Assembly (NCBI RefSeq): GCF_011745365.1
Contig: NW_024468916.1
Span: 2,029,630-2,093,629 of the forward strand
DNA: 64,000 nt
Reading direction: 5' to 3'
Source: Cryphonectria parasitica EP155
Lineage: Eukaryota > Ascomycota > Sordariomycetes > Diaporthales > Cryphonectriaceae
Shown here one piece after another: positions 1 through 64,000 of this stretch; position 1 is the stretch's first letter, and each line of letters opens with the position of its first letter. The notes under the pieces were generated by a model that was given only the letters and a program-made list of their open reading frames with translations, did not search any database and was not told the DNA's origin. Position numbers and translations under genes: made by a program.

Positions 1-2
1 CC

Positions 3-2386
3 TCGGGCCACACGGCGTATATTTCAGGTCACTGGGGCCCTCCCGAGCCCTGTGACCTGGACGAGCTGCGGGCTGTGGAGCGCCGAGCTCTGGATATTGA
101 GTTTCGGCGGGCGCCTGTCATTGCGCGTCGGCCGGTCAAGGGGGGTAAAGGAAGGAGATGTACGGGGGCGTATTGGGCGGGAAGGAATCGAGTTTTGCCT
201 TGGCAGGTTGAGAACCGGCGGACTTCACAGAAGGTGGCCGGGGTAGTTCGCAGGCATGTTGAGGTCGCCACAGAGGATGTGGTGATGGCGGATGACGACG
301 ATTTGTTTGTCGATGACGAGCATGAGGATCTAACGTTGTCTCGTCCTCTCCGCAGTGAGCTGAAGCGTGCACCGAAGCCCCGAGTGTTGTCTAGCCAGGA
401 CAAGATTAATACACGTACACGAACGCAGACGACTCCTCAGACAGCTCAGAGCCGCAAGAGAGAACGACCTGGGTCGTTTTCTGCCGCTGTGGACCAGCTG
501 TCCCCGTTCGGCACGTCAAGAAGTAATGAGGATCACGACACACCCATGGCCAAAACCATTACCCAGCCAGCACCCAGTGGCGGGACCATAGGTGATGGAT
601 TGTCGGCCTCGAGCCCGTCGACGCCGGCCTCTCGACGTGCACAGATGGGTACTGTACTAGGCACGAAAACCTCCGCGGCCGATAGTGCACAACAGCAGCG
701 TGAGTCTACCTTGAGCTTCTGAACCTTCGTTCGCCCCCTCCCATACAATAATGTGGCCTTCCAAACGAACAAGATATCGCTGACTCCCGTTGCCGTCTTT
801 CAGCTTCAGGTGCTGCTGTTACTACCAGGCCCATCTTTAATCGCGGACTGTTTAGCCCAGAAAGCATGAGTAAAGGAGTGGCCACGAGCGGAATCTTTAG
901 TCCAAGCACCACAAAAACGGATCAGGGCTTGACAACTGCAGCATCTTGGTCTCAGCCACCTCTCTCGAGCGGAGGCGAGACGGGCGCAGGTGGACCATTC
1001 AAGAACACCACCACCACAGGGGGGAGAACAGGGGAAGACGTACTATCTCAGAAGTTGTCTCCTGTGTTCTCCAGGCCCAACCTTGCAGGAGTGCACTTGC
1101 GGCCATCAGCAGGCCACTCTACCGTCACCGTCGTCGGCGCCAGCGCAGCAAGCGAGCACAGCCGCGTTCCCGTCCAGAGCCCGGTCGGACGGGACAGCCG
1201 TACTGTCTTGGAGCAGGAACCGCGTCCTCGCACGCAGGCCAGGATCGACCTGGAGTTTAATCCTGTCCGAGCCAGTATGGTAGACAAGCAGTCACAGAGA
1301 CAGCGGCAGCACCGAGACCAGCAACAGCCTCTGCTACCGGTCGCCCAGCAGAGTGATCACCCAACAAAGGGAGAGAAAGGGGGAAGACGAGGTGACCAGA
1401 CCTGGAACCCATCGCACGGCATCATCTTCGGTGCACCACCCAAGCGCGGCCGACGAACCACCACCAACACCCTTGCCCAAGTAGCTAGCCCTATCCCACC
1501 CAATATCACCTCCATGAACGATCCAAATACCAGCGATGATGACGATAACGACGGATACGTCACCGCCGCCACAACTAGCTCTCGGACTCAGCCTCCAGCA
1601 GTAGCACCACTCATCCCCCGCCCAGGCTCCCCCCTCTATACCGCCACCGCCAACAACCTCAGCCACCTCTTTGAAGAGCAAATCCGCCATGCTGGTGAAG
1701 CTCTTCCCAGCACATTGACTCACCCAGGAGGCGATCCGACTCGCCCCCTCACACGGGATGTAACGGGCCTCCCCTCGCTCGGTGTCGATGGCATCCAGAG
1801 CTTTAGCGATAGCTGGGAAGAGGAGGACGAAGGCTGGTCGCGAGGCGGTATCGCTGCTGCTGGTGGTGGTCCTGGTGCTAATCTGACGGTGGCGGCACCT
1901 CAAAGCCCAAGCGGCCGGTCTGTGCACAGTAGTGATGCCGAGGGGACGGACCGCAGCTGGCCCAACGAGCAGGCTGACGCTGACGGGCTCGAGTGGTTCG
2001 CACCAGAGTACATCTTGCCCACCCACCGGCCTGTGGGCGCTGGTCCTGCGAGTGGCCGTCGTGTGGCTGTGCTCGAAAACGCTCTGGACAGGAAGAAGGG
2101 TGGTCAGGGGAGCTCCTTGAGCACGCAGGACAAAACGAGCACCCGAGGCGGCTCACGAGGGAGGTATGGTGGCAACAGCAAGTCTTCCCGGCCAACGGTT
2201 GCTGCAAAGGCGGCACTTGTTGGGGGTTCTGGTGCCGAGGTGATGGCGAGGGAGAAGAGGAACGTAAGCTGGGCGCCACTGCCAACCCAGGAAGAGGTCG
2301 GCAGGGCTGCTGGGGGATTGAGGACGCGGAGTGGGACTGTGTATACGCGGCGCTCCGGGAGAAAAGGTTCGGGCAGAGGGCAATAG
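3..2386 (+). CDS. Low-complexity hypothetical protein, 5' end outside the window
   Basis: The reading frame is open from base 3 and ends at a TAG at 2384-2386, so the start lies upstream of the window; a TTTCAG at 22-27 could be the acceptor of an earlier intron. One intron is clear: donor GTGAGT at 700, CTGAC branch site near 779, acceptor CAG at 801-803. It joins exons 3-699 and 804-2386 in frame, giving about 759 visible residues. The protein is rich in Ser, Thr, Pro, Gly and charged residues, with acidic stretches (MADDDDLFVDDEHEDL, NTSDDDDNDG), basic patches (PPKRGRR, SRKRERPG) and a basic, Gly-rich C-terminus. Two similar short blocks flank the old ATG at 866 (GLFSPES and GIFSPSTT). No enzymatic domain is visible. 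Basic patches and disorder would suit a nuclear protein, but that is inference only. Confidence 0.7.
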
Positions 2387-3579
2387 AGGTACCCAGGTGA
2401 GAATGAGGTCTGGTCTAAGAGGCGAGGGCTTCTAAGCTTCTGTTCGTCTTTGTAACGAGCGAAGTTAGTGTATTATTTCCCCTTCAAACCCCTAGGGGAT
2501 TTGCGTTGTTTCTTGTCTGTTGTCTGTTTTTGATATAAAATTGGTGATTACTTAAATACCGAGTAACACAGACAGTATCCCGAATCATTGTTGACTTTGT
2601 TACCTTGGCTGTTATTCTCCTACATATTGCTGTCGTTAGTCTCTTCCGTCGTTCACATCTCGTCTCTGGGATAGTGCAATCATGCTGTGTTAGAAATGTT
2701 TAGCTTTGAGGAACAAAAGCGAGCCTCCTCCATTGTTTCAAAGCCCCCCCCCCCCTCCCCCCTAAACCTCAAGACGGAAACTTGACAGGAGCTCTGCCTG
2801 CTAAGGATCGTCGCCCAAAGCTTTTTGACTGAGCCTTAGGACATTTGTTAGGATTAAAGAATGGGTGGAAGGAATAAAGGAAGCGGAAAAATAAAAAATC
2901 AGATGGCTCGTTTTGATCGGAAGGGAGAATGTGCCGCAGTCATGCTGGGCTGTCTTTTCTGTTGTTCGTTTTGTTTGGTTCGCTAAAAAGAAAAAGGAAC
3001 GGCCTCCCTGAGCCTCTAGCAACGCCACTCAACAGGCTTGCCAGGAAATGAGGAGATCTGGACCTCCGAAAATATAATACCACCTGAATGGGTATCCGAA
3101 AGAAGAAGAAAAAGAAAACAGTGCTTGCCGGCCCAATCTTCTATAAATTGCGCGTTTCTCACGCATAACCTGAGCATGCATTCCAAGCGTCCGGAACCGG
3201 AGTTTATCTGGGCTCGCAAAGGAAGGTGAACCCCCGACAAATGGACACCGTATGTGTATACGACACTGGCCAGGGCGCGTCGCTACCCAGGTGTTCAATG
3301 GTATGACCACTCTGTGCAAAGCGGAGCCCTCCGTGAAGCCAAAACTTGTTGTTACCGTGTTGGTTAAGGGGCCACCACGATCGTAAGCAAGATGACGGTG
3401 GTGGCGCAAGTCTCGAATCGCACTAGTTGCGCAATGACGATGGCGATATTCCAATGGTTCTCCCCAGCCGCTTGCTTAATCCCTCTTCGTCCCATGTGTA
3501 ATACAGAAGCGCTGTAAAGCAATGGTATCTTCATCTAGAAATAACTGTGGTCGCTGGCCCGCCTAAGAGGGGGTCTTCT
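2387..3579. other. Intergenic region between convergent genes
   Basis: This 1.2 kb gap holds the 3' ends of two convergent genes. I see no supportable coding sequence: the ORFs on either strand are short and resemble no family. It contains a C-rich homopolymer tract at 2744-2762. Confidence 0.5.
2744..2762. repeat. Poly-C tract
   Basis: Twelve consecutive C, one T, then six C. Simple homopolymer in the 3' intergenic region. Confidence 0.9.
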
Positions 3580-4604
3580 TTATTCTTGATAGAGGTTGTT
3601 TTGTTGGATGTATTCGATGACCGGTTCTGGTACGATATACCGGAGAGACAGGTCCCTTTTCCTCATCAGCCGCACCTTTGTGCTAGATACGTCGTTCTGC
3701 TCGTGTTGTTAGTCATAAGAAAACAGAAAATTGCTACTCCACAATATGACCAGATCCGAAAGGCCACTTACCACAATAACCTGTGGGATAACATGTATCT
3801 TCTCCTGATACTGCTTGAGGCCTGCCAATGCCTCGTCGATATCCGTGCCAGTTCTTTCAATAATGAAGGCTCCAAAATTGCCCAGGATATGGTCCAGATC
3901 CTTCTCGGACCACACTCCGGGGGTGCTCATGGTCTGGATGAGGTCTGCGCCAGCCAGCAGGGCGATCCGGACTGGCTGCTTGTTGCCGTGGACATCCTCG
4001 CATCCGCCGATGACGGTGTTTATCTCGTGGTCGAAGTGATCCAGCACTTGAGCGGTGGGGACGTACTCGGGTTGGATAGCCTCCCAGGGGTCGCAAGTCA
4101 CCCAGTCAGACGTCTTCTCTGCAGCGAGGGTGCACATGTGTATTCGGTGCTTGGCGGCCGCCAGGCCCAGCTTCTTATAGGCAGAGGACACGGGGGAAAG
4201 GAAACCGCCAATGATTTCGAACTTGGTGTTGGTCTTGGCATAGTCGGATGCCATCTCGAACATGCGCAGGTGGAGGAAGGTCAGAGGGCTGCAATGGGAA
4301 TAAACAGATTAGTAAGAGGGTGTCTTCAACGGGCAGAGGGTGAAAAGACGAGGACTGACCTGAACGAACCGCAGGCAACGAGGACGAGAGGAATTCTGTC
4401 CGCGTGCATCTGCCTCCGCCGCAGCCTTTCTGCGGGAAACTGATACGTCTCGGTGTGTAGTTGTGTCTCGGGTACGATGCTTGCCAGAGCGGCGGCCGCT
4501 TCTTCTTGTGCGGCGGCCTGCATGTGCTCGTGATCGAGGGAATCCATGGCGGAGGAGGACGAGGCGTGTACGCCGGCAGGTGCGGAAGTGGGTGCGGTAG
4601 TCAT
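3580..4604 (-). CDS. Nicotinamide-nucleotide adenylyltransferase (NMNAT)
   Basis: This enzyme joins ATP with NMN (or nicotinate mononucleotide) to make NAD(+) or its deamido form, the last shared step of NAD synthesis. There are three exons on the minus strand: 4604-4360, 4288-3772 and 3696-3580. The introns are 71 bp (GTCAGT...TGCAG) and 75 bp (GTAAGT...GCAG). The spliced protein has 292 residues, usual for fungal NMNATs. The nucleotidyltransferase signature GSFSPLTFLH, equivalent to GxFxPxTxxH, is at residues 79-88 and is completed only by splicing. The second ATP-binding signature, NDVSSTKVR (the ISSTxxR motif), is at residues 255-263. The chosen ATG at 4604 gives a Ser/Ala-rich leader of about 70 residues; ATGs at about residues 20 and 27 could also serve. 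The long plus-strand ORF over this locus is only its antisense shadow. Confidence 0.95.
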
Positions 4605-7261
4605 GTCTGCGGCTTCTATAGTGGTTGAGGGTTGTGCGACCTGCTCTGTCCGAGATCTTTCGTGATCAGGGCTTTTTTCGCTTTTTTTTGTAGTACCAGC
4701 GGGACGGTTAACCCACAGGTCTTGAATCTTGCAAGAGGCCTGGACGAGCGACCACCTATATTTCGCTCTCGACTGACGATGACTCAGCGAGCTGAGCACG
4801 GCCGGGCCACCGAAAGTAAAATGAAACCAGGCGATGGTGGTGAAGTCGAGTGACGACGTGTGAAAGTGTGTGTGTTTATGGCGTAGTGAAGAATCGATGG
4901 TCGGATCTTGGCTTGTGTGTGTGTGTGACTCGGTATTATAAGACTCGGACCGGAAGTGCAGTGCCGTAATCTGCAAGTGGATTGCGTCGTCACCTGCAGC
5001 GGAGGACGACAAGGCTGGCGTTGTCGGTCGTTACCCCTCTTTTTTTGTTGCCCTGCCTGATTGATGAGCCAGCCGATTTGGTCTGGTCGAGGCCGGAGAG
5101 AAAACGGAGAACTGCGAGAGATATAATCGTGTACAGCTATACTATAAAGGATTTTCTGAAAGAGCGGTTGAAACGGGCAAGAATTGTTTTTGACGAGAGC
5201 AAAAACAGGTCCGTTGTCGGTGGTGCTGAAAGAAGACTGGACTGGCCGGGTCTGGATTCAGACGACGATTTAAGAAAGAATTGGTCATCGCAAGCGGCGG
5301 GGGGACCACGATCCTGGACCTTGGCTTCTTCTGAGGCTTGGTGGGTAAGCCTTCAAAATCCCCCTGACAATTGCCTATGTGTTAAGGAATGACGCCTAAA
5401 GCATACGGGATCGTTAACATGCGTAAAAGGCCGTTTGGCGGGGTGGGGTTGGGGGGTGGTCACATTGCTTAACCGAGGGCCTCCCACAGCCCCTCTTGAC
5501 CTTGTGCGCACCCCTCACCTGGGGAGGGTGGGGGGTTACAGGGCGCACAGGCGACCACCTTCTGTTACTCTAGTGGGCCGTGCACTGTCGAGGGATTGTT
5601 TCTACATAGGCTTGGGGGTCACGACCCCACCATGAGGGCGTACTGCGTTACAGGGGTCAGCCTGTGTGCTTCCAGGAAACGTGTCTTTGAAAATGGGATA
5701 AGAGAAGAAAACAATTGGGAAGATAGAAATTTCCGTTTCGTGATTGTTTCTCTTCATCTTCTTTTTGAGAATATGTGCACCACATTTTGCGGGAGAAAAA
5801 TATACTGTGGCCGACCTTTTCACATCCACGTTGACTCCATTGCAAGTTCACCTGCGTTTTACGATCAGGGCCGACCGCCCCGATAAACATGCACTGCAGC
5901 CGATCGCGTGCATGGCGTTGCTTGGTAATATTGTCGTAGGATAGTATGAACCTTATTACATAGTGCTATACAGTGCATTGTAATACGCACTATGGTAGAT
6001 AGATCAGAGTGCTGTCTCACCCCAGGGTTCGTGGATGGATCTTCGAAACACAACAGCAAGGTCTCTTTCCACTCGCCCGACTGCCACGAGCACGACCCCT
6101 CAGACTCGTGAAACCAGCGTACTCAGCCCCACCACTCGAGAGTTAGATCGAACCTGCTGTTCTTGTATTGTGACCCTGGACGTTGTGGTACATACTAAGT
6201 ACTCAAGGTCATGGTTCTACCTAAGGAACCAGGAACCATGATCAAAACCCAACTATTGTACAACACCAAGCAACTATCTGTAAGCCATGATACCAGCATC
6301 CTTCTGCATTGCTGTCTGGGACACTCTCATCTATGAAGTGCTTCTTCTAGTCTTCATACTCAGCATCAAAGCCTTTAGAGGCAATGGAAGACAGTGACTT
6401 TGAATCAGGTCAGCTCTGATATTTCTCGGGGCAAACTGTCTTCCAGGCCAACGACACTAAATGATCCAGAAACACTTTTGGACAATTTGTGGAAACTATT
6501 CGAACTATCGGGCTCATCACTTAGAGTCCATTTACCCAGCTGCTCCTTAATACCATTATCCTACTCCTAGTAAATAGTAGCTTTGTTTCTGATCTGGCTC
6601 ACCAAGTTGTTCATGACCAGCAGACAAATGCCTACAAGTGTACAACACAATTAACATTTTCTCGGTCTTCTACAACGAAGTGCTTTGACATTGTCTGCCT
6701 TCCCAGGAACTCAAAGTAAGACTCACTGATTGAATGCCATTGCATGTGAGTAGTCATGTAACTTTGCATGGCTGGCCCAGCCAAGAACGTCAACGCTCCT
6801 ACCGAGTACATAATACCTCTTTCTATTAGTCCATCTGGGATGAAATGTAGAGTTGATTATTCTGATACAGCATCTGGACTGAAGCTGAGATAAAGCCATA
6901 ATTTTCATTTACGACAAGCAACATGTATCTGTCATTTCTATCCCAAGATGAAGATGATCTCCAAAGCTGCATGCTCCCTCCCTCATCCATCATCTTAGCC
7001 GCTATGACGTGCTCTCCTGATTAAAGACTGCCACACGGACTGCACCCTGATGTGCCATCCAGACGTCACCCCGCGTTGCCGAGCCCACATGTAACGGGAT
7101 GCTGTACGCCTTTGCACCGCCGGGAATATCTCTCAATGCTAATACGTCTTGCCCGCATTTAAAACAGCCTTCCCAGAGTCGCAGGTGTGTCGGACTTGCA
7201 CGAACATGGTGTCTGTCATACAGACTCGTTATACGCAACTAGCATTGTCCACAAACCGACT
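4605..7261. other. Gene-free stretch between divergent genes
   Basis: About 2.7 kb lies between the divergent NMNAT and 2OG-oxygenase genes. It holds both promoters, a TG-rich run near 4864-4925, and an inverted repeat at 6209-6241. No coding sequence with family resemblance or convincing splicing was seen. The 6.2-7.0 kb part looks AT-richer than its surroundings and may be decayed sequence, but I could not identify a source. Confidence 0.45.
6209..6241. repeat. Short inverted repeat
   Basis: TCATGGTTC at 6209-6217 pairs exactly with GAACCATGA at 6233-6241 across a 15-base loop. It is intergenic and its function is unknown. Confidence 0.6.
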
Positions 7262-8579
7262 ATGCCTATCGCACTAGACCCAGTTGAAGTATTGCCCTTG
7301 CCTAAGTGGCAGCGGCCTCAGAAGACGAAACACGATTTACCATGGGCCGAGATCAAAGTCCTCGACCTGTCGACCTTTGATTCGCCTGGTGGTAAACAGA
7401 GACTTGCCGAAGAGTTGCGAGATGCTGTAATGACGCTTTCTTCTTTCTTCTCCAGGGTGGACTCATGTAATCACGCATCTTGCTAATCATCCTTAATTTG
7501 TGATTCCAGGTCCACAACACAGGCTTCTTCAGCGTGATTGGAACAGGTCTCCCCGATGAGGAAATCCAGCGGCAGTACGATATCGGTCAGGCCTTCTTCG
7601 CGCTCCCACACGCGGAAAAGAGCCAGCCCCAATACAAATGTGACTTTGCAAATGGCAACTATTTCGGGTATCGAGAGCTGGGCGAGAGGACTATCAAGGG
7701 GACGGAAGTGAGAGACAACGTCGAGTCCTTCAACCACGCCAAGTTCACCAAATACTATGAACATGAACCGCGTCATCCGTTCTTTGAGCCTTACAAGCCA
7801 GAGATTGAGGCCTTCTCTCGGGTGAGCTCTCAAAATCATCTTCTTATCATTTCACATTTCCCAGCTAGGCCTGCCAGACACTCTTTATCAATGAGCTGCA
7901 CATTTCTTGTAGTTCTCCTAATTAACACACCTACTTCGAAAAGAAAGCCCTAGCCGTAGCCCAAAAGATCTTCCAGCTGTTCGCCCTCATCCTCGAGCTT
8001 CCGGAGGACTTCTTCGCCTCCCGCCACAACTACGACGACCCCTCGGACGACCACCTCCGCTACATGTGCTACCACCCCCGTGCCCGCGCCGACGACGCCC
8101 GCGTAGACAACACGTGGGCCCGCGCCCACACCGACTTCGGCTCGCTGACGCTGCTCTGGAGCCAGGACGTGGCGGGCCTGCAGATCCGGACGGCCACAGG
8201 CGAGTGGCGATACGTGCCGCCCGTTGACGGCGGGATCGTGTGTAACGTCGGGGACACGCTGGATTTCTGGTCGGCGTCGTATCTGCGGTCGACGACGCAC
8301 CGCGTGGTGCGCCCGCCGGAGGACCAGGCTGAGGGCGACAGGCTGGGGTTGTTTTACTTTGTGCGGCCGGGGGATGAGGTGGATATCAAGCCGGCGCCGT
8401 CGCCGCTGCTGAAGAGGCTGGGGCTGGTGGGGGAGGCGCAGGAGGACGCTGCGCCGGTGAAGGGGTTGGAGTATGTGCGGGCGAGGGTGAAGGACTATCA
8501 TAATAGCACCGACTATGAGGATCGTAGGGGCAAGACGTTTAAGGTTGGGAATCTAGAGATTGTGGATGAGGCTACGTGA
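7262..8579 (+). CDS. 2-oxoglutarate/Fe(II)-dependent oxygenase (isopenicillin N synthase-like)
   Basis: Three exons, 7262-7426, 7510-7821 and 7944-8579, encode 370 residues, a normal length for this family of non-haem iron oxygenases. The N-terminal DIOX_N-like part contains the GFFSVIGTGLP segment. The double-stranded beta-helix has the iron ligands H221-T-D223 (AHTDFGSLTL) and the distal H278 (TTHRVV), and R292 in DRLGLFYF is placed to bind 2-oxoglutarate. Intron 1 is 83 bp and phase 0. Intron 2 (GTGAGC at 7822) needs the weak acceptor AAAAG at 7943, because the frame upstream has a TAA at 7923 and no better AG. Five family-like codons (HTYFE) sit just before that acceptor, so this join is less sure. 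Substrate is unknown; relatives act in secondary metabolism, plant-hormone-like chemistry and base or sterol oxidation. No cluster partners are adjacent. Confidence 0.88.
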
Positions 8580-8673
8580 AGAATACAGCTTTAGAGGCAC
8601 AGATTGTATCTTGAGGAATGCATTCACTTTACGAGTTCTACTCAATACGCTACAAACCATATAAACGGTAACC

Positions 8674-9687
8674 CTACCCTGTCTTAAAAGTCTCCTGTGT
8701 TGCCCACTTCTCACGAAGTGGTACCCCGAATCCTGTGAGAGGCGGAAGGGTGGTTTTTCGGGTCGTCCAAACAACCGGAGTTGTTGTCCTCAGAACCTCG
8801 ACGGTTGTGGTAGCCGTGAGACTCATAACAGGCAGCGCCGTGCTTGTCTTGGTCTTCACAACAATCACCGTCGTCGTGTTCGTGGGGATTACCACGCCAG
8901 GATGGGTTGTGCTGTACTCTGGATTGACACCCAGACAGGCGATCCCGTTGAACATTCGAAGGTACCCCGACTGGCACGCCGCTATGAGCCTTAGCTCGAT
9001 CTCAGTGACGCACTCAAAGATGCTCCTCAGAGCTAAGGCCAGGTAGTTTTGGTCGCCGACGTCGAGCCCTGTTCTCACGGCATCCTGTATCTCGCCGGTG
9101 ATTTCGACAGCGTAGTTGCTATTGATATCGCGCAACTCCACACCTCCGTAAATTCCCTTCGGGATACAGTAGCTGGTCTCGTTCAGCGGCGGTGTGATTG
9201 GCGAGGGAGCGGCCTGGGTTGTCGTCTGGGTCCTTGTGAGGTACAGTGTTGTCGTGATGATAGCTGTGACTGACGTCGTCTCAGCCTGACCATGGATGGT
9301 CTCTATGCTTACCGTTGTGGAGGTTTCTGTCTCTTTCTCTGTGTGGGTAGTCGACTTTGTGCTGGTCGCGGCAGTCGTGAACACCGAGGTGAGGACTCGG
9401 GTTCTCGACGCTGTAGTGGTCAGGACCTGGACCGCTGGAGCCTCACCCGCTTGCAGACCGTACAGTGTACCGAATGCTGTCGTAGCGATCAGCAACAAGA
9501 CCGCGAGGGTGACGATTGTTATGATAGTACAGCGAGTTCTCTTGCGCTGATATTCTTTGGCATGGTAGACTTCAGCTCCGATGGACAACGGGTTCGGGTG
9601 GCTCAAGGGGATCTGGCTGAAGCGGCTACCGGATCCAAGGCTTTGTAGCTCGACATCAATTCCTCTTGGAGGCGTGTCATGGCTCAT
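8674..9687 (-). CDS. Ser/Thr-rich single-pass membrane protein, hypothetical
   Basis: A single exon encodes 337 residues. Start at 9687 (MSHDTPPRG) is preferred over the upstream in-frame ATG at 9816 because it gives the usual layout of such proteins. A cytosolic N-terminus of about 50 residues is followed by a basic stop (YQRKRTR), one hydrophobic segment (TIITIVTLAVLLLIATTAF, about residues 54-72), a long Thr-rich stalk likely to be O-glycosylated, a folded-looking middle with four cysteines (YCIPKG, FECV, AACQS, IACLG), and a second Thr-rich tail. The pattern resembles fungal cell-surface or wall-sensor proteins (WSC/Mid2-like layout), but I recognise no named domain. The role as a surface protein is inference. 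Confidence 0.75.
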   Translation of the reverse strand: MSHDTPPRGIDVELQSLGSGSRFSQIPLSHPNPLSIGAEVYHAKEYQRKRTRCTIITIVTLAVLLLIATTAFGTLYGLQAGEAPAVQVLTTTASRTRVLTSVFTTAATSTKSTTHTEKETETSTTVSIETIHGQAETTSVTAIITTTLYLTRTQTTTQAAPSPITPPLNETSYCIPKGIYGGVELRDINSNYAVEITGEIQDAVRTGLDVGDQNYLALALRSIFECVTEIELRLIAACQSGYLRMFNGIACLGVNPEYSTTHPGVVIPTNTTTVIVVKTKTSTALPVMSLTATTTVEVLRTTTPVVWTTRKTTLPPLTGFGVPLREKWATQETFKTG

Positions 9688-11261
9688 GCTAGCAATGGTG
9701 GTGTTGCTGTGAAAGGGGAAAAAGATGAAAGTTTGTCGTTTCCGGGACTCTGAACACCATCGAGAGAGTGAAGGACATAAGAAGACCTCGGGCATTTGTT
9801 CTCCTCGCGCAATCAACAGCTCGAGGTTTGTGACTATTGCCTAGTCATCACGAACATCATTGACGAGTTCCGACTCAAGGGAGGGTTCGAGGACACATAC
9901 CACGAGCTTCTTCAGTCACCCGCAACAGCTATTACCTGCAGCCTGTGATTTGCAGAGGCTCTTTCCATATAGTCACGACTGGCCCAGTTCGGCCATCGAG
10001 GATCTTTGGCTTGACTCAAGGATCCCTTTGAATCTCGGACAAATCCCAAAAAAGACGTAGGTAGTTCCCTCAAACCATGACTGTAGATGTAACCACTGAC
10101 CCAAAGAAGCGACGTCATGGGAAGATTTGACAGAGGGGTGGTGATCGTGTAGATTGAAGGAGCTTTTCATGTCTGTGGACGCAGGCCACTCGTGGTTGAC
10201 AGACACTCATGTATAGAGTGTGTGAATGTATACACATTTATTTGTGTGTGTATGTGTAGAGACGAAGAAAAAGAGAGGACTCAAAGGTAATGTGAGGCAA
10301 GTATCTCTGATGACATGCACACTCAACTTCTCCCATCACAACGTGTCTGTTGATGGGTTGTGGTCTCGGTTTGGAACCTCGAAGTGGGGTGCTGAACAAC
10401 AGGGGACCCCCAGGCCTGCTGGCGATCCATCAGCCTGTACCTGACGTGACGTAGAGGTTGGTTAGGGCCAGCAGGGGTCCAAAGCTCCAGTCAGTGATGT
10501 CGACTCTAGTTCTCAAGGTCTCTCTTTTTCATCTTCTGTAACAACCAAGTTTTCCAGCATAAAGAAACGAACAAGTTTTGGGTGTGTCAAGCATCAGCAA
10601 TGGAGAACCCACCACCAGTGGCCAAGCTTGCCTTCCTCCTTTGAAGCCTGAGGCTGGCATCTGCTCAAGGGCTTGACGGGTCATGGTGCCAGGTCAGCCC
10701 AAACTAGCCTAGCGCATGAAGCTGGTGGTTGGGGAGCGGCGGGACGATCCATGAGGCGGGGGACCTGCTTCCCCAGCCCTGCGATTTATTGACTTATCCT
10801 ATCAATCCTGCTTACCACCAAGGTAAAGTCGGTGGCGGGGCAACAAAACATCACAGGCCATCTCGTCCAGGTCTGCTGTTACCGCGTGGGAACCTCTCTC
10901 CTGGTCTTTCTTGTTTTTTGTTTTCTTTCGCTCTTCACTCCCACCACCTCTTTGAGCCCGCCACGCCTCGAGTCTTTGGTCTGCCTCCAGCTACGACGAG
11001 ACCTGCATCAAGTCTTTTCTGCCGACTGTGCCTGTGCCTACCAACACCATCTCTCTATCCCTATCTGGAAGCTCAGAACCTTCATTCTTTGAAAGACGGA
11101 CTGAGACTCCTGTCTCGTCTCGGCACCTCCCTCGCGGTAGCTCTCGAAGGCTGTTCGCATTCCAGGGCCCTTGCTTGCATTCCAAGCAGCTCTTCTACCC
11201 GACAGCATCCCCCTCAAGCCCAATCAACTTCTTCCAACCTGGCGAGACCAACACCGTCAAA
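9688..11261. other. Divergent promoter region and pyrimidine-rich leader
   Basis: About 1.6 kb lies between the membrane-protein gene and the small membrane peptide gene. The 10870-11260 part is C/T-rich, as is common in 5' leaders of fungal transcripts, and probably belongs to the downstream mRNA. An ORF at 10729-11325 (198 codons) runs through this leader in another frame and shows no domain. Confidence 0.4.
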
Positions 11262-11426
11262 ATGGTCAAGGCAAACGATACCATCGCTATCATCATCATT
11301 GTGCTGTTCCTGGTCCTTGCTCTGATCGGGTTCGGCATCTACAGATTAGTCTCTATCGCGAGGAGAGATTCGACCGCGTCGTCAGGCTCGAGTAGCAGCG
11401 GCACGCATTCGATAGTCGACGACTGA
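11262..11426 (+). CDS. Small single-pass membrane protein (54 residues)
   Basis: ATG at 11262 in a good fungal context (GTCAAAATGG) opens a 54-residue protein ending at the TGA at 11424-11426. Residues about 7-27 (TIAIIIIVLFLVLALIGFGIY) form one strong transmembrane helix, followed by RLVSIARRD, a positive flank, and a short Ser/Gly-rich tail. The same frame continues upstream to 11028, but that part is leader-like. I cannot assign a function. The clear helix and positive-inside flank argue for a real short gene rather than chance, though with no second evidence this is moderate. Confidence 0.55.
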   Translation: MVKANDTIAIIIIVLFLVLALIGFGIYRLVSIARRDSTASSGSSSSGTHSIVDD

Positions 11427-12691
11427 TCTGGAAGCTTTGTCTCTGGATCAACCCGGGGAGCTGGCTCTGTCTTCGGGCTACATCCCCGGCGCGGGTCATC
11501 TCTTGCCACTGTTCAACGATGCGACGAAAGCGTTCCTGCCTACACATCATGGCTCTAGCTTTGGGCTCGTCCAATGGCATGTCTCGGGGGCATATTGCAT
11601 AAATGGCACATGGGGGCCATCTGCACATACGAACATATGACAGACGGAGAGAGGAGAGATATATGATGATATATGGAAATCCGCGACCATGAATGTCGTT
11701 GGTATATCGCTGCATTGTTTTTGGGATCTCGGCGCCATCAAGAGGCTGGATATTTTTTGGGTTTGGCTCATTACAACGATTCGATGAGGAGAGATGTGGA
11801 TGGTAATGAGCATCATGGATAATTTGTTTTGGATACCAATGCGGTGTGTTGTTGTGTGTGTGGAAAACCATAGATGAGGTAGCTTGGATGTTGAATACCA
11901 GCGAAATCAAGATATTCACACCTTGCCTGTGTCCTCTCTTCTAGAAACCTGCTCCTTGACCCACGCTCGCGATGCAACGTGGGAATTATCAGTCATCCTT
12001 TGCGTGAGGTGGGGTACGAGGAGATGACTTACAAACCAGAACAAGGCCATCAAGTCATGTTGCTCTCTGACCGTCACTCGAACTCACCGTTCCAAGGGTG
12101 CGGTCAAGGAATCCCCGTGCGCGCTGACATCGAAGCGGCCGAACTGGGACCGCAAACAAGGATGGACAGAGTAACAATTGGCTTATGCCGACCGCCGACG
12201 TGGACATTACAGCCTTACAATGCAGTAAGTACGGTATGCCATAGTAGCATGTACACAGACGCGCCCTTTCTCTTGCCGCTTTCAATTGAATTGATTCCGA
12301 TGTGCGGACAATGGAGTCATCGCAAAACCCCAATTGAGCTGTCTGAACCAGCCCCGGCAAGCCGCCGAGCCTTGTTCGTGCTTTCAGAAAGTAGGACCTG
12401 GAGGTCGACTGTCGACCTTTTCCTTCTTCCCCCCCCGGCCTTCGCTTTGTTCCTGGGTTGTCAATCTTGGTGAGAGAGCCGATTTCTAAAACATTATTGT
12501 TGAATTGATCTTTTCTATGATTTTTTAATTTGTTTCATTCTCGTTCGCCTGTTAATTTGTAGGTCAACGTCATGACTCATTTTGCGATGACGTCTCTGTC
12601 GGGTCACGATGTCGCCCGCGGAGGAGATACGGGCGAATCATGGTAGACAAGCGATTCATGATCTACTGAGCCTTTACAATTTGTCTGGCCT

Positions 12692-12699
12692 TATAAATA
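12692..12699 (+). promoter_or_regulatory. TATA-like box of the histidine phosphatase gene
   Basis: TATAAATA lies about 200 bases before the ATG at 12900, leaving room for a 5' leader of roughly 170 bases. Position and match are good; transcription start is inferred. Confidence 0.5.
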
Positions 12700-12844
12700 C
12701 GAAGAAAGACGACTGGTAAAAACTCACTTTGGACTTGTCGTCTTTGCGCCACCCAAAGTCTCCCAATCATCACCACTGCCAGCCCAAATTTACATCCCAA
12801 GAATAACAACAGCAACGAACCACAAATCAGCACGCTCTAAAGAA

Positions 12845-12865
12845 AGAGAGAGAGAGAGAGAGAGA
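12845..12865 (+). repeat. (AG)n microsatellite in the 5' leader
   Basis: About ten AG units directly upstream of the ATG at 12900, followed by an A-rich stretch. Likely transcribed leader. Confidence 0.9.
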
Positions 12866-12899
12866 AATTAAAAAAAGTAGAAACGGAAATCACCCAGCC

Positions 12900-13697
12900 A
12901 TGTCCATCACCGTATACCTCGTCCGCCACGCTCAAGGCTACCACAATCTCTCCCACGAAAACGAAAAGCTCTCAGATCCCCTCCTCACCCCGCTCGGCGA
13001 GTCGCAGTGTGAGGCCCTGCGCGCCTCCTTCCCCCACCATGACAAACTCACCCACCTCGTCGCCAGCCCCATGCGCCGCGCCCTGCTGACGTGCCGCCTG
13101 AGCTTTGCGCCAGACGGCATCCTGAGCACCAGCCAAGGCCACAAGAGCCACGCGTCGGTCGTCGCGCAGCCCTTGATTCAGGAGGTGTCGGCGCTCCCCT
13201 GCGACACAGGCTCGGACCCGGATGTGCTGGCGAGCGAGTTCGGGTCGTGGGCAGACCTCGGCTTGGTGCATGACGGGTGGAACGACAAGAAGCCGGGGTC
13301 GCGGTTTGCGCCCACCGTCGCCAACCTTGAGGCACGCGCGGCGGCGGCGCGGCGCTGGTTTCGGACGCTGGGCAAGGAGGGCCAGGACGTGCACGTCGCC
13401 GCGGTCTCGCACGGTGCCTTCCTTCACTTCCTTACGGAGGACTGGGACGGGATGGACCTGTCGCGGGGCACGGGCTGGTCCAACGCCGAGTGGCGGTCCT
13501 ACGAGTTTGTGGAGGGGCCGACCGGCGGGGATGAGAGGGCGAGCATCCGGGAGACGAAGGAAAGCTGGACGAGGCGCAAGGGCACAGCGGTGCCGCTGAC
13601 CGAGACGGAGCAGAAGGAGGCCCGTGAGGTCATCCTGGAGGGGATGCGGCGGCAATTTGGGGAGAGCGTCGACGATCAAGAGCCTGGAAGATCATAG
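12900..13697 (+). CDS. Histidine phosphatase (phosphoglycerate mutase-like) family protein
   Basis: A single exon encodes 265 residues of the branch 1 histidine phosphatase superfamily. The catalytic RHA motif is at residues 9-11 (VYLVRHAQGYHN), with H10 as the expected phospho-acceptor. Further signatures are the LTPLGESQCEALR helix, the second active-site arginine in VASPMRRALLTC, the acid/base region QEVSALPCDTG, and the second catalytic histidine H171 in VSHGAFLHF. No signal peptide is visible, so it is probably cytosolic. Fungal members of this type are generally uncharacterised phosphatases with small phosphorylated substrates, so the substrate is unknown. It is a lone gene in its neighbourhood. 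The long minus-strand ORF over it (12972-13679) is a shadow produced by GC-rich codon use. Confidence 0.9.
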   Translation: MSITVYLVRHAQGYHNLSHENEKLSDPLLTPLGESQCEALRASFPHHDKLTHLVASPMRRALLTCRLSFAPDGILSTSQGHKSHASVVAQPLIQEVSALPCDTGSDPDVLASEFGSWADLGLVHDGWNDKKPGSRFAPTVANLEARAAAARRWFRTLGKEGQDVHVAAVSHGAFLHFLTEDWDGMDLSRGTGWSNAEWRSYEFVEGPTGGDERASIRETKESWTRRKGTAVPLTETEQKEAREVILEGMRRQFGESVDDQEPGRS

Positions 13698-16600
13698 TAC
13701 TCTGTGCATGGAGAGGAGAAATGGTGTGTCATGATTCTCGCGCTGAGAAGACTTGCATGGAAAGACTTACCGGTTTGGTGGTTTTGCTTTCTTTTGGACA
13801 TGTGATAGACAGTGGAGGCACTAGATTGGGTCATACAGCATACATGAAAGACACATAGACTAGAAATGATGTCAATATCTTGGATGGGGCCACGAGATAC
13901 GAGAGAGAGACCAGATAGACTAGGAGAGCGAACTTGTTCACAGAGACGGCCAGAACCAAGGCTGTTGACCACCACCTGTAGACCGAGTCACAGTTTGCAC
14001 ATTGTAGCAATGCTTACTAACACCTTTCTCTTACCTTTGGTCTCGGAGACGAGGAAAGAGACTGGCATATAATTTTGGAATCGAAACATGAGTAGCCCCT
14101 TCAGCTGAGCCTCGCCGGGGTTTCGCATCGTCCCAAGTCCATCGAGCGTGTGAAGCTGGTTTGACGTGGTACGAATCGCGGCATGGACATTCTGTGATGG
14201 AGAGTTTGCAGTACGTTCGAGGCACAGCAGTGATTCGTGTCACGCCTCAGGGCCTGTCGTATCTTGGTGAATGTGGACACTCACATCTGCCATGCTACGT
14301 TGTCGCCCAAAAATAGGACCCTTAGAAGCGGTGTCTTGGGCTTTTCCGCAGACTAGCGACCACAACGTTTCGTATGGCGGGAAACCAAGACTACCGTTAC
14401 ACTCGTCAGTCGCAGGCATCGGAAGGTCGGAGAACGGTAGGGCGCCATCATCCCATGATGTCGGTATCGTACTCGTTCGCTGTCAATCGTCAATTTGCAG
14501 TATGCGCCCCTCCCGATGACCTCGTCTGCAATTGTGGGGACAGACGCCGTGGATGGAGCCGCGCGAGTAGACTCGAACTTTGACAGATCGAGAGTGGACT
14601 GGGGGGGGTTGCTGGCTATCCCTTGGATGAGGGACACAGAAAGGCTCCTGCAGGTGAAGTGGAGAGTTGAGACCACAGAGAGGTCATTAGAACATGACGA
14701 TATACAGCGAGATCTGGACCTCGACAAGCGACGAACCGCTGCTGGGCCGCCAAAGTTGGCCTTCCCCCTTCCCCCCTCTCCACCACTATGTCTCTCTTCG
14801 GACCCCTCCACCCACCAAAGATCGTCCCGTCCCGCCAGAACAGAACGTCAAACGTAGAAGATGATCCAATGGCGAAGGGACTGGAGCGCAATCTCTGAAA
14901 CGGGACATGTGAGTGGTGTTTATTGTCGGCCTCGAGCACCGCGACCTGGCCCACCACCCCGCGGGTACTGTGGGTGTGGCGGCCATGGCGGCCACCATGG
15001 CCGTGGCGCCCACAATTTCCCATTTAACGCAGTCCATTCACGAGCAGAAAAGGAGAATGGAAAAAGCAAGAATGATATTATGCTTAGTAAAAAGGAGAAA
15101 AAGACCTTGCATAGACGCCGAGTGGGTAGAAAAAAGTGGATGGATTGTTTTGTTTCAGCTCTCGGTAGAACAGAGTGGCGTTGGAAGCGCGAGACACCTC
15201 GAGGCTTCTGTCCCAGTGGGCGCTTGTGTAGGGCCATGGTGAGGACGTGGGTGGAGGTGTGCGCGGTTCTGCTTGCTCCGTCTGGCCTCCTCCCTCCCCC
15301 TCTCCACGCAGCAGCAAGGTAGGGCTGTAGACGTTCGTCAATCTGAGATCTGCGAGGTGTCTCGTCTTGACAGCAACACTAAACCTGAGGAGGAAGTCTT
15401 CCTTGTAGAGGGAGGAGGTGGTGGAGGTAAAGGAGCGAGGGCTGCCTCCCTCTGCCCAACACCACCAATACCATACAGAATACAAGAGCTCAACCCATTG
15501 AGAAAAGAGGCAGGAATCAGGAGCTACAAATCCAGGGGCGGGGGGTGGGTGGCTCCGCAGGGATGCCCTGAGCACAAGGGTGAGAGAATGAAGCAGGAGG
15601 GACGCCTGGGCCAATCAAGAGACTGTGGGAGGATGAGATGGAGTTTGACGCTAGCGGCGAACGGAGTTAGCTCTATCGTGGTTGGCGAAGGGTTCCTGCA
15701 TGAGACAGGGGCTCTCTCTGGGGGCTAAGGGCACTTTAACCCCACGGTTAATCAACGTGTAGATGTATCGGGGGATAGATGGCGTAGAAGATGATTTGCA
15801 TGGGCTGTTAGTTCCAGAAGCACAGACAATATTGAAGACTTTAACAGAAATCCATGCCGATTTACCAAGGATTCTATCCACAGTTACTTCCCCGTCACCT
15901 CCCTCAATCCACTCCAAAACCCAGTAGCCCACTAAAAACTGGGGGGTCAGGGCTCCCTCAGACACTTCTCTTCCCATGCAGCGCGCGCAGCTTACCGACA
16001 GCAAGGGCGTCTCTCCGTCTGCATGGGACTGCTCTCTGCAAGTTTTCGTTGGCCCTCGTTTCTCCTCTCTGGTCGTGACACCAACGTTGCTTCGTCTCTC
16101 TCTCGCGCTCTTTGTCTTCTTCTTCCCCAGGAAAGCTGAGACAGAAACTCAAAAGGGCCACCCTCATTAATGGCCCGGCTGCGGAGATCGAACTGACCTC
16201 GTGAGATCGACACTCATTAAACTCAAATTGGCCTTCTTCTGTTGTTCTTGAAGAACAATAATAGGCCCCACGCTCACTCAATTCAATTCTTCGGCGTCGC
16301 GCGACATTCGTCGGCCCCTTCAAGCTAAGGAGACGGCAGCAAGAAAGGATCAAACACCCAACACACCAGCCCGATACCTCGTTGTTATACTTAATACCCA
16401 CCGCATTGTCCATCTCTACTGCCCTTGGGTATTCAGTGTCCACGCCACACGTCACCTGGCTGGAGAGCTCTGACACCGTGCCTGGCAATACTTCGGACGG
16501 ACGCGAAGACGATCAAACCTGAGAATCCCGGGTGACGCTCGACCGACTTCAACGACTCTCAGGCACTGTGTTTTCTTGTCCTGCCGGCGCCTCAGCACGG

Positions 16601-17273
16601 CTACAAGACCTGTTCGACACGACGACATCGAAGTCTTGAACTGGATGTTCCGTGCTCATCATTCAGAACGCTCATGCCACTTCTCTCTCACGGTCAAGGC
16701 CAAAGCAACAACAAGCGGAAGCGAAACATCGCGGCTGTGTATAAAAGTCAAATTCCCTTGCCGATCCATCCTCCCCAAAATAGCAGGCTCGGCTGTGTCA
16801 GTATGACCTGCGGTCCATAGCTGGAGACATCGCCCACTTATCCTGTCTCACCCCCTTCCCTAGGGATTCGACAGTGTCTCTCCCTACCAGAGATTATAGA
16901 GACACGGCTATCCTATTTTCCCGAACAGGTTCCACTCTGCTCGGTGCTGGCGGTCGAGTCCTTCTCTCGCCGAGGAACCACACACGGGTTCTTACCTTTT
17001 TCTTCCTTTCATCCACAGACATCTTAGTCGGAGGGTTCGCAGGCGAAACTACGACTGGCTCATGAAGGGTACTACGACGCTTCCTTAGGCAGTCCTTTTT
17101 TTTCTTCCTTCCACAGGGTACGGGCGGCAGGATTCCCCAACGCCCTCGTGTGTCCTCCATTCTGCTTCTTCTCGACTCTCATTCCAGCCTCGACAGCGTC
17201 GACGGCTTCACTTACCCTCGAAGAAGAGGGCAGGATCATTTTGTTCGGCGTGGACTGAATCGGTAATTTTGAG
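13698..17273. other. Long gene-free stretch upstream of the Kch1-like gene
   Basis: About 3.6 kb without a supportable gene. Several overlapping ORFs of 100-180 codons (for example 15958-16488 minus and 15084-15614 minus) have biased, low-complexity composition and no recognisable motif. The C/T-rich 16000-17270 part probably contains the promoter and long leader of the gene at 17274. Confidence 0.4.
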
Positions 17274-19505
17274 ATGGGTTTCTTTAGCCACCAGAGGGGT
17301 CAGGTGCGTCAGGAGGCCAAGTGGGATTACATTGTGAGTTTGGCCAAGCCCTCCCCTCACCCCTCCAAAGAGAGGGAAGACCGTGCGAGGAGGCGAAGAG
17401 TGGTGATGTGCTAATCGTCTGTGCGGTTAGCAACTTGATGACTTCAAAGCCGACGGCCCATTAACATACCTTGCCTATGGATACCTGTTCGTCTCGCTCA
17501 CGATATCGACTGCTGTCTACGCCGTTGATACCTTTACTGCTGTCAACCTGCTCGCCTTCAACAAGTGGTCCTCCGAGATCCAACCGGCCATCTCCTTCAG
17601 CATCACGAAATGGATCTTCTCCGTGTGCATCATCCTATCCTTTATTAACCTCGTGTACGAGCACCTTCGCGCGCAGATGATTATTCGGAGGGGCAGCGTT
17701 GCCGAGTCGTATCTGGACAATCTGGCCGTGCGCCTGCAGAGTGTTCGAATCTGGAATGGCAAGGGATGGAGAAGGTTCCTGGTATTTGCCGAGTTGACCA
17801 AGAGTAAGAAGGGGGCCGAGTACATCGCCCTCTTCACCTACTTCAGTTTTCAAGGTCCGTATCACCACCAACCTGGATGATTTGCTCTCTCGGTCACTGA
17901 CATGGAATAACAGCGTGGATTCGCGTCATTTTCTGTTCGGGACCGCGGCAGGTAGTCAATGCCGTCACCTTGTATTCGGTGTACACTGCAAAGCTCCAGA
18001 TCGACGGCGAGGATTTCGAAACGAGCATCGAGAGTCTCTTTGATAAAATCAAGGCTTTCGCCCAGCAGGACTACCAACAGGCCCTCATCTTGTCTGGCAT
18101 GCTCTTCACCCTGGTCATCTGGGTCTTCTCGGCACTGTCCTTTCTTCTTGCGATCCTGTTTTTCGTCTGCTTCCTATGGGGTTGGATCCCCAAGGAAGAC
18201 GGCGGTCTATCTGGATACTGCGAGCGCAAGATTAACAAGAGGCTCATGAAGATTGTGTCGGCCAAGGTCGATGCTGCCCTCGCCGACCAGGAAAGGCAGA
18301 GGAAGAAGGCAGACTTGAAAGCCGCCAAGAAAGCAGGTGCCCTGCCGCCAGAGGAACGCAAGGCGACGCTCCCGAACCTCATGCCAGAGAATAGCGAGAA
18401 GAAATCAGACATGCCTCCGCTGTTCAGGAACGACACTGTAGCCACACTGCCGGTGTACACCTCGCGACCGGGCACACCAGGCCAGGAATTCGAGTTGAAT
18501 AAGATGCCGCGGCCTATGCCGGGCAGGACAGACACCACATCGACTGCTTCGAGCCGGGCGCCACTTCTCACAGCGGGTGCGGAAATGGGCATGTCATCCC
18601 CCGGCATGCCTTCCCCCAGCTATGGACCGGTTCGGAGTGGCACCATGGGCTCGGCAAGGCCCCCTTACGGCCCGTCGGCCCTCAGACGTACGCAGACTAA
18701 CAACTCTAGCTTCAGCGGGTCGACCATGGGTCCGCCGCCACAGCTCAGCCGGATCCAGACCGGCGACTCCAGCTTCAGCGGTGCTACGATGGGTGGGCCA
18801 CCTCAGCTCAGCCGTACGCAAACCAACAACTCTGGATTCCACCAACCCTACACGCAGACGCCCTCTTCATATTCGCCCGATGACGCCCTGCCTCCCATGC
18901 CGCAGCCCGTTCGGTCTCCAACGTCTGCATCGAATGGTTCTTATGGCATGCCGCCGAGGTCAACACCGGCTCCCATGGGTTCTTACGACGAGTATTTTGG
19001 TGGTCGGTCGGCTAGCCCAGCTCCATCTCGGCCGATGAATTCGCGCCCGACCTTTGATGACTACTCGTCCACGGGTCGTGCCAGCCCAGCCCCGTCGAGG
19101 CCAATGAACTCGCGTCCGGCGTACGACGACTTCTCGTCCACAGGCCGCGCCAGCCCGGCTCCATCAATGCAATCTCGCCCAGCCTACAACAACGGCTATG
19201 CTCCGTCGCCCGGGCCTATGAACCAAGGTGGCTATCCCAGTCGAAGCCAGACTGGCCCAGTGCCGTACCGTGGACCCCTGGGCCCTCCACAGCCACAGCC
19301 ACAGCGGAACATGACTGCACCAGTACAACAACACTCTGACTATCAAAGTCCGCTAGATGACTATTTCGATCGTCCTGGCACTGCCCAGAGCCAGCGGAGC
19401 TTCACGGGTGCGCCACCACGGCAGCCTGCGCAGCCACAGTACCAGGCGTACGGCAATACGTACTCAGATTTGGAGTCGCAGAGGGGCACGCCGGGTCCTC
19501 GGTGA
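17274..19505 (+). CDS. Kch1-family low-affinity K+ transporter-like membrane protein
   Basis: Three exons, 17274-17333, 17431-17854 and 17914-19505, encode 691 residues; introns are 97 and 59 bp with GT...AG ends and in-frame joins. The N-terminal third matches the fungal potassium channel family of yeast Kch1/Kch2 (Prm6), which mediate K+ influx at the plasma membrane during pheromone or stress responses. Hydrophobic segments lie at about residues 31-55, 81-98 and 218-250. The family hallmark AWIRVIFCSGPRQVVNA is at about 162-178 and the QALILSGMLFTLVIWVFSAL helix follows. After GWIPKEDGGLSGYCERKIN the protein becomes a long disordered cytosolic tail of about 430 residues. That tail contains internal repeats: PPQLSR-QT-SSFSG-TMG units, and a duplicated RPMNSRP...SSTGRASPAPS block. 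Confidence 0.87.
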
Positions 19506-20583
19506 CGGGGCGAGTGATTGTTGATCTTCTTGCCTATCCACCTTCTATGATACCTCACACCACCATCTTGCATCACGCTCTCGGTCACCAAGACAAGACA
19601 CGCACCTGGGAAGCAATTCAACCGCGACTCTCTAGATCTTGGGCGCGAGGGAAGAAAAAACAAAGCTATGAGTTTGCATCTTGACTACCAAGGATCTATT
19701 GGTAGACATTTGGCTGGTCAACTTTGTCATGGCCTATGTATTTATGTGGCTTTTTTTTTTTTTTTTTTTTTTTGGTACTATGATTTTGTGGAGCGCAAGA
19801 GAGCATTTGATACCAGCGATTTGAAGCGACTTTTGTTTTCTTCTTCTTTTATTTCTAGAGACAAGTTTTTTTATATTCTTATTTCACATTAACTTTGATG
19901 ATATCAAACCAGGGGAAGGATGATAAAATACCATGAGATACTATTTATTCAGCATGAGAGAAAGACCCTGGACTCTGCAGCCCACCGGGCCTTGTCGATC
20001 CGGATTCAGTGATTACTGATCACAGCAGTGACAGCAACCCGTGTTCAACAATCAGCTTTATGCTAATCATTTTGTCTAGCCATTTGCTGCTTTTGCGCCC
20101 TTTTGTATTAGTGAAGCACGCATGCCATGTCACTGTGCATACAAGCCCATCACGCTTTGCTTCACTTTTGTCATCTTGACTACTGGTTTAGGATGTTGCA
20201 AGGCGTGAGTGGAGAAGTCGCACGTGGAGGGATGTCCAACTGGCCCATGCGAAGCTTGAGATATAATAATCAATCAGCACGATCTATCAACCCCGATTGA
20301 CAACTCTGGTTTATGGACCAATGATTTCTGTCTGTAGGGTGATGTTACTGAGGAATGCTGCTTGTCCATTGCTCCGGAGATTTTAACCATATCAACATAT
20401 ATGTCTCGTATTTCCCCGAAACTTCTCTCAAGCAGTATGCGATAATTATCAGCCTCATAAATATCTACATTCAATTGTTTCTTTGGGGTTTCCCCTACCA
20501 CACAAGTGAGCAGTTGCCTACTCGATTACTTTTGTTTTACATAACACACACACGCCCACCCCCATCAACCAGAGACAAATACA
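19506..20583. other. Intergenic region
   Basis: Holds the 3' end of the Kch1-like gene, a 23-base T tract at 19751-19773 and the promoter of the flavin fusion gene. No coding sequence seen. Confidence 0.45.
19751..19773. repeat. Poly-T tract
   Basis: Twenty-three consecutive T, about 250 bases after the stop codon of the Kch1-like gene. Confidence 0.9.
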
Positions 20584-22569
20584 ATGGCCGTTCACATGGA
20601 GAGAACGCCCTTCCACCCCGGCGAGCAGGCCATCCACAAGCTCCTCCGGATTCCCCCGCGCGACAACCCCACCTGGGCCGGCCTGCCGCCCGCCCTCGCC
20701 TACCGCGTTGCCGCGTCGCCCCTGGTAGCTTTTGGCGCGCTCGACAAGCAAGGCCGGCCGTGGACGACCGTCTGGGGTGGCGAGGAGGGCTTCGCGGGGC
20801 CACTGGGAAGCGGAGTCATCGGGGCCAGGAGTCTTGTGGATGGGAGGCATGATCCGGTGCTGGAGGCGCTGCTGCTGCTGGACGACGGCAGGATGGATGA
20901 TGATGGGAAGGGGAAGAAGGAGGAGGGAAACGAGGGCTATCAGATCACGCGGGAGGAGCTGGAATCTGGACGAGGGAGGCTCATGGCGGGTCTGAGTATC
21001 GACCTCGCGACTAGAGACCGGGTGAAGCTTGCGGGCCGGCTCGTGGCTGGCAGGGTGGACAGGGCAGGCGAAGACGAAGCTGGACATGACGATGGGGTGG
21101 CTGACGTGCAGGTCGCCATGCTCGTCGAGGAGAGCCTGGGGAACTGCCCCAAGTACCTAAACAGGAAAGCTATCCACCCCCAGGTGCCGGCACCACAGCT
21201 CGTCTCCGACACTTTACCACTCCCACCACAGGCCCTGGACCTGCTCGCCCGCGCCGACATGTTCTTCCTCTCTTCCACAGACGGCCGCAGCATGGACACC
21301 AACCACCGAGGCGGGCCCCCAGGCTTCGTGCGCGTGCTGAGCAACACCGACACCACCGACGACGGCGGAGTCTGCCTCGTCTACCCAGAGTACTCGGGCA
21401 ACAGGCTGTACCACACCCTGGGAAACCTCCACACCCGCCCCCTGACAGGCCTCTGCATTCCCGATTTTGTCACAGGCGACGTGCTTTATTTGACCGGCGA
21501 AACCGCCATCCTCGCCGGCGCAGACGCAGCGCGGCTCCTCCCCCGCACAAAGCTTGCCGTCCGCATCCGGGTCACGGCCGCGCGATTTGTGCGCCGGGGC
21601 TTGTCGTTCCGCGGGGATGTGGTCGACTATAGTCCCTACAACCCACCTGTGCGACGACTCGCGGCTGAGATGGCAACGGCGGGGGACGCCGCCACTGGTG
21701 ACGACGGGCAGACGGGGTCAGAGGACAAGGCGGTGGCGACGGCCGTGCTGGTGGGCAGGGAGATCATCACGCCCACGGTGGCCTGTTTCACGTTCCGGTT
21801 GCTGGTTCCACGGCGGCGGCAGCGGTGGTGGCGGCCTGGGCAGCATATTACGCTTGATTTCTCAGGAGAGCTGGATGTGGGCTGGAGTCATATGCGTGAT
21901 GATGACCCGGGGAGTTTGAATGATGACTTTGTGCGGACATTTACCGTGTCCAGCGTGCCTGGTGGCGGAGGAGACAAGAGTGATGAGGAGGAGCTGAGGG
22001 ATGGGGCGGAGATGCAGATTACGGTTCGGAGACATGGCCCTGCGACGGGGTTGTTGTGGCGGTGGAACATGAAGGTGCCTCTTGAGGTGCCTGTGTTGGG
22101 ATTTGGAGGGCAGGAGGGATTCCTGATAGGAGGTGATGGGGCCCATCAGAATGGAGGGCGCAACAAGAAGAAGGTATTTGTTGCGGCTGGCGTGGGAATC
22201 ACACCTTTACTGGCGCAGGCACCGGGGTTGCTCGCCAAGGGGGAAGAAGATGTTACTCTTCTCTGGAGTCTGAGAGGTGAAGACGTTGCGTTTGCTGTTG
22301 ACGTGTTTGAGAGAATTGAAGGCTTGGCAGGGAGGACCAAGGTGTTTCTGACCGGCGATAGTGTGGATGCTGCCATTGTGAACAAGATGGAGGCGCTTGG
22401 AGGCCAGGTGATCAGGGGGAGAATAGATCCCGAGGAGGTCTTGCGTGAAGGAGGTGGTGGGGGCACGAAGACGACAAGGTATTATCTTTGTACCGGGTCT
22501 GAGATGATGAAGGTGCTCTTGGGCTGGTTGGAGGGCGAGGACGTCGTGTATGAGAGTTTTGAGTATTAA
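20584..22569 (+). CDS. Flavin split-barrel (PNPOx-like) and ferredoxin-reductase-like fusion oxidoreductase
   Basis: A single exon encodes 661 residues. The N-terminal half (about residues 10-340) resembles pyridoxamine-phosphate-oxidase-like FMN split barrels: it opens with TPFHPGEQAIHKLL, followed by VAFGALDKQGRPWTTVWGG, then DMFFLSSTDGRSMDTNHRGG and the core GNRLYHTLGNLHTRP. The C-terminal half has the FAD-binding FR-type fold, with the RxFTVSS signature (VRTFTVSSVPG) near residue 450 and the nucleotide-phosphate loop FVAAGVGITPLL near 531. It ends with a YYLCTGSEMMKVLLGWL segment, typical of NAD(P)H-binding reductases, and carries no 2Fe-2S domain. It should pass electrons from NAD(P)H through FAD to the flavin barrel; the final substrate is unknown. 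Single-exon structure in an intron-bearing genome and a prokaryote-like domain order leave horizontal origin open but unproven. Confidence 0.85.
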   Translation: MAVHMERTPFHPGEQAIHKLLRIPPRDNPTWAGLPPALAYRVAASPLVAFGALDKQGRPWTTVWGGEEGFAGPLGSGVIGARSLVDGRHDPVLEALLLLDDGRMDDDGKGKKEEGNEGYQITREELESGRGRLMAGLSIDLATRDRVKLAGRLVAGRVDRAGEDEAGHDDGVADVQVAMLVEESLGNCPKYLNRKAIHPQVPAPQLVSDTLPLPPQALDLLARADMFFLSSTDGRSMDTNHRGGPPGFVRVLSNTDTTDDGGVCLVYPEYSGNRLYHTLGNLHTRPLTGLCIPDFVTGDVLYLTGETAILAGADAARLLPRTKLAVRIRVTAARFVRRGLSFRGDVVDYSPYNPPVRRLAAEMATAGDAATGDDGQTGSEDKAVATAVLVGREIITPTVACFTFRLLVPRRRQRWWRPGQHITLDFSGELDVGWSHMRDDDPGSLNDDFVRTFTVSSVPGGGGDKSDEEELRDGAEMQITVRRHGPATGLLWRWNMKVPLEVPVLGFGGQEGFLIGGDGAHQNGGRNKKKVFVAAGVGITPLLAQAPGLLAKGEEDVTLLWSLRGEDVAFAVDVFERIEGLAGRTKVFLTGDSVDAAIVNKMEALGGQVIRGRIDPEEVLREGGGGGTKTTRYYLCTGSEMMKVLLGWLEGEDVVYESFEY

Positions 22570-23141
22570 GCGCCTGCGAAGCAAGTTCTTCGAGACAAGG
22601 CCTATGAAAGCAGTTTCTATCAGCTTCATGGAGAACGTGGACGTCCACTCCTTCTCAACACGGTGCCACTCACTCAGCCTCGCCAAAACCAACACCCGGC
22701 CCTGATCTCGACTCTCTCAGAGTTTCGTATGCATATATTTGCTGGCCCAGCAAGCCCAGTAGACGTGCTGCCACGTTGCAGTCTTCAGCTCCGCCAGATC
22801 AGGACCACTTTGCTACAAGGGCGAGAGAAACAGGCTGGCTCACTCTGACCCCAGCTTCGAAGAGCTGCCAGCGCCGACCCCATGGTCGCTCGTTCGCTTG
22901 GACAGGCGCCCGCTGGCAGACCTCAAAGGTTTGATTTCACTGGATGATGTCAAAGCTAGAACTCCATGATCAACAACTCCTTTGATACCGCCTAGAAAGG
23001 ACGACCAGTTGCTGCCTCGATACCTACTCCTTGGTAGAATCAAATCAGCTCTTCCAAAAGACGCTCCAGCCTGCCTAATTGCCGAGGATTGCTAGCCTTG
23101 GCGCGACAATCAGATATATAAATAAAAAGAAGAAACGCATA
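22570..23141. other. Intergenic region between convergent genes
   Basis: Contains the 3' ends of the fusion oxidoreductase and of the minus-strand genes. No coding sequence seen. Confidence 0.45.
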
Positions 23142-23360
23142 TCACTCAAACCAGCCCCGCCCTACGGGTGTGAAGCGTAGCAAAAAAAGGCCTAGCGCAA
23201 CCAAGATCAAAAGAATCGCAATGCCGTAGTCAAGCATAAAACCCACCAGGGTTCTGCGGTCGCTGTCCGAAAGGGGGGGAGACGTCTGCGACGAGGCACT
23301 CATGGCGTCTGATTGTCGTTGCTCCCAAAACTGTGATTCTGGATAATCGTCGCTCGTCAT
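23142..23360 (-). CDS. Possible small tail-anchored membrane protein next to HP1
   Basis: The frame begins MTSDDYPESQFWEQRQ at 23360 and encodes 72 residues; an in-frame ATG at 23396 would add 12. It is polar and Ser-rich for about 45 residues, then has one hydrophobic helix (YGIAILLILVALGLFLL) followed by RFTPVGRGWFE, the layout of a tail-anchored protein. The start lies only 55 bases after the HP1 stop codon on the same strand, so it is either a separate gene with a promoter inside the HP1 3' region or an untranslated-region ORF. I know no family for it. Confidence 0.4.
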   Translation of the reverse strand: MTSDDYPESQFWEQRQSDAMSASSQTSPPLSDSDRRTLVGFMLDYGIAILLILVALGLFLLRFTPVGRGWFE

Positions 23361-23414
23361 AGGACCGTGCGAGCGGTGGTGAGGGCCCCTCACCAAGGTC
23401 CTGCTTCGCCCGCC

Positions 23415-24575
23415 CTACTGGGTCATGCTTCCGATGGGGACGGGGTCCCCGCCGTCTCTCGATATGCGAATGTGTCGCTCGTAGAACCGGAGCATCTGCG
23501 GCTATATCAGCAACCTATGGGTGCCGGCTATGCCTTCACGGCGCACTGATGTATCCTCTCGTGGGTGTACTCATCCGACGCACCTTCTGCGGACATCTGC
23601 GGTACACGACCTCCTTAGGATGCTGCGTCTTCTTGCCATTCTTCCACGTCAAGTAAACGATGAAGTTCCCGTTTTCCTCATCCTGGCACATGTCCACAGA
23701 CTCGACGTGGTCCTCCCAGCTGCCGCTCGGCGGTTTCCACTCCACCAGCTTGGCGCTCGCGGGCGGTGTCGAGTCTAAAGGGTGGCCGTTTGTCTTTTTC
23801 GTACGCTTCGCCGACTCGGCAGGTGTGGTGGATCCGGACTGGCGGCCGCGCTTTCTGCTCGCGAGCGCCTTCTTTGTAGCTTCAAATATCTTCTCGCGGC
23901 CGCCGATGCTGTCGAAGTACTCCTGTAGAACCTGAGCTGCATTCTCCCTACCATAAAACAACAAGACCGAGAGAACGTTAGCGACATGATTGCGTAAGCC
24001 CAGACACGCGAGGAAGGCGGATGAACCATACTTGAGATTGTCCTCCTCCTCCCAGGTACGGTCAGACTTTTTGGGCCACCCCTCCCACTTGACCTCAAAG
24101 CGAGGCAGGCCCTACCTTAGCCGTTAGCCATTCTCTCCGTCCTCGACACCGTTTGTTTGGAAGCTGGGATGGCCTCGAGGCGAAACACACGTCGTCGGCA
24201 ATGTAATGCGAGAAGATCTTTTCGACCACAAATTCGTCCTCTTCGAGCTCGTCATCGTCGCCGTCGTCCTCATTATCCCCGCCGGTACCATTGGTATCCT
24301 TAGCATCAACAAACTCGTCCTCGTCCCCTGACTCGTCCTCGGGTTCCTCGTACGACTTTCGGGGGTTTTTGGGGACGACATCGCCAACGATGCCATCGGA
24401 CATCTCGTCATCGCTTATTGCTGTAGGGAAGCCATCAATACAAGCTACGTAGCGCGGCTAACATATTTTTTATTTTTTTTTAAAGCTGCATCACGCTCCG
24501 ACGCGTTGTTTCCGGACCACGCGAAGCACGCGACGGCAATGTCTAGGGGCTCAAGCGGCACGTACCTGGAGGCAT
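23415..24575 (-). CDS. Heterochromatin protein 1 (chromodomain and chromoshadow domain)
   Basis: HP1 binds histone H3 trimethylated at lysine 9 and builds heterochromatin; in Neurospora it also recruits DNA methylation. Five minus-strand exons are rebuilt: 24575-24566 (10 bases), 24420-24191, 24111-24032, 23947-23584 and 23495-23415. They encode 254 residues. The tiny first exon (ATG CCT CCA G, donor GTACGT) joins acceptor CCTACAG to give MPPAISDDE, the usual kind of fungal HP1 start. The chromodomain spans about residues 66-107: EFVVEKIFSHY before intron 2, then GLPRFEVKWEGWPKKSDRTWEEEDNL. ENAAQVLQEYFDSIGGREKIF follows it. A basic hinge (ASRKRGRQ, AKRTKKTNG) precedes the chromoshadow domain (SWEDHVESVDMC to MLRFYERHIRI), whose end is completed only by the last exon. 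All joins are in frame and introns are 79-145 bp. Confidence 0.94.
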
Positions 24576-24800
24576 GGTTGATTTGAGTCTGAGGGGATGG
24601 GGGGTTGGGGGTTGAGGAGGCGAGGGTGTTGCAGATGATAGAAATGAGGCTGCGGATGCACCTCAATTGATGCTTATGGGTGGAAAATGGGTATTGCGAC
24701 AGGATGTTAGCTTGGAGATACAAGTCAAGTGCGGAAGTGCTGACGATGCTTCCTTCCCTAGTTTTGGCTCAATCCAGAGAGAGCTTTCTTGGGTAGGCTA

Positions 24801-24813
24801 GGGGGGGGGGGGG
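24801..24813. repeat. Poly-G tract
   Basis: Thirteen consecutive G. Confidence 0.9.
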
Positions 24814-24830
24814 TTGGATGTTTGGACCCC

Positions 24831-24858
24831 AGCTCCCAGCTCCCAGCTCCTAGCTCCG
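24831..24858. repeat. 7-base tandem repeat
   Basis: Four consecutive AGCTCCN units (AGCTCCC twice, then AGCTCCT and AGCTCCG), intergenic. Confidence 0.85.
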
Positions 24859-27298
24859 AGGTAGACCCTTGGGAATGCGGCAGCCACAAGTGGTGAGGGG
24901 CAAGCCACCTTGTGGCTAGGCTCATCATCAACTTTCAACATCCACCGTCCTTGAAATATTACACGGCCTATCAGAGTGTACGAATCAGTCAATCACACTT
25001 CATTAAACTTCAGAGCATCTCCTTCTAGTTGGCGCTCTGTATCGAGAGGTGGAGGACGATGAATCTCTGAAGACGGCAAGTGTCATGTGCTTGTCTTCAG
25101 ATTTCCAGGTGGTCTTCTTTTCTCCTTCTTCATTGGAAGCCTGCGCATCTGACGCAACGCTCTGTCATTGTTGCGAGTGCGTTCTGGATAACAGAATCAT
25201 TCACAATTGTTTTGGTCCAAGATTCTCTGTCCATCTGTCGGATCTTCTTTCGTCTAAATCAGTCAGCACTCTAACCTAGTGTCTATGCCCATTACCTTTG
25301 CCGCCTTGCCGACCGGTGATGATCAGCCTGGCCGGTCCTAAGCGCTCAACGGTAGATTATTATGACATGACCAATACACTTGCACTGCACTGCACAGCGC
25401 TGCACGGTCCACGTAGCTTGCATCAGGAGGCTTATCCACAAGCCCGTGGGGTGTGTGCTTTTCTCTCTCCTTCCCGCCTCGACATGGGAGTCCCGCGTTC
25501 TTGATCGATCACCCAAGAAAAATAGGAAATTATTATGACGGGTGACAAGTCACAGCCGGCCTCTCCGAAGGGCGAGACGATGTGACCTGATCATTGGCGC
25601 CACAGAACTAAGCCCCTATCCCGGCATGCCTGAGGGAAGTCCCTCCTCTCGGAACCATGTATAATAATGTTCTGCGAGGCAGAATCTCTCCGAGGCCTCA
25701 AGGGATCCAGGACTGGAGGCCAAAGTGGAAAAATAGAGGGGGAGGGGAGGATCAATGAAAGGGGAGCCCTTCGTTGGCAGGGGGTTGTGCCGGTCCAGGA
25801 TTCTCACCTAGAGGTGAAGAAGGGCACACTGTCCAGCTCCTTGCCTTTGGCGGTCTAGCATGCCCCAGGGCGAGCATCATGCATAAAAATACGCATAGGA
25901 ATTTTCGCGTTATTCAGCCTCACCGGTACGTACCGGATCTACGAATGACCGTGAAGAAGAGAGACCAAAGGGAGGGGGAGGGAAGAAGAGAGGGGGCAAG
26001 AGGGTCCAGAGCAGAGCAGCCCGGATTCCCAAGATGTCTGTGCCTGCTTGTGGGTGGGTAAGAGGAGGGAGGATGAGCAGCTTCAGTTCGATCATATGAC
26101 ATGTGGGCCAGCCGTTGCCAGAGGGCAGCAGTGGGATGGATGTACATACAGCAGTAAGTTTGCCCTTGGAGCGGATGGGTGGGGAGCGACTGAACTCTGA
26201 AGCCTGCCCACAAGAACGTCTGTGTGCACGGAGGCAGGAAATCACATGCAAGAGAGCCAGCGAGGAGGAATCTTCTCTGTTCACGCTTGGACACGACTCA
26301 CGAGGTGCTCCAAGGTAAAGTCAGATGGGTGGGTGACACCGACACACAGTCCAGCCTCCCCAATCTCCAAGCCTCACCGTTTGCCTATTTACCGGGGTCC
26401 ACTCATTTCCAGCGGCAGATTTCCATTTTCAAAGAGAGGACGAACCCGAGGATACTCATCTCCCGATCTCCTCACCCGCGGCTAGCTGCCGCGATCCGAC
26501 TGGTGTTCTTCCATCTCTCCTGCCGCCGACCCTCTCTGTCCAATGCGACGGAGCTTCCTCCTGCAAGTGGTTACTCACAATGCAAACGGTCGTCACCCAG
26601 TCATCTCAAGATGGCGCCTAGGTTCATCCTCCCGAGAAGGGAGAGAAGATGGTCTTTGCGGCCGAGATTGAGGAGGCTGTGGCGGGGGTGGAACCTCCAG
26701 ACATACAGAATGAATGTATGGTAGTGTGACGGCCAGCTCAGCTGCCCTGGCCTTCGTCGATCTTGTTGGGGAGTCGGTCGGACAAAGAACCCAAGGGCCT
26801 CACCCGGAACTCTCGCCTACACACGAGCGGTGCTGCCGTCGACCACCTCCATGGCTCAGAACCGACTTATTTTTGGACCAGGACCTTCCTGTCAAACGCA
26901 GGGCCATCCCAATATTTGAAAAAGTGAGATACGAGGATCTTCTGCTCAAAGAATCTTCGCTACCAGGCACTTGCATGCCATAGCTAGACCAAAGCATAGG
27001 AACTTTTGTGCCAACAGCACAATATTGTTTTTCCCTGATGCATATGATATGTGAACGATAGGATGAGTTGGTGGGATGGAGCAGCGCTGGCCAGTAGTGA
27101 CCAGGAGAAGATTTTAAGCCGTAATGACAGCTGTCAGCAGGCTTGCTCCCGAACATGGGGGATCCTTGTCTGAGGCCCACTCTCGCGGCAACGATCTGTA
27201 CTCCTACAGCCGTCATGGGAGATGTTTCGGGTCGCCGTCCGACTGGAGAGTCACAGTGATTGAGAAGGGCATTTTAAAGAGGAGGGCAGGAGCTTGTG

Positions 27299-27310
27299 CC
27301 CCCCCCCCCC
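27299..27310. repeat. Poly-C tract
   Basis: Twelve consecutive C, intergenic. Confidence 0.85.
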
Positions 27311-28841
27311 GCCCGCGCCTCCTCGCTGGAAGGCATCGCTCAGCCTTCAGGAGTGGTCCTGGAGGAAAAAGGTCGGGAGCAGGCCAGGCGGCGGCCAAGA
27401 TCGGGGTCAGGTCCCGGGAGGCGGAACTATGCATACATAATAGCCTTCCTGGGCCCGCCAGCCAAAACGATTCCATTCGAGGAGGCTCCAAGAAGTCTGG
27501 AGGGACAAAACTGTGTGGAGATGCGGACAAGCGCATTATGTCCAAAACCCCTTTCACCGCTCTGCATGATAGGATCGAGAGGGGCCGAGTCTCCATCCAT
27601 TGGGCGGGACAGTGGGCGACTTGTGGGCGACCATGACCATGAGCATGATGCTGCTTAAAAAGACCGGGCGACGGGCGACGGGATCCGGCTCACACGGGAA
27701 AGATTGGCGGTTGATATGGTCGAGTAGATTGTAGTACTGTAGTTACAGCGTTGTCCTGTGAAAGAGAAGCTTCCAGGTCTCTCCAGGGGGCTCTCATAGA
27801 TAGGCTCATTGATCTCATCTCGTGCTGACCCTGCCGCTCCCACCACCTGCAGCCAGCCACAGCCCCAGCACATTATAGTACTCTCACTGCATGCAGCTGG
27901 TGGGTGTGTGATATCATTCCCGCCTGCAAAGGAGCAACTGCATCCATCCTTGCCCTCCTCCTTCACACTAGCACCCTCCTCTGGGCTCCGTGTCTTGCAG
28001 CACCGTTGCGGAGAGGGAAGAGGGGGGCATTGCGCCAGCGGCCCGCCTCCCGTACCTGGATGAGTTGGTCAGGAAGATCCTGTTGACGACGGATTGAAGG
28101 CCCGACCACGGTGGCGAGTGGTTTGAGAAAATGGCGGTGATGACCCGTAATTGTCTTGGCCTGCTTTGAATAGTTGAAAAGATGCGATCTTCAGTCAAAT
28201 GCGAGGGCGTGTTTGGCAGCGCTAGATACTAACAAATCGACCTTGAAAGGTTGGACCTAGGCACAGCCGCTACTGGTCCGGGTGAACGAACGAGACGTCA
28301 GCAGCGTCGGGAGGGAGAATTAGTCTTCGACATATTGCTTGCTTCTTTTCCCCGGTTTGTAAGACAGACAATAAACAACCCTCCATAAAAAATAAAATAA
28401 AAATCAAAGAAGGAAGGGAAGGAGAAATAAAAGAATGGACAAAGATCTCACCTGGGGGTGAGGAGCACTTTCCTTCATGGTGACGAATGACGAGGGCTGT
28501 TGTAGGAAGCTACGCGTGCTGATCCATAGTTTGAGCCAACAGGGAAGGCGCAGTGGAAAATGTGACAGGTCAAGACGGGGGTCTGAGAAGGGGCTGAGAG
28601 ATCACTCCCACTCTCCGGTTGCTGCACATCGTCCACTAGCCAAGACGCAAATAAATTTAGTTCAACTAAGTAGCATATTTCACTGCACTAAATATCTGGC
28701 GCAAGTCATTTCGAGGTGGCAGGAACTTTTCTCTCTTCTTCTCTTTCTCGAAATGAACGGGGGTATAGCGTTGATCATCTCCAAGGCTCAGAGACTCCCC
28801 AAGTAAGAATGAGAGTGGTGTACCGCGCTCTACGGTACTGT

Positions 28842-29307
28842 GGTACCTTTAGGGACGGTACGTATTGGCCCTGCAATGGGTACCGCCAGTGACTCTGTAG
28901 CATGGACGGCCCCCACCAGTGCTGCTTGGGTACCTAAACAAATACCTGAAGCTACTGCGTCATGGGGGGGAAGGGTACGGCACGCTCAGGTACCTGCCAG
29001 GGCACTGGCCCACGGTCTAGGGCCTCTTCAGGGTTCACACCCATACTATGTGCCATCGCAGTAAGATTGAATTTCTCCTCCGCTGCCCCCCGGTTTCCGT
29101 TCTCCCAAAACCCTGACACTGGAAATCTCATTTGCCTGAACTATAGTATCTCAAATTTGAAGTATCGTGAAGTCTATTGTCATTGTAGCCTTTACGAAGT
29201 GATCATCACACTGCTCTTCTCGGTCGTGGGAATAAATAGAAACATTCTTGCGAAATGACAATGTCTGTTGTACACGGTAGGCTTCCCACCTTGATGATTA
29301 GGGTACC
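28842..29307. repeat. Cluster of GGTACC hexamers
   Basis: GGTACC occurs at 28842, 28879, 28929, 28989 and 29302, with further partial GGTAC or TACC copies between. Spacing is irregular (37-60 bases among the first four). No longer repeat unit was seen by eye. Confidence 0.6.
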
Positions 29308-29409
29308 CATAATCTGGCAGGGGTGGGGGGTTCTGTGTCAAGTTACAGCACTGCCAAGTACCTGCTGGGTAGCTACAGTAAGTACTGCCTTTGGTAGCTT
29401 CCCAAGGAA

Positions 29410-29422
29410 CCCCCCCCCCCCC
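29410..29422. repeat. Poly-C tract
   Basis: Thirteen consecutive C, intergenic. Confidence 0.85.
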
Positions 29423-30863
29423 TTCCTCTCCAGCCCGGCCCTGCCCTTGCCATATGTTTTGACTTCACTGATGTCGTTTCGTCCTTCTTTTCCCCCCCCT
29501 CCCCCTCCCTCCCTCCCAGACCACCACGTCCTCCTGCAGCTGCCCCCCTCCTCGTCCACAACGTAACCTTTCTTTTCAGTGATATTTTTATTTTGTTCGT
29601 TACGGGGCACGTCACCATGTGAAGGTTATTGGCCCAGATATCCTACACATGCAGCATCATGGCTCCACAGGGCGATGCGCCGCCTTCACCAGCAAATACA
29701 CTCGGTCGGAGAATTCTCGACTTGCTCATTGGCATCACCTTTGGCTCCTCTCTTCCTCATCCGGGATGAATCGTTATATCACATTTATTGAGAGAAGAAG
29801 GGGGGGGAGGGGAAGGAGGGTGTAGCTCGTGCATGGCATGCCTTGGCCTCGTATAGTACAGTACATTCAATACCTGCTGTTGTCATCCCGCACAGCAGTC
29901 GGACCCCGTGCACACGCCACCACTATCCTCACATCAGGCTTTCTCCACGCCGTTGGGCTCTTTTTCTTGTGCAGATCTACACAGGCTGTACCCATTCTCA
30001 GGCAGTCTTTTCCCCTTGCCATTGGGAACGGGAAACCTGGACAGTGTCCGTGACAGAATCTTGGACATGATCATCCTCTCGTACCCAGCGGTCCCCCCCC
30101 CCCTCCCTTCTTCGAGGATCTGGTCTTCTTCCTGGCCCCGTTCCTCGTCCAGGTCTCCGTCCTCGTCCATGTCCCCCGTCCCCGACCCCGCCTGGCCCTG
30201 GCCCTGGCCCCCGGCCCATGGACGGGAAATAAGGGACAGGAGGTACATGGCACCCATCCTGCAAGGCCCAGGCCTCTCGTTGAATACCAGCTCTCTAGCC
30301 TGATTCTATCACGACTTTCATTAAATCATCACCTATCCCAGCCAGCCGTGGCTGAATGAATTGCATTTCCTACCAGTTTTCCTTGTCTAGAAATCGTCAC
30401 AGACATCAGTTCTTCGTATCCAGTCAGACCATCTCTTTTCTTTTCCTTCCTTTTTCTTCTTCAACCCTCCCATCGTCTATACACACGAACATCTATCATA
30501 GCTCCTCGCGTCTCCGTCCTTGTCCCGGTTCTGGCTTCGTTTTTACTTTGTTTTATTTATTTATTCATTTTTTTCTTTGGCTTGTTGTATGTGCTTATTC
30601 ACAATCAATCTCTGTGTTCTCTGCTCACCGTGTGCCTCGAATCAGAGACGTGAACAGTAGCCTGCAGGCCCTGTATTTATTATTTCTTTCACTGTTTCTT
30701 TTCACTTTGTTTTCTGACTGGTTGCCCGGTTTCGACCGTCCCACAAGCCGTCACCTGTGTGCGTCTAGGTACTCAGCTTCCACTGGCAGATCAACAAATC
30801 CCCAGTAGTTGCAATATCCCGACATTCAACCTAGCCTCGTCAACACACCGACCGGCTGAGACC

Positions 30864-32977
30864 ATGAATAACGAGAGCACAACCAAGGCCCCCAAGGATA
30901 AAATCTGCGCCTATTGCCGACAGGCTTTCACATCATCCTCTCTTGGCAGACATCTTGATCTCTACATCAAAGAGAAAAATCCCAAGGCGCCTGACGGCAT
31001 CCATAACGTCGACGAGATCCGGAAGCTCCGGGGCAGCATCACACGTCGCCAGCCTAGGGGCGGTGGCCGGAGGGACACCACGGCCTCGGCAGCCACCGGC
31101 AGTCAGACCGGCGCCAGAGCCAGTTCTACAGTCTCTGACCTTGACTCGGGCACTGCCAGATCCCCAGGTACGCGCAGAGATTCCGTGAAGCCCGCCGAGG
31201 CTTTAGTCAAGAAACAGGCATCTCCCGCGCTTCATGCATAGAGAGAGGGGGCGAGGGACAACCAGGGTTTTTACTGACAAGGATGTTTGCGACACAGAAG
31301 AGGGCAATGATGGAACGACCGCCCTTCACAAGGGAAATCCGCAACGGGCTGCCAACCGACAGACGATGAAATCTTCCCTGGAGGTCAGACAGAAATTTCA
31401 AGATGCTCTCGACACGGCAAAGGCTGCGGAATTGGCACTGCGTGAAATGATCAGCTCGTGGAGGGCTGCCAAGTGAGACCCTCTGCCGTCCTTGCCACTG
31501 TCCGTACCCGTTGCTGACAGAGAAATGCAGGCACCAGTTTGACTTTGAATCCATGCCTTTTGACTTCAATCCGCTTTCTTTAGACTTTCCTGGGCTTTGT
31601 CTTCAATGTTTGAAGCCACCGCCGACGCTACACTCCTCCACACCATACTCTACCTTGACTTCCTGGTCTCTTGATCCTCCAGGGCAGAAACAACATGCCG
31701 CCCTCTCCACTTATTTCCGGGAGGAATTTCGACAGTGGAAAGCCTCCTGCACCGCTGTCACGATGGCCATGGCGGAGGAACTGACGTACCCGCCCTCCCA
31801 GGCCACAACACGACAGGAGGATGCTAGAGAGCTGGTCCAGAAGGCCGAAATGGCAGCAGAGTCGCTCGAGGCGCAGGTAGCAGAACATTTGTCGACCGTC
31901 TTCTATGCCTGGGAGCAATTGCCAGCCCCAAGGCAGCAGGAACTATGGAGTCTGGAGATGGCAAGGAGTGTTGGGAGGAAACAGGAACAGCTCGAGGCCC
32001 TGAAAGAGACGCAGCATTCCCTTAGGCAGGAGAACACGAACCTCAAGGCCCAGATCGACAGCCTCAACCAACAGCAGCAGCCCAAGGAGTTCAGACTTGT
32101 CCCACCGATGACGCTAAGGGTAGATCCGAAGCTGGTGGATCTATGGACCGAAGGAGGCGTCGGTGGCCAGCGCTCGGCTATGATGGAAGACCGCCACGCA
32201 GACCTTGGTACAGTGGTGTCAGGTGCCATCGAGAGATGGAAGAACGTGGTCGTGACCTCAAGGGTCACGAGCAGCATGATCTCGCAGAGAAATTTCGATG
32301 CATCCGCCACGACACCTCTGCAGACCCCCACGTCAGCTACTTACCCCGTAACGCCGGATGTTCCGAAGGCGACACGGCAACAGCCGGGGTTTGAAACCCG
32401 GCAGTCCCGGTATCCACAGTCCTCGCCGAACGTTCAGTCATCTGTGGCTCGGAATGTGTCCGTCAGTTCTGTCGGCCCAATGATGGGATCGACGAGCGAG
32501 ACGAAGCCATCCGCCGCTAGCACACCGTCGGAGTCACAAATGGACTCAGATGAGGACGCTGATGCTGATGCTGATGAGGATGAGGATGCGGACGCGGACG
32601 CCGATGAGGACATCGATGCCGATGCCGATATCGAAATGGGGGAGGATGGTTTTGTCTCTTGTGCCAACATGCAGGTTCAGCACGGCATCCCCCAGATGCC
32701 ACAGCAGCAGGGGTCTCCTCAGGTACAACACTCGATGCGCCCCGCTACACGATCGCAAGACCAACAGCATCCATCCACTCTTCGACCGAACACGTACCCC
32801 CAGAGAGCCAGTAACTACGCCGACCCCGGCGTCCTTGCCGCCCAACAACAACAACAACAACAACAACAACAGGTCCACATGAGCCAACAAGCCTTCGATC
32901 ACCAAATGCAGAACCTGACCCATCACCTCAACCAGGGGGGACATGGAGGACACAATATGGGTTGGGATAATCAATGA
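30864..32977 (+). CDS. Conserved fungal CxxC-finger / coiled-coil protein
   Basis: Three exons, 30864-31167, 31298-31472 and 31531-32977, encode 641 residues. Intron 1 has donor GTACGC, branch CTGAC and acceptor ACACAG; intron 2 has donor GTGAGA, branch CTGAC and acceptor TGCAG. Both joins keep the frame. The N-terminus carries a zinc-finger-like C15-x2-C18-x11-H30 motif (CAYCRQAFTSSSLGRHLDLY) followed by a conserved basic stretch with IRKLRGSITRRQPRG. The middle has two helical parts (FQDALDTAKAAELALREM, and a coiled coil around KQEQLEALKETQHSLRQENTNLKAQ), separated by FDFNPLSLDFPGL. The C-terminus is disordered, with an Asp/Glu/Ala repeat near 32548-32638 and ten glutamines at 32843-32872. 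I recognise it as a conserved Pezizomycotina protein but know no tested function; a nuclear role is inference. Confidence 0.85.
32548..32638 (+). repeat. GATGC-type codon repeat inside the finger protein
   Basis: Repeated GAT/GAC-GCN-GAT/GAG codons encode alternating Asp, Ala and Glu. It is a coding minisatellite and a likely source of length variation. Confidence 0.8.
32843..32872 (+). repeat. CAA repeat encoding polyglutamine
   Basis: Nine CAA and one CAG codon in a row within the Gln-rich C-terminal tail of the finger protein. Confidence 0.9.
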
Positions 32978-34361
32978 CTATGCAGTGTCCCGCTGGCGAC
33001 CACTAGTGCAGTGAAGTGTCGACCAGTGCCTGGTTGGGAAGCAACTGCACAACTGGAATGGGATATATTGCGCGCTGTCGATATGCTCTTGTCAGAGTCA
33101 TAGGGCCTCCGCAGCCTAGCCAACCTGCCAGCTAACGGAACTTGCCATCAGGGTTCCGCTCAGAGCCTCGGTCGAGTCCGACTGAAGCATCACCGAAAGG
33201 GCGGTGTCAAAAGACCCCTTGAGAACCCATCGACAGCAGCGCAGAACCAGTCCAATGGTCGAGGGCCCCTCGGAAAATCGTGAGACGGAGTTTAAAAGTT
33301 TTATCAAAATATGTTACACACTGCTACATACCAAGAGGCGATAGCAACCCAGTAGACATATCGGAAAAGGCGCATCGGGATGTATCGGACAACGGAATCT
33401 GTACCCATCAAAATCAAGAATAGAGGTCTATAATTAATCATACTCAAAATCAAATAATCCTCAACCCTTGAAGATGCCCTCGACTTTCGCACCACCGAAA
33501 CAAGTGACATATCATGCTATTTGCTTTTACCTCTTTGCCGGACTCGCTAATATCAATCAGCACTCACACTCGGCAACACCTCTGAAAATGTTCTTGTCGT
33601 TATTACATCTCATCCCTCTCTTTGGGTTCATTTCCTGCTCCTCCTCACGGTAATGCATTCCATGTCCTACTTTCCTGCGTGCCCTGTCTCGCCTCTCTCT
33701 TGTAAGACCAGATCTACACTTCGCATACGAGCAATAAATCGTCGGCGATCCCGACGACCCGCCTTCTCGAAGGGGGATATTTACATGCCAGCAGACACGG
33801 ATGCTCGAAAGCACGTTTTACCAAGGAGCCTGGGGAATCTATTTTGGGAGTGATCATTGCCGACGAGAGAAAGAGAAAAACAGAGAGACATAAACACAGA
33901 GACAATGATTACAAAAAAAAATAAAAAAAAATAAAGACCCCTGTCTCATATACGATATGTCTCAGAGCTAGGGGAGCTGAGGCTGCACGACATTTCGCCC
34001 TATGGAGACCCCTGCGGCTGAAACATACAAAAAGCGCCTCGACGATCCGGGGAGGCCTTCTCTGGCAAATTCTAGAAGCAAACGTCTACGTAGTGCAACT
34101 CGTTCGTCTCCACATAAAAGTGCCATACAAGCCCATCCAGGTCTGCGCCATCGACCAGTGGGAAGCTACCTGGGTGTTCTTCATTCGTCATCGGTCAGAC
34201 ATACTCTCTTGCGAAAAGTACGTAGCAGAACGTCCCACCAAGAAGGAGGGGTGGGGAGAGGGGTTGGCAATTACAAAGGGCTCCGCGGCACTTACACCTC
34301 CGCTGACCCGGGCGACCTGTCGGATAGCGAACCCCACTGTTGCTCAAGGAAGTTTTGATGA

Positions 34362-34386
34362 ACACACACACACACACACACACACA
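34362..34386. repeat. (AC)n microsatellite
   Basis: About twelve AC units, followed a few bases later by a 12-base C tract. Confidence 0.9.
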
Positions 34387-35352
34387 GGCTGGCCCCCCCC
34401 CCCCAGGGAGAGCAAGAGACAGTCTCGGCGACAAGGCCTTCTTTCACCAGGTGCGTGTCCGAGATTGACACATGGCCGACCGGAGGGATGCTTGTGTTTC
34501 AGATGGGACACGAAATGAGATTAAAATTCACAGTTCCACTCCGGGTGCGATCCCCATGGCTACTTGCTGTTGGCGAGGGCCGGCGTTGCACACATTTTCA
34601 TAAGGCTCCGTCATCTACGGCCTCTGTTTTTTCTTCTTTTCTTCTTTTCACTTGTACTATGGTACGGCGGGCGGCCGGGCCCTGTCACGACAAGGATGCT
34701 TGAGCAGCTTGTCATAAAGTACTACTCCTGCCCTCTCCCATCCCTTGTCGATACTTGCACATCATAAGGGGACAGGCCCCAACTCAAAGCCCTTGTCGTT
34801 CGTAACTCTGTTCGAGTCAGCACAGACTACCCGTGCCTGACAGCTTGGGATTGGATCGCCCTGGCTATGGCCCTTGCCATGTCAACGTTTTTGTGCTTAC
34901 TCTCCGCCCATGCTGCCATTATATTTTGACCTACGTGAATAGTACATAGTGCTAAGTACCTGTATACTGCAGTCATTGTACACATATGCACGACGGGTAA
35001 GGGAGGGTCAGCACTGCGCCGTACATACATGGCCGTACGAGCTCAGAAAAGGTCCTAAATATCCCAGACGTGGTCGAATTTTCAATCATAGATTGCCTTT
35101 CTAAAGGTCTTAGTGGGGTACTTTGCCTCCGACCGCAGAGGCAATCCCAGATGGCCAAAGACTCAAGACTGGGTTCGAACATCTGGCTATTACATATCTG
35201 CAAGCAAGCAGAAGCACCAACTGCAGGGATTTGGACTGAAGTCTCCCTCGGAACTGCTGCCTTCATTGAGTGGTGTTTAGCGAAGGGGAGGGGGGGGGGG
35301 CAAGAGAGAAGGAGGGGTGGTATGTGTGCATATGTGCTCACGTAGACTCAGA

Positions 35353-35383
35353 ACCATGTACGATGCATGTCATGGTACATGGT
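35353..35383. repeat. Inverted repeat downstream of the beta-galactosidase gene
   Basis: ACCATGTAC at 35353-35361 pairs exactly with GTACATGGT at 35375-35383 around a 13-base loop, about 150 bases beyond the stop codon of the minus-strand gene. It could fold in the 3' transcript; function unknown. Confidence 0.6.
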
Positions 35384-35533
35384 GACAGCCAACGATCTTC
35401 ACAACCAGGTGGGTCGCAACGGACGGAATCCACCCACAATTTCGCGGATCCCGCAGCCTTGCAGCAAGCGATCTCGTCTGGCCCTGGAAGCCGTTCGTCC
35501 CCGCGACTCGTCCGTGCAACCCTGCGACCATCC

Positions 35534-41123
<5,590 letters not shown>

Positions 41124-44032
41124 ATGAAGTATCTTCAGTCGCTGCCGCTGCTGTCCGCAGTGGTTGCTCCAGCCAGCGCAGCCTTCTCGTCATGGACCAA
41201 CGTCAACATCAACGGAGGAGGCGGCTTCATCGATGGAATCCTCTTTCACCCGACCACCCAGGGGTTGGTGTATGCCCGCACCGATATTGGTGGGCTCTAC
41301 CGCATGAATTCGGATTATTCTTGGACGCCTATGACAGATAGTATCATCACCGATGCCAATTGGTATGTGGCTTACCCTTTGGTTCATTAGAAGTATCTAA
41401 AGCAACACGCTGACTCTTCATTCAAGGGACAGAGCAGGCGTAGATGCCATGGCAGTGGATCCTCAAGATGACACCAAGATCTACCTTGCCCTTGGAGAAT
41501 ACACCAACAGGTAAGAGCTGTGTGTCGCATTCATGTTGAAGAATTCCATACCTAAAAACCTGTAAATGACTCTTGATATAGCTGGGATCCAGATGATGGC
41601 GTTATTGCCAGGAGTTCCGACCAGGGAGAGACATGGAGCTTCACCAACCTGACGTTCAAGGTTGGTGGAAACATGCCTGGCCGAGGAAGTAAGCAAAATT
41701 TTCCTTGGATATCCCGCGACAAGCTTTCGACCCCTCTGATATATCTTTCCTATTTTTCTTCTTTACTTCCCTCTTCTGTCATGAAAACACACAGACTCGA
41801 TGATATGGGCTAACGTAATCTGGTGGAATTCACAAGTGGGCGAGAGGCTGGCGGTCGACCCAGCCAACTCAGACATCATCTACTTTGGCGCCCGCAGCGG
41901 AAATGGCCTCTGGAAGTCAACCGACGGAGGCGAGAGCTTCAGCAAGGTTTCGTCCTTCACGGCCGTGGGCAACTACGCTCCAGACCCGAGCGACTCCACA
42001 GGCTACGAGAGCGACCTGCAGGGCCTGGCGTGGGTGACCTTTGACCCCACCTCTTCCACCACCAACGGAGCCACCTCGCGCATCTTTGTCGGGTCTGCCA
42101 GCAACGGCAGCGTCGAGGCCGTCTGGGTCTCGACAGATGCGGGATCGACCTGGACAGCGGTCGAGGGCCAGCCCGGAACATACTTCCCGCACAAGGGCAA
42201 GATCCAGCCAGACGAGGGCGCCCTGTATATTACGTATTCCGACGGAACTGGACCCTACGATGGTACTCTGGGTGCCGTTTGGCGCTACGATATTAGTAAT
42301 GCGACGTGGACCGATATCACCCCCGTGTCAGGCTCTGACCTCTACTTCGGGTTCGGCGGCCTGGGCCTCGACATGCAGAGCCCAGGGACGCTGGTGGTGG
42401 CCGCGCTTAACAGCTGGTGGCCCGAGGCGCAGCTCTGGCGGTCCACAGACTCGGGTGCGACCTGGTCGCCCATCTGGGAGTGGACAAGCTACCCGGACAT
42501 GGACCGCTACTACAGCATCTCGACACCCGTCGCGCCCTGGATCTACAATAGTTTTATTTCTGTCTCTGGTGCCGAGCAGCTCGGCTGGATGATCGAGTCC
42601 CTCGAAATCGACCCTTTCAATAGTGATTTTTGGGCTTACGGAACCGGTTTGACAATGTACGGCGGGCATGACCTGACGGACTGGGACACTGCCCACAACA
42701 TCTCGATCGTGTCGCTGGCGGATGGTATCAACGAGTTTGCCACGCAGTGGCTTAACTCTGTGCCTGGCGGGTCGGAACTGCTGGTGGCTGTGGGAGATGA
42801 CTGCGGCTTCACGTTTGAGAGCGCATCGGACTTGGGGACCAGCCCGCAGACGACGTGGATGACGCCCTTCTGGGCCACCTCGACCAGTGTTGGTAAGTTA
42901 ATTCTACGTAGTATTGGTCGTTTATTCTATATGTATGCACTTTTCTTCATTTCAACTAACATTACGTCTTGCAGACTACGCTGGAAACGATCCCGCCAAT
43001 ATTGTCCGTGTTGGCGACGCAACCGGTGCTCAGATGATCGCCATCAGCACCGACGGAGGCGCCTCCTGGAACATCGACTACGGCTCCAGCACCACAGACT
43101 ACGGCGGTGAGGTCGCCTATTCCGCCAACGCAGATACCATCCTCTGGTCCAGCGCCACATCCGGCGTCATGCGCTCCCAGTATCAAAGTACTTTCGCGAC
43201 CGTCAGCACCTTATCCTCGGGCGCCGTCATCGCCAGCGACAAGCGCAACGGTACTGTCTTTTACGGCGCCGTGTCTGGTGCCTTCTACGTCTCCACAGAC
43301 ACCGGCTCGACCTTTACCAAGGGTGGCGCTCTTGGTAGTGCCTCCTCGGTTGTCCAGATTGTCGCGCACCCGACCACGGCCGGCACCGTCTACGTCTCCA
43401 CCAATCTGGGCATCTTCAAGTCCACCAACTATGGCGCCAGCTTTTCCCAGCTGTCGACCACCATCACAGCCACCCAGCAGATTTCCCTTGGCCTTCCCGC
43501 CTCGGGGTCCACCTGGTACCTGTATGCCTTTGGCGACGGGCCCGACGGGAACAAGCTGTACGCCTCTGCCGACGACGGGTCCACCTGGACTGATATCCAG
43601 GGCAGTCAGGGTTTTGGTGCCATCTCGGGCGCCAAGCTTGTTGGTAGCGGTAACCAGGCTGGCCAGGTCTATGTCGGCTCCGGCGTGGGACGTGGTGTCT
43701 ACTATGCCTCTGGCTCGCTCACGGGCTCGAGCGTGACCACCACGAGCTCGTCTGCCAAGTCGACGACCACCTCCACCTCAAGCGTGAAGACCTCCACTAC
43801 AACTAGCACTGCCATCAGCACAACCTCCAGCGTAAAGACCACGAGCACTGTCAGTACTAGTAGTAGCACCACGCTGAAGACGAGCACCACGTCGACATCT
43901 ACGGCCCCGGCTAGTACTTGTACGGCAGCGCAGTATGCCCAGTGCGGTGGGACTGGGTTTACGGGATGCACGACTTGTGCTAGTGGCTCGACTTGTACGT
44001 ATGAGAATGACTACTACTCTCAGTGCATCTGA
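41124..44032 (+). CDS. Secreted GH74 xyloglucan-specific endoglucanase with CBM1
   Basis: It cleaves the beta-1,4-glucan backbone of xyloglucan in plant cell walls. Five exons, 41124-41362, 41427-41510, 41582-41688, 41795-42892 and 42975-44032, encode 861 residues; all four GT...AG introns (64-106 bp) keep the frame. A signal peptide (about residues 1-19, ending ASA) is followed by two seven-bladed propeller halves with BNR/Asp-box-like repeats such as [16 protein letters not shown] and STDSGATW. The family signature VYARTDIGG is at about 49-57, with D54 a catalytic-acid candidate. [10 protein letters not shown] in the middle matches the second-propeller region. A Ser/Thr-rich linker leads to a C-terminal CBM1 ([11 protein letters not shown]...NDYYSQCI), which binds cellulose. 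It is extracellular, and its neighbour is a beta-galactosidase. Confidence 0.95.
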
Positions 44033-44359
44033 GTTTGAGGAGGGAGGATAGAATGTTGAGAGCATTTATGGGTAGCTTTTATTATGTAGTATATGTCTGT
44101 TGGTAGATGATCCTGTTTCAGATCATCTCTGTACATATGCAATACACATGCTAGGGTTTTGGCCTGTGATTTAGTTCTATACAATCATTTTAAAATGAAG
44201 TTCTTCTCTAGTGTCACCTTTAATTATTGTTTTGACTCTCTTCAGATAGATTCGAGTCGGCCGAGAAATAGTATTCACAATCATCGCCGACTACTTCTTG
44301 AAATTACTTATTTAGATAGGATTACTAGAAGAACTGGTATTCTCCACCACAAGTCGTCA

Positions 44360-45115
44360 TCATGCTGTCTTGGACTCCTTTCCACGCCCATGCCATGTCA
44401 TCTTCCACCTGTCCTGCACCGTTCTCGGTGTGAATTCTGCCCGAACAGACGGAATACCGAATACAAACGCCACCAGATAAGCGATCAAAAGCACAAAGTG
44501 CGAGACAAACCAGTCCACCCCCCAGAGCAAGCCGTAGCCCAAAGTGCCCCTAGCAAAAGGAAACCCCCTCGTCGAGAAGGCCCGAGGGACATCCAGAAAC
44601 ACCGGAAAATTATCCAGTTCGCGAAAGACCACAAACAGGCCCAGGGTCACCCACGCGTCCACCAGCACACCATGCACCCACGCCGACATGTACGGCGGAC
44701 AGACAAACCCCGCGCCTCGAAGGATCACCCCGTTCAGGTTCCAGAAGAAGACCGCCTTGAGCCCGTCCTCTGGCTCCGTCCTCTCGACCACCACGACCTC
44801 TTGGTCCGCATAAGTGTCGGCGCGGCCCCACTCGTGCCAGACGTTGCGGTCGACTTTGACTTGTGCCACCTCATCGCCGTCTCCTTCTCCCTCTGCTGAG
44901 ATGGTGAGGGTTTGATCGCCGATGGTGACGCGCACGCTGCCCTTGAGGACGCGGAGGTACTCGACGTGGTCCTCGTGCCAGTGGAGCCCGCTGGTCCAGG
45001 TTGAGCCGACGGGGAGTGTGATGGTGACCTGGCCTTCCTCGGACAGGTCATAGACCACTGCGTTTGGAAGACCTCTTTTGATTATTGGGTTGTCGGTGGA
45101 GAAGTTGTTTTCCAT
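44360..45115 (-). CDS. Cupin-domain membrane-associated protein
   Basis: A single exon encodes 251 residues. The first 120 residues form one cupin barrel: motif 1 is H45-x-H47-x4-E52-x6-G59 (LHWHEDHVEYLRVLKG), and a second block follows at VWHEWGRADTYADQEVVVVE. Residues 45, 47 and 52 are suited to bind a metal. The C-terminal half is hydrophobic, with segments around GLFVVFRELDNFPVF and GLLWGVDWFVSHFVLLIAYLVAFVFGIP, so the protein is probably membrane-bound. I recognise the type from many fungi, where single-domain cupins often sit near metabolite genes, but substrate and reaction are unknown. It is convergent with the xyloglucanase gene, about 330 bases from that gene's stop codon. Confidence 0.82.
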   Translation of the reverse strand: MENNFSTDNPIIKRGLPNAVVYDLSEEGQVTITLPVGSTWTSGLHWHEDHVEYLRVLKGSVRVTIGDQTLTISAEGEGDGDEVAQVKVDRNVWHEWGRADTYADQEVVVVERTEPEDGLKAVFFWNLNGVILRGAGFVCPPYMSAWVHGVLVDAWVTLGLFVVFRELDNFPVFLDVPRAFSTRGFPFARGTLGYGLLWGVDWFVSHFVLLIAYLVAFVFGIPSVRAEFTPRTVQDRWKMTWHGRGKESKTA

Positions 45116-47772
45116 CGTCGTGGTGGCAATGATTAATATTAAGTGGGCCGGTCAACAAAGCGGAAGCGCGAAGAAAAAGGAGGGGAAAAGATGAAAACAA
45201 ACATAAGATGATTGTTTGAGTTGACTAGGGTGTTTGTGTATTAATTGAAAGTCGATGCGAGTTCAGTTTTCCTACGGGGGAATGAATTTTCCTGTGAGTT
45301 CGTAGACGTTCAAGTCTCGATATTGATGCTTTAACACCGATGCCTCTGTACGATGCAAGTCACAGGCCCGCATTTGCTGTCAGCCGCGCGTGGTCCACGT
45401 GTTATCAGGGTCGACTTAGCGGTTACTCATTTCGGCATCGCCTCTGGTCTCATTGGGTGGTGACACTTGGGGGATGGGGGCCAAAAGGTAGAGTGACCCC
45501 GCCCCTGCAAGTCACACTGAGCTTCGTGATGGTGCAGCTGATCAGTCTTGTTGTAGTACTCTCTGTGGTCTCACTTGCAATCATGTTGCGATGCTAAACA
45601 CTGAAGGGATGTTGTTAAATTCAGGCACTTGATTAGTAAACATTGTGACTAATGGAGAGGTGGGATTACGATCGAAACCTGGCACATATAGGCTCAGCAC
45701 TGATAGGTACTATTAAGTACGCACCTCACAGTTGCTGATTGCAATGTTAATCTTGTTCTGGCTCAGTCGATACTCTACGTGTTTTGGCCTTCCATCACTG
45801 AGAAACAATGACTTCTCTGTACTTTGTAATTCACTGAGTTGAGCATAGGGTATTGCCTTGCTGGATCTCACTGTTACTGAAATGAAAAGATGAAAAGATT
45901 CAAGCTGGATCTTTAATAGTTCGTAGATGATTTTTATGGTTAGTAGAAACAGGGTTAGGAAGAGGCTTGAACCCCTCCCCCCCCCACTAGAGCCGATATC
46001 CGAGGACCAGAGATACTCGCAAAGACGTACTGCTCAATCATCTCATAGACCGAGAGTGTAGTTTCGATAAAGATGAAAGTGGATGTTGAGGTGAAACTGC
46101 GCCAAGACGCCGACCTCAGCCGACTTTTGCGAGACAAAGCGGTTATCACCGTCCGATCTCAACATGCTCAACCTCTCCTTCGGATGTGACCGCCAATCGT
46201 AAGTCTCGTCAGTCAAGAAACTTCCGCTTCAATGCTCATAAATTCCAGATAAAGGAGTGATATTCCCTGCTATAAAATGTCATCTGCTTCCGGGATCGCA
46301 CGATGTAGCCAAGCAATACTAATGCACCAGCCCAACATAGGGCTTGGGAGGAACAGGTCGGATCAACACTATACCAGACTGATTCACTGCACCAACAGGA
46401 TTTCCATGCTAGTTATCATTTTGAAGCATCGTATGACATATTCCATGCGCTACGAGAAATTCTCCGAGGTAGTCGTATGTTCAAGTGTATCATCAGCTCG
46501 AAAACGAGGTGGTTGCTGGTGCTGACAGCATGTAATCAGCCCGAAAAGGCAGTACCGGCAGATAGTAAAAGAACGACTGTTAAGAAATCTTATGAGTATA
46601 TACTTGTGTGAAAATTGTACGAGAGGAGGCGACAATTCGCTTGAGTTGCTTCAGAGTGTGCAAATACCCCACACATTGAAACAACTGTCCCTGACCGCAT
46701 CCTCAGGTTCAGTGTAGGGAATCATCTGTGCCAAGTAATGTCCAAGTATTGTCCACTTTTCAGCAGTGTAAGAGGCACTCGGATCTTGCCTGGTAAGGAG
46801 CTCCCGCGGTTGATTCAGAAAGCAGGTGATGAATCACAGCAAGATATCATGTCCTACATTCATTTGCAATTCGCAACAAGACAGCTGACTAGAAACTTGA
46901 AATCATGAGGCTGTGGTGTAATGACCCCGGACTGTGCGGCATCTTGTCGTCATCTGCGAGTGCCTCTAACCGAGAATGTGGATCGCTAATCTGGTTTTGG
47001 CCAACTGAGACTGCACTGAATATTGCCCCAAACTCAGAACCCGGCCGCACGGCCTCGTCTCAATGATGTATCATGAAGAAATTCTTTTGACTCTCTCTGC
47101 ACTGAATATTTTCCTTGCCAAAACAGAAAAAAAGAAAAAAGTTCAACACTCCAGTATCTGCATGATGCATCGACAGGCCCGAACAAAAGTCTGCAATAAC
47201 TGTAAAGCTAATATTCAGGCTGAAGGATAAAGATACATCACATAGGCCCCAGGTCAGTCAATGTAGGTAACCCCAGCGATCCCCAGCCTGATGCAATTAT
47301 GCCTCCGTGATCTGAAGCATCACATATTGATCCGAATCCTACTATACCCCACGAGGCTAAGCGGACTATGCCGCGCTCCATGCGTTCGACATGCCCAGAG
47401 GTTTCCCGGTTTTAGGCTGGCACAAGGGCCCGGAGCATACTCGTCTGATGATGTTGATCTGGTCGTTGGCATCGGCGTGTTTTTATCCTTACCAAAGTAA
47501 CATCCCACTTTTTGACTCTGCCTTGCGTATTCGGGTCTACGCTCAAAGTGTGATAGAGAATATCAGTGCCATCCCTCTCTTTTTACACTTTTGTCATGGA
47601 AACGCGGGTACCAACTCAGCCGGTGCCTGGAAGATCTTCAACGTCCCCTTTGTGTCGCCCGGCTCGGCTGACTGGCATTCTTTTAATATTCCCAGCCTGC
47701 CGGTTCTAGACGGCACGCATATCTCCTTTTGCCTTGTCATCATCTTTTTAGCCAAATGACACCGAGTCGACC
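45116..47772. other. Gene-free stretch between cupin and aquaporin genes
   Basis: About 2.7 kb without a supportable gene. An ORF at 47391-47759 ends 13 bases before the aquaporin ATG in another frame; it shows no domain and is probably leader sequence. Composition looks AT-richer than genic DNA. Confidence 0.4.
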
Positions 47773-48961
47773 ATGCCAATTCCCTTGACGTACAAGAGGA
47801 AGAGGCTCGCAGCCGAGCAAGATGAGTTTTCGCTTCTCCAGAAGCAAGCAGCAATGATGGAGCCCGTGGAGCCAGCGCCGTATGGACCGATAAATCGCGT
47901 TTTTGGGAGGATGCATCCGACGTTCCGAGGACACTTGGTGGCCATGATAGCTGAACTCCTAGGAACTATCATGTTCCTATTCTTCTCATACGCCGCCGCC
48001 CAGATCGGAAACGAAAAGGCTGATACTCTACGCCCAGTGCTGGAGGAGACAGGGCTCAGTCTCCTACAAATTTCGTACATCAGTGCTGTGTTTGGCGTCA
48101 GCCTGGGGGTGAACGTCTGGATATTCTATCGTGTCAGCGGAGGCATGTTCAACCCTGCGGTAAGAGGCTCAATGGACTCGATTGGAAATGGTGCGTGTCT
48201 TGAGCCGTGGACTGACTAGACGCAGGTTTCCCTGGCCCTTTGGATCGCGGGAGCTTTCGATTGGGTACGCCTGATCTGCGTGGTACCGATGCAATTCGGC
48301 GGAGCCATCGCCGCCGCCGGTTTGGTCTCCTTGCTATTGCCAGGACCTCTCCAGGCCGAAAACGCCCTGGCGTCAGGCGCCACGTTTGTGCAGGGTTTGT
48401 TTCTGGAGACCATCCTGACCGCGCAGCTGGTCATGACCGTCCTCATGCTGGCTGTCGAAAAGAGCCGGACATCCTTCATCGCACCACTTGCTATTGGCCT
48501 GGCTCTATTCATTGCCCACCTCATCGGTAAATGCGGCCTGCAAATCTGTTTTCATTTTGTCTTTCTCTTCAATAATGAATGGCGATATGAGCAGAGAGCT
48601 GACTCGTCTTGAAACACCAGGTATCAATTACACCGGCACGTCCGTCAACCCAGCCAGAACTCTCGGCCCGGCGGTCATCAACGGGAATTTTGTCAGTTAC
48701 ATCTGGATCTTCTTCGTCGGACCAGGTCTTGGGGCCATTCTGGCGGCAGGTCTCTACCATCTGCTCAAAGCAATGGGCTATGAAACTGCGAACCCCGGCC
48801 AGGATGACGACGGACTGGAGACCTATCGCCTTGTGCGAGCATCGACGCGGCCGACCGTGACGCGAGGAAGCAGCAGTGATGGCGCCTATTATAAAGCATA
48901 TTTCCAGGATCTCACCTCGCCACCGCCAATGGGAAAGCCACCAAGAAAAGTTACGTATTGA
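47773..48961 (+). CDS. Aquaporin / aquaglyceroporin (MIP family)
   Basis: MIP channels pass water, and in some types glycerol or other small solutes, across membranes. Three exons, 47773-48159, 48226-48526 and 48621-48961, encode 342 residues; introns of 66 and 94 bp are in frame. Hydrophobic segments fit six helices with two half-helices. The first NPA box is at residues 127-129 (GGMFNPAVSLALW) and is joined to the next helix only after splicing. The second is N239-P-A-R242 (GTSVNPARTLGPAVI), with the conserved selectivity arginine. Helix starts are HLVAMIAELLGTIMFLFFSYA and FVQGLFLETILTAQLVMTVLM. A polar C-terminal tail of about 70 residues is probably cytosolic. Type cannot be set by eye; the first loop GGMF instead of GGHx is a mild variation. 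It lies 2.6 kb from the peptide cluster, and a link is speculative. Confidence 0.92.
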
Positions 48962-49874
48962 TATGGAGGAATGACCCCGGTACGAATGAAAGAAGGATGT
49001 ATAATGTTTTTTTAATGTAATGATACAAAGCCCAGAGCAATCTGCCCTAGTATAATAAAGATTTAACAATTGACGAATTCCTTGATCTATTTCATCTTAC
49101 ATTCATCTTCGTTCTCTCAAGCCACACCCGGTGAGAATGAGGGGAATGCAACGGCTTGATGCCTGTCCATGTCTGAATGGTTATGAACGACCCTTGGCAA
49201 CCTCTTGCTCAAGCAGAACATCCTCGCTCGGTCAGTTGACTTTCACGTTGGCACTAGTTGTCAATCTAGTGATCGCCATACCACCTTAAGCCAGAGTGTT
49301 TTGCCTGATGGTGAGCAATAACCGTCTCTCAAGCCTCCAACTATTGGCGGTGTACTGATAATTACTCTCAGGTGTGGGGTTTCTTTCCACGAACCCCATA
49401 CCGAGGAGGGCGGTAGTTCTGCGGTGACCTTTGAGTCCGACGTAATATTTTTGCTCCAGACCAGGGGACAGATGAATAGTATGATGTCTGCATCAAGAGC
49501 TGCGTGAAATTTAGATAGGCATGATAATGAAATTTCCTTACCCGTCATTGACTGTTCGTAAGGTTTGTTTCCCCTCAGCTAATGGTCACACTGACATACT
49601 CCCTCTCACCTTTTCAAGACTGAGAGTGTATGTTTATTAATGCCATTACTCCAAAGTCTGTTTTGACCTGAATTACTCCAGAATCACATGATGAGGTTTG
49701 AGTAACACCTTCAGCTATATGGCATCCACAATCTTCTGCAGGCACTGGTAACGGCCATCTTTTAAAGCACACAATCAGGTCGATCCTCCATGCTTGTCAT
49801 GACACAACAAGCCCGGAAAATTACCATGCAACAAGCTCTTAAAGTTAAGAGCTCCTACAACCTCACACCATTAA
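48962..49874. other. Intergenic region between convergent genes
   Basis: About 0.9 kb with 3' ends of the aquaporin and MAPEG genes. No coding sequence seen. Confidence 0.45.
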
Positions 49875-50447
49875 TCAGGGCCCCCAATAATCCCCAACCA
49901 AACAAGCATTATACCAAGCCAACCCCCCCAACAGGGCACAGGTACCAAAATATCCAAGAGGTCTCCCGACGGACATCGACCCGGGCCTGAACAGCCCGAG
50001 CTCGGCATGCAGCACGCGTAATATGAAGAGCCCTCCCAGGACCACGGAGAGGGCAGTGCGGTTTGCCCCGTTTAGCTCAGCCGTGCCGGCAAGGACGAGC
50101 GCCAGAGGCACGTTCTCGACAAAATTGGCGTGCGCGCGCGTCGCGACTTGGAGATCGTTGTACCCATTGGACTGCTCGGTCTTCTTAGCCGCCCTCGCTC
50201 CCCCGCTGAAGGCGTCGCTGCTGTTCTTTGAGGAGTCGTCGCCGATCCAGTGCTTGTCGCGGACCCGGATCCATACACAGCGGGCAGACAGCCACAGGAG
50301 ATAGACGGTGAAGGGTAGGGCGAAGCCGCCCGTGACAGCTGTGCGGCATGTCTGTGTTAACCTGTGCCACGAAATCCGGTGAAGGTCTTCTTACTTACGC
50401 AGGAGTTTAGCTTGTCCAAGACCGACGGATGAGTTGTAGGAGGCCAT
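49875..50447 (-). CDS. MAPEG-family membrane protein
   Basis: The family includes membrane glutathione transferases and eicosanoid-synthesising enzymes; bacterial and fungal short members are poorly characterised. Two exons, 50447-50399 and 50338-49875, encode 170 residues; the 60 bp intron (GTAAGT...CACAG) joins to give LLPVTGGFALPFTVYLLW, a typical MAPEG first helix. The central RAHANFVENVPLALVLAGTAELNG matches the family core (RAHxNxxExxP), and the following helices are ALSVVLGGLFILRVLHAELGL and PLGYFGTCALLGGLAWYNACL. Four hydrophobic segments are expected. Compared with short bacterial members it has an insert of about 30 polar residues after helix 1 (KHWIGDDSSKNSSDAFSGG). It is about 1.1 kb from the first UstYa-like gene; whether it belongs to the cluster is open. 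Confidence 0.88.
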
Positions 50448-51552
50448 TTTCCCGTTGGAGCACTTTATACTGTGGGTCGTCTCATTCATAATTGACTCGG
50501 TTGCGACGAAGTTAGGGAGGTAATATACTTAATAGTTGATTACTAGTCTGCTCCGACGGACGACGACTCGCACATGTACCACTACTAGTTGAGGCATACA
50601 TTTTCAGGTAAGAACTGACATCATCGATCGCCGAGTCTACATGCCCATTGGAAATAGTACCGAAACTAAGAACACACCTGAGAACATCTCACATAGCATT
50701 TGCTTCTCCATCCTGACACTGCCGATGCAGGGCAACGTTCATGTGGCGTCTGGGGGCGGCACATCAAGACCATTCTCCCTCTCGGCGACGGGAGCGCAAG
50801 GTGTGGTGGTCAAGTACTCCTATTGGACGTGTTTTGTGCCGCGCGACGTTTGGAAGAGGGCGGAATAGGTACAGTAGCGCTCTGCTGGTCTCACGAGCCC
50901 ACTCTATACTAATATGCGCGAGGCCACATTTAGTCGACATGGAAAAGTGGGAGATGCTATGCGTGGCTTGATGACTCTGTCGCAAATGGGAAGTTTGCTC
51001 CGCTCAGGGATGTTGCAGGTGTGCTCATCTGGTCTCACAAGTCATCCTACACAGGTATATACTCCGCTGCTCAGCTCGAACGTCACTCAATATCTAGACT
51101 GAGTGCATCATTCAGCCGCAACAACATTGGTCGGAGAAGGTGAGTGTACCGTCTCAGAAAGGAAAAGTTGCTTCCACAGAGCCTTGCAACACATCAGCAT
51201 TCAATGTATTCAGCTATACGATGGACCGAAGGGAATCAACTAGTCTCACGAGTCGCTAAATAGTGCCATGATGATTTTGTTCTGTCGGGTTGGAATAGGT
51301 GAAGGGCGGTAAACGATTCCACAAAGCCCTTATAAGACACTAGAATTTACAGCAGTCAGCGCCAAAATGGCGGTCCCAGGCGCCGACTCAAGATGGGAAT
51401 ACATCTTTCGATTTCAGAATTCTGGATAAAGGAAATGCTCACTCGAAGAAATTATGGAATTGAAGCATTGTGAAGTCAGTCGATTTGATTGAGAGTTCAA
51501 TAAAGGTACGAAATTAAATAAGGCGTCCTACTCTGATTCCCAGTGCCTTCTC
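50448..51552. other. Intergenic region left of the peptide cluster
   Basis: About 1.1 kb with no supportable gene. Short phrases such as GGTCTCAC followed by AAG or GAG recur near 50890 and 51032, possibly decayed repeats, but nothing longer was seen. Confidence 0.4.
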
Positions 51553-52449
51553 TTAAGCCTTCCATGTTTGGTTGTATTGAGCAACCTGATGCTCCTGAAA
51601 TTCCATCAAACCATCCCAATCTATGCAGCTGTGCACCACGCCCCAACTCAGCCCATCCTCCCAGTACTCCCTTGGACTTCCTGGTGGCGAGTCACTCTCT
51701 AGTGTCATGAAATCGCCACACGTAATGCTCAGCCGAAGATACTCAAAGCAGTGTTCCAAGTGGTCGATCCAATCTCTGTCGATGGGTGTATCGGCAAGGG
51801 GTTGCGTGTTCTCTGCGTCGTAGACCAGAGAGTTGTATCTCATGCGGATCATGTGCACGCAGTGCAACTCGTGCAGGTTGTTCAGCACATAAAAGTTGTT
51901 GAGATTTTCGAGATCCTGGGCTGCTGATGCAGGGGGTTCGTTGAAAATGAAGAACGGCGCATGAATACCAGGATCTTGGAGGCCATACGATACTGGTCTT
52001 GGTACGTAGATTGAGTCTGAAGCTGTGTTGGTGCATTGATTTGTTAGTTCTTATAAGTACCGCGATTTTACAGGGCTTCACTACATATTCTCACCTCTCG
52101 TAAGACTCGCCCACCTCGCAGCTGTTTCCTTGGACGGACCCATGTATTCGCGATACGGTATAAAGGGAACATTTCTTCTGTTCGTAAATATCGACATAGG
52201 AAGCGGGGTGTTGGACTTGATGCCGAAGTCTTCCAGGCTCGGCCCATTTTTAAGAGTGAATCTGCCGCAAAGATAGCCAAAGACGAGACCAACTCCTAAT
52301 GCCGAGACCACAGTGAGGACGACAGCTCTCATAGATCTTCTAGGACCAGCGCTAGACAGAAGCGGCGCGTCCATAGGAGAATCATTTTCTTCTGAGGCTC
52401 GTAATGGCACTGGGTCATACTCGGCTTTGTTCACGCTGGCCGTCTCCAT
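51553..52449 (-). CDS. UstYa-like (DUF3328) oxidase, copy 1
   Basis: UstYa/UstYb-type proteins of ustiloxin, asperipin and cyclochlorotine pathways catalyse oxidative cyclisation or hydroxylation or chlorination of peptide products. Two exons, 52449-52095 and 52022-51553, are joined across a 72 bp intron (GTGAGA, branch ACTAAC, ACACAG), giving 274 residues. A cytosolic N-terminus is followed by one transmembrane helix (AVVLTVVSALGVGLVFGYLCG, about residues 43-63), then a lumenal catalytic part. The family signatures are intact: HxxHC at residues 169-173 (NNLHELHCVHMIR) and EHC at 208-210 (DHLEHCFEYLRLSITC). The C-terminus has the usual WGVVHSCIDWDGLMEF block. It is transcribed away from copy 2 (1.1 kb gap), and the pair could share a promoter region. 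Confidence 0.92.
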
Positions 52450-53581
52450 GACGATGCTACTGCCTTCACAAGTGCTATGGTGAAAGCCTTGAGTTTGAAG
52501 GAATGACGAGAAGGAGAAAAGGTGTGCAGCAGATGTCCTGGACGACTCACAAACAGAAAAGCAGCGAAGGCTTGCTGTTGGAATTACCAGAAAATCATTT
52601 CACGTACTTACGTGCTTGAGTGCTCATGTCTTCATGAACTTGGACCAGCTCCTTTGCCGCCTTCAACCGTTCACCAACCCTGGCTACCACTATGCCTGGG
52701 TCCTTATTTCCCGGTTGATGTGGGATTTTGATACCTTGACAGCCGACTCATGCAGCTTGAGCTTATTAGCGAGGCGTTACCCACTCATCAAGGCACAGCA
52801 AGCGAGGCCATGGTCGAGTTGGTGAAATAGTCGGTCAGGGTTGTCTACAGCCTTACATGCACGATGCCATCATGCAGGTACGCTAAGTACACAGTGCTAT
52901 CGCATGGATCTCAATAAACTTCCGCTCGGCTGGGTGCTCGCCCGCACCGACATCATAGTACCAAGGAATTAAGGTCTTCAAGGGTCATTCACCGCTCCGA
53001 AACTATAATATGATCCTATTGATTGGCTGAAGACTGGGGTTTCGAATTATCCTATAAGTGCATATGCACGATGGTTGTGATCATCGGTATTTGATCCTGA
53101 GGACTAGATCCTTCTGCGGCCCGGCCGTTGGATTCACTACCTGGGCGCCTCCACTTGAAAAGTAGTTTAGTAGGAGTTGTCTGCCTGATGTCGAGTGGGG
53201 ACCCTTTTCTTTTGACTCGCTTTGAATTTTAGGTTGTCGCAGTCGAGTGGGGTTCCATCATCACCCTGGTTCGTTCGAACGCCAGACCGGAACTTCAATG
53301 GCCTCGGGTTGTGATCGACATTCATAGATAGTCAGGAATCCTAATGGAGTGGACTGGAGCGGAATGGGCCTTCGAAGTTTACAAGTCATGTGGTATCATC
53401 GTGGTGCACGAGGATTTCCAAAGCCCTCCCAGCTCAATTAGGCTGATACGGTCGATGGTCTTCACAATCACCTTCACTTGTCCCATTGTTCAAACTACGC
53501 GTCAATGGTGCGTCAGTAACGGTATTCATCCAACCAACTCACTGTGCTTCAATCTACACACAACAATAGGCAAGAATCAGA
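52450..53581. other. Divergent region between two UstYa-like genes
   Basis: A 1.1 kb bidirectional promoter region with no coding sequence. It contains a CGG-N5-CCG motif at 53117-53127, the type of site bound by fungal Zn2Cys6 regulators. Confidence 0.45.
53117..53127. promoter_or_regulatory. CGG-N5-CCG motif, candidate Zn2Cys6 binding site
   Basis: CGGCCCGGCCG lies about 450 bases before the ATG of UstYa-like copy 2 and about 670 before copy 1. Inverted CGG half-sites are typical for fungal binuclear-cluster regulators. A single short match can arise by chance, and no such regulator is encoded in this window. Confidence 0.25.
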
Positions 53582-54478
53582 ATGGCCCAGGCAGACACGA
53601 AATATCAGCCAATCTCTTCAGCAGATCTTGAAGGGGACCAGCCCGTCGGAGAGCCTCCAAGGGCTCGAAAGCGCCTTGTAGAGAGCTGGAAGACAGTGGT
53701 CATTGCCATCTTGTCTTTGGGCTGGCTGGCAACTGCAACGGGCTGGTATCGGGCTACGCCTTCAACAGAAGGGCCCCTTCACGTTTACACAAACTCCCCC
53801 ATCCCGAAGGATGTCTTCAAACCAGTCAAGAAAGTATTCCAGCTGGACGAAAGATATGTTGGCGGAACACCAGAGGCCGAGGTCATGTGGGACAAGCTCG
53901 TCGCTGGTGAGTCGATCATACCGCCACCTACAGTTGAGCCAAGAACGAGCATTAACAAGACACAAACTTGTGTAATCTAGGTCACGATGCTGTCTGGCTC
54001 GAGAATCCTGCTCAGTGGGGTTTAGGCGAGGGTATTGTGGCGCCCTATGACCACCCCAATACGCCGGATCCCAAACCTCAGGACTTCTACGTCATATCGC
54101 TTCTTCATCAGTTGCACTGTCTGGTCTGTGATTCTCCACGACGCATCGTTCACAAGGAACTCGCAGCTAATGAGTAAATTGTAGAATATGATCAGGTTCC
54201 AGTACTACCAGGAAAGGAACCGTGTCGACACTTCTGCGGACCCGCAGGCTTTCATGTGGAAAGTACACGTTGAACACTGCTTCGAATACCTGCGTCAAGG
54301 CATCTCTTGTGGTGGCGATCTCATCATCGAGGGAAACAGCCCAATTAACGTCGGCAAAGGGCACGCAACCTCGGTGACTGGGTGGGGTGTTGAGCACGAT
54401 TGTATTGATATTGACCTCCTGTGGCAATTTCAAATCGAGCAAGAGGCCAAGTATAACTTGACTTGGCAAAATGCGTAG
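53582..54478 (+). CDS. UstYa-like (DUF3328) oxidase, copy 2
   Basis: Three exons, 53582-53906, 53981-54123 and 54185-54478, encode 253 residues; introns of 74 and 61 bp keep the frame. A 40-residue polar N-terminus is followed by a transmembrane helix (TVVIAILSLGWLATATGW, about residues 38-55). The lumenal part carries HxxHC at residues 151-155 (LLHQLHCLNMIRF), cut by the second intron directly after the motif, and EHC at 186-188 (HVEHCFEYLRQGISC). A WGVEHDCIDIDLLWQFQ block closes the domain. All catalytic-type residues of the family are present, so it should be active. It is clearly diverged from copies 1 and 3, which argues for a different step rather than recent duplication. Confidence 0.92.
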
Positions 54479-54840
54479 AGTCATTGCCAGTTGACAAGTG
54501 TGCTCTTGCCAAAGCCTAATGACCGAGAAATTGGTCGAAGGTCATGAAGTTGAGCAACCTAGGGGATAATTAGCGGGGCATTATAGAAGCTTTCGTAACT
54601 AAACATGTCAATTCAAGTAAATCCATTGTTGATACCGTGTACGCAAATTTTCGATCAACATTTGATGCAAAGAATTCCCAACACTCTGAGATTTTGGGAT
54701 CTGTTCAGGCCCGATCAATCCAGATGATGTTCGATTACAATAACGATACTTGGGCCCAATTGTGTTGAAATTTGTATTTTCTAATTGAATTTGGACTGAA
54801 AAAAAAATAACCTTCTGTTCGATGCTTTCATAGAACGAGT

Positions 54841-55446
54841 CTACAGGCCGTATACTCCCAGATCCTGGTCCATTCCAGGCTTCGCAAATGCTTGTCCAGT
54901 TATACCGCCAAAAATCTTCAAAACTTTCTGACCGCGGTCCTCGAAACCCAGCCTGCGGAATACTGCCTTGGAACCCTCATTATTAGGGTCGCATAGCCCG
55001 AGGACATCCTTCACGCCCTTCTCGCGCTCGACGTAATCCATAAGTGTCTGAGCAGCCTCGGTCGCAAGGCCGCGTCGCATGTACTCGGGGAGGATAGCGA
55101 ATCCAATATCAGGCGCCGTGTAGCAGTTTGGCGGTTCGCCTCGCATCAAGGAGACAGTGCCGATGGGGGTCCCGCCAGCAGGAGGAGCCACAGCGGCCGT
55201 CTCGGGTTTGAGACCGACAAGATAGGTGCCGTAGCCGTTGCGAGCATGCTCTGCTTGAAAACGTCCTGCCAGCTGCTGACGTGCGGCCTCGCGGGTCGTG
55301 ACAGATGTTGGTTTCCCGCCGATGGATGCGATGAACTCAGGTGTATTCCAGAGCTTGACGAGGAAATCGCAGTGAGCGTCGTTATCGGGGAGGAGGTACG
55401 AGAGATAGAGCCTTTCCGACTCGATGAAAAAGTTGGGGTCCGACAT
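54841..55446 (-). CDS. GNAT-family N-acetyltransferase
   Basis: A single exon encodes 201 residues with the GNAT fold of the RimJ/RimL-like group (Acetyltransf_3 type): start IESERLYLSYLLPDND, then WNTPEFIASIGG, the beta-4 region DIGFAILPEYMRRGLATEAAQTLMDY with the acetyl-CoA loop (RRGLATEA), and LGLCDPNNEGSKAVFRRLGFEDRG. ATG at 55446 (MSDPNFF) is chosen; an upstream in-frame ATG at 55464 adds six residues. Such enzymes acetylate amino groups of proteins, peptides or small molecules. Position inside the UstY-like gene group makes peptide acetylation or self-protection possible, but the same family is common in fungal housekeeping, so involvement in the cluster is unproven. Confidence 0.88.
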   Translation of the reverse strand: MSDPNFFIESERLYLSYLLPDNDAHCDFLVKLWNTPEFIASIGGKPTSVTTREAARQQLAGRFQAEHARNGYGTYLVGLKPETAAVAPPAGGTPIGTVSLMRGEPPNCYTAPDIGFAILPEYMRRGLATEAAQTLMDYVEREKGVKDVLGLCDPNNEGSKAVFRRLGFEDRGQKVLKIFGGITGQAFAKPGMDQDLGVYGL

Positions 55447-55968
55447 AATCAATGTGTAAAGCAAAGCAAGCCTTTCCCGTTGTTGCGAAAGTGTATTTGT
55501 GCTTCAATTTCTTGGGAACAAGGTATTTCGTATCTAAGTTGTAGAGGAATGCGAGTTCTTCAGCTGCTGCTGAGATCCTAAATACTCATGGGACCCAGTT
55601 ATTATGGATATTGCTTAATTGCATATGTGTAATCGAGGATTAGGTGTCATTATGTATTTAGCAAGGACGCCAGGTTGTGCTGTGCTTAGGTATTTGAAGT
55701 GGATCTGATCTGGTTTCAGCCGATGGAGGACCAAGGGTTGCACTCGCTTTCTTTTCTGTTTGTACATGATTTGGAGGTCGTGATATCTAAGAAACGTGGC
55801 AACACCAGCCACCCTCCTTTTTCCTGGAAACACAAAATTACAAGCAAAGAGGAAAAGAACGGGAAAAGGACAGAGGAAATCGAAGGTTCCCACTGGTAAT
55901 ACTGGAGGCTTCTATTCTTATATTACCAGACGTTCTCTTATCTCACCCGTCCACGAATTCCAGTCTGC

Positions 55969-56848
55969 TCACTTGTCATCCTCCATGCCGTCGCCGAAGG
56001 AGTTTCTGTGACCCGGTGTATGCGTGACCACTCCGCCCTTATACCCAGAGCCATTGACTTTGTCTGACCGATGGTCGTATGCCCAGCTGAAAATCCTCTC
56101 AAAATTGCGGCACTGGTGTATCGCGCCCATTCCGTTGATGCCAACAGCAGTCAGCGGCTCAAACGTTGAGTCTCCATTGCACATGATAGCCTGTCGAATA
56201 AAGTCCAGACAGTGGTCGCGATGCGCAACGACCTCCCATGGCTGCATGCCCTCCACGGAATCAGGGTAATAGGCGAATCGTAGGAAGTTGAGGCAATGCA
56301 GTTGGTGAAACATGGAGACACCATACACTTTGTGCGTGGATGGGTTGTGTGGGCTGGGCAATGAGGCCGGGAGATGAGCGGTGAACTCGTTTGGCAACTC
56401 GACGATGCCGTCGCCAGGAGGTGAGAGACGCGTCCACATCTCGTTTGTCTCATTCGATGGCGGCCCGCCGTAGAACTTGTGTGGTTGGAACGTGACTAGC
56501 GAGTCATATACCACTGATGATACAGTTTGAGCTTTTGTCTCGACAGGATCGTAACCAAGAATTTTGGTCTATGGGAAACTTACAATCTGGTTCGAAGTGG
56601 TCCTGTCTTGGCCCAGAATCACAGCTGAAGTTCTCTAACAGCTTATGCGCGTGCGCCCAAACTGTCAATGCAGAAATAAGAAGTATGATGTTGAAGCACA
56701 GCATCAAACAGCCACGACTGATCCAAGACGTCCGTTTCCTCAGTGTCGCCATAGAGACGGCGGAGGAAGGTTCATCTTTCTCGAGAAGATAATGATTGGC
56801 CTCATCCATGGTCAAAGAGCTTTGGGAAGAAAGACTTTCTCGACTCAT
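55969..56848 (-). CDS. UstYa-like (DUF3328) oxidase, copy 3
   Basis: Two exons. The first is 56848-56584 and begins MSRESLSSQ; the second starts at 56531 (acceptor AAAAG, 52 bp intron, 275 residues) or 56513 (acceptor ATCAG, 70 bp intron, 269 residues). Both acceptors are in frame and differ by six residues. A transmembrane helix (GCLMLCFNIILLISALTVWA) follows a polar N-terminus of about 45 residues. The signatures are HxxHC in SMFHQLHCLNFLRF and DHC in HRDHCLDFIRQAIMC, where Asp replaces the Glu seen in copies 1 and 2. The last block differs too (GINGMGAIHQCRNFERIFSW), followed by a longer Gly-rich tail. It is the most divergent of the three. Confidence 0.9.
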
Positions 56849-58028
56849 GACCGCGTCCTGTAACGAGAGATAGAAAAGAAGGAAAAATGGTTGGGGGTGG
56901 AAGAGCACTGCACAGTGATTAGCAGCGAGATGATGAAGACCAACGAGTGCAAATGCTCTTGATAAGTTATGCACTCAAGCACGCACGGACGAGCTTCGCA
57001 TTCAAATGTTCTACGATCTGCTCCTTATCGTGGCGCAACAAGTTCTCTTCATCAAACTCTTCATCACTCACGATTACGCCTCGTGATGATTCCGACTTTG
57101 CCTGCCAGAACCTAGTTCCATGACTCGTCACTTTGCGACTGGGTAATTTAGTCTAGAGTAGCACTTCACCGCCGGGAACACACACCGCGGTCCCTTTGGA
57201 TTTGACTTTGCAAGCTTAGGATGGATTGTAATCATGGTCACTTGACCATGTACCCTGATGTCTTAAGAAATCCTGGCGACGTACACAGGCAGACCTAATG
57301 TTGGTGTGGATACAGATAGAAGGGGGCATATTGTAGTCTTTGCATCCCTGTCCCTACAACAGAAAACATCTGAGAGCATCCTGAAGCTTAATGGTGCTAT
57401 TGTAATTACCATTAATGGACTAGTTGCCACTTTTGCAAGGTGAAGGATTGGACCCACCTAGACAAGAGCAGACGTGCACTCGGTTACCCATAGTGCCCAG
57501 GTATCATCGTTCTGACTGGGATCAAACAGAGGAGCCTCAAGAAACCCATGTTTCCCTGCTCGTGCCCCTTTTGCTACAGAGTTCAGTGATCCCTCGCATC
57601 CTGCTGCTGAATCATGGACAACTTAGGCTTTTTCCCTATATACCGAGTAATTAATAGCAAGAAGCTGCAGCGAAACAGTGCAGCCAATCAAAGCAACGCA
57701 ATGGTTGCAGGTTAGTGTCTGTGCACCACCGTGTTATCTTTTGCAGTAACACAGTAGCTGGGCTTTTAGGAGCTGATCCTATGCACTGCCCATGAGGCTG
57801 GTCCTACCCTGACCTTACGGGAAAGACAAAGAAGGAAAAAGTGGAATGAATTACCTAGTCTGTCTGGTAAGACTGGACTTGGAATATGGTGTTGAAGATC
57901 GGGAGGCTTCCTCCTGTTTTTGAAAAAGCCGATATCCCTTTCTGATAGCTGTCGCGGCCTTTGCTCAATCTTGGGACCACCTCATCATTCCTAATCTCTC
58001 TAACGAACCATCCAAGATCTTCGAGAAC
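56849..58028. other. Divergent region between UstYa-like copy 3 and the hydroxylase
   Basis: About 1.2 kb holding two divergent promoters and a near-perfect 18-base palindrome at 57233-57250. No coding sequence seen. Confidence 0.45.
57233..57250. promoter_or_regulatory. Palindrome, candidate operator
   Basis: CATGGTCA and TGACCATG are separated by two bases (CT), an 8-base perfect inverted repeat between divergent cluster genes. TGACC half-sites of this kind can bind dimeric regulators, but no matching protein is known here. Chance is possible. Confidence 0.3.
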
Positions 58029-59039
58029 ATGGCCGCCAAAGCTGAAGCTCCCAAGTCTCCTAGCAACCTCAGATCTTTGGGGCCTCTATTCATTGTCTCT
58101 TGTGTGGTTCCTGTCCTGTTGAAATGGGGAAGCAAGCATTTGTCCGTTCCGTTGAGCACGGGAACCGATGATTTCAACAATGCAACAACAACCATTATAC
58201 CAAGTGTTCAGTCTGGACAGTTCCTTCAGCCTGGCTCTATGAGCAAGCATGACCAGCTGCGGGCTCAATACGCGGAGTCTTGTCCCGATCACCGGTTCAA
58301 GACCAAGATATTTTCATCGGACCCTGTCATTATGTACCTCGAGGACTATCTGTCTCAGCCAGAAATCGAGTACCTCATTGCCACGGCAGATCCATACTAC
58401 CAGCAGTCGCCTGTGTCCAAAGGACATCAACTGATGGCCTACGACTATGAGATCCGCTCTTCCATGTCAGCTGTCCTCCCGGACGACCCTGTGGTACGCT
58501 GTATTGAGAAGCGATCTGTCGACTTTCAAGGCTTCATGTCAGTCAAGCATCTTGAGGATATTCAGGTTGTTAAGTATGAAGTTGGGGACCACTTCCGGCC
58601 GCACTTTGATGTGAGTTAAATCAGTCTCATCCTCATCCTGATCTCACCCAGCTTAGCATTAATCGTTTTCATGCGAAACTAGTGGTTCGCTGGCATGGAC
58701 AACCCTCGGCACTCTACCATCTTCGTCTATCTTTCCTGTGACTCTGGTAGACCGGAGGAGACGGAGCGCGACAACATTGGGCAGTGCAAGGGCGGAGCCA
58801 CTCAATTCCCTCATTACGAAGGCCGTTTCCCGTCTGGCTGGTGTGGTCTCATTGATTGTCACGACAACAGCGGCGCTGGAGGGGTGGGCTTCAAGCCCAT
58901 TCCTGGCAATGCAGTCTTCTGGGAGAATTATTATTCCAACGGCACAGGACATCCTGGAGTTTGGCATGCTGGGATGCCTGTTACAGAGGGCAGAAAGCTT
59001 GGGCTCAATATCTTCACGAGGAAGAATCCGCTATATTAG
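58029..59039 (+). CDS. Prolyl-4-hydroxylase-like 2OG/Fe(II) oxygenase, membrane-anchored
   Basis: Two exons, 58029-58610 and 58683-59039, encode 312 residues; the 72 bp intron (GTGAGT...ACTAG) falls right after the HxD motif. Residues about 17-32 (LGPLFIVSCVVPVLLK) form a signal anchor, so the enzyme should face the secretory lumen, where the cluster's precursor would pass. The P4H-alpha-like fold shows FSSDPVIMYLEDYLSQPEIEYLI, iron ligands H192 and D194 (GDHFRPHFDWF), distal H289 (GVWHAGMPV) and K299 (GRKLGLNIF) for 2-oxoglutarate. This catalytic set is complete. Six extra cysteine or tryptophan positions lie in GGATQFPHYEGRFPSGWCGLIDCHDN. It could hydroxylate a residue of the peptide product, but an ordinary role in protein hydroxylation is possible. 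Confidence 0.9.
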
Positions 59040-61047
59040 TTATTTACTTGTCACTGGGGATAGTGTTTCGTAGAGTCTCTTGAACTTCGAGAAATTGCTT
59101 TTCACTCTGTTTTTTTCTACTATCAAAAATAACACAACCATAGGAAACGCGGTTCATGAATGTTGTCTGAATGACATGCGTAGATCTTGCATGATCTAGC
59201 ATAAAGCTTAACATTACCAAATTACCCTGTGCCAGTATACTCGATGACAAGGCTTGGCACCTTGGTAGAAAGATTAGATGCTGACGAGCGATGCAATACG
59301 ACAGTACTTTTCGATTCACTGAAGGAGTATTATCTGTCAATGGCTCCACTTTGACGGTTTCTCTGACAAGTGGAGTCCTTGCAATTCCCCAGACTATCAT
59401 ATCCAAAATGCCGCACCGGTCTCGTAATCGCTTGGCTGCTGCGCCCCCCGCAGGGGGTCGCTGATACTCAAGCCGTGGGTTCTAAGGGTGTGAATGGAGC
59501 CACGTGGTCCACCTGGGCGTGACGGATGCCGACTGCGATCTGCAGAGGAAGATTTCCTGAATCCTATGAATCGTACCAAGACCCCTAGCGATGCCCAGCT
59601 TGAGATCCTACGCCCCCGGCCCTTCCCCACCGTACTGGGTACCGATTACTCGGGATTTCTTCACTAGTCGTCTTTTACAGAGGCTCAAGAGCTACGCAAG
59701 CGAGGGCATGTACCGTAATAGGATTTGGGCCCCGGTAGATGGGTGTGCACAGGTTTTTTAGTATGGGGCTCTCCACTTGATCTCACAGTGCTTGCATGCG
59801 GCTGAAGTATGCATTATTGCTGCCTTGAACTCACTTTTCAGAACTTGCGACCTCTACACATGAACTCCCATCCTCAGCCCCCCCCCCCGGTTCCCCTTTT
59901 TTTTATTAATTGGAAAATCAGCTTCGTAGCGCAGCTGGCTACTCAACCATTCTGTATACCGATGCGACTTAGTGCTGATTTGATAGCATGCGCTCGAGCT
60001 TTGGTGCCGGCTTTGCGGACAACTCTGGGGCTGGGCCTGGTACGCTGATGTGGAATGATCTTCACAGCCCTGGAGTTCAGTTCTTCTGACGAATCGATCC
60101 TACGCTACTCAGTTTTGCAAAAGCTTGTATCAATTGACCACGGTGAGCGCTGCATGGCCGGATCGGCTGTTAGCCAAAGCTTATATTAGTGGGCTACGGC
60201 GAGTCCTGAATAGCGACGTCGGCGATAAGTCCAAGGAATAGTCACTGAGGTCAAGGATAACCATGAATCAATCACTGTCTTGACGTGCACGCTGAGAACA
60301 ATATTGGAGTTCTAATGCGCTCCGTCTAATCATGGACCATGTCAAACCAACACACCGCTTCAAGTACAGGTCAGCTGTAAATTGAGGGAAGGTCCCCGAT
60401 CCACATTGCAGTTGACGTTCTGGCTTTGATCTAGGCAAGATCTTCACGATCCGTCCGACTTGAATAGGTGGTTAGATATGGAATTTGATCCCACGCGTCG
60501 TCTGGCTTTGAACGATTGGGCCACTTGGATGATAACGACGGTAATTTCGGACCCACCACCGGTCAGCATATCGTCCTTGCCCAAACAGGCAGATGGGCGC
60601 CTCCTCCTTGTAGAGCGAAGTAGAATGTTTCGAAGATAGCTGCACGGTAATTTGTGTAAGACTCACGACAGCAGCGTCACTGAGTCGTGGTGACCGTGCG
60701 CGATTGTGTCCATGGAGAATACGAGAGGGATCATGACGGCTGTCTCCTGTGGAGGATTGTATCCTAGGTGAAGACTCAGGGCAGATGGCAACAAAGGAAA
60801 TCAGCTTCATGCCGAGAAAAGGTATAAAGAGCGCGTTCATTGCTGTCCAAAACATCTCTCTCGCTAACAACCCACATCAACACTCTTCTCAGCATCTCGA
60901 ATCGAATTCTCTTGCTCAAGCCTCTCTGCTCAGCTCCAAACTGCACGTTTCTAGTCTCGTGAGTTATAACCCAGATACAAACCCAAACTCCATGAGCTAT
61001 GCTGACCTTTTGAAATACCTAGACCACGACTTTTCCAATCAGTGAAA
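59040..61047. other. Upstream region of the RiPP precursor
   Basis: About 2 kb with no supportable gene. The last 220 bases are the precursor promoter and 5' leader: a TATAAA at 60823-60828, then a CA/TC-rich leader. The frame at 60749-61045 is open through this leader but stops before the precursor ATG and has no domain. Confidence 0.5.
60823..60828 (+). promoter_or_regulatory. TATA box of the RiPP precursor gene
   Basis: TATAAA about 225 bases before the ATG at 61048, followed by a C/A/T-rich leader typical of strongly expressed fungal genes. Confidence 0.55.
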
Positions 61048-61831
61048 ATGAAGACCACTCTCATTACCATTGGCGGTATGCTGCTGCCTGCTCTGGTGGC
61101 CGGTGCTGCTATCGATGTCCAGAAGCGTGAAGAGGATGCCCCAGCCTATGTTTGGTATGTCCTTATTTCGTAACTTTGTCAGTAATTACGCAACTCTCTG
61201 ACAATCACTCTTTACCTTCAATAGGGCCAGCGTCAACAAGGACAAGCGCGAGGAGGCTGCTCCCGCCTACGTCTGGGCTAGTGTGAACAAGGAGAAGCGC
61301 GAGGAGGAGGCTCCGGCCTACGTCTGGGCTAGCGTTAATAAGGAGAAGCGTGAGGAGGATGCACCCGCCTACGTCTGGGCCAGTGTCAACAAGGACAAGC
61401 GCGAGGAGGCTGCTCCCGCCTACGTCTGGGCTAGTGTTAACAAGGAGAAGCGTGAGGAGGAGGCACCTGCCTACGTCTGGGCCAGCGTTAATAAGGAGAA
61501 GCGCGAGGAGGAGGCACCTGCCTACGTCTGGGCCAGTGTGAACAAGGAGAAGCGCGAGGAGGAGGCCCCGGCTTATGTCTGGGCGAGCGTTAATAAGGAG
61601 AAGCGTGAGGAGGAGGCACCGGCCTATGTCTGGGCCAGTGTCAACAAGGAGAAGCGTGAGGAGGAGGCGCCTGCCTACGTCTGGGCTAGTGTCAACAAGG
61701 AGAAGCGCGAGGAGGAGGCACCGGCCTATGTCTGGGCCAGTGTCAACAAGGATAAGCGTGAGGAGGAGGCCCCGGCTTATGTTTGGGCGAGCGTCAACAA
61801 GGAGAAGCGTGCGGATCAGACTGAGCAGTAA
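61048..61831 (+). CDS. Secreted repeat precursor of a ribosomal peptide (dikaritin/KexRiPP-like)
   Basis: Two exons, 61048-61154 and 61225-61831, with a 70 bp intron (GTATGT...AATAG) cutting the Trp codon of the first unit; 237 residues. Residues 1-20 (MKTTLITIGGMLLPALVAGA) form a signal peptide, then AIDVQKR ends in the first Kex2 site. Twelve tandem units of exactly 17 residues follow, each EE(D/A/E)APAYVWASVNK(D/E)KR, and the protein ends ADQTEQ. Only unit position 3 (D, A or E) and position 15 (D or E) vary; APAYVWASVN is invariant. Each unit starts acidic and ends in Lys-Arg, as in ustiloxin- and asperipin-type precursors, where Kex2 frees the copies and UstY-like proteins cyclise the core through Tyr. 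Product identity is unknown. It lies 2.0 kb from the hydroxylase gene. Confidence 0.93.
61129..61810 (+). repeat. Twelve 51-base tandem units coding the peptide cores
   Basis: Unit 1 is split by the intron (61129-61154 plus 61225-61249); units 2-12 run without gap from 61250 to 61810 in 51-base steps. Units 1-3 and 4-6 show the same order of variants (Asp/DKR, Ala/EKR, Glu/EKR), suggesting block duplication; units 7-10 repeat the Glu/EKR form, unit 11 has DKR and unit 12 EKR. Differences are mostly silent (GCC/GCT, AAC/AAT, CGC/CGT). Confidence 0.95.
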
Positions 61832-62480
61832 ATTGTGATGAGGGCCTGTTAAGACCGGAACCTGTCCTTTTCATGCTGACCATACTATAATTCAGTTGTC
61901 AATTTCGTTATTGGTATAGATGACTGGGAATACGATGACCTCCAGATTCAATACCATTAGGAAAGTCATTCCTTGTATACTCGATCCATTTGATTATCTT
62001 ATATTTCAGCTCCTCAAACAGCTCTATCAAAATGCCACAACATGCCTTGGATGACACTGAGCCGCTAAAATTGCCATTCGGGTGCTGTTGATCGCCGACC
62101 ATGCTAATTACAGGCTTGAAACTTAAGATGGCGACCCTTTCCATTCAATATTACTTTAAATGCTACATTACAAAGTTTGGTGTTCGTTGCGCTCAAGCCA
62201 AGTCCGGGAGTTACCGTATGAGTATCACTTATCAACCAAGGGTAGTGGTGCCGGGCCAATACAAACAATTTCACTATATAGATTATGCCATAACTACTCG
62301 GAGAGTGTTATTGCATATCTGGACAGTATTGAGCTTGGAAAACAAAATAGATGTAACGTGTTAATCCTGATTCACAATTGTGCTATAGCTACCCCACAGT
62401 CAAGTCGCACATTGCTGTTTCTGACTGCACTCTTATTTACATCCATCTAGGCAATTCAAGGTTATGCTACCGAGGCTCTC
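61832..62480. other. Intergenic region between convergent genes
   Basis: About 650 bases with the 3' ends of the precursor and the NACHT-type gene. Two short ORFs show no domain. Confidence 0.45.
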
Positions 62481-64000
62481 CTAGCACTGCCGATTGATCT
62501 TGGCCCAGGTCTCTACATCATGCAGCTCGCAGATTCTATCCATATTAGTGAGAAACCCCAACTCCTCCAACCGCTCGCAGATCCCAATCAGATCCCTCGA
62601 TTTCGAGACCCAGGGCACGTGCTGCAAAAGTCTTACGTCTTTCTCCCTTTCTGCGTGGTCTTTTTCATCCCATAAAGGATCGTACTGAGTCCAAGATACA
62701 ATGATTTCTTCCAACTCGTCCCTCAAATCATTGCCGATGTGGTCCAGTTGCTCTCTTGCGGCTTCAAACCATTCTGGCTCTCTCTCGTAACTCATGAAGT
62801 TAACTTTGCCTAGCACACGAATAGTCCTGTTGTTGCACCCCTTGGCCGGTATACCGGCAAGAGACTCTGGGATGGCTCCACATCCCGTCTCTTCGCTGAA
62901 CCGCGGGTACCTGTGATGCACGATAGACAGGAGCATGTCCACGACTGTGTGTGCTGGGACACAAGCAAGCAGGGCAGAATCATAAGTGGAGAAATCTTTC
63001 CGAATGGAAAATCGGGAATTAACGAACATTCTCGTAGCCGAGCGAGAATGACCTTCATAGGTTGTGCTGAAATTGAGGGGGACCATATCGTCGAGTCGCG
63101 CACCGCTGAAGACGAAAACATAGACAGTGCCCAACATGTTCGCAAGCTTTTGCGGTCCTGGATTAAGGTTCCATGCCACTTGCATCACGTTCGCCAAATA
63201 ACATGCGAATGGTGTCTCGACTTGGGCGTACTGCCGAATCCACCTTGCTGGTGAAAATAGGCTTCCACGCCAATTGGGGTCAGCACCCTCTTTCAGCAGG
63301 AATTTGATCGATTCCAGCTGCTCGGCCAGGGGTGTTCCATATTTACCGACGAAGTAACAAGCATTGAGGAGAATCTCGGATTTCCCATCGTTGCTGACTT
63401 TCTGCCCTTCGACTCGATGAAGAAGGTAGTCCTTCCCACAAAATTCGGCAACGGTCTTAAGAAAATTCGATCCACCACAGATTCGTGCGTAAGAGGTATT
63501 TCCAGTGACGAGCCGACCTGAGTCGCAGCGCTTCTTCCAATAGTCGAGGGTTCGGAACCACTCTGCCGAAAGCACATCGTTGATGCCGCCACGAATTTCG
63601 GGCGACACACGCAGTCCCAGCACTTCTTGATCCAGGATTGACCTTCCGGTGTGTTTCATACAATAGAGCTGACCCTCTGCCAAATCTGCCCGGAACAGTC
63701 GAACAAGGAGAGACATGTCTGAACTCGAGTCGTAGCTCCTTATCTCCTTACCCTCAACTGTATCCAGAAGGAAGTCCCGAGCAGTTCTATGGATGAACCG
63801 TATGTATTTGGTGCTGAAAGGCAATAGTCTGTCATATTTAGTCCCATACCAGCTCCAAAGGACATCGCGAGCAGAGTCTTTGGGGGAGATCTCAACAAGC
63901 CCGAAACAATAAGCAACAAGTGTTCTTTCGACTTCCCTGCACTTCTGCAGCAGGATGTTTTCCGAGACTAAGTTCTGAGGCTTGTCGATGGCACCCAAGA
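62481..64000 (-). CDS. C-terminal part of a NACHT-type (NLR-like) protein, 5' end outside the window
   Basis: The minus-strand frame is open to the right edge and ends at a TAG at 62481-62483, giving about 506 residues without a real ATG at the border, so the start lies beyond base 64000. The segment TKYIRFIHRTARDFLLDT, near residue 60 of the visible part, is typical of the region after the NACHT ATPase in fungal NLR-like incompatibility proteins (DUF7791 type). The rest is helical, with one weak ankyrin-like stretch (ESIKFLLKEGADPNWRG). Such proteins act in self/non-self recognition and programmed cell death; the NACHT core itself is not in the window, so family membership rests on the post-NACHT part. 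Convergent with the precursor gene. Confidence 0.72.
   Translation of the reverse strand, partial: LGAIDKPQNLVSENILLQKCREVERTLVAYCFGLVEISPKDSARDVLWSWYGTKYDRLLPFSTKYIRFIHRTARDFLLDTVEGKEIRSYDSSSDMSLLVRLFRADLAEGQLYCMKHTGRSILDQEVLGLRVSPEIRGGINDVLSAEWFRTLDYWKKRCDSGRLVTGNTSYARICGGSNFLKTVAEFCGKDYLLHRVEGQKVSNDGKSEILLNACYFVGKYGTPLAEQLESIKFLLKEGADPNWRGSLFSPARWIRQYAQVETPFACYLANVMQVAWNLNPGPQKLANMLGTVYVFVFSGARLDDMVPLNFSTTYEGHSRSATRMFVNSRFSIRKDFSTYDSALLACVPAHTVVDMLLSIVHHRYPRFSEETGCGAIPESLAGIPAKGCNNRTIRVLGKVNFMSYEREPEWFEAAREQLDHIGNDLRDELEEIIVSWTQYDPLWDEKDHAEREKDVRLLQHVPWVSKSRDLIGICERLEELGFLTNMDRICELHDVETWAKINRQC

Follow-up and report, generated by a model that had tools for sequence, protein, structure and literature searches.

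Six genes, including one for a repetitive precursor

The window, a 64,000-nt stretch of the Cryphonectria parasitica EP155 genome (43.8 Mb in 17 contigs), corresponds to C8:2029630-2093629. Six intact genes, modelled with GT-AG introns, lie within 10.3 kb of it, between positions 51553 and 61831. Three encode UstYa-like (DUF3328) proteins, here designated UstY-A, UstY-B and UstY-C; the others encode a GNAT acetyltransferase, a P4H-fold oxygenase and a repetitive precursor (Table 1). An earlier note on this DNA had given the same coordinates and gene contents, and both were upheld by the gene models and by Pfam matches. The GC content was 0.49 over 51553-59039 as compared with 0.54 over 1-49000, and was 0.58 for the precursor.

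Table 1. Features of the locus (positions in the window, except where a contig is given)
Feature	Span	Strand	Exons	Description
UstY-A	51553-52449	-	52449-52095, 52022-51553	274 aa, two exons
UstY-B	53582-54478	+	53582-53906, 53981-54123, 54185-54478	253 aa
GNAT acetyltransferase	54841-55446	-	55446-54841	201 aa, single exon
UstY-C	55969-56848	-	56848-56584, 56513-55969	269 aa
P4H-fold 2OG-Fe(II) oxygenase	58029-59039	+	58029-58610, 58683-59039	312 aa
Precursor	61048-61831	+	61048-61154, 61225-61831	237 aa: hydrophobic leader, 12 units, short tail
Repeat array	61126-61809 (approximate ends, read from the sequence)	+		12 x 17 residues, interrupted by a 70-bp intron
Methyltransf_23 gene	C8:2098113-2099123	-		6.7 kb right of the precursor; may or may not be a cluster member

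The N-terminus of the precursor is hydrophobic, according to hydropathy analysis. Next come 12 units with the sequence EE[E/D/A]APAYVWASVNK[E/D]KR, each precisely 17 residues long and ending in KR. In a TRF search, the array was detected with a period of 51, 11.5 copies and a score of 808, and was the sole array in 51000-64000. The secreted precursor with 12 Kex2-bounded repeats described in the earlier note was thus recovered, its leader resting on hydropathy. The residues of the units differ at columns 3 (E/D/A) and 15 (E/D) only. Across codons 4-14, at least 15 base changes have accumulated among the units, and all 15 of the minimum changes are synonymous. If single-base changes were equally likely (about 22% being synonymous), the chance of this outcome would be ~1.6e-10, a figure that takes no account of mutation bias or of gene conversion between units. 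The constraint appears to fall on the peptide and not on the repeated DNA alone. Moreover, neither variable column falls within YVWASVN, a hint that the mature core is located at about these seven residues.

The definition of KEPs calls for a signal peptide and for three or more tandem repeats of 8 aa or longer, located between KR, KK, RK or RR and none exceeding 100 aa (Umemura 2020, PMC7329392); the 12 KR-bounded units of 17 aa agree with the repeat part of this definition. Split into dipeptides, the spacer EE-xA-PA has Ala as the second residue of its last two, similar to the STE13 signatures that have been reported in some KEPs (PMC6339444). No second copy of the precursor was found in the genome, the next match having an E value of 0.66, and none of 8000 candidates scored in a capped search was a relative at E ≤ 1e-3. 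In the literature searched, of which coverage was partial, we found no mention of the core.

All three UstY proteins matched the Pfam UstYa family, with scores of 73 (UstY-A), 104 (UstY-B) and 116 bits (UstY-C) against a cut-off of 25. Their translations each contain two HxxHC motifs (HELHC/HLEHC, HQLHC/HVEHC and HQLHC/HRDHC, respectively), in agreement with the earlier claim of three DUF3328 proteins with intact motifs. According to a statement quoted in PMC12048977, two such motifs reliably distinguish the DUF3328 proteins that are related to RiPPs, and a newer definition of dikaritins is based on a DUF3328/UstYa protein that carries both; the locus encodes three. Each protein has one hydrophobic segment near its N-terminus, which is weakest in UstY-B. 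UstY-A and UstY-B share 35% identity, and UstY-C is 27-29% identical to either. Each His and Cys of the UstY-C motifs was kept in 48-49 of 51 relatives. The predicted model of one relative, P0040, was of low quality (pLDDT 66), and no known structure was matched by it.

The P4H-fold oxygenase and its apparent pairing with UstY-C

The oxygenase matched Pfam 2OG-FeII_Oxy_3 at 35 bits (cut-off 27), and its best PDB sequence matches were prolyl 4-hydroxylases, at about 1e-11. The HxD...H...K site is kept, as H192, D194, H289 and K299. Among the 39 relatives listed, which were 29 to 74% identical, the first His was conserved in 39, the Asp in 38 and the distal His in 33 (four gaps and two other residues); the Lys was present in every one of the 31 sequences without a gap at that position (eight gaps). 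The best match to the predicted model of the relative P0002 (pLDDT 81) was 3gze, the structure of an algal P4H together with (Ser-Pro)5 (E 4.3e-16). Based on site residues from the oxygenase and a fold predicted for P0002, the protein is a member of the prolyl 4-hydroxylase superfamily, with a double-stranded beta-helix and an HxD...H...K site. It shares this fold and site with the algal and collagen-type prolyl 4-hydroxylases (for example, PDB 3gze and 7zsc) but is ~25% identical to them, and differs in having a putative N-terminal anchor and a gene located beside a UstYa gene. The earlier note had described a lumen-facing P4H-like oxygenase: the family is confirmed, and the orientation is predicted from a hydrophobic segment that hydropathy places at the N-terminus. 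The close named relatives listed include proteins of Neofusicoccum, Podospora, Lasiodiplodia, Rhypophila, Microdochium, Penicillium, Aspergillus clavatus and Cercospora, taxa that belong to three classes.

When the listed relatives of the oxygenase were compared with those of UstY-C, the longest contigs were of equal size in seven records, from which we infer that the two genes share a contig in each. These records are Cercospora beticola (4,173,231), Apodospora peruviana (3,629,735), Microdochium trichocladiopsis (2,949,242), Aspergillus clavatus (1,035,561), Rhypophila decipiens (86,333), one named Neofusicoccum parvum (28,943) and a metagenome contig (20,717). In C. beticola, the locus tags are adjacent (CB0940_04092/CB0940_04093), and in the record named N. 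parvum they are consecutive (F5Y19DRAFT_445822/445823). The adjacent C. beticola tags and the three contigs under 90 kb are the strong cases; four of the seven shared contigs exceed 1 Mb, which alone is weak evidence. Overall, the relatives of the oxygenase and of UstY-C look like a conserved pair. Two observations speak against the pairing. The distances of the two proteins across eight genomes were only weakly correlated (r 0.49), a value reached in 2951 of 40320 permutations. In addition, for several genera (for example, Pseudogymnoascus, Macrophomina and Talaromyces) a UstY-C relative was listed and a P4H relative was not, both lists being word-limited. The two Cercospora tags were not mentioned in the literature searched. 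Tags of one series, F5Y19DRAFT_44582x, are assigned both to Xylariaceae sp. FL1651 and to Neofusicoccum parvum (P0014, P0042, P0050), so a name was probably transferred during annotation.

Among the other P4H-like places listed for the C. parasitica genome, none is within 10 kb of a listed UstYa match. These lists are lower bounds, as the Pfam search missed the intron-split P4H gene of the locus itself. The smallest distance among the matches listed, 18 kb, separates a UstYa match and a P4H-like gene on C1 (C1:2273888-2274595 and C1:2292740-2293100), possibly a looser second pairing.

Known pathways and proposed processing of the precursor

Dikaritin clusters have been defined by five components: a precursor with a leader and repeated cores, multiple DUF3328 proteins, a tyrosinase, a methyltransferase, and a transporter or peptidase (Ding et al., quoted in PMC12048977). 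The locus has a precursor with repeated cores and, by hydropathy, a leader, as well as multiple DUF3328 proteins. By contrast, none of the nine exon matches to tyrosinase in the genome is on C8. We therefore refer to the locus as dikaritin-like, outside the strict five-gene definition. No transporter or peptidase gene is among the six, and ten ORFs from the flanks and gaps gave only MAPEG, aquaporin (MIP) and cupin matches, the first two of these at the left border. To the right of the precursor, five ORFs at 62810-63747 and one at 62451-62675 contained no Pfam domain. The ORFs at 62810-63747 overlap on both strands (86-146 aa) and may represent a gene or decayed sequence. The earlier claim that the methyltransferase, tyrosinase and transporter of the ustiloxin set are absent was borne out for the tyrosinase on C8 and for a methyltransferase within the block, and is qualified by the Methyltransf_23 gene to the right of the precursor, which we take to be possibly LaeA-like. 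No upstream motif shared among the genes was found except for the low-complexity sequence AGAAAAG.

Several known systems resemble the locus in part. Those of ustiloxin and phomopsin also have a Kex2-cut multicore precursor, several UstYa/DUF3328 proteins and a Tyr in the core. Here, however, there is no tyrosinase on the contig and no methyltransferase within the block, a P4H-fold oxygenase being present instead, and the residue two positions after the Tyr is Trp, not Ile. The published four-gene cluster of asperipin-2a likewise combines a KEP precursor with UstYa and has no tyrosinase, but contains one UstY rather than three, and a reductase and a transporter in place of the P4H and GNAT. 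The epichloecyclin (gigA) cluster of Epichloe is also small, with a repeated precursor and a DUF3328 gene. It includes a kexin gene, whereas the single kexin match in the C. parasitica genome is on another contig, C5. Finally, 'Clan R2' of lichens (PMC12048977) combines a UstY homologue with GNAT in the absence of ustiloxin-type accessory genes. It differs in having one UstY and several GNAT copies; a repeated precursor was not found there, and hydroxylase, oxygenase and 2OG are absent as words from the text on this clan.

Taken together, the data are best explained by a dikaritin-like RiPP cluster of the UstYa type, processed by Kex2, the core of which we did not find described; we assign this explanation a probability of about 0.8. 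The underlying reading, a RiPP precursor acted on by UstY oxidases, is very likely, and the oxygenase likely belongs to the pathway. The product is probably a ring-shaped peptide excised from a repetitive secreted protein. The KexRiPP or dikaritin-like interpretation of the earlier note is thus well supported, a constrained Kex2-type repeat precursor lying beside three UstYas, and its expectation that the chemistry should differ gained support from the pairing of the P4H and UstY-C in other fungi. Its 'complete minimal cluster' was not demonstrated: the GNAT may be a bystander, the cluster has no defined limit on the right, and genes for late trimming and export were not identified.

In published dikaritin pathways, entry into the ER/Golgi and release by Kex2 are combined with UstY-dependent oxidative cross-linking (passages among PMC10512285, PMC7317419, PMC9233826, PMC12142624, PMC7099791 and PMC6514808). 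In the proposed mechanism, whose order of steps is conjectural, the precursor would enter the ER via the leader predicted by hydropathy, and the host kexin would cut after each KR to yield 12 near-identical peptides. The C-terminal basic residues and the acidic EE-xA-PA spacer would then be trimmed, as suggested by the location of both variable columns outside YVWASVN. The UstY oxidases, predicted to be membrane-anchored, would cross-link the core. The most plausible link would join Tyr1 to Trp3, a tentative proposal made by analogy with ustiloxin and phomopsin, in which an internal Ile is the partner of the N-terminal Tyr; a Tyr-Trp side-chain link was not met in the portions of the dikaritin texts consulted. 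The P4H-fold oxygenase would hydroxylate either a side chain of the core or the only proline in each unit. Trimming of the PA dipeptide would remove any hydroxyl group carried by its proline, unless hydroxylation stops the trimming. More speculatively, hydroxylation of this proline might set the N-terminal trimming stop and so define the mature peptide. The lack of a tyrosinase poses a problem for this mechanism, since formation of the first ustiloxin intermediate requires the tyrosinase UstQ together with UstYa/UstYb. The problem is eased by asperipin-2a, which requires a UstYa homologue and is produced from a published cluster without a tyrosinase.

Three UstYas within 10.3 kb make it quite improbable that the precursor is a linear secreted KEP giving rise to an unmodified signal, pheromone-like or surface peptide while the UstY and P4H genes serve something else. 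The core also contains no Cys, unlike the WCxxxGQxC pattern of pheromones. A pheromone-like role would nevertheless be consistent with the failure to find a repeated alpha-pheromone precursor in the genome, in which eight DNA pattern matches yielded six open frames, each with one copy (a control pattern gave five matches). It would also fit the resemblance of the EE-xA-PA spacer to STE13-type pheromone spacers (an idea from PMC6339444) and the 6120 of 7878 surveyed KEPs that have no DUF3328 neighbour. Against it, almost all of the KEPs annotated as mating factors in that survey lack such neighbours (PMC7329392).

Other alternatives accept the RiPP cluster and concern its membership. The oxygenase and UstY-C could form an independent module with its own substrate, leaving UstY-A and UstY-B alone to act on the core. 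UstY-C is indeed the outlier of the three in sequence identity, and the pair appears in other fungi, for which the capped search of 8000 candidates revealed no accompanying precursor. We consider such a module unlikely, as the pair sits inside the block, between UstY-B/GNAT and the precursor, and the other P4H-like places listed for the genome, themselves a lower bound, are all at least 10 kb from a UstYa match. For the GNAT, confirmed in the cluster interval by an Acetyltransf_3 match of 74 bits (cut-off 25.4), a role as a bystander outside the pathway is slightly likelier than one as a tailoring enzyme. The match is to a general acetyltransferase family, and hydropathy revealed no clear hydrophobic anchor or leader, so the enzyme probably stays in the cytosol, across the membrane from a peptide that travels the secretory path. 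Its position between UstY-B and UstY-C, the lack of a second copy in the genome at E ≤ 1e-3, and the GNATs of the UstY-containing 'Clan R2' (PMC12048977) argue for a function in the cluster.

If the RiPP cluster includes the oxygenase, as we favour, the P4H/UstY-C pair might even represent a distinct and widespread subclass of fungal RiPPs, in which hydroxylation of the Kex2-released peptide by a membrane-anchored 2OG oxygenase is combined with UstYa cross-linking to give, here, a Tyr-Val-Trp macrocycle with a Tyr-Trp link. This proposal is speculative. The combination of UstYa and P4H was not found in the literature searched, most subscription journals lying outside its coverage; were the P4H to act on these peptides, it would constitute a hydroxylation route in UstYa-type RiPPs, which was not found described there either. 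A tailoring enzyme located near one UstY paralogue in several fungi also provides a handle for finding matching precursors, and the same pairing offers a test of the role of each UstY where several are present.

Further UstYa loci in the genome

A DUF3328 neighbour was reported for 1758 of 7878 surveyed KEPs (PMC7329392), as compared with only five dikaritins with known products (2022 review, PMC10512285). Together with two further KEP-like loci with UstYa in the genome, these numbers indicate that loci of this kind are common and that the rarity implied by the earlier note was overstated. The new part of the present locus rests on the P4H.

In the genome, 36 exon matches to UstYa were grouped into 18 loci. 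A scan for KR/RR-bounded repeats, which could miss precursors cut at KK or RK only, covered 15 of these (all but C3:922k, C3:4.48M and C11:683k) and identified a KEP-like protein at three: the locus described above, C1:0.90M and C6:3.37M. No KEP was found in the stretches scanned at the UstYa-rich loci C4:107844-114432, C7:2271991-2278233 and C3:2287026-2292248. At C1:900001-910000, a KEP-like repeat protein (3127-4338, - strand) lies near UstYa exons at about 6.5-7.7 kb (+ strand). Its repeats of EAREPHHQGKGKKNNGRD, in a frame read by eye, recall the Pro-plus-di-His KEP types reported with DUF3328 genes (Umemura, PMC7329392). A second candidate RiPP locus is present at C6:3364001-3374000 (features at 7454-7930, + strand; 5385-6478, - strand; and 2751-4636, - strand). 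It encodes a repeat protein with six KR-separated units of 25 aa containing WNAAAWSNF, one UstYa and an FAD/phenol-hydroxylase-like monooxygenase.
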